Shown here piece by piece: positions 1 through 30,302 of a stretch of 30,302 nucleotides of DNA. Made by a program: the position numbers and the translations under genes. Position 1 is the first letter of the stretch. Each line of letters starts with the position of its first letter. The stretch covers positions 1-30,302 of the forward strand of contig JBDRZZ010000019.1 in the NCBI GenBank assembly GCA_039804165.1, written 5' to 3'. Under the pieces are notes generated by a model, which was not told where the DNA came from, did no database searches, and saw only the letters and a program-made list of their open reading frames with translations. The stretch is from a candidate division WOR-3 bacterium. GTDB taxonomy: Bacteria > Hydrothermota > UBA3072.

Positions 1-227
1 GCTAAATTTTCAAAGAACCATTTATCAAATATACAATTTCTGTTCCAAAAATTAAGATATTGAATCCCAAATAGATAAAATTTTAAACAAATTGCATTTT
101 GCAAGCTCTCTTTTGCAGAATACAAAAATTTTTCATTCGTAAAATTTTTATTACTTATTAATAAACAACGTTATTTTAAAGACAACTCTCTCTTTAGGCT
201 TTTCCATTAAAAACTTCTCTTTTTTAT

Positions 228-255
228 TTGACATTTTTAGAAATTTTATTATAAT
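228..255 (+). promoter_or_regulatory. Near-consensus sigma70-type promoter for the GH116 gene
   Basis: A perfect TTGACA (228-233) and a perfect TATAAT (250-255) are separated by 16 nt. Transcription would be expected to start about 6-8 nt after the -10 box, at or next to the ATG at 263. The gene would then be leaderless or nearly so. No AGGAGG-like ribosome site fits; only 'AAAGAG' touches the ATG. The preceding 1-227 is very AT-rich, and I see no gene, RNA or strong repeat in it. Confidence 0.6.
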
Positions 256-262
256 TAAAGAG

Positions 263-3200
263 ATGAAAAATAAAAATATTTTTATTCTCTTTTTATCTCT
301 TTCTCTTTTAGGAAAAACAGATGGAACAACAGGCCTTCCTCTTGGAGGTGTAGGAACAGGAGCTATAAAATATAGCGCTTGTAGTGGAAAATTTACGGCA
401 AATTTTCGAACCCCTACCAGAAATGGAGATTATCAGAACTTACCGAATACACAATTTCAACTATTCACTCAAAGAGGAGATTCAATATTGACTTGTGCCT
501 TATTGAAAGCCCAAGAGATTAATGGAAGGGTAGATGATGATGCAGTTTTTCCTCTACATTGGGTAAACTTTGGAAAATGGAATAATGTAGGTGTAAAAAT
601 GACTGCCTATCTCCCCTATTACCCCGATTCTCTACCACTATTATGTCATCCAGGAGCAACATTTGAGTTTACAGTTGAAAATTTAGAAAGCTCTTATGTA
701 ACAGTCGCCATTGCCTTTCAAATCAATACACCTATTACACCAGTTGGAATCCCCGACACAGGACTTTTAGCAAGCGATTCATCTCTTGAACTCTGTCTTA
801 TTGGGAAAATACATAATGGTTCAGGTAATCTAACCTATGGAAATGACACCGGCTTTTTTACAAGTGGTCTTTGCAACAACACTCTTACGGGAACAACAAA
901 CCGTGTTGCAATAAGAGTCTCATTATCTTCATATGAAAAAAGAAGCCTTCGTTTTATTCTTGCATGGTACAAACCCAACGAAAAAGAACACTACCAATAC
1001 ACTAACTTCTGGAATAATGCTAAAGAGGTAGCTATCTCAGCGCTTCACAATTTTGATGCTTTTAAGAGTAAGGCTGAAGAACTAGTACTAAGAATGCGAA
1101 GTTCTAATCTACCTGAGTGGCTTATTGATCAAACTCTTAACTCAACAATTAATCTTATCAATAACAGTGTTTATTTTCAAGATGGTCGGTATTGCCACAC
1201 TGAGGGACAGTGGAGTCCTGAAGGGACTATGGACCAAATGTGGCATGCAAGACAAATTTATACAATGATAAATCCCAATCTTGCCTGGCAGGAATTAAAA
1301 TGGTGGGCCAGAACTCAACATATAATGAACTATCCTGGCCAAATTCATCACGATTTTGGAACAAATTTTAATTACTGCGAATGGGACGATACAGAACATC
1401 CTGATTACCGACCTATATATGAGTGGGTTGATTTGAATTGTGGGTTTATAATTTCTGTTTACGAGGCATTTATCGCAACCGCAGATTTGGATAAACTTTC
1501 TTATTTCTGGCCTTATCTAAAAAAAGCTGGGGAACGAATCCTTACCCAGGTCCAACTCTATGGGAGCTCAGAGTATCCTTATACTTTTGAAAGCTCTTTA
1601 AGTACCTACGATGCTGGTGGTAATTCCCAAGCTTACAATACTGGTCTATCAATTGTGGCTTATCAAATTATGAGTTATTTGGCAAAGATTATGGGAGAAG
1701 TGGAAATAGCAAGTATTTACCAAAATGCTTTTGAAGTCGCAGTGGAAAATTTTGAAAAGAGATGGTTAGATAACACTTATCCTTGTGGAATTTATTGTGA
1801 GAGTGCTTTAGGTGGTCCGTGGATTGCCAATTTCTTAAAATTCGATCCTTTCTGGGAGAAACAAAAATTGGACGCTCTTTATTATACACTTTTTAATTAT
1901 TACGATCCTTTAAATAAAGGTCTAGGTTATCCAAATGGTTCTTACTCAGAATGGCAACCTTATCTCGTTGGGCATTTTGGAGGATTTTCTTTACAAACTC
2001 GTCGCTCTAATATATGGCTTCGGCTCCAAAAAGATATGTATGAACGAAACTATCTCAACAGAAATCTTGTGTTTAATGAACAGCTTGGAATTCCTCCAAA
2101 GGTTTCTTTGCCAACCTGGATAGCTACAAGTTCCTCTGGAACCAATCAGTATATTAGCATTCCTGTTTTATGGCGTAATTATTACAACTTAATAGGCTTT
2201 CATTACAACAAATATTCAAAAGAATTGTGGCTTGAACCCATTCTCTTTGACTCGTTAAATCACGAACTCCAAAATGCTCTAATAATCACTCCGGATGGTT
2301 ATGCAAAAATAAGTTACACTACCTATGGTGATTCCTATCAAAATCAACAAATTGTTTTCATTCCGGACAACTCAATAGAGGTTTCATCTATTTATGTATG
2401 GGATCTGTATACCGATTCTATAGATATAGTCCAAGTAAATGGAATAAAGACTACCTATCTCCGCACTGGAAATGGAGATCAATCTCATTTAAAAATAAAT
2501 TGGTCTGGAACAATAACCAATAGCGGCATTACCATTAAAATTGAGGGGAAAGCGAAACCAAGCATAGGAATTCCAGAACCTCCAGAAAATTTAAGAGGAC
2601 TTACCTTAAATTCAAGTCAAATTCTCTTATCATGGAGTCCTGTAGAGGGAGAGAACATAGGTTATATTGTAGAGATAAACACAAAGGAAGGTTTTAAAAC
2701 CCTCGATACAACCTCTGATACATCTTATTTGGAAACAGGTCTATTAAAAAACACAGCTTATAAATATCGGATTCGTTCATATAATACCCAACACATTTCT
2801 AATCCTACTAACGAACTTTTAGTGACAACAAAGGATGGAGGAAATGGCGAGGTAATTTTTGCCATAAATTCAGGAGGCGAAACTTATTTATCGAAAGATG
2901 GAATAGAATATATAAACGATGCTACCACAGGATGGGTTTCTGGTGGCTCTATTTACTCTACAACAAATCCTATAGAAGGCACTTTAGACGATAAACTTTA
3001 CCAGAGCGAACGCTATGGCGATTTTAGTTATAATATTCCTCTTGAAAATGGTTTTTACGAGTTGGTATTAAAATTTGCCGAAATATATTGGGAAAATCCT
3101 GGAAGTAGAATATTTCATGTTGAGGCCGAAGGGGAACATCTCATCCGGAATCTAGACCTTCTTTTTAGGACAGAGAAGAATACAGCTTACGATGTGGTTA

Positions 3201-3595
3201 TACCCGTAGAATTAAAAGACGGCGAACTAAACATTAATTTTATCACAAAAATTAATAATGCAAAATTAAGTGCTATGGAAATCAGAAAAGGAGAAGGAAA
3301 TGTAAACAATCCCGACTCTTCCCAAATTCCTAAGCAATATTTTATCAAACAAAACTACCCAAATCCATTCAACTCAATCACTAATATTGACTTTGGCTTA
3401 CCAGAAGAAACCCAAGTCAAAATAACCATTTACAATCTAATAGGGGAAAAATTGGCTATTATATTGGACGAGAAAAAAGAGGCCGGATACCATTCTATTA
3501 CCTTCTCAGGAGCAAATCTTCCGAAAGGGGTTTATTTCTACAAAATCGAAGCAAACAATTTTTCCCAAACAAAAAAATTAATCCTAATTAAATAA
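263..3595 (+). CDS. Secreted GH116-type glycoside hydrolase with FN3, malectin and type IX sorting domains
   Basis: Probably an exported beta-glycosidase of the bile-acid beta-glucosidase/GBA2 family (GH116, formerly DUF608). A hydrophobic signal peptide (about residues 1-20) is followed by the GH116 N-terminal signature 'GLPLGGVGTG'. The catalytic region carries 'HTEGQWSPEGTMDQMW' (E314, likely nucleophile) and 'STYDAGG' (D450, likely acid/base). These align by eye with the E441 and D593 regions of the Thermoanaerobacterium enzyme. Further domains are fibronectin type III (about 771-860), a malectin-like carbohydrate-binding domain (about 862-1010), and a C-terminal sorting domain (about 1026-1110) with 'NYPNPFN' and 'LPKGVYFYKI'. 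The sorting domain predicts export by a type IX system and cell-surface attachment or release. The ATG at 263 is chosen because it begins the signal peptide and no later in-frame start precedes it. The family is fairly sure; the substrate is unknown. Confidence 0.85.
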   Translation: MKNKNIFILFLSLSLLGKTDGTTGLPLGGVGTGAIKYSACSGKFTANFRTPTRNGDYQNLPNTQFQLFTQRGDSILTCALLKAQEINGRVDDDAVFPLHWVNFGKWNNVGVKMTAYLPYYPDSLPLLCHPGATFEFTVENLESSYVTVAIAFQINTPITPVGIPDTGLLASDSSLELCLIGKIHNGSGNLTYGNDTGFFTSGLCNNTLTGTTNRVAIRVSLSSYEKRSLRFILAWYKPNEKEHYQYTNFWNNAKEVAISALHNFDAFKSKAEELVLRMRSSNLPEWLIDQTLNSTINLINNSVYFQDGRYCHTEGQWSPEGTMDQMWHARQIYTMINPNLAWQELKWWARTQHIMNYPGQIHHDFGTNFNYCEWDDTEHPDYRPIYEWVDLNCGFIISVYEAFIATADLDKLSYFWPYLKKAGERILTQVQLYGSSEYPYTFESSLSTYDAGGNSQAYNTGLSIVAYQIMSYLAKIMGEVEIASIYQNAFEVAVENFEKRWLDNTYPCGIYCESALGGPWIANFLKFDPFWEKQKLDALYYTLFNYYDPLNKGLGYPNGSYSEWQPYLVGHFGGFSLQTRRSNIWLRLQKDMYERNYLNRNLVFNEQLGIPPKVSLPTWIATSSSGTNQYISIPVLWRNYYNLIGFHYNKYSKELWLEPILFDSLNHELQNALIITPDGYAKISYTTYGDSYQNQQIVFIPDNSIEVSSIYVWDLYTDSIDIVQVNGIKTTYLRTGNGDQSHLKINWSGTITNSGITIKIEGKAKPSIGIPEPPENLRGLTLNSSQILLSWSPVEGENIGYIVEINTKEGFKTLDTTSDTSYLETGLLKNTAYKYRIRSYNTQHISNPTNELLVTTKDGGNGEVIFAINSGGETYLSKDGIEYINDATTGWVSGGSIYSTTNPIEGTLDDKLYQSERYGDFSYNIPLENGFYELVLKFAEIYWENPGSRIFHVEAEGEHLIRNLDLLFRTEKNTAYDVVIPVELKDGELNINFITKINNAKLSAMEIRKGEGNVNNPDSSQIPKQYFIKQNYPNPFNSITNIDFGLPEETQVKITIYNLIGEKLAIILDEKKEAGYHSITFSGANLPKGVYFYKIEANNFSQTKKLILIK

Positions 3596-3714
3596 AACCT
3601 ATCTTATTAAACTTCATCTTTTAAAATACAAGTTATTTAATATCAAGCAATTAAATGTCTTAAGTTAATATATCAGTATAGCAAAACAAATAAAGGGTTT
3701 AATACGTTTTTAGC

Positions 3715-3742
3715 AATAAATCTGTTTAACTAGTTTATTTTT
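3715..3742 (+). terminator. Weak AT-rich hairpin followed by a T-run (possible terminator)
   Basis: AATAAA-T-CT (3715-3723) can pair with AGTTTATT (3732-3739) with one bulged T and an 8-nt loop, and a run of five T ends at 3742. It lies in the 155-bp spacer between the convergent GH116 and flavin reductase genes. The stem is almost all A-T pairs, so it may be chance in AT-rich DNA. I see no gene in 3596-3750. Confidence 0.2.
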
Positions 3743-3750
3743 AATAAAAT

Positions 3751-4197
3751 TCAGTAATCTTTTTCTTTATATACAAGAGGTTCATATTCTTTTCTTATAA
3801 ACTCAGCTGCAACAATTTTTCCAACAATTAACTTTGTATCGTTGTAATCAAAAACTTTTTCTACCTCACAGTCGAATACCGCAATACAATCATTTAGAAG
3901 AGGAGAACCTGTCTTAAGTGTATGATAAGCTATATTTTTAAATTTATCAACTTTTTTACTTGATTGCCTACCAAATTTTCTAGCAATTTCTTCCTGTCCT
4001 TTAGCAAGAACACTTAAGCCAAATATCTTGGACTTCAATATAAGTTCTCTTGTATAACTCTGTGAACCAACACAAATTAGAATCCGATCCACATCAATTT
4101 GTGTGGCCCAAGCGACTGCAAGACCACTAAATTTCCCTTCGTATTTAGTGCAAACTATATTCACACCATGTGTCAACATATCATATCTAAGTTTCAT
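3751..4197 (-). CDS. Flavin reductase-like FMN-binding protein
   Basis: A 148-residue protein resembling the flavin reductase/DIM6-NtaB family, a split-barrel fold that binds FMN and reduces flavins with NAD(P)H or serves as a small flavoprotein. It starts with 'MLTHGVNIVCTKYEG' and 'SGLAVAWATQIDVDRILICVG', which match the family pattern of an N-terminal strand pair followed by the T/S-W-x-x-q-v-s flavin-contact region. 'FGLSVLAKGQEEIARKFGR' fits the usual 'f.vnvL...q...a..f' motif. It ends with 'EPLVYKEKDY', typical of short family members. The gene stands alone, divergent from the ExeA-like gene, so context says little about its partner. No signal peptide is present, so it is cytoplasmic. 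The ATG follows a weak 'AAGGGA' ribosome site. The exact substrate cannot be told. Confidence 0.75.
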   Translation of the reverse strand: MKLRYDMLTHGVNIVCTKYEGKFSGLAVAWATQIDVDRILICVGSQSYTRELILKSKIFGLSVLAKGQEEIARKFGRQSSKKVDKFKNIAYHTLKTGSPLLNDCIAVFDCEVEKVFDYNDTKLIVGKIVAAEFIRKEYEPLVYKEKDY

Positions 4198-4225
4198 CTT
4201 TAATCCCTTTTTAAATTCTCCTAAA

Positions 4226-4253
4226 ATAATGTTCTAAAATAAAATTTTGTCAA
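4226..4253 (-). promoter_or_regulatory. Candidate promoter of the flavin reductase gene
   Basis: Read on the minus strand, a perfect TTGACA (4248-4253) is followed after 16 nt by CATTAT (4226-4231), which matches four of six consensus -10 bases. The predicted start point would leave a leader of about 20 nt before the ATG at 4197. Confidence 0.35.
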
Positions 4254-4335
4254 CCTTTTATTTTCTAATTTTCTAAAACTTCTTTATTCAAAATTCTTCA
4301 ACCTCAAAAATATAAAAAGAACTTTGTCTTAATCC

Positions 4336-4362
4336 TTGACAAAAAAATTTTTTGCTTATATT
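4336..4362 (+). promoter_or_regulatory. Candidate promoter of the ExeA-like/dapF/guaB gene run
   Basis: A perfect TTGACA (4336-4341) lies 15 nt before TATATT (4357-4362). The predicted transcription start (about 4369-4371) leaves fewer than ten bases before the ATG at 4378, and that stretch holds no Shine-Dalgarno sequence. The 15-nt spacing is short. TATTTA at 4359-4364 gives a 17-nt spacing with a poorer -10. Confidence 0.45.
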
Positions 4363-4377
4363 TATTTTATAAAATAA

Positions 4378-5208
4378 ATGGATTACGAAAGCTTTTTTGG
4401 ATTAAAAGAGAAGCCTTTTTCTACTTCTCCAGATGAGAGGTTTTATTATGATAGCCCTCAGCATTCTAAGGCTTTAAAAAAGATCCTTCATTGTATTGAT
4501 AATAGATTAGGGCTTTCTCTTTTAGTAGCTGATATAGGAATGGGAAAAACAACATTGGCAAGAAGATTACTTAATATGCTATCCTCTGATGAATCTTATG
4601 AGGTTTCTCTTCTAATAGTAATACATCCAGATGTCTCAGCTGGATGGTTTCTTAAAAAAATTTCTTTACAATTAGGGGTTGAAGATAAAGGAGATGATAG
4701 AGAAAAAATAATTACTGGATTATATGACAAATTGCAGGAGTATTATGAAAAAAAGAAGAAAGTTGCAGTATTAATAGATGAAGGAAATATGCTTAGAAAA
4801 AAAGACACAATGGAAGAAATTAGAGGTCTTCTTAATATTGAAGCTGATTCTCATCACCTTTTGAACTTTGTAATTTTTGGCTTACCAGAAATGGAAGAGA
4901 ATCTCAAACAAGATGAAGCTTTATACGAAAGAACTGCTGTAAGAACAACTCTCCAACCTTTAGATCTCCCCACCGTAAAAGAATATATAGCTCATCGTAT
5001 TAAAGTTGCAGGAGGAAGCTCTATGCCTTTTACTGAAGCTTCTTTAAATTTAATTCATAAATTTTCAAGAGGAAAGCCAAGATCTATCAATATAATATGT
5101 GAAAATGCCTTATTAGAGGCTTTCCTCGAAAAGAAGAAAGTGATAGAACCTGAAATAATGAATGTGGTATTAAAAGACTTAGGACTTTTGGAGGAAAAAA
5201 ATGGTTAA
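4378..5208 (+). CDS. ExeA/MshM-like AAA+ ATPase
   Basis: A 276-residue P-loop ATPase of the ExeA/GspA/MshM group, which powers assembly or peptidoglycan insertion of type II secretion and type IV pilus machines; related AAA_22 proteins also act in transposition. The start 'YESFFGLKEKPFSTSPDERFYY' is the group's signature N-terminus. Walker A is 'ADIGMGKTT' (residues 51-59) and Walker B 'VAVLIDEGNML' (D134, E135). The lid ends with 'FSRGKPRSINIICENALLEAF', the usual sensor-2-like region. It lacks the C-terminal membrane segment and peptidoglycan-binding domain of full ExeA, so it is the short cytosolic form. It overlaps dapF by 8 nt and carries dapF's ribosome site (GGAGG at 5190-5194) in its last codons. 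No secretion or pilus gene is nearby, so its partner is unknown. Confidence 0.8.
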   Translation: MDYESFFGLKEKPFSTSPDERFYYDSPQHSKALKKILHCIDNRLGLSLLVADIGMGKTTLARRLLNMLSSDESYEVSLLIVIHPDVSAGWFLKKISLQLGVEDKGDDREKIITGLYDKLQEYYEKKKKVAVLIDEGNMLRKKDTMEEIRGLLNIEADSHHLLNFVIFGLPEMEENLKQDEALYERTAVRTTLQPLDLPTVKEYIAHRIKVAGGSSMPFTEASLNLIHKFSRGKPRSINIICENALLEAFLEKKKVIEPEIMNVVLKDLGLLEEKNG

Positions 5209-5956
5209 CTTTATAAAAGGAGAAGGAGGAGGAAACGATTTTGTCCTAATGAATTATAATCCAAAATATGATTATTCTAAACTTGCCGTTTGGATATTAA
5301 ATAGAAGATATGGAGTTGGGGGAGATGGTCTTGTTGTAATGAATGGAAAAAAAATGAAATTTTACAATCCAGACGGAAGCAACGTCCCTTTCTGCGGGAA
5401 TGCAGTAAGAGTTTTCTTTCGTTTGTTATATATGAAAGGAAAGGTAAAAGAAAAAGATGAAATTGAAACAGAATCAGGGATTGTTCAGCTTGTTTATAAT
5501 AAAAATGGAACTGTATCAGCTCTTATGCCTCCTTTAAAAATTTTAGAAAGAAGAAAAAAAGGAGCTATTGTTGAATGCGGTGTTCCCCACTATGTAATTC
5601 CTGTAAACGATGTAGACAAAATTAATCTCCAGATAGATGGGCCTAAACTCTCGAACGCTATCCCTGGAAGAAATAATGTAGATTGGTTCAGAGAAGAAAA
5701 TGGCTTCGTTTATATGAGAGTTTTTGAACGAGGTGTAGAGGGAGAAACTCTTTCCTGCTCTTCAGGAATTGCCTCCGTATCATTCTTTGTAATGGAGGAA
5801 ACTGGAAAAAATAAACTTAAAGTTAAAATGAGAGGTGGAGAATTTGAAACAGAAAGAGAAAGTGAAAATAGACTCTGGCTTACTGGAGAAGCAAACATTG
5901 TATTTAAAGGTAGTTTACTGAAAGGAGTTCCTTTTGCCAAGAGAGAAAAAACTTGA
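5201..5956 (+). CDS. dapF: Diaminopimelate epimerase
   Basis: Interconverts LL- and meso-diaminopimelate, the last epimerisation before meso-DAP enters lysine and peptidoglycan synthesis. It acts without cofactor through a cysteine pair. 'GGGNDFVLMNY' near the N-terminus and 'NPDGSNVPFCGNAVRV' (C65) are the standard first-half signatures. The second active-site loop is 'ERGVEGETLSCSSGIAS' (C186). Both catalytic cysteines are present, but the usual 'ACGTG' after the second glutamate/threonine is replaced by 'SCSSG'. At 251 residues it is shorter than E. coli DapF (274). No other lysine-pathway gene is in the window. The ATG at 5201 follows GGAGG with a 6-nt spacer. The 3' end overlaps guaB by 23 nt. 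Confidence 0.9.
   Translation: MVNFIKGEGGGNDFVLMNYNPKYDYSKLAVWILNRRYGVGGDGLVVMNGKKMKFYNPDGSNVPFCGNAVRVFFRLLYMKGKVKEKDEIETESGIVQLVYNKNGTVSALMPPLKILERRKKGAIVECGVPHYVIPVNDVDKINLQIDGPKLSNAIPGRNNVDWFREENGFVYMRVFERGVEGETLSCSSGIASVSFFVMEETGKNKLKVKMRGGEFETERESENRLWLTGEANIVFKGSLLKGVPFAKREKT
5921..5936 (+). promoter_or_regulatory. Ribosome binding site that fixes a TTG start for guaB
   Basis: AAAGGAG at 5921-5927 lies 6 nt before TTG (5934-5936), inside the end of dapF. This supports initiation at TTG, giving the N-terminus '[20 protein letters not shown]', which fits the IMP dehydrogenase family start. No ATG or GTG competes in this position. Confidence 0.7.
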
Positions 5957-7391
5957 TATAGGGTTAACATTTGGAGACGTTCTATTAGAACCTGGGTATT
6001 CTGAAGTTCTACCCCAGGAGGTAGATATTAATAGTAAATTCAGCAGAAATATCGGCCTTAAACTTCCCATTGTATCTGCAGCTATGGATACTGTAACAGA
6101 AGAAGAAATGGCAATTGCAATTGCTTTACAAGGGGGCCTCGGAATTATTCACAGAAACCTATCAATAGAAGCACAAGCAAACCAAGTAAGAAAGGTGAAA
6201 AGATTTGAAAGCGTTCTCATCCCTGATCCTATAACAGTTAGCCCCTCCTTTACAATTCGTGAAGTTAAGGAAATAATGAAAGCTTATAAAATTTCTGGAG
6301 TTCCGGTAGTTAGTGAGGACGGCAGATTGAAAGGTATAATAACAAAAAGTGATTTAATATTTGAAGAAGATGAAACAAAAAAAATTAAAGAAATTATGAC
6401 ACCAAGGGAAAAATTGATTACAGGAGAAAAAGGCATTTCAATAGAAAAAGTAAAAGAATTATTTAGAAAACATAAAGTAGAAAAACTTCCTTTAGTGGAT
6501 AATGATGACCGCTTAGTAGGTCTGATCACCCTTAGAGATATTTTAAAAAGAAAAGAATTTCCAAGAGCTAACATAGATGAGGAAGGACGCCTTTATTGCG
6601 GTGCAGCTGTAGGTGTTGGAGAAGATACTATAGATAGAGCCAAAGAACTTCTTTCTGCAGGAGTTGATTGCCTCGTTATAGACACAGCTCATGGTTACAC
6701 TAAAAAAGTCTTTGAAGTAACAAAAAAATTACGAAAAATCTGTGATAAAGATCTTATTGTTGGGAACGTAGTGACTGAGGAAGCAGCAAAAGAGCTATTA
6801 AAACTTGATGTAGATGGTATAAAAGTAGGGGTTGGGCCTGGCTCTATTTGTACAACCAGAGTCATAAGTGGCATAGGTGTACCCCAATTAACTGCTATTC
6901 AGAGAGTAGCAAAAGCTGTAAAAGGTAAAGTTCCTATAATAGCTGATGGAGGAATTGTCTTCTCGGGAGACATTACTAAAGCGCTTGCTGGAGGAGCAGA
7001 TTCTGTTATGATAGGAAATCTCCTCGCAGGAACAGATGAAGCTCCTGGAGAATCCATGCTTTTAGAAGGGAGAAGATTCAAAGTTTATAGAGGAATGGGT
7101 TCTATTGATGCAATGGAAAAGGGAAGCAAAGATCGTTATTTTCAAACAGGAAAATTAGTTCCTGAGGGAGTTGTTTCTCGGGTCCCTCACAAAGGCCCAG
7201 TGAGTGAGGTTCTCTTCCAACTTGAAGGAGGTCTTAGAGCAGGTATGGGTTATGTAGGCGCAAGAAATATAAAAGAATTAAGGAAAAAGGCAAAATTTAT
7301 TCGGGTAACCACAGCTGGTCTTACAGAAAGCCATCCTCACAATGTAAAAATAATAAAAGAACCTCCAAATTATGAAGTTTTAGAAGACTAA
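5934..7391 (+). CDS. guaB: Inosine-5'-monophosphate dehydrogenase
   Basis: Catalyses NAD-dependent oxidation of IMP to XMP, the committed step to guanine nucleotides. At 485 residues it is full length. The N-terminal barrel part '[17 protein letters not shown]' and '[10 protein letters not shown]' is followed by two CBS domains (about residues 95-205; '[20 protein letters not shown]' and '[20 protein letters not shown]'). The catalytic loop is '[11 protein letters not shown]' with C306 as the IMP-attacking cysteine. The flap contains '[10 protein letters not shown]' and '[10 protein letters not shown]'. All key residues are present. Translation starts at TTG inside dapF (overlap 23 nt), which suggests coupling. 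It is followed 14 nt later by hslV. It should be a soluble tetramer or octamer regulated by nucleotides through the CBS pair, as in the family. Confidence 0.97.
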
Positions 7392-7405
7392 ATGGAGCTC
7401 CGAAA

Positions 7406-7939
7406 ATGATCTTACATGGAACAACAATCTTAGGTGTTAGAAAAGATGGAATTGTCGCTATGGGGAGTGATGGACAGGTCACATTTAACGAAACAATACT
7501 AAAAGCTAACGCAAAAAAAATACAGGTTCTAAGAGAAGGAGAAGTTCTTGTAGGTTTTGCAGGTTCTGTTGCAGATTCACTAACTCTATGCTCTATGTTT
7601 GAAGAACAAATAAATAAATACCCAAAAAATATTTCTAAAGCAGTTATTGAATTTGCAAAGCAATGGAGAAAAGATAAATATCTAAGAAGATTAGAAGCTC
7701 TTCTTGGAGTAATGAATAAAGAAGAATCTTTTATTTTATCTGGAAGTGGAGAAGTAATTAGACCGGATGATGGTCTAATAGGGATAGGTTCAGGAGGAGC
7801 ATATGCAATATCAGCAGCAAGGGCTTTAATAAGATATTCTTCTCTAGACGCCCCTTCAATTGTCGAGATATCAATAAAACTCGCTTCTGAAATTTGCGTT
7901 TATACAAATGATAACATTTCAATAGAGGTGATAAAATGA
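7406..7939 (+). CDS. hslV: ATP-dependent protease proteolytic subunit HslV
   Basis: Proteolytic subunit of the HslUV (ClpYQ) protease, a bacterial proteasome homologue. The mature enzyme uses an N-terminal threonine; here 'MILHG' precedes 'TTILGVRKDG', so T6 is the predicted nucleophile after propeptide removal. 'GSDGQVTFNETILKANAKKI' contains the conserved active-site surroundings. 'LLGVMNKEESFILSGSGEVIRPDDGLIGIGSGG' and 'ALIRYSSLDA' fit the family. At 177 residues the length is normal. The ATG at 7406 follows GGAG (7394-7397) lying in the palindrome GGAGCTCC. The stop overlaps the hslU start as ATGA (7936-7939), so both subunits are translationally coupled, the usual arrangement. Confidence 0.95.
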   Translation: MILHGTTILGVRKDGIVAMGSDGQVTFNETILKANAKKIQVLREGEVLVGFAGSVADSLTLCSMFEEQINKYPKNISKAVIEFAKQWRKDKYLRRLEALLGVMNKEESFILSGSGEVIRPDDGLIGIGSGGAYAISAARALIRYSSLDAPSIVEISIKLASEICVYTNDNISIEVIK

Positions 7940-9288
7940 AAGAAATAGAAGAATTCAAATTAGAAGATGAAACAAAAGATGAATTAGATATAAAACCAAA
8001 AGATATTGTTAGGGAGTTAGATAGATATATAATAGGACAAGACGAGGCAAAAAAAGCTGTAGCAATTGCTATTAGAAATCGATGGAGAAGGCAAAAAGTT
8101 GAAGAGTCTATGAGGAAAGAAATATATCCAAATAACATAATAATGATTGGACCAACAGGTGTGGGTAAAACTGAAATCGCAAGACGCTTATCCCTTATAA
8201 TAAAGGCTCCATTTATAAAAACAGAAGCTACGAAATTTACTGAGATTGGTTATGTGGGAAGAGATGTGGAATCAATGGTGAGAAGTCTAATGGATGTAGC
8301 AGTCAAGATGGTTCAATCAAAGAAAAGAGAAGAGGTTTGGGAAAAAGCTTCAAAACTTGCAGAAGAAAAACTTTTGGACTTACTTGTCCCTTCCAGTGAT
8401 GAATCTATGAAAGAAACAAGAGAAAAAATGAGAATCAGATTAAGAAATGGAGAATTTGAAGATAGAAAAGTAGAATTAGATCTTAAAAAACAAGATTTAC
8501 CTTTCATTGAAATTCTTGGAGCTGTTGGTCCTGAACAATTCACTGTAGGAATTCAAGACGCCTTCTCTACTCTAATGCCTAAATCAACCAAGAAAAAATT
8601 CGTAACTGTTAGAGAAGCAAGGGAAATATTTATAAAAGAAGAGGCTGATAAACTTATAGATAGAGACGAAGTTATCGAAGAAAGCAGAAGAAAAGTAGAA
8701 AACTTAGGCATAATATTTATTGATGAGATAGACAAAATTATAGGTTCTGACTCTAAGGTTGGACCTGATGTTTCTCGTCAAGGAGTTCAACGAGATCTCC
8801 TCCCTCTTGTAGAAGGAACAACTGTTAACACTAAATATGGACCTGTAAATACAGATCACATTCTATTTATTTCTGCTGGGGCTTTTTCTTCCTCCTCACC
8901 TTCAGATCTTATTCCAGAATTACAGGGTAGATTTCCTATTAGAGTTGAATTTAAAGACCTTACAAAGGAAGACTTTAGAAGAATTCTTATTGAACCTGAG
9001 AACTCTTTAGTGAAACAATACAAAGCTTTGTTTAAAGCTGAAGGATATGAACTTGAATTTACCGAAGGAGCTCTCACTTTAATTGCAGAATACTCAAAAA
9101 GAGCAAATGAAATTAGTGAAAATATTGGTGCAAGAAGGCTCCAAACTGTTATGAATCTTTTACTGGAGGACTTTCTCTTTGAAATACCTGATCTACCGCA
9201 AAAGAAAATTATAATAGATGAAGATTATGTCAGAAAAGAGTTAGAAAAGATCGTAAGTGACGAAAAACTAAGCAGATACATTTTATAA
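7936..9288 (+). CDS. hslU: HslU ATPase subunit of the HslUV protease
   Basis: AAA+ unfoldase that feeds substrates to HslV. N-terminal 'PKDIVRELDRYIIGQDEAKKAVAIAI' is the family hallmark. Walker A 'GPTGVGKTE' starts at residue 72, and the pore loop 'GYVGRD' follows. A charged, helical I-domain occupies about residues 110-240. Walker B is 'GIIFIDEIDKI'. Sensor and arginine-finger regions include 'GRFPIRVEF' and 'ENIGARRLQTVMNLLLED'. The last residues 'KLSRYIL' are the conserved tail that docks between HslV subunits and activates it. At 450 residues it is full length. It overlaps hslV by 4 nt and is followed after 1 nt by the VanZ-like gene. Confidence 0.96.
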   Translation: MKEIEEFKLEDETKDELDIKPKDIVRELDRYIIGQDEAKKAVAIAIRNRWRRQKVEESMRKEIYPNNIIMIGPTGVGKTEIARRLSLIIKAPFIKTEATKFTEIGYVGRDVESMVRSLMDVAVKMVQSKKREEVWEKASKLAEEKLLDLLVPSSDESMKETREKMRIRLRNGEFEDRKVELDLKKQDLPFIEILGAVGPEQFTVGIQDAFSTLMPKSTKKKFVTVREAREIFIKEEADKLIDRDEVIEESRRKVENLGIIFIDEIDKIIGSDSKVGPDVSRQGVQRDLLPLVEGTTVNTKYGPVNTDHILFISAGAFSSSSPSDLIPELQGRFPIRVEFKDLTKEDFRRILIEPENSLVKQYKALFKAEGYELEFTEGALTLIAEYSKRANEISENIGARRLQTVMNLLLEDFLFEIPDLPQKKIIIDEDYVRKELEKIVSDEKLSRYIL

Positions 9289-9289
9289 A

Positions 9290-9595
9290 ATGAAAAAAAT
9301 CCCTTTTTTAATCTGGCTCTTGGTTATTATTACAGTTACTTCTTTACCACAAAAAACATTTCTTCCTTCTAATAGAGGTTTGGACAAAGTTTTTCATTTT
9401 TTTCTTTACTCTACTCTCACTCTCTTTTTCTTTTTAGGTTTTGATAAAAAGAGTTGGAAATATTTAATATTCATTGTGATTTTCGCTGGAATAGATGAAA
9501 TTCACCAATATTTAATTGGAAGTAGGACCCCAAGTTTTTATGATTTCCTCTCAAACTTCTCTGGAATAATCTTTACTTTTCTAACTCTCAAATGA
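9290..9595 (+). CDS. VanZ-like small membrane protein
   Basis: A 101-residue polytopic protein with about four hydrophobic segments: 'FLIWLLVIITVTSLP', 'VFHFFLYSTLTLFFFLGF', 'YLIFIVIFAG' and 'FLSNFSGIIFTFLTL'. The polar residues kept between them match the VanZ pattern: 'LDKVFHFFLY', then 'DEIHQYLIGSRTPSFYDFLSNFSG', where D-E-x-x-Q, R, D, N and G are the conserved positions. VanZ confers low-level teicoplanin resistance in enterococci, but most chromosomal homologues have no proven role. The gene sits 1 nt after hslU and 10 nt before hisS, so it is transcribed with housekeeping genes. Family assignment is good; function is unknown. Confidence 0.75.
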   Translation: MKKIPFLIWLLVIITVTSLPQKTFLPSNRGLDKVFHFFLYSTLTLFFFLGFDKKSWKYLIFIVIFAGIDEIHQYLIGSRTPSFYDFLSNFSGIIFTFLTLK

Positions 9596-9605
9596 GGAAA
9601 TAAAA

Positions 9606-10859
9606 ATGGGGTTGGATTTTATTTTTAAAAATGTGAAAGGAACAAGAGATATTTTACCTGAAGAAGTAATAAAGTGGAAGAAAGTTGAATCTGCTATAGA
9701 GAAAAAAATGAAAAGTTATAATTTCCAAGAAGTTAGATTACCAACATTCGAACTTACAGAACTTTTCAAGAAATCCACAGGAGAAACCACTGACATTGTA
9801 AAAAAAGAAATGTTTACTTTCGAAGATATGGGAGGCAGAAGCATTACTTTAAAACCAGAAGGCACTCCTTCAATTGTGAGAATGTTTATTCAACATGGGC
9901 TCTTTACAAAAGGAATGATTCAAAAATTTTATTACATTGAACGAATGTTTAGACAGGAAAGACCACAAAAAGGAAGATATCGTGAGTTTAACCAATTTGG
10001 GGCTGAAGTTATAGGATCTTCTTTTCCAGAAACTGATGTAGAATTAATAAAGAGTGCATTAGACATTTTTGAGGAATTAAACATTAAAGGAATTACTCTA
10101 AATATAAATTCAATTGGATGCCAAAGTTGTAGAAAAAATTTTTCTATTAAACTAAAAGAAAACTTAAGAAAAAAGTTAGAGAATCTTTGCGAAGATTGCA
10201 AAAGAAGATATTCAGAAAATCCTATTAGAATCCTAGATTGTAAAAAAGATAAAGATAAATTAATGAATGTCCCTGTCCCCATAGATTTCCTTTGTGAAGA
10301 ATGTAGGAATCACTTTGAGGAACTCAAAGAACTTCTTACAAAACTAAAAATTAATTTTATTATTAATACTCATCTGGTTAGAGGTCTTGATTATTACACA
10401 AAAACTGTATTTGAGTTTACTCATTCCAAACTTGGAGCACAAAATGAAGTGGGTGGAGGAGGAAGATATGATGGTCTTATTAAGTTTTTAGGAGGAAAAG
10501 ATATCCCTGCTTCAGGCTACGCGATTGGAATAGATAGACTAGTTCTACTTTTAAAAGATTCAGAAAAAGAGAGTAAATCAAACTTAGATGTATATTTAGT
10601 AACTTTTGATAAGGAGTCTAATATTTTGGCTTTGAAAGTTATGGATGAGTTAAGAAAAATTGGATTATCTTGTGATAAAGATCCTATGAATAGAAGTCCT
10701 AAAGCCCAGCTTAGAGAAGCTGATAGACAAAACGCCAAATGGGTTATTTTAATAGGAGAAGATGAACGAAAAAAGGGAGTTTTAAAGCTGAAGAATATGC
10801 AAAGTGGAAAACAGGAAGAAATTCCTTTAAATGAGATTATAAAGAGGCTTCAATGTTAA
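9606..10859 (+). CDS. hisS: Histidyl-tRNA synthetase
   Basis: Class II synthetase charging tRNA-His. Signatures in order are 'VKGTRDILPEE', motif 1 region 'FQEVRLPTFELTELF', 'KPEGTPSIVRMF', motif 2 'YIERMFRQERPQKGRYREFNQFG', histidine motif A 'GLDYYTKTVFEF', 'EVGGGGRYDGLI', and motif 3 'ASGYAIGIDRL'. The C-terminal alpha/beta anticodon domain begins near 'LDVYLVTFDKE'. The inserted domain between motif 2 and histidine A holds several cysteine pairs ('CQSC', 'CEDC', 'LDCK', 'CEEC'); this cysteine-rich insertion occurs in many bacterial HisRS and may bind a metal. Length (417) is typical. The stop overlaps the aspS start by 7 nt. Confidence 0.96.
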   Translation: MGLDFIFKNVKGTRDILPEEVIKWKKVESAIEKKMKSYNFQEVRLPTFELTELFKKSTGETTDIVKKEMFTFEDMGGRSITLKPEGTPSIVRMFIQHGLFTKGMIQKFYYIERMFRQERPQKGRYREFNQFGAEVIGSSFPETDVELIKSALDIFEELNIKGITLNINSIGCQSCRKNFSIKLKENLRKKLENLCEDCKRRYSENPIRILDCKKDKDKLMNVPVPIDFLCEECRNHFEELKELLTKLKINFIINTHLVRGLDYYTKTVFEFTHSKLGAQNEVGGGGRYDGLIKFLGGKDIPASGYAIGIDRLVLLLKDSEKESKSNLDVYLVTFDKESNILALKVMDELRKIGLSCDKDPMNRSPKAQLREADRQNAKWVILIGEDERKKGVLKLKNMQSGKQEEIPLNEIIKRLQC

Positions 10860-12565
10860 GAGATGTAAATTGTGGTGAATTAAGAGCAAAAGATGCAGGT
10901 AGAATTGTAAAAATTGCAGGATGGGTTAGAAAAATAAGAGACCATGGAGAAATAATCTTTGTGGATCTCTGGGATAGATACGGTATAACTCAAATTGTAT
11001 TTTCAAGCGAAAAGCTACCTATTCAAGAAGTAAAAAGAATCTCCTTAGAATGGGTGATTTTGGTGCAAGGAGAAGTTAGAAAAAGACCTAAGGACATGAT
11101 TAATAAAAATATAGAAACAGGAGAAATAGAAGTTTACGCTTCAAATTTTGAGGTTTTAAATCCATCTGAAGTTCCTCCATTTGTGGTTCAAGAGGAGATC
11201 CAAGCAGAAAAAGAGTTAAGATTTAAATATAGATATCTTGACCTAAGAAGAAAAAAAGCTATTAGCAATTTTATCTTACGACATAAGTTAATGCAGATCG
11301 CAAGGGAAGTTTTTAATAAAAAAAATTTCATCGAAGTGGAAACCCCAATCCTTGCAACACCAACTCCTGAAGGTGCTCGGGACTTCCTTGTCCCATCCAG
11401 ATTACAAAAAGGAAAATTCTATTCTCTTGCTCAATCTCCACAACTATATAAACAAATCCTTATGGTTGCAGGATTTGATAGATATTACCAAATTTCAAAA
11501 TGCTTTAGAGATGAAGATATGAGAGGAGATCGGCAGCTGGAATTCACTCAAATAGATTTTGAAATCTCCTTCGCTGAAAGAGAAGATATTTTGAAAATTG
11601 TAGAAGAATTAATCTCTGCTTTCTTTAAAGAAAGTTTAAAAGAAGAACTATCTACCCCATTCCCTAGACTCACTTATAGAGAAGCGTTAAATAAATATGG
11701 GACTGATAAGCCAGATTTAAGGAATCCTCTTTTAATAGTTGACTATTCTAAAGAAGCCAAAAGTGGAGAGTTTGGCATTTTTAATAAGGCAAAACAAATA
11801 AAAGGAATAAAAACAAAATCCTTATTCACTCGTAGCGAAATAAGTTATTTTGAAAAAATAACAAAAGAAGCTGGAGCTAAAGGTCTTTTGTTTTTAATCA
11901 ATGAAGGTGGAAATTACAAAGGTCCTTTTGCAAAATACTTCAAAAATCTTGAGATTTTTAAATTGGAGAAAGGCGAAACACTTTTTCTTTTAGCTGGAGA
12001 AAGTGAAAAGGAAGTCCTTATACCTCTCGGAACTTTAAGAATTAAACTTGGAGAGGAGTTGTCTATTATCAAAAAAACTTGGAGCCCTTTATGGGTAACG
12101 GACTTCCCAATGTTTGAATGGGATGAACAAAATAAAACTTGGACTCCTTCTCATCACATCTTTACAGAACCGTTAAATCCAGAAGATTTAGAAAAGGATC
12201 CTGAAAAATTGATTGGGAATCAGTATGATCTTGTTCTTAATGGAATAGAATTAGGCTCAGGTAGCATTAGAGCGCATAAAATAGAAACCCAATTAAAACT
12301 ATTAAAAGTTCTTGGGATGAGCGAAGAGGAAGCATGGAAAAAATTTGGTTTTTTACTTAAAGCTCTTTCTCTCGGAGCCCCTCCCCATGGTGGTTTTGCT
12401 TTAGGTTTTGATAGAATATGTATGCTTCTCGCAAAAGAAGAATCAATAACAGACGTAATTGCTTTTCCTAAAACATTAAGTGGACTTGGACTTATGGAAA
12501 GTTCTCCGGGTAAAGTTACTGAGGAAGAACTAAAAGAATTAAATATAACAATAAAAGAACAATGA
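10853..12565 (+). CDS. aspS: Aspartyl-tRNA synthetase, bacterial type (possibly non-discriminating)
   Basis: Class IIb synthetase. An N-terminal OB-fold anticodon domain ('IVKIAGWVRKIRDHGEIIF') is followed by catalytic motif 1 ('FIEVETPILATPTPEGARDFLVP'), flipping loop 'QSPQLYKQILM', motif 2 'CFRDEDMRGDRQLEFTQID', a GAD insertion typical of bacterial AspRS, and motif 3 'GGFALGFDRICMLL'. At 570 residues it is slightly shorter than E. coli AspRS (590). Residue H31 in 'IRDHGE' corresponds by direct count to H31 of the Pseudomonas aeruginosa enzyme, which charges both tRNA-Asp and tRNA-Asn; E. coli has Leu there. The enzyme may therefore be non-discriminating, needing GatCAB. Overlaps: 7 nt with hisS and 4 nt (ATGA) with def. 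Confidence 0.95.
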   Translation: MLRDVNCGELRAKDAGRIVKIAGWVRKIRDHGEIIFVDLWDRYGITQIVFSSEKLPIQEVKRISLEWVILVQGEVRKRPKDMINKNIETGEIEVYASNFEVLNPSEVPPFVVQEEIQAEKELRFKYRYLDLRRKKAISNFILRHKLMQIAREVFNKKNFIEVETPILATPTPEGARDFLVPSRLQKGKFYSLAQSPQLYKQILMVAGFDRYYQISKCFRDEDMRGDRQLEFTQIDFEISFAEREDILKIVEELISAFFKESLKEELSTPFPRLTYREALNKYGTDKPDLRNPLLIVDYSKEAKSGEFGIFNKAKQIKGIKTKSLFTRSEISYFEKITKEAGAKGLLFLINEGGNYKGPFAKYFKNLEIFKLEKGETLFLLAGESEKEVLIPLGTLRIKLGEELSIIKKTWSPLWVTDFPMFEWDEQNKTWTPSHHIFTEPLNPEDLEKDPEKLIGNQYDLVLNGIELGSGSIRAHKIETQLKLLKVLGMSEEEAWKKFGFLLKALSLGAPPHGGFALGFDRICMLLAKEESITDVIAFPKTLSGLGLMESSPGKVTEEELKELNITIKEQ

Positions 12566-13050
12566 GTAGAATAAGAATTTATCCAGATTTAATTTTAAAA
12601 GAAAAAGCAAAAGAAGTTAAGGATTTTTCAAACATTCATTATCTTATAGAAGAGATGATTAAGGTTATGGAAGAAGAAAAAGGTATAGGACTTGCCGCCA
12701 ATCAAATAGGAGTTGCAAGTCAAGTTCTTGTAGGAAAACAAGATAAAAACGAAAAACCAATAATAATTATAAATCCAACAATTATAGAGGCAAGCGGAGA
12801 GGACTTAATGGCAGAAGGTTGTCTATCTATACCCGGAGTATCTGTCGAAATCTCAAGAGCTCAGATTGTTTTGGTAAGAGGATTTAATGAAGATGGAAAA
12901 GAAATTGAATTTAGAGGAGAAGGTCTCGTAGCAAGAATGCTTCAACACGAAATAGAACACTTAAATGGCATCTTAATTGTAGACCATCTTCCAAGAAAAG
13001 AATTTTTAAAGTTTCAGATGGAATATGGGAAAAAAAAGGAGGAAAGATGA
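12562..13050 (+). CDS. def: Peptide deformylase
   Basis: Removes the formyl group from the N-terminal methionine of new proteins, using a ferrous ion or other metal. All three family motifs are present: motif 1 'GIGLAANQIGV', motif 2 'EGCLSIPG' with the metal-binding cysteine, and motif 3 'QHEIEHLNG' with the HExxH metal site. At 162 residues it is normal for a type 1 deformylase. The usual partner fmt (methionyl-tRNA formyltransferase) is absent from this window. It overlaps aspS by ATGA and argF by ATGA, so it lies in the middle of a coupled translation series. Confidence 0.96.
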   Translation: MSRIRIYPDLILKEKAKEVKDFSNIHYLIEEMIKVMEEEKGIGLAANQIGVASQVLVGKQDKNEKPIIIINPTIIEASGEDLMAEGCLSIPGVSVEISRAQIVLVRGFNEDGKEIEFRGEGLVARMLQHEIEHLNGILIVDHLPRKEFLKFQMEYGKKKEER

Positions 13051-13976
13051 AGAAGGATTTTATCTCTATTAGAGATATAAACGAGCAGGAATTTTTAAAT
13101 ATAATAAAAGAAACTGATACCCTAAAAAAAGAGAAGAAAAAAATAATTGAAAAATCTCCTTTAAAAGGGAAGGTATTAGCTATGATTTTTGAAAAGCCTT
13201 CTCTTAGAACTAGAGTGACTTTTGAAGTTGGAATTTACGAACTTGGCGGAACTGCAATATATCTTTCTCCTCAAGATATAGGAATTGATAAAAGAGAAAC
13301 TGTTGAAGATATTGGACAAAATCTCTCAAGGTGGGTTTCAGGAATAATGGCAAGAACTTTCGCTCACTCCACTGTAGAAAGACTCGCTAAAGCCTCCAGA
13401 GTTCCTGTAATAAATGGACTATCCGATTTAGAACATCCCTGTCAAATTATCGCAGATTTCTATACAATTTATGAAAAGAAAGGAGATCTCCGAAAAATAA
13501 AATTAGCATTTATTGGAGATGGAAATAATGTCTGCAATTCAATGCTTTTAGCAGCCGGCCTTATGGGGGTGGATTTCAGAGTAGCCCATCCAAAGGGATA
13601 TGAACCTAATGAAGAAATCTTAAAAAAAGCAAAGGAATTATCTACAAAATCTAACGGTTCTATTATTCTTACTAATAATCCAAAAGATGCCGCGGAAGGA
13701 GCAGATGTAATATACACTGATGTTTGGACATCAATGGGTTTCGAAAGTGAAGCTAAGAAAAGGAGAAAAGCCTTCGCTTCTTTTCAGGTAAATAAAGAAA
13801 TTGTTGCTTGCGCAAAAAAAGATTTTATTTTTATGCATTGTCTACCTGCTAAAAGAGGTGAAGAAGTAACTCCAGATGTAATAGATGGCCCAAATTCTAT
13901 AGTCTTTGATCAAGCTGAAAATCGCCTTTATGCCCAACAAGCTTTGCTAATAAAATTATTAGGAAATTCTAAATAA
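13047..13976 (+). CDS. argF: Ornithine carbamoyltransferase
   Basis: Transfers the carbamoyl group of carbamoyl phosphate to ornithine, making citrulline for arginine synthesis. The carbamoyl-phosphate site 'FEKPSLRTRVTFE' has the S-x-R-T-R motif. 'HPCQIIADF' is the second phosphate/substrate loop, and 'FMHCLPAKRGEEV' is the ornithine-side signature with the catalytic Cys ('HCLP'). 'AFIGDGNNVCNSML' separates ornithine from aspartate carbamoyltransferases. At 309 residues it is full length and compatible with the anabolic enzyme. A strong ribosome site (AAAGGAGG) sits just before its ATG inside def. No other arginine gene is in the window. It ends the tightly packed run that began at 4378. Confidence 0.95.
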   Translation: MKKDFISIRDINEQEFLNIIKETDTLKKEKKKIIEKSPLKGKVLAMIFEKPSLRTRVTFEVGIYELGGTAIYLSPQDIGIDKRETVEDIGQNLSRWVSGIMARTFAHSTVERLAKASRVPVINGLSDLEHPCQIIADFYTIYEKKGDLRKIKLAFIGDGNNVCNSMLLAAGLMGVDFRVAHPKGYEPNEEILKKAKELSTKSNGSIILTNNPKDAAEGADVIYTDVWTSMGFESEAKKRRKAFASFQVNKEIVACAKKDFIFMHCLPAKRGEEVTPDVIDGPNSIVFDQAENRLYAQQALLIKLLGNSK

Positions 13977-13994
13977 GATTAAAAAACAACACGC

Positions 13995-14022
13995 TTGACA
14001 GAAAAAGATATTATTGTAATAT
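13995..14022 (+). promoter_or_regulatory. Candidate promoter of the lipoprotein-mazG-propeller genes
   Basis: TTGACA (13995-14000) is followed after 16 nt by TAATAT (14017-14022). It lies in the only sizeable gap (77 nt) of the plus-strand run, between argF and the lipoprotein gene. The predicted start point leaves a leader of about 25 nt that contains AAGGAG (14036-14041). Confidence 0.5.
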
Positions 14023-14053
14023 TCTCTCTAACAAGAAGGAGAAAAGAAAAAAT

Positions 14054-14635
14054 ATGAAATTTTTTAAATACTTACTTCTCCTATCTTTACTTTTTTCTTT
14101 TGAGGTCATAAGTTGTAGAAAAAATACTCAAAAAGAAGAAAGCTTTACTTTCATTGAGAAAGAAGAATTTAAAGACCTCTTACTAAACGAAAAAGAAGTT
14201 AAATCTTTTATTAAAGCTTTCCCTGTGGCAAAAAGGATTATGAAAGAGAAAGAAGAGTCTCTTGAAGATCTGTTCAGTAATAAAACTATTCTTCTAAAAA
14301 TTTCTAATTTAGAAAAAAACCTCCTGAAAGAACTTGACAAAGCTCTAAGAAAATATGGATTTACTGGTGAAAGTTTCTTCAAAACCTCTTATAAAATATT
14401 AGGATGTTTCACTTATATGCAGATAGAAGAAAGCCAAAAAGAAAATATAAAAAATATGGAAAAACTGCTTGATAATCCTAATATTTCTAAAAGACAAAAA
14501 GCAGAGATAGAAAAAGACCTTAAAGAGCTAAAAGGACTAGAAGAGACAGATGAAATGAAAGCTCATAAAGAAAACTGGAAAATTTTGGGAAAATATAAAG
14601 AAGAAATTTCTAAACTTTTTTCCTCAGCAAGTTAA
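14054..14635 (+). CDS. Predicted lipoprotein of unknown function
   Basis: A 193-residue protein I do not recognise. The N-terminus is a lipoprotein signal: a short basic start, the hydrophobic stretch 'YLLLLSLLFSF' and a lipobox 'VISC' with C21 as the lipid-modified residue. The rest is highly charged (many Lys and Glu), predicted almost entirely alpha-helical and possibly coiled coil, for example around 'LEKNLLKELDKALRKYG' and 'ISKRQKAEIEKDLKELKG'. It contains a second cysteine in 'ILGCFTYMQ'. Such helical lipoproteins usually sit on the periplasmic face of a membrane. It has its own promoter and ribosome site (AAGGAG) and is followed 19 nt later by mazG. Confidence 0.65.
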   Translation: MKFFKYLLLLSLLFSFEVISCRKNTQKEESFTFIEKEEFKDLLLNEKEVKSFIKAFPVAKRIMKEKEESLEDLFSNKTILLKISNLEKNLLKELDKALRKYGFTGESFFKTSYKILGCFTYMQIEESQKENIKNMEKLLDNPNISKRQKAEIEKDLKELKGLEETDEMKAHKENWKILGKYKEEISKLFSSAS

Positions 14636-14654
14636 TTTCTTTACTTTTAATCCT

Positions 14655-15368
14655 ATGGATAAATTTTTAGATTTAGTAAGAATTTTAAGAAAAAAATGCC
14701 CTTGGGATAGAGAACAGACTTTAGAAAGTTTAATCCCTCAACTCATAGAAGAAACCTACGAACTTAACTCTGAAGTATCTAAAAAAGACATAGAAAAAAT
14801 TATTGAAGAATATGGAGATATCCTTCTGACAGTCCTTATGATGGGTGTTATTTTGGAAGAAAAAGGGATCAGCCTTAAAAAAATCTTAAAAAGAGTTTCT
14901 AAGAAAATGATTGAACGGCATCCCCATGTTTTTGGAAATGAAAAAGCAACTTCTTCAGAGGAAGTCCTTGAAAAATGGGAAAAAATAAAAGCAAAAGCTT
15001 GGAAAATTGGGAGAGGATTACCAGCTCTTCTTCGTTCAGCTAAAATTCAGAAAAGAGCTTCAAGAAAAGGGTTTGACTGGGAAAATATTCAAGGTGTGTT
15101 TGAAAAAATAGAAGAAGAACTAACAGAACTTAAAAACTCAAAAGACAAAGAAGAAAAAATAGAAGAATTGGGTGACATACTTTTCGCAGTCGCACATCTT
15201 GGAAATTTTCTAAATATTAACCCAGAAATCGCCTTACAAAGAGCGAATGATAAATTTGAAAAACGCTTTTACAAACTTGAGAAATTATTAAAAAATAGGA
15301 AAATAAAAGAGCTTTCCCAAGAAGACCTCGAAACAATCTGGGAAAAAGTTAAAAATAACAGTGATTAA
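14655..15368 (+). CDS. mazG: Nucleoside triphosphate pyrophosphohydrolase MazG
   Basis: Hydrolyses (d)NTPs to monophosphate and pyrophosphate, clearing non-canonical nucleotides. Two tandem MazG domains are visible. The first has 'LRKKCPWDREQTLESLIPQL', then 'EETYEL' and 'EEYGDILLTV', giving the E-x-x-E ... E-x-x-D magnesium site. The second has 'IEEELTELKNS' and 'EELGDILFAVAHLG'. 'RHPHVFG' and 'KWEKIKA' are the linking family motifs, and 'LPALLRSAKIQKRASRKGFDW' starts the second domain. At 237 residues it is slightly shorter than E. coli MazG (263). No clear ribosome site precedes the ATG at 14655. It is followed directly, with no spacer, by the propeller gene. Confidence 0.92.
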   Translation: MDKFLDLVRILRKKCPWDREQTLESLIPQLIEETYELNSEVSKKDIEKIIEEYGDILLTVLMMGVILEEKGISLKKILKRVSKKMIERHPHVFGNEKATSSEEVLEKWEKIKAKAWKIGRGLPALLRSAKIQKRASRKGFDWENIQGVFEKIEEELTELKNSKDKEEKIEELGDILFAVAHLGNFLNINPEIALQRANDKFEKRFYKLEKLLKNRKIKELSQEDLETIWEKVKNNSD

Positions 15369-17402
15369 ATGTTACTATTTTTACTTTCAATAACAGTAAA
15401 TAAAAGCAATCTTTATTTAGAAACTCGCCTCTTTAATAATAGTGCTTATTCAGATTATATTTATATAACAACTGACGAAGGAGGCATTCTTTCTTTTAAT
15501 CCTGAAGATAGTTCATGGGCCACAATAAATTCTATTTCCGGTCTCCCCTCTAACAAAACAAAAGAGATTTTCATAAGAGGAGATTCTGTTTTTGTTCTTC
15601 TAAATGGAGGCATCGTAATTCTCAATAAAAGACTAGAAAGAATAAATTTCCAGGAAATAAATTCTCTATTTTTCTCAGACACCTCCATCTATACAATCAA
15701 GATAAATAAAGATAAAGTTCTTCTCGGATCCTCAAGAGGAATTCAGTGGTTTAACTTAAAAGATTTTGGCGCTCTTTCCAAAAAAGTAGAAAATAAAGAT
15801 TATGGCTTTAAAGTTTTTGAAATCTTACCCCTTGACACTTGTTTTTTAGTCGGAACAAATAGAGGTGTTTACAAAATATCTTCTAATTTAAACGATACAC
15901 TATTGATTAAACCCTTAGGAGAAACTTATTCTATTTTAGTTTCTCATCTTGGAATCTGGGCTGGTGGAAGTTGGGGATGCAAAGAAATTTTATCTGATAC
16001 AGGGAGTTTTTCGGAATACACAGTTCGGGACATTAAAGAAATAGATGAAAAGATTTACATAGGAACAAATGGAGGGCTTTATAAGTGGAGCGGAAATATT
16101 TGGGAAAAGATTTACGGAGGAGATATTAGAGGATTTTATAAGGTTTCTGATTCTTTAGCTTTAGTTGTAAGAGGAGAAGGAATTTTATTTGAAGGAACCT
16201 CTAATTTTATTTACCCTCCGGGAATCTCTTCAAATTTAGTAACAGACTTAACTCAAACTCCAGATGGTAAAATTTATGTGGTTCATAAATTTAGTAGAAG
16301 TATTTCTGTATTCGATGGAAAAAAATGGAAAATAGTGAATAGAAGAAATAACTGGAACCTTCCTGGAGGCTATCTTTTTAATATAGAATCCGACTCCAAA
16401 GGTAGAATATATTTAGGACTTTGGTATTGGTTTGAAAAAGATGATACTTCCCACATTCCTGTTATATTTTGTTGGGAGCCAAATAAAGATACAATGCCAT
16501 ACCCAATACTTCCACCTCTTTATGGTAGAACTATTAGTGGAATGCTCATAGATAAAAACGATAACTTATGGATAGGAATTATACGAAAAGACGGGAGTTA
16601 TGTCTTAAGAATGCAAAGAACAAACGAAAATTCTTTTGATTGGAGAATATACCAAGATCCTGAAGTTAAATGGAAAAGGGTGTTTGCTGAAGGAATAGAA
16701 GGAATTTATTGTGGAAATTCTCCCACAGATGGTGGAGCAGGTATTCACATATTAAAAGAGGACGGAAGGTGTATAAAAATAAGAGGAAATCTTGGTTCAA
16801 GCACAACTTCAATGACTTCAGATCTAATAGGGAATATATGGGCTGGTTTAGAAAATGGACTTGTATATATTGTTGGAGAAAGTATTGAAAGAAGTTATTC
16901 TACAGGAAAGATTGATGGATTAGCTACTGATTATAAAAAAGGAGTTTGGTGTTATAACTCTACAACAGGTTTAAGTTATCTTTCTCCCAATGGAAGTTGG
17001 GAATCTTTACCTTCAGAATTAAAGAATTTAGAACCATTTGATCTAAAAGATGTCATTTCTCCTCTTCACATTCTTGAACGCAATAAACTTTTTATTTGCA
17101 CTTATAAGGGATTATATGAATTTGAGTTAAATCTTAACGAAAAGGATCTCTACAAAGTAGATGTTTATCCAAATCCATTCAATGCTTCTATTAATGAAGA
17201 GCTTCACTTTTCTGCAAGAAACCTTGGAGGAAAAGAAATTTTAATTTACGATTTAACTGGGAATAAAAAAGGCTCCTATAAAGTTCCTCAAGGTGAAAAC
17301 GATTTCTCAATAATTATTGATCTTCCTTCAGGGTTATACATTTATCTTGTAGTAACTAATGGTGAAGTAATTGGAAGGGGTAAATTTGTTGTTGTGCGTT
17401 AA
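15369..17402 (+). CDS. Secreted beta-propeller protein with type IX sorting domain, PorZ-like in layout
   Basis: A 677-residue protein made mostly of short strand-turn repeats of the two-component-regulator-propeller kind, e.g. 'IYITTDEGGILSFNPEDSSW', 'INSISGLPSNKTKEIFIRGD', 'IYIGTNGGLYKWSGNIWEKI', 'GNIWAGLENGLVYI'. They probably form one or two multi-bladed propellers over about residues 20-590. The C-terminus (about 595-677) is a sorting domain: 'VYPNPFNASI', then 'LIYDLTG' and 'LPSGLYIYLV'. The N-terminal 'MLLFLLSITV' is a short hydrophobic signal. The layout (N-terminal propellers plus a sorting domain) resembles PorZ of the type IX attachment complex, but length and repeats alone cannot prove this; it could be any surface propeller protein. 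The ATG abuts the mazG stop codon and has no ribosome site. Confidence 0.7.
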   Translation: MLLFLLSITVNKSNLYLETRLFNNSAYSDYIYITTDEGGILSFNPEDSSWATINSISGLPSNKTKEIFIRGDSVFVLLNGGIVILNKRLERINFQEINSLFFSDTSIYTIKINKDKVLLGSSRGIQWFNLKDFGALSKKVENKDYGFKVFEILPLDTCFLVGTNRGVYKISSNLNDTLLIKPLGETYSILVSHLGIWAGGSWGCKEILSDTGSFSEYTVRDIKEIDEKIYIGTNGGLYKWSGNIWEKIYGGDIRGFYKVSDSLALVVRGEGILFEGTSNFIYPPGISSNLVTDLTQTPDGKIYVVHKFSRSISVFDGKKWKIVNRRNNWNLPGGYLFNIESDSKGRIYLGLWYWFEKDDTSHIPVIFCWEPNKDTMPYPILPPLYGRTISGMLIDKNDNLWIGIIRKDGSYVLRMQRTNENSFDWRIYQDPEVKWKRVFAEGIEGIYCGNSPTDGGAGIHILKEDGRCIKIRGNLGSSTTSMTSDLIGNIWAGLENGLVYIVGESIERSYSTGKIDGLATDYKKGVWCYNSTTGLSYLSPNGSWESLPSELKNLEPFDLKDVISPLHILERNKLFICTYKGLYEFELNLNEKDLYKVDVYPNPFNASINEELHFSARNLGGKEILIYDLTGNKKGSYKVPQGENDFSIIIDLPSGLYIYLVVTNGEVIGRGKFVVVR

Positions 17403-17410
17403 ATCATAAA

Positions 17411-19366
17411 TTAAGGCATTAATCCCCCCAGAGTCTCTCTTGTTATTTTAACTTCAGGAATACCCTTTAACTCAAAACTTAATCTATAATCCCAATCTTC
17501 TCCAAACTTATTTACAGACATTAAAATACGCCAACAATGCAAATCTCGGTTAAGATCCACACTTGTGTTTGTAATTTTATTTCTTTCAAAATCATAATGA
17601 GCATTAACCCTTAAAATCCAATTAGGAGTAGGATTAAACCCTACTCCTAAATCAGCTTGTTGGATGCGAGACTCCTTAGTAAAATCAATCGAATGTCTTA
17701 GATAAAGATCAAAAGGATTACCCTCAACATTACTTCTAAATTCTAAGTAAGTATTAACTCTTTTAGATCCAAACTCCTTTCCCTTTATATCATAAGAAGT
17801 AGAATAATCTTGTTTCAAAAAATCTCCTATCCAAAAACTTCCGTTAATAGATATAGGAGAAAATTCCTTTTCCTTTTGACGATAGTTAGTGGAAAAGTTT
17901 ATTGAGGCAAAATCATATCTTTTATCTCTGATCTTACATTGAAATAAGTTTGAAAGAGAGAGAATAAATGACCTTTGCCCATAAGGAAGAGAAAACTCGG
18001 CAATTGGAGAAACCTCAACTTCTTTTGGGTAAGGAGCATAAGAGAAAGAAACCGAAGGAGTAACAATATGCCTAAACTTACTTATAGGAGGAATCCCAAA
18101 AAAGGAAACTCCATATATATTTGTTTTTATTGCCATAGAAGACTCCCAGTGGTTAATTGTAATATTCTCTCTTTCATAATAATCACTCTCACCAGAAATC
18201 CCCATATTTAAATTGAAAATATACAAATTAAAATTTAAATTGGTTCTTCCAGAGAAACCAGAAGCCCAGTGATTAGTTTCATCTCTAACAAACTTATAAA
18301 AACTTCTAAAATTAACAAAACCTATCTTAAATGTTGGAAAAGTTAAATTAACTGAAGGCCATCTTTTATAAATTTCCTCTGTAGTAAGATTTTCGCGATG
18401 ATCGAGAACAAAATCTGTTCTTGCCCCTAAAATTTCTCCATTCCATGATAAACTATAATTTATCTCTTTCTCTAGAATTTTTTCAACTTCTCCAGGCTCA
18501 TAGTCCTTTGTATAATCTCTATCAGACTCCAACCTCGTATCAGCATTCAACCGAATCCCCCACATTTCTCCTTTAGTATTCCCTCTTATCAACCATCTCT
18601 CTTTTCCACTTTCTCTCTCTTTAATATAACTACCACTGAAATCTCCAATACTATAAGGAAGCAAATTCCATCTAAACTCGTCAATATGGAAGCTAATACC
18701 CTTTTTAGTATAATAATTTGAGTAAAAAATAAGATCTGCGTGGGGGCCTAAAGTTTGATACCACCCTATTTTCTTTATGTAATTTCCTCCATAAAAAGAA
18801 GTCCCAAACTCAGGCCTTAATAATCCTGAAGCTCTTTCCTTTTTTATTGATTGAAAATAAAACGGGACAAAGAAAACAGGAATATCTTGCACCAAAAGGA
18901 TAACAGGCTCAGCTACTAAACTCTCATCAATATTAATTCGCATCCTTGGAGAATAAAACCAGTAATGGGGAGGATCAAGTTCACAAGTTGTGTAATATCC
19001 ATCCTTTATTTTTAAACTTCCTTCTTTAAAGTATCTAATTCTTTTCCCAAAAAACCAACCATTCTCTACCTCTGTCTTTGCCTGATAAGCATCTCCAATT
19101 TCTCTATCCACATCATAACTCATTTCTTTTGCCTTTATTTCACTACTTCCATCATTAAAAACAACTTCTCCTTTAGCGGTCAGTTTTTTTTTATTTAAAT
19201 CATATAAAATACTATCGGCAGAAAGACTTAATTTACCTTGGTTTGTTTTCGCATTTCCATAAATTAAAACAAAAGAAGAGTCAACATTAAAGAAAATTCT
19301 ATCTCCAGAATAAATGAAAATTTCCTCAGAATTGGAAAGAAAAAATAAAAGAATAAAAAAGCCCAT
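17411..19366 (-). CDS. lptD: LPS-assembly outer-membrane protein LptD
   Basis: Outer-membrane translocon that inserts LPS into the outer leaflet. After a short signal ('FFILLFFLS') comes a periplasmic OstA/LptA-like beta-jellyroll ('GNAKTNQGKLSLSADSILYD', 'LTAKGEVVFNDGSSEIKAKEM', 'GYYTTCELDPPHYWF'). The LptD signature follows: 'EPVILLVQDIPVFFVPFYFQ' and 'RASGLLRPEFGTSFYGGNYI'. The remaining 450 or so residues are alternating aromatic strands of a large barrel. At 651 residues it is shorter than E. coli LptD (784). Its start is 31 nt after the lpxD stop, and no clear ribosome site is seen. Its stop codon is 8 bp from the opposing propeller gene's stop. It implies LPS or a comparable glycolipid at the cell surface. 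Confidence 0.88.
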   Translation of the reverse strand: MGFFILLFFLSNSEEIFIYSGDRIFFNVDSSFVLIYGNAKTNQGKLSLSADSILYDLNKKKLTAKGEVVFNDGSSEIKAKEMSYDVDREIGDAYQAKTEVENGWFFGKRIRYFKEGSLKIKDGYYTTCELDPPHYWFYSPRMRINIDESLVAEPVILLVQDIPVFFVPFYFQSIKKERASGLLRPEFGTSFYGGNYIKKIGWYQTLGPHADLIFYSNYYTKKGISFHIDEFRWNLLPYSIGDFSGSYIKERESGKERWLIRGNTKGEMWGIRLNADTRLESDRDYTKDYEPGEVEKILEKEINYSLSWNGEILGARTDFVLDHRENLTTEEIYKRWPSVNLTFPTFKIGFVNFRSFYKFVRDETNHWASGFSGRTNLNFNLYIFNLNMGISGESDYYERENITINHWESSMAIKTNIYGVSFFGIPPISKFRHIVTPSVSFSYAPYPKEVEVSPIAEFSLPYGQRSFILSLSNLFQCKIRDKRYDFASINFSTNYRQKEKEFSPISINGSFWIGDFLKQDYSTSYDIKGKEFGSKRVNTYLEFRSNVEGNPFDLYLRHSIDFTKESRIQQADLGVGFNPTPNWILRVNAHYDFERNKITNTSVDLNRDLHCWRILMSVNKFGEDWDYRLSFELKGIPEVKITRETLGGLMP

Positions 19367-19396
19367 AAAGCTTAGAAAATGAAAAACATTTTCTAC

Positions 19397-20404
19397 TTAT
19401 TTATTTAAATCCTCAAGTTTCTTAACTCTATTAAAAAGTTCAGGCAATCTTTTAAAATAACTGATAAGCCGCATCATCTCCATCTTCCTAATAGCAGGAT
19501 ATCCAAAAACAACTTCTCCATCTTCCACATCTCTATCAACCCCTGATTTTGCCACAACTTTTGCACCTTTACCAATTTTTATGTGATCTGCAATTCCAAC
19601 TTGTCCTGCAATAACAGCACCATCTTCTATCTCACAACTACCACTAATACCAACTTGAGCAAGGATAATTACATTCTTTCCAATTTTAACATTATGGGCA
19701 ATATGAACTCCATTATCTATCTTGGTTCCCTCCCCAATAATTGTATCCCCTATTGTCCCCCTATCAATCATAGAAAGAGCTCCTATTTCCACCCTGTCTT
19801 CTATTACAACTCTTCCAATATGAGGAATAGCTTCAAATTTTTCTCCCACTTGATGATAACCAAATCCAGAAGAACCTATAACAACGCCAGGGTAAATTAT
19901 TACCTCTTTTCCAATCTTAGTATTATCCAAAATAATAGAATGAGGATAAATCACACTCCTATCACCAATCTCTACATCATTTCCTATATAGGAGAATGGA
20001 AAAATATTTACATCATTACCAAAAACACAGTTTTCTCCAATAAAAACATTTTTACCAACTTTTACATTCTTTCCCATCTTTACATGCTTTAAATTTTCCA
20101 AATTCTCAATTTGTCCTTCGCAAACTTTCGGCTTTTTCCAGTAGAATTCTTTTAATATTCCTATCATCGCACCTTTTACATCTTCCACCTTAATCCAAGC
20201 CTTAGCAGGACATTCCTTCACAGTATCTGGGACAATGCTTGCAGCTTTATCTAAACCTTTTATAGAAAAAACTTTTCTCCCGTCAAAGATAAAAACAAGA
20301 TGCCCTTCCCGAACATCTGAAATTTCAGAAATACCTTTTATTTCAAAATTAGAATCTCCCCTTACTTCTTTTTTTAAAAAATCTGCAATCTCTTTTATCT
20401 TCAC
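19397..20404 (-). CDS. lpxD: UDP-3-O-acylglucosamine N-acyltransferase
   Basis: Adds the second acyl chain to UDP-3-O-acylglucosamine in lipid A synthesis. The N-terminal uridine-binding domain ('[20 protein letters not shown]', '[15 protein letters not shown]') precedes a left-handed beta-helix of hexapeptide repeats from about residue 105 to 300. '[12 protein letters not shown]' contains the catalytic histidine (H237, equivalent to E. coli H239 in 'IAHN'). 'GSSGFGY' and '[17 protein letters not shown]' are the conserved binding loops. The tail ends with a helix ('[14 protein letters not shown]'), as in LpxD trimers. At 335 residues it is normal. The start is GTG, overlapping the upstream gene's stop as GTGA (20401-20404). 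Confidence 0.95.
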
Positions 20405-21354
20405 TTGTATAATTCGGCTATCTTAGGAAGAACTTTCTCAACAATTCGTTCTTTAAGATTTTCTTCCACTCCAACCTCGACGTTTTCAGAAGCTACAATC
20501 CCTTCTTTTTTTCTATCTACAATAGAATATTCAAATAAAATATTTCCTCCTTCAATCCAAACTCTCCCAATTAATACAAAAGTTATTCCAGACATATTTA
20601 GAAACTGTGTCGCAAGAGAAAGATTACTACTTACTTCCTCCTCATCTTCTATTGCTAAGCTCTTTTTTGTTTGAGTGAGATCAGCTGACTTAATCTCTTC
20701 AAAAGCTTTCCCCAAACCTTCTTTAATTGAGCTAAATATTAAATTTTTAATTCTACTTCCAAGACTTCTTGACTTAGAATCTGCATCTTCTTCCTTAAAT
20801 TTAAAGATGTAATACTCAATTTTCTCTCCTACCACTACCTCTGGAACAGACATTTTATTCAAAGCCTCTATTACCTTATTAGTTATATCATACATCTCCT
20901 CTGCGTATATAACAACCCCAGTAGAAACATCAAGAATTAAAGAAAAACCCTCTTCCTTCGCAATCTCTGAAACCACTGTATCTATTTTCTGTATTAGAGG
21001 TTGCATCAATTCTTTGTTTAATGTTTCTGCTTTACCATCTTTCCGATAAATTTCATTAATGTAATTATCAAGCTCAGCTTTCTTCTTTTGAATTTCCTCC
21101 ATCCTACGTAACTTTGCTTCCTCTGTCAGCATAAATGATTGCGTCTGCAAGTTTTTCTGAAGTTGCTCAAGTTCTTCTTGCCGTCGATTTATCTCTTTCT
21201 TCCATTCCTGAATTTTCTTCTCAAATTCAGCTTTTACCTCTTTTGCCTTTCCATACTCTGAAAGAATCCTTTGAGAATCAATATAACCTATCTTCTGTTG
21301 TGCAAAAATAGGCAATGCAAAAACAAAGAGAAAAATTTTAAAATTCCTTTTCAT
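20401..21354 (-). CDS. OmpH/Skp-family chaperone fused to a TolB-N/CsgG-like domain
   Basis: After a signal peptide ('[12 protein letters not shown]'), residues 21-166 match the OmpH/Skp periplasmic chaperone: the strand '[18 protein letters not shown]', a long charged coiled coil (about 40-115), and the closing '[29 protein letters not shown]'. Skp holds unfolded outer-membrane proteins on their way to BamA. Normal Skp is 160-180 residues; this protein has 317. The extra 172-317 has an alpha/beta pattern: '[11 protein letters not shown]' strand, helices, '[22 protein letters not shown]', '[20 protein letters not shown]'. This resembles the N-terminal domain of TolB-like and CsgG/FlgO-like envelope proteins ('gadyvl.G.v... 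l.D..tG.i'). The resemblance is by eye only. SD GGGAGGAG precedes the ATG. It overlaps its upstream neighbour by 17 nt and lpxD by 4 nt. Confidence 0.8.
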
Positions 21355-22297
21355 CTCTCCTCCCTTTTCCTTTAATAAAAGTTCCTATACTAAATATAAA
21401 TTCATTATCAGTAAACACTCCATAATATCTTCTATTTTCAAATATTATTGAAACCGGAAGCTCAAACTCTGAAAAAGATAAACCTCCCAAAATTCTATCT
21501 GCCTTCACACTAACCCCATTCCCCATAGAATAAATTTTACCATAACCCAACTTAAGAAATCCATAGGTAAAACCAAACAAACTCTCTTTCCTATCAAAAG
21601 AAAAACTTATATTCCCATTTTCTCCAAATGAGTAATTAAAACCAACCCTTAAAGGTTTATCCAGTTCAAAATCAGACTTCTCACCCATTGATTCTTTCTC
21701 TATTTCTTCGTAAGGAGAATAATATCCTCCAAAACTTAAATTCTCAAGATTAAAATTAAAACCTAAACCCAAAGAATAACCTCTAAAATAGATTGAGATA
21801 GTATCATAAACATCATGATATTGCCTAAAATCAATCCACCACTTCTCTTCTATTTTTCCTGTTAACAAATTAAAATCAGTCCCTAATGAAATTAAACCGA
21901 AGCTCTTCTTTAAGAAAATGCCGAAACGAGATAAGCCACCTTTCCTTATGAAATAATCGGTGCAATAATAAAAATCTTCCGAATCTTGAGTAAAAGCTTC
22001 TAAACGAGAGCGATAAAGGATTTCAAAACTTCCCCCAGTATAAAACCCAAAATGTAAAGGAATAACAAAAGATGTAGAATACAAATCTCCATCTCTTGTA
22101 TCAATATAATCATCTGTAAAGATAGAAAAATTAACAGAAATACAACTAGCAGTATCTGCAACTGCAGGATTTACAAGAACATTACCAATAATAGCGGGAT
22201 TTTCTGAAAATCCATTTCCTCCAACCCATTCTCCAGGAAGTTTATCCGAAAGATTAGGGTTTAAGGATAAAATAAAAATAAGAATTAACCTAATCAT
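21338..22297 (-). CDS. Probable outer-membrane beta-barrel protein, unknown family
   Basis: I do not recognise a named family. The ATG at 22297 gives a signal peptide 'MIRLILIFILSLNPNLS' and forms an ATGA overlap with the gene before it; a GTGGAG ribosome site lies about 8 nt upstream. A longer TTG-started reading (22315) would add six residues before the signal and is less likely. The mature protein starts 'GGNGFSENPAIIGNVLVNPAVADTAS', an 'NPA' pattern typical of FadL/PorV/UPF0164-like barrels. It continues as alternating aromatic-glycine strands such as 'SLGLGFNFNLENLSFGGYYSP' and 'LRVGFNYSFGENGNISFSFD'. No C-terminal aromatic residue closes it in the classical way, although the last residue is Phe. 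Its place between bamA and the skp homologue suggests a role in outer-membrane assembly or structure. Confidence 0.6.
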   Translation of the reverse strand: MIRLILIFILSLNPNLSDKLPGEWVGGNGFSENPAIIGNVLVNPAVADTASCISVNFSIFTDDYIDTRDGDLYSTSFVIPLHFGFYTGGSFEILYRSRLEAFTQDSEDFYYCTDYFIRKGGLSRFGIFLKKSFGLISLGTDFNLLTGKIEEKWWIDFRQYHDVYDTISIYFRGYSLGLGFNFNLENLSFGGYYSPYEEIEKESMGEKSDFELDKPLRVGFNYSFGENGNISFSFDRKESLFGFTYGFLKLGYGKIYSMGNGVSVKADRILGGLSFSEFELPVSIIFENRRYYGVFTDNEFIFSIGTFIKGKGRRDEKEF

Positions 22298-23298
22298 TTT
22301 GGAAACTCCACCCAAACAAATTTTATTTCTCCCCCTTCAAGCTTCTCAACCCCAATTCCTCCTAATTCCCCTTGTGCTTTTACAACAATGTGGAATGTAT
22401 CAAAAACCGGAACGTCTTTAAAGAAAGGAGCTAAATCAAAACTCATTGTGTCTTTCTCCGAAGAGTATATTGGATAAAATATATATCCCATTTTCATTAT
22501 TCGCGCTTCTACCCCAAAAGGAATTTTATCTTTAACCTTAAATGATAACTTCGCTTCTGCTACTTTATTTAAATGATTCGGCAAAGAATCTCTCGGGAAG
22601 AAAAGATGAGTCTGGATTGAAAGACCTCTTCCAACCAAAAGAGAATCCTTAAAAATCGTATCTTGAAAAGGATTCTTAATTATATAAATTCCATCCTTTA
22701 AATAGAATAAAAAATCTCCACTTGCATTTTTCGTTTTTAAGACGGTCCCCACAAGACCAAATAAATAAAATGAATCTGAATGAACAGCAAGTCCAAAATT
22801 ATTAATTGCATTAATTATGGAATCCCTTAAAGAAAGAGAATCTCCAAGAAAAATAAGAGGATTTGTGTCATTTATTGCTACAGTTTTTAAAGGATGCAAG
22901 GTATCAATAAGACGTCCCACATCACTCCATAAATAAATAGAATCCTCATCCCATTTCTCCTTAACTTTATAGAAAGTAATTAAAGCCCCTCCAGAGTCAG
23001 AAGCAAACTTAATAAAAAGACTATCAAAGCTATCCGGAATAGAATCAAATTTCATTATTGAATAAGAATCAAAAGGCCCTTTATTACCACAAAACAAATA
23101 ATAAGAATCTCCTGTAGGAATAGCTTTAACTTTTGTATAAATTGAATCAATCTTTATAGTTTTTGTAAAAACAGGAACTGGTGCAATGTTGTATTCCTTC
23201 TTAGATCCACACCCTATCCCAAATAACACTAAAGAGAAGAAAAAAAACCTATTCAACAATTTTAAAATGTTGTCCCTAACTGGAAATGAGGTTTCCAT
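22294..23298 (-). CDS. Predicted envelope lipoprotein with DNRLRE-like region, unknown function
   Basis: A 334-residue protein with a hydrophobic stretch 'FFFFSLVLFGIGC' and C30 as a likely lipidated cysteine. The lipobox is atypical (Gly at -3). The body is beta-rich with patterns like 'DSFDSLFIKFASDSGGALITFYKVKEKWDEDSIYLW', which recall DNRLRE-type jellyrolls ('vy.v...W.E..v.W'). This is a by-eye resemblance only. The ATG at 23298 follows GAGGG by 9 nt and overlaps the end of bamA by 37 nt. TTG codons just after the bamA stop would give a shorter signal peptide, so the start is not certain. It lies directly after bamA and overlaps the next barrel gene by 4 nt, so it may be an accessory of the barrel machinery or the partner of that barrel. 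Confidence 0.55.
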   Translation of the reverse strand: METSFPVRDNILKLLNRFFFFSLVLFGIGCGSKKEYNIAPVPVFTKTIKIDSIYTKVKAIPTGDSYYLFCGNKGPFDSYSIMKFDSIPDSFDSLFIKFASDSGGALITFYKVKEKWDEDSIYLWSDVGRLIDTLHPLKTVAINDTNPLIFLGDSLSLRDSIINAINNFGLAVHSDSFYLFGLVGTVLKTKNASGDFLFYLKDGIYIIKNPFQDTIFKDSLLVGRGLSIQTHLFFPRDSLPNHLNKVAEAKLSFKVKDKIPFGVEARIMKMGYIFYPIYSSEKDTMSFDLAPFFKDVPVFDTFHIVVKAQGELGGIGVEKLEGGEIKFVWVEFPK

Positions 23299-25481
23299 CT
23301 TCTTTTTCCCTCAAATAAATTTAAGTTACAACCAAAATCAACACCTATTATACCCATCATTGGTATCTCAACTCTAAATCCTATACCTACCCCATAGTAA
23401 AGATCTGTCATATCAACTTCCTTTAAATCCTTAAAACAATTCCCCGCATCTAAAAATATCATTCCATAACCCTTATCTGCAAAATTTAACCTAAGCTCAA
23501 GATTATTAAGAAACGCAAAATTTCCCCCTATATATTTTTTAGAAAGGTCCGGAACAATTACCTCATTGTCATAACCCCTCACCCCCCATTCTCCAACACC
23601 TCCAAGTAAAAATCTTTCAAGTAAAGGGACTTCTTTCCCTTCTCTTCCTAAAGCATATCCAATTCTTGTTCTATTCATTATAACAAGCTCTTTAGCAAAT
23701 ATATTCTTAAATTTCCTTCCTTCAAGTATTATCTTATGATACTGTCTATCTCCTTTTAGAATTCCTCCAGCATATTTAACTCCTATTGAGTAATAATCCC
23801 CAATTGTTGGAGCTATTTTTGAATCTCGAGAATCATATACAAGAGTATTATACAAAGAACTTTCCCAATTAAGACCGGAATCAAGGTATTTATATTCTCC
23901 AGAAGCGTAAACCTCTTGCCTTTCCAAACGATAAGTCAAAGAGGAAGTAAGATTCCTTTCTCTATTTAAAATTCTTCCAAGAGATATAGAACTTCCCGCT
24001 TCTTTTACACTATAATATGAAGCTCTTTCCCAATAAGTATTATAAAGACTAAATCCAAAAGAAGTAGGTGTATCAAAGAGCCATGGTTGGGTCCATGAAA
24101 AAGACATATTTCTAAGATACTTTCCTTCTTCTTTACTATAAGCAAGGGATTTTTCAAAAGCTCCACTAATCACCTGACCCGTCCCATTAAAATTAGGAAT
24201 TGTAACATTGAGACCTCCTGTAAGTCCTATACTTCCGGAATAAGCTATACTACCTGAAAAATACCCTGTGGGTTTTTCTGTAACTTTCAATATAAGATCT
24301 ATCGAATCAGAAGTTGGAAATTCCATATCTATTTTAATATCAGAAAAATAATCAAGTCTAAAAACATTTCTATAACTGTGCATAACTTTATTTCTCTGAA
24401 ATATCTCTCCAGGATAAATAACAATATTTCTTCTAATCACCTTATCATAAGTTTTATCATTCCCAACAACATTAATGTATCTTACATAAACGGGGTTACC
24501 TTTATCTACATAAAATTCAATATCAACTATAGAATCTTCAACAATATTATAATTAGGAGAAATTGTTGGATTTAAGTAACCAAAATCTGAATAATACACA
24601 GAAAGATCCTCAACTGTCTTTTTAATCTTTTCCTCAGAAAACAAATTTCCCTCTTTCCATTTTATCTTTCTTAAAACAAAATTAGGATCTTCTTTCCCTT
24701 CAATATTCGTCTTTCCAAAATAATAAGTTCTTCCTTCTTCCACTAAATAGTTGATTATTGCATTATTATTCTCATACTCCACATAAAAAGAATCTACTCT
24801 CGCATTCAAGAATCCATGATTTCTGTAAAAAGCCTCTATCTTTGGAACATCAGCCTCAAGAGAATCAACCTTAAGGCTATTATCCCTCCAGAAAGTCCAC
24901 CATCTTTTAGTTTTATTAGAAAGAACTTTTGAAAGTTTTTTCCCTGAAAGGACTTTATTACCAATAAAATTAATTTTTTTAACCTTATATTTCTCACCCT
25001 CTTTAATAACAAAAGTCACATTCACACCATCTTCTTCAACTTCCTTAGAAATTGAAATTTCTGTTCCAGTAAAACCTTTCTCCTTATACAAGTCATAAAT
25101 TTTACCTTTTATTCTGTGAAGTTTATATTCAGAAAGTAAAGCTGGAGGAGATAAATCTACGCAAGAAGAAATTTCCCCATCTTTTATTTTTTTATTTCCT
25201 TCGAAATTTAAAGACTTAAGCCTTGGGTTTTCTTCTACCTCAATTATAACCTCCACTCCACCTCCCTTTCTTTTAGCATCAAGTTTTATATCAGAAAAAA
25301 AACCTGTTCCATAAAGGGCTTTTATTGCTTCTATTCCTTCTTCCCTTGTCAAGATCTCCCCTATTTGAAGACCGGAAGAACGAATAACAAGAGAAGTGTC
25401 AACTTCTTTAACACCTTTAACACTTACTTCTGTTATTACCTCTCCATAAGGAAAAGCAAATAAAAAAAGTAACCCTATCAT
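23262..25481 (-). CDS. bamA: Outer-membrane protein assembly factor BamA
   Basis: Omp85-family insertase that folds beta-barrels into the outer membrane. A short signal ('IGLLFLFAFPYG') precedes five POTRA domains to about residue 400. Each shows the strand-helix-helix-strand pattern, e.g. 'TEVSVKGVKEVDTSLVIRSS', 'KSLNFEGNKKIKDGEI', 'KKINFIGNKVLSGKKL', 'YFGKTNIEGKEDPNFVLR', 'YINVVGNDKTYDKVIRRN'. The C-terminal barrel begins near 'GYFSGSIAYSGSIGLTGGL', has the loop-6 motif 'WGVRGYDNE' (R-G-Y in place of R-G-F), and ends in phenylalanine ('FQLGTTF'), the outer-membrane targeting signature. At 739 residues it is full length. It begins the outer-membrane cluster, has only a weak ribosome site, and overlaps the next gene. 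Confidence 0.95.
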   Translation of the reverse strand: MIGLLFLFAFPYGEVITEVSVKGVKEVDTSLVIRSSGLQIGEILTREEGIEAIKALYGTGFFSDIKLDAKRKGGGVEVIIEVEENPRLKSLNFEGNKKIKDGEISSCVDLSPPALLSEYKLHRIKGKIYDLYKEKGFTGTEISISKEVEEDGVNVTFVIKEGEKYKVKKINFIGNKVLSGKKLSKVLSNKTKRWWTFWRDNSLKVDSLEADVPKIEAFYRNHGFLNARVDSFYVEYENNNAIINYLVEEGRTYYFGKTNIEGKEDPNFVLRKIKWKEGNLFSEEKIKKTVEDLSVYYSDFGYLNPTISPNYNIVEDSIVDIEFYVDKGNPVYVRYINVVGNDKTYDKVIRRNIVIYPGEIFQRNKVMHSYRNVFRLDYFSDIKIDMEFPTSDSIDLILKVTEKPTGYFSGSIAYSGSIGLTGGLNVTIPNFNGTGQVISGAFEKSLAYSKEEGKYLRNMSFSWTQPWLFDTPTSFGFSLYNTYWERASYYSVKEAGSSISLGRILNRERNLTSSLTYRLERQEVYASGEYKYLDSGLNWESSLYNTLVYDSRDSKIAPTIGDYYSIGVKYAGGILKGDRQYHKIILEGRKFKNIFAKELVIMNRTRIGYALGREGKEVPLLERFLLGGVGEWGVRGYDNEVIVPDLSKKYIGGNFAFLNNLELRLNFADKGYGMIFLDAGNCFKDLKEVDMTDLYYGVGIGFRVEIPMMGIIGVDFGCNLNLFEGKRRWKPHFQLGTTF

Positions 25482-25496
25482 TTCTATTTTGCCTGA

Positions 25497-25524
25497 AGAT
25501 TAATATTTTTTGTCATAAAGTCAA
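25497..25524 (-). promoter_or_regulatory. Possible promoter of the bamA cluster
   Basis: On the minus strand TTGACT (25519-25524) is followed after 16 nt by TAATCT (25497-25502). It lies in the 53-bp gap between the oxidoreductase gene and bamA, the largest gap in the minus-strand run. The -35 is good but the -10 is poor, so bamA may instead be read from the upstream genes. Confidence 0.3.
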
Positions 25525-25534
25525 GGGATCTAGT

Positions 25535-26536
25535 TCACCCTTCTTTATAGACAATCCTCTTCTCCCTGAAGCTTCTCTCTGCCATCTCAATAACTTTTAT
25601 TACTTTAAGTGCCTTATAACCGTCTGTTAAAGGTTTCTTTCTCTCTTTCACACATTCTAAAAAATGTTCCATTTCTACTTTTAAAGGCTCTTTATTAGAA
25701 AGAGTTGGAGAAATTATATCTCCTGAACGATAAGAAAGCAAAAATTCACCATAATCATGTGGATTTTCAAACTCTACCCCAGAATTATAAATTTTTACCT
25801 TTTCTTCAGGATTGGTTTCATCATAAACAATCATCTTCTTACTCCCCACCACAATTGTCTTTCTAACCTTAGAAGGAGCAAGCCATCCCACTTGAATGTC
25901 TGCAATCATTCCGCAATCGAAACCCAGTTGAATAAAAGCCACATCTGGCAAACCATTCATAATAGAAGCCTTTGCCATTGTTGAAACCGAAATCACTTCT
26001 GAATCAATCCACCTGAAAATAATAGATAAATCATGAGGAGCTAGATCCCATAGTACATTTACATCTTTACGATGGATCCCTAAATTTACTCTTGTAGAAG
26101 TTATATATTGAACCTCTCCAATTTCATCATTCTTTATTATATCACTGATTTTTATCACTGCATCATTATATTCAAATATATGACCGACCATCAAAATGCA
26201 ACCTTTTTCTTCTGCTAACTTTATTAGTTCCTGAGCTTTATCCGAAGACTCCGCCAAAGGCTTTTCAACAAACACGTCTTTCCCTTCATTAAGGAATTCT
26301 TTCGCAATTTCATAATGAGAAGAAACAGGAGTTGATACAAGAACAGCTTTTATCTCTTTATTAGGAATTAACTCTCTATAATCTCTTACAAATTCTGCAT
26401 TAGGAAACATTTTTTTAACCTCTTCCAAGCGTTTTACATCTTTCTCACACCCAATTACCTGTATCTCTCTAAAAGAAAGTAAATTTCGCATTAAATTTGG
26501 TCCCCAATATCCAAGACCAATGACCCCTACTTTCAT
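25535..26536 (-). CDS. Gfo/Idh/MocA-family sugar oxidoreductase (WbpB/WlbA-like)
   Basis: NAD(P)-dependent dehydrogenase with an N-terminal Rossmann fold ('VGVIGLGYWGPNLMRNL', residues 3-19) and the signature 'VFVEKPLAESS', whose lysine is catalytic. 'WDLAPHDLSIIFRW' supplies the active-site His/Asp pair. At 333 residues it is typical. In nucleotide-sugar pathways such as Pseudomonas WbpB or Bordetella WlbA, these enzymes oxidise C3 of UDP-GlcNAcA so a DegT aminotransferase can install an amino group. Here a DegT aminotransferase and a WbpD-like acyltransferase lie directly upstream in the same run, supporting that role. A strict assignment to UDP-sugar versus dTDP-sugar substrate is not possible. 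Ribosome site AGGAGG is 4 nt before the ATG. Confidence 0.85.
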   Translation of the reverse strand: MKVGVIGLGYWGPNLMRNLLSFREIQVIGCEKDVKRLEEVKKMFPNAEFVRDYRELIPNKEIKAVLVSTPVSSHYEIAKEFLNEGKDVFVEKPLAESSDKAQELIKLAEEKGCILMVGHIFEYNDAVIKISDIIKNDEIGEVQYITSTRVNLGIHRKDVNVLWDLAPHDLSIIFRWIDSEVISVSTMAKASIMNGLPDVAFIQLGFDCGMIADIQVGWLAPSKVRKTIVVGSKKMIVYDETNPEEKVKIYNSGVEFENPHDYGEFLLSYRSGDIISPTLSNKEPLKVEMEHFLECVKERKKPLTDGYKALKVIKVIEMAERSFREKRIVYKEG

Positions 26537-26544
26537 CCTTCCTC

Positions 26545-27696
26545 CTATTTATAAAAATCTCTCACAGCTTCTACAACTCTACCAGCATCCTCATAAGACA
26601 AATGAGGATACATCGGTAAAGATAGAATCTCATTTGTTATCTTCTCCGTTACCGGAAGATCCCCTCTCTTATAACCATTTCCTTGCATTGCTTTCTGAAG
26701 ATGCACTGGAATAGGATAATGCATTCCACAACCAATCCCTTTATCTTTTAAGTATTCAGCAAGCCGATCTCTTTCTTTTGTACGGATTACATAAAGATGA
26801 TATACATGGTAAGAATCTTTAGACTCTATTGGAGTTACAATTGGTAATTCTTTCAAATTTTCGTTGTAAAAAGAAGCTATTTCTCTTCTCTTTTTATTCC
26901 ACTTATCTAAAAGCTTCAATTTACACCGCAAAACAGCAGCTTGAAGCTCATCCAACCGAGAATTAAATCCTACCAATTCATGAGAATATTTGGTAGTCTG
27001 TCCATGTTCACGAAGTTTCCTTATAATTTCTGCATAATCGTCATTATTTGTTGTCACACCACCTGCTTCTCCAAAAGCACCAAGATTTTTAGAAAAATAA
27101 AAACTAAAAGCAGCTATATCTCCAAGAGTTCCTACCTTTTTACCTTTATATTCTGCACCATGGGCTTGAGCAGCATCTTCTATTATATAAAGTCCATACC
27201 TCTTTGCTATCTTTTTAAACTCATCCATATCCGCAGGATGACCATAAATATGGACGGGTAAAATAACTCTCAAAAAATTGCCTGTTTTTTTGTCTTTTAA
27301 TCCTCCTCTCTCCCTAATGCAATTCCTTTCAATATATTCTAATGTTCTTTCTGAAGACAAAGTGTATGTTTTTGAATCAATATCCAACATCACAGGATAA
27401 GCCCCACAATGAATCACCGCCTCAATAGTAGCGAAGAATGTATGAGAAGGAACTATTACTTCATCCCCTTTCCCAACCCCTATAGCCTTTAAGGCGAAAA
27501 GAAGGGCTTCTGTTCCTGAACCAACACCAATGCAGTGTCTAACATTATTATAAAAAGCAAACTCTCTTTCAAATTCTTGAACATTTGGACCTAAATATAA
27601 AGACATAGAATTCAAAATATTATTCCATAATGTATGCATTTCATCTTTAATTTCTTCATACTGAGCTCGAAGGTCTACCAATGGTATATTTCTCAT
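26545..27696 (-). CDS. DegT/DnrJ/EryC1 (WbpE-like) nucleotide-sugar aminotransferase
   Basis: PLP-dependent enzyme that adds an amino group to a keto-sugar nucleotide. 'NIPLVDLRAQYEEIKDEM' and 'GPNVQEFEREFAFYNNVRHCIGVGSGTEAL' are the classical N-terminal motifs. 'EDAAQAHGAEYKGKKVG' carries the cofactor-binding Asp, and 'FSFYFSKNLGAFGEAGGV' the PLP lysine (K203). 'GFNSRLDELQAAVLRCKL' and 'SLPMYPHLS' complete the pattern. At 383 residues it is full length. It is coupled to the acyltransferase by ATGA (27693-27696) with a strong AGGAGG site, and 8 nt separate it from the oxidoreductase. The set is consistent with making a 3-acetamido-3-deoxy sugar for surface polysaccharide. Confidence 0.92.
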   Translation of the reverse strand: MRNIPLVDLRAQYEEIKDEMHTLWNNILNSMSLYLGPNVQEFEREFAFYNNVRHCIGVGSGTEALLFALKAIGVGKGDEVIVPSHTFFATIEAVIHCGAYPVMLDIDSKTYTLSSERTLEYIERNCIRERGGLKDKKTGNFLRVILPVHIYGHPADMDEFKKIAKRYGLYIIEDAAQAHGAEYKGKKVGTLGDIAAFSFYFSKNLGAFGEAGGVTTNNDDYAEIIRKLREHGQTTKYSHELVGFNSRLDELQAAVLRCKLKLLDKWNKKRREIASFYNENLKELPIVTPIESKDSYHVYHLYVIRTKERDRLAEYLKDKGIGCGMHYPIPVHLQKAMQGNGYKRGDLPVTEKITNEILSLPMYPHLSYEDAGRVVEAVRDFYK

Positions 27697-28226
27697 TCTA
27701 ATCCCCTCCTAATTTTTGCTTTCTCTCCGTAAACAACAACTTTCTCTGGGACATCTTTTGTAACAGTAGAACCAAGTCCTATAAGTGAACCTTTACCAAT
27801 TTTTATTCCACATTTAATGACCGACTGAGCTCCAATTGAAACCGAATCTTCCACAATAGTAGGTGTTATCTCATATTCTTCTATTAAATTCCCCTCTTCA
27901 TCACAAGAGTATGGATAAACATCATTTGTAAAGATAACATTTGGCCCTATAAAAACACAATTTCCAATTGTAACACCCTCAGGAATAAAAACAAAAGGTT
28001 CAATCTTTACATTCTTTCCAATTTTTACTCCTTTTCTAATCTCAACAAAAGCTCCTATTTTAGTATTCTCTCCTATCTCTGCTCCATATATATTCACATT
28101 GCTCCATATAGTAACCCCATTCCCAAGAATTGAGTTTCTAACAATTATATTATACTCAGGTATTATTAAATCCTGTGCCTCCTCTGTGTTAAATTCTCTT
28201 TTCTCTCCTCTAATATTCAAAAACCC
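27693..28226 (-). CDS. WbpD/WxcM-like hexapeptide N-acyltransferase
   Basis: Left-handed beta-helix acetyltransferase, about 177 residues. Hexapeptide repeats run through 'ILGNGVTIWSNVNIYGAEIGENTKIGAFVEIRKG'. 'FIGPNVIFTNDVYPYSCDEEG', 'TPTIVEDSVSIGAQSVIKCGIKIGKGSLIGLGSTVTKDVP' closely follow the WbpD pattern 'GP..vFTN..nPrs...' and 'GAn.tI..Gv.IG..a..GaGaVv.kdVP'. It would acetylate the 3-amino group made by the aminotransferase next door. The ATG at 28226 is chosen because it comes 7 nt after the sugar transferase stop; an AAAGGAG site is 12 nt upstream, which is rather far. A TTG at 28259 would add 11 residues overlapping the previous gene but has no ribosome site. Confidence 0.85.
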   Translation of the reverse strand, partial: GFLNIRGEKREFNTEEAQDLIIPEYNIIVRNSILGNGVTIWSNVNIYGAEIGENTKIGAFVEIRKGVKIGKNVKIEPFVFIPEGVTIGNCVFIGPNVIFTNDVYPYSCDEEGNLIEEYEITPTIVEDSVSIGAQSVIKCGIKIGKGSLIGLGSTVTKDVPEKVVVYGEKAKIRRGLE

Positions 28227-28233
28227 CATTTTT

Positions 28234-29547
28234 TCAATAAGCTCCTTTCCCAAAAACAATTGTATGTGGTGTTTGACTCAAAAGATGCAAATCAAGAGAC
28301 AAACTTCTATTCTCTACATAGAATATATCAAGAAAACAAGATTTGTCAAATGGTAATCTTGCCCTTCCGAAAACTTGCCACACTCCTGTTACTCCTTGTT
28401 CCACAGAGAGACGTTCTTTATGCCAGTTGGAAAACTGAGTAACTTCATATGGAAGAGGTGGCCTTGGACCCACTAATGAAATTTCTCCCTTTAAAATATT
28501 AAAGAACTGAGGAAATTCATCCACACTTGTTTTTCTTATTATTTTTCCCCATGAAGTTACCCTTGCATCATTAATCATTTTAAATCTGTTTCCTCCATTA
28601 TTATTTCCATTTATATAAGATTTAATAAATTCTTTATGAGGTTCCTCACAAGAATAAATAAACATAGAACGAAATTTCAACATTTTAAAAATTTTTCCAT
28701 TTTTACCTACTCTCTCTTGAATAAAAAATACCGGTCCTTTAGAAGAGATTTTAACTCCTATTCCAGCAATAAACATAATAGGAGAGAAAATTATAATTGC
28801 AAAAATTGCTCCAATCATATCTATTATTCTTTTTGAAAAAAGATATCCTTTTGACTGCCCACTCCATCTAAATGGAACAACAGGGACATCTTCAATATAA
28901 GCCCAATAATCTACATCATCAATTCCACTTAAAAGTGGAGAAAATAAAATGACAGGAACTTTGTTCTTAAAATAAAAAAGATAATCAATTAAATTTTGCC
29001 AATTTTTTGTAAATGTAGAGAGAATAACAGGGCATCCTTTTCTCACATATTCTTCAATCTCTTCTTTTTTATCTGAAATTTTCTTTATCTTAAGACCCGA
29101 AACAAAATGTTCTTTTATCCACTTTTCAATAGTATTATAATTTCCTTCGGGAGCATAAAGAATAACCTCTGTTTTGGGTAATAACAAAGAAAATATAGGA
29201 ATAATAACAATCCTTGAAAAGAAAGTAAAAAAAGAAAAAACAAAAAAAAGAATAAACAAAGATGGGACATATCGAGTGTGAAGAGATGATGAAAACCAAA
29301 GCCAGATTAAATAAAAAATAAAAATATATACAATCCCTTTCGAAGTTCTATAAATGTATCTAAAGCGGTTTAAAAAAACCAGATAATTGTATAAATCAAG
29401 ATACGCAAAGATCCCAAGAACAAGCAAAGTGAAAACAAACATCTCTATATAAATATTATGAACAAAGCCAATTATTCTCTCAGGTACAACCTGATATGTC
29501 AAAAAAACTGAAACTATTGCAAAAAGAATATCAAAAAACAAAAGCAA
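28234..29547 (-). CDS. Polyprenyl-phosphate sugar-1-phosphate transferase (WbaP/WcaJ type)
   Basis: Membrane enzyme that moves a sugar-1-phosphate from a nucleotide sugar to undecaprenyl phosphate, beginning a surface-glycan repeat unit. About four N-terminal membrane segments ('FFDILFAIVSVFLTYQ', 'VFTLLVLGIFAYL', 'IVYIFIFYLIWLWF', 'SLFILFFVFSFFTFFS') precede a cytosolic region, another membrane helix ('IIDMIGAIFAIIIFSPIMFI') and the PF02397 catalytic domain. The latter has 'GPVFFIQERVGKNGKIFKMLKFRSM', 'RKTSVDEFPQFFNILKGEISLVGPRPP' and the final 'GKGAY'. Coordinates use the nearest standard start (TTG at 29547), but a good AGGAGG points to an in-frame ATT at 29571, adding eight residues. It precedes and is co-oriented with the amino-sugar genes. 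Confidence 0.9.
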   Translation of the reverse strand: MLLFFDILFAIVSVFLTYQVVPERIIGFVHNIYIEMFVFTLLVLGIFAYLDLYNYLVFLNRFRYIYRTSKGIVYIFIFYLIWLWFSSSLHTRYVPSLFILFFVFSFFTFFSRIVIIPIFSLLLPKTEVILYAPEGNYNTIEKWIKEHFVSGLKIKKISDKKEEIEEYVRKGCPVILSTFTKNWQNLIDYLFYFKNKVPVILFSPLLSGIDDVDYWAYIEDVPVVPFRWSGQSKGYLFSKRIIDMIGAIFAIIIFSPIMFIAGIGVKISSKGPVFFIQERVGKNGKIFKMLKFRSMFIYSCEEPHKEFIKSYINGNNNGGNRFKMINDARVTSWGKIIRKTSVDEFPQFFNILKGEISLVGPRPPLPYEVTQFSNWHKERLSVEQGVTGVWQVFGRARLPFDKSCFLDIFYVENRSLSLDLHLLSQTPHTIVFGKGAY

Positions 29548-29568
29548 AAGTTGTTGTTTCTTCCAGAT

Positions 29569-29583
29569 AATATTTTTCCTCCT
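29569..29583 (-). promoter_or_regulatory. Strong ribosome site before an in-frame ATT codon
   Basis: On the minus strand AGGAGG (29578-29583) lies 6 nt before ATT (29569-29571), in frame with the sugar transferase. The annotated TTG at 29547 lies about 30 nt from this site and has no other ribosome site. No ATG, GTG or TTG exists in frame between the upstream stop (29620-29622) and 29547. The eight extra residues (I-W-K-K-Q-Q-L-L) suit the basic-then-hydrophobic start of such transferases. Confidence 0.5.
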
Positions 29584-29818
29584 CTTTATTAGACGATTAA
29601 ACCCTTTTATAGTTCCATTTTATACTAAAATCTTTAATAAAAAACTTTAAAAATAAAACTATCCTTTGCCTACCCCAAAATTTCTGCGTCAAAAGTCGGA
29701 GATTGAGTATTTGGAAGGTTTTATATTGGATTTTTCAAGGAAAAGGCATTGAAAAAACCTCCTCTCTAGTATAATAAAACCAAAAAGGAGTCAAGAATTA
29801 AATACTGTAAATAAAACT
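29572..29818 (-). other. Non-coding stretch between the insertion sequence and the sugar transferase gene
   Basis: No protein-coding gene is visible. On the minus strand two TATAAA boxes (29619-29624 and 29606-29611) could serve as -10 elements for the sugar transferase, but no convincing -35 is paired with them. An inverted repeat lies at 29731-29756. 'TACCCCAAAA' near 29672 repeats part of the insertion-sequence terminus found at 29819. The promoter of the polysaccharide genes is probably here, but its exact place is uncertain. Confidence 0.4.
29716..29760. repeat. Nested inverted repeats (possible hairpin)
   Basis: TTTTTCAA (29731-29738) pairs with TTGAAAAA (29749-29756) across a 10-nt loop. 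An overlapping outer pair, AGGTTTT (29716-29722) with AAAACCT (29754-29760), would compete with it. There is no long T-run directly after either arm, so a terminator is only one option; it may be a remnant of mobile DNA. Confidence 0.4.
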
Positions 29819-29844
29819 GTACTCTACCCCAAAAGTCAAGACAC
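29819..29844. repeat. Terminal inverted repeat of the IS3-family element (one end)
   Basis: The sequence begins TGTACTCTACCCCAAAAG and continues to the GTCAAGACA at about 29836-29844. It lies about 30-50 bp past the transposase stop codon, the distance usual for IS3-family right ends. Its partner lies outside the window. Confidence 0.55.
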
Positions 29845-29871
29845 ATTTTGAGGTTATAATTTGTAGACTTT

Positions 29872-30302
29872 TCATCCTGCTTTCCTCTTAAGTTTATATT
29901 TAGCTTCAAATTCTAAAGGACTCATATATCCCAAACTACTATGAACATATAATTTATTATAATCATTTTCAAACCAATTCTCTAACTTCTCTTTCGCTTC
30001 TCCAAGTGTCTCAAATTCATTAAGCCAGATAACCTCCTCTTTTATCGTCCTCCTCATTCGTTCGGTCTCTCTTTGCCTTTCAGATTATCATAAAAGGTCC
30101 ATATCTGATTTGTTCCTAATGTTGCAGTGTCTTTCATAAAACTCACCGATGTAGGTTGTGACTCATTGTCACTTATCAGTTGTAAACCACTCCCTCTAAC
30201 ACCCAGAGGAAATTCACCATTTATTGCCCTTTCCAATGCCTCTTTCCAATCTCTCGTTTTGCACTTTAAAGAAATATTTCATCCAACAACCTTCTTCGTA
30301 TA
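29872..30302 (-). pseudogene. IS3-family transposase OrfB fragment (integrase core), disrupted
   Basis: Three joined pieces read as one rve integrase core. First, from the window edge, 'YTKKVVG', then an in-frame TGA (30279-30281) where the family has Trp, then 'NISLKCKTRDWKEALERAI'. The second piece continues through 'GVRGSGLQLISDNESQPTS' (second catalytic Asp; Glu replaces the usual Gly after 'DN') and 'LGTNQIWTFYDNLKGK', ending at 'PNE' and a TGA. A -1 shift at about 30054-30057 joins 'MRRTIKEEVIWLNEF' and the typical tail 'NKLYVHSSLGYMSPLEFEAKYKL'. TGA is the normal stop of nearby genes such as dapF, so recoding is unlikely. The gene cannot make an active transposase. Confidence 0.8.

Follow-up and report, generated by a model that had tools for sequence, protein, structure and literature searches.

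Gene and domain layout of the skp locus

The window analysed here is an entire contig of 30.3 kb from a WOR-3 genome of 1.95 Mb. On its reverse strand, bamA, skp and lpxD lie in one gene string that continues into an lptD-like gene (Table 1). Two uncharacterised genes separate bamA and skp. A synteny comparison found the skp-proximal one only in the family of the window, while the putative lipoprotein gene is kept in that family and in a few other WOR-3. The same comparison revealed that the order bamA-skp-lpxD is common to many WOR-3 and to phyla with a short Skp. The long skp gene (skp-long) is therefore an orthologous Skp plus an extra domain.

Table 1 Features of the skp-long locus and genes discussed in the text. 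Positions refer to the window unless another contig is named.
Feature	Position	Strand	Basis or remark
skp-long, 317 aa, OmpH/Skp + C-terminal TolB-N/LpoB-like domain	20401..21354	-	intact ORF, ATG start
Probable Sec signal peptide, residues 1-18	21301..21354	-	by eye
OmpH/Skp domain, residues 21-165 (a strand, a pair of long tentacle helices and a return helix)	20860..21294	-	PF03938, AF2
Linker, residues 166-177	20824..20859	-	reduced AF2 confidence, pLDDT 66-78
C-terminal TolB-N/LpoB/CsgG-like domain, residues ~178-317	20404..20823	-	sequence profiles + AF2 fold
bamA, 5 POTRA + Omp85	23262..25481	-	PF07244, PF01103; upstream, same gene string
Putative lipoprotein, uncharacterised, between bamA and skp	22294..23298	-	no Pfam/NCBIfam match; synteny
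Second uncharacterised gene between bamA and skp; secreted protein, beta-rich by eye	21338..22315	-	no Pfam/NCBIfam match; synteny
lpxD	19397..20404	-	LpxD/Hexapep; 4-base overlap with skp stop codon
lptD-like LPS assembly gene, after lpxD	17411..19366	-	NCBIfam LptD E 6.7e-18
T9SS type A sorting-domain protein	263-3595	+	TIGR04183 44.2 bits, cut-off 23
T9SS type A sorting-domain protein	15369-17402	+	TIGR04183 34.8 bits, cut-off 23
SprA	G000:C3:104903-110377		PF14349 over cut-off

The initial annotation had described a Skp homolog that is about 150 residues too long but has a normal chaperone domain, and had raised the question of whether the fusion stays next to bamA in relatives. All three points were borne out. 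The OmpH profile PF03938 matches residues 21-165 with an E-value of 3.7e-33 and spans profile positions 1-141 of 141 (Pfam), so the chaperone domain is complete. The 317-aa protein runs on for ~150 residues past this domain, and the region that had been singled out (20401-20842) corresponds to residues ~171-317 plus the stop codon. In relatives, the fusion occurs in the bamA-skp-lpxD neighbourhood. A frameshift artefact as the source of the extra part is excluded, as the protein has a match in 59 of 60 relatives, with similarly long ORFs unless a contig edge truncates them.

The AlphaFold2 (AF2) model of skp-long contains the tentacle hairpin, with helices at residues 35-72, 78-103 and 108-135 that match 8gl8 and 1sg2. 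Judged by eye alone, residues 1-18 are Sec-signal-like. There is no cysteine among all 317 residues, thus skp-long is not a lipoprotein. With other Skp/OmpH proteins (PF03938) it shares the complete OmpH domain, the tentacle helices and the bamA-skp-lpxD order, but it differs from them by the added folded domain that makes up its extra length. Overall, skp-long is the Skp of the WOR-3 lineage with an added C-terminal folded domain.

Fold of the C-terminal domain

Residues 173-317 of skp-long alone gave no significant match in Pfam or among PDB sequences. Ordinary annotation would thus miss this domain, and relatives were required to recognize it. Among 56 aligned members, the Pfam families FlgO (21 members, best 9.4e-5), CsgG (8, best 9.8e-7), TolB_N (6, best 1.9e-4) and LpoB (6, best 6.7e-4) were matched, as were the TolB model TIGR02800 (22, best 1.7e-8) and the LpoB model (14). 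Searching PDB sequences with a profile of the C-terminal domain (C-domain) returned LpoB as the best match with an E-value of 1.7e-7, and TolB weakly. Using hhalign we obtained probabilities of 83-97% against TolB, LpoB, CsgG-like and FlgO-like proteins compared with 0.1-1.8% for three unrelated controls; the 83% for TolB is probably an underestimate, because the TolB profile included one wrong protein (L159).

The initial annotation had proposed a TolB N-terminal/CsgG-like fold from the sequence, and the structural comparison agrees with it. The C-domain modeled alone reached a pLDDT of 90.3 and a pTM of 0.83, and its best Foldseek matches are LpoB (2.2e-6), TolB (1.1e-5) and GNA1162 (1.6e-5). 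VIA-align superimposed the model on TolB (2hqs) with Z 13.8 and an RMSD of 2.1 Å over 121 residues; identity to the TolB N-terminal domain is 13-18%. FlgT (Z 13.3), PelC (11.4), LpoB (11.3), GNA1162 (10.4) and CsgG (10.1) followed, all well above the unrelated rows at Z ~7.8. With structure and sequence in agreement, we regard a TolB-N/LpoB/CsgG-type fold for the C-domain as practically certain.

The likeness to each of the known proteins is partial. Although the C-domain has the fold of the TolB N-terminal domain, skp-long ends after it, so that the C-terminal β-propeller of TolB is lacking, and the domain is fused to Skp instead. Both sequence-profile homology and fold connect it to the C-terminal domain of LpoB, which itself resembles the TolB N-terminal domain (PMC7267771). 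LpoB, however, is a lipoprotein with an N-terminal cysteine, in contrast to the cysteine-free skp-long. The core fold is also that of the CsgG/PelC/FlgO/FlgT/GNA1162 superfamily, in line with the weak Pfam matches among the members. Whereas CsgG is a lipoprotein that forms an outer-membrane pore with transmembrane hairpins, the C-domain model has neither added hairpins nor a lipid-anchor cysteine.

The full-length monomer was modeled with a pLDDT of 89.9 and a pTM of 0.52. Both domains are predicted with confidence, whereas the linker between them is less certain and so is their relative orientation. Its Foldseek list is a mixture of Skp and LpoB/TolB structures, consistent with a two-part design. 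Mean pairwise identity is 21% for the C-domain compared with 36% for the Skp part. The conserved positions of the C-domain are mostly structural in appearance and reveal no binding surface shared by the members, which, like the fast drift, speaks against a docking role. Such quick drift under a retained fold fits either a lineage-specific docking role or a structural role with selection at the level of the fold; it does not single out a particular partner.

A domain of this kind also occurs elsewhere in the same genome, where contig C41 encodes a 340-aa protein (L153:901-1923, reverse strand) whose N-terminal domain is FlgO/CsgG-like (hhalign 94%) and is followed by what resembles, by eye, a small β-barrel.

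Distribution of the fusion across WOR-3

The phylum set comprised 147 WOR-3/Stahlbacteria genomes from 37 families and 79 genera. An OmpH match was present in 142 of these, and all full-length matches lie in open frames of at least ~290 aa; shorter or sub-threshold matches proved to be fragments or other proteins. We found no Skp in the phylum set that had lost the C-domain. skp-long was present in 59 of 60 relatives, with ORFs of 307-373 aa except for contig-edge truncations. Among the collected loci, every long Skp sequence (66 of 66) was positive with the C-domain profile, although some genomes are counted twice and many of the sequences had also been used to build it; no short Skp was positive. 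The domain is thus confirmed by profile in these 66, while frame length alone suggests it in the remaining genomes of the phylum. Skp loci were detected with alignment A3, after a single-protein scan of the genome contigs had given no match; the whole-phylum alignment was too diverse for scanning contigs.

Named public Skp loci divide in the same way. Records of WOR-3/Stahlbacteria/TA06 type account for 26 of 80, including one labelled Cloacimonadota and one labelled 'bacterium', and encode proteins of 307-358 aa. The other 54 come from neighbouring phyla (Gemmatimonadota, Zixibacteria, Krumholzibacteria, Latescibacteria, Eisenbacteria, Neomarinimicrobiota, Balneolales, Ignavibacteria and others) and all encode 168-253 aa without the C-domain. 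In 18 genomes of these groups, any matches of the profile were to other proteins, e.g. lipoproteins and large multi-domain frames. Restriction of the fusion to one assembly, which the initial annotation had considered, is therefore ruled out; the fusion is phylum-wide and provides a molecular marker for the WOR-3 lineage. The skp neighbourhoods collected contain no stand-alone copy of the domain, which argues against its derivation from a neighbouring gene. The part of the literature that we covered contained nothing on Skp in WOR-3 or on a Skp/TolB-like fusion.

A putative docking function

Elsewhere Skp is a passive chaperone. The E. coli protein is regarded as a free, sacrificial holdase, and Skp in the Type 9 secretion system (T9SS) has recently come to be regarded as a fixed scaffold. 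Domains with the TolB-N/LpoB/CsgG-type fold mediate protein-protein interactions within periplasmic machines. Given this fold and the chaperone role of Skp, docking is the most economical reading of the fusion; since the same fold is also found in ring formation and in signalling proteins, it does not prove docking by itself. We consider skp-long a phylum-wide variant of Skp that is most likely a docking adaptor. For the fuller proposal of a holdase fused to a docking domain whose partner sits in an envelope machine, we see the balance as even.

In this proposal skp-long would act in the periplasm as a jellyfish-type holdase whose C-terminus permanently carries a docking domain. Trimers of E. 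coli Skp form around unfolded outer-membrane proteins (PMC13067283), and skp-long would presumably trimerise as other Skps do. Because the C-terminus of Skp is located on the trimer body, three docking domains may crown this body, facing away from the client cavity. The C-domain would then bind a partner in an outer-membrane envelope machine, most probably BamA/BAM or the SprA translocon, and loaded or scaffold Skp would be held at that machine rather than diffusing freely. BamA, encoded in the same operon, is a candidate partner, and the new design for barrel delivery that the initial annotation saw in such a fusion is a hypothesis.

SkpA of Flavobacterium johnsoniae, also C-terminally extended, may serve as a precedent for such a Skp fixed in an envelope machine. 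It forms a trimer within the T9SS outer-membrane translocon, and in the Extended Translocon this trimer holds the N-terminus of SprA (PMC10994853). One helix in the SkpA extension contacts PorV; that it can be deleted without reducing export (PMC10994853) counts against the docking proposal. A phylum-wide Skp that carries a known envelope-docking fold offers a natural handle on Skp docking outside E. coli. Moreover, a WOR-3 isolate, strain sy37, now exists (PMC12285271), thus the partner of the WOR-3 Skp can be sought directly.

Alternative roles of the C-terminal domain

As the TolB N-terminal domain is the best structural match (Z 13.8), the C-domain could work as one, binding a TolA-like protein and thereby a motor driven by the proton-motive force. 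The genome of the window has no TolB_N match even at an E-value of 0.1, an absence that is uncertain because the TolB_N profile is weak, and MotA/ExbB/TolQ-type proteins occur in 143 of 147 genomes, a count based on a MotA_ExbB match that also takes in ExbB and MotA. TolB_N is nevertheless present in 31 of 147 genomes, and those lineages carry the fusion too, which rejects a simple replacement of TolB and makes docking to Tol/Exb improbable. We judge it similarly doubtful that three TolB-like domains hard-wire Skp to a motor of Tol/Exb or T9SS type and so energise a cycle of delivery and release. In the TolB-bearing WOR-3 genomes examined (L155-L158), tolB adjoins a clpX-like gene. An LpoB-like role, in which the C-domain serves to activate or localise a class A PBP and links the outer membrane to peptidoglycan synthesis, would agree with LpoB being the best PDB sequence match of the profile (1.7e-7). 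However, the genome of the window gave no match to UB2H, where LpoB binds PBP1b, and only 8 of 147 genomes have a UB2H match above the cut-off. The genome also encodes a separate LpoB-like protein (TIGR02722, E 1.5e-23, under the strict cut-off of the model), so replacement of LpoB is unlikely, and we regard the LpoB-like role as very improbable indeed. Rapid sequence drift with a retained fold and no conserved surface motif would also suit a partnerless cap that only stabilises the Skp trimer or the client cage. Such a cap would have been kept over 37 families and 79 genera although a short Skp suffices elsewhere, and we find it quite unlikely.

Participation in Type 9 secretion is a serious rival to barrel delivery. 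Among solved structures, SkpA of F. johnsoniae, determined in complex with SprA (8gl8), lies nearest to the Skp part (phmmer 2.6e-15, profile 2.2e-33, Foldseek 4.2e-9); its binding to SprA is required for T9SS export (PMC10994853). A search of the 1.951 Mb of the window's genome, the one genome covered, revealed SprA (PF14349, E 1.3e-11), and two proteins in the window carry a T9SS type A sorting domain at their C-terminus. The lineage thus appears to use Type 9 secretion. A pattern search found similar C-terminal tails in more than a dozen further ORFs of the genome. Since the genome has one OmpH gene only, skp-long could serve mainly as a structural component of the Type 9 translocon, like SkpA of Bacteroidota; we consider this less likely than not, as a lone Skp in a bamA-lpxD operon suits a barrel role too, and SkpA may be nearest merely through kinship between WOR-3 and Bacteroidota. 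The C-domain would, with the same reserve, stand in for the mostly disordered extension of SkpA and its PorV-contacting helix. In the solved structure that extension is mostly unresolved apart from one ordered helix, and the sequence match to SkpA ends at about residue 183 of skp-long, before the TolB-like domain. Upstream of sprA, three consecutive genes for secreted PPIase/SurA-like proteins with Rotamase matches (L241:402-3970, forward strand, equal to G000 C3:100402-103970) precede a pdxA-like gene, which is followed by sprA.
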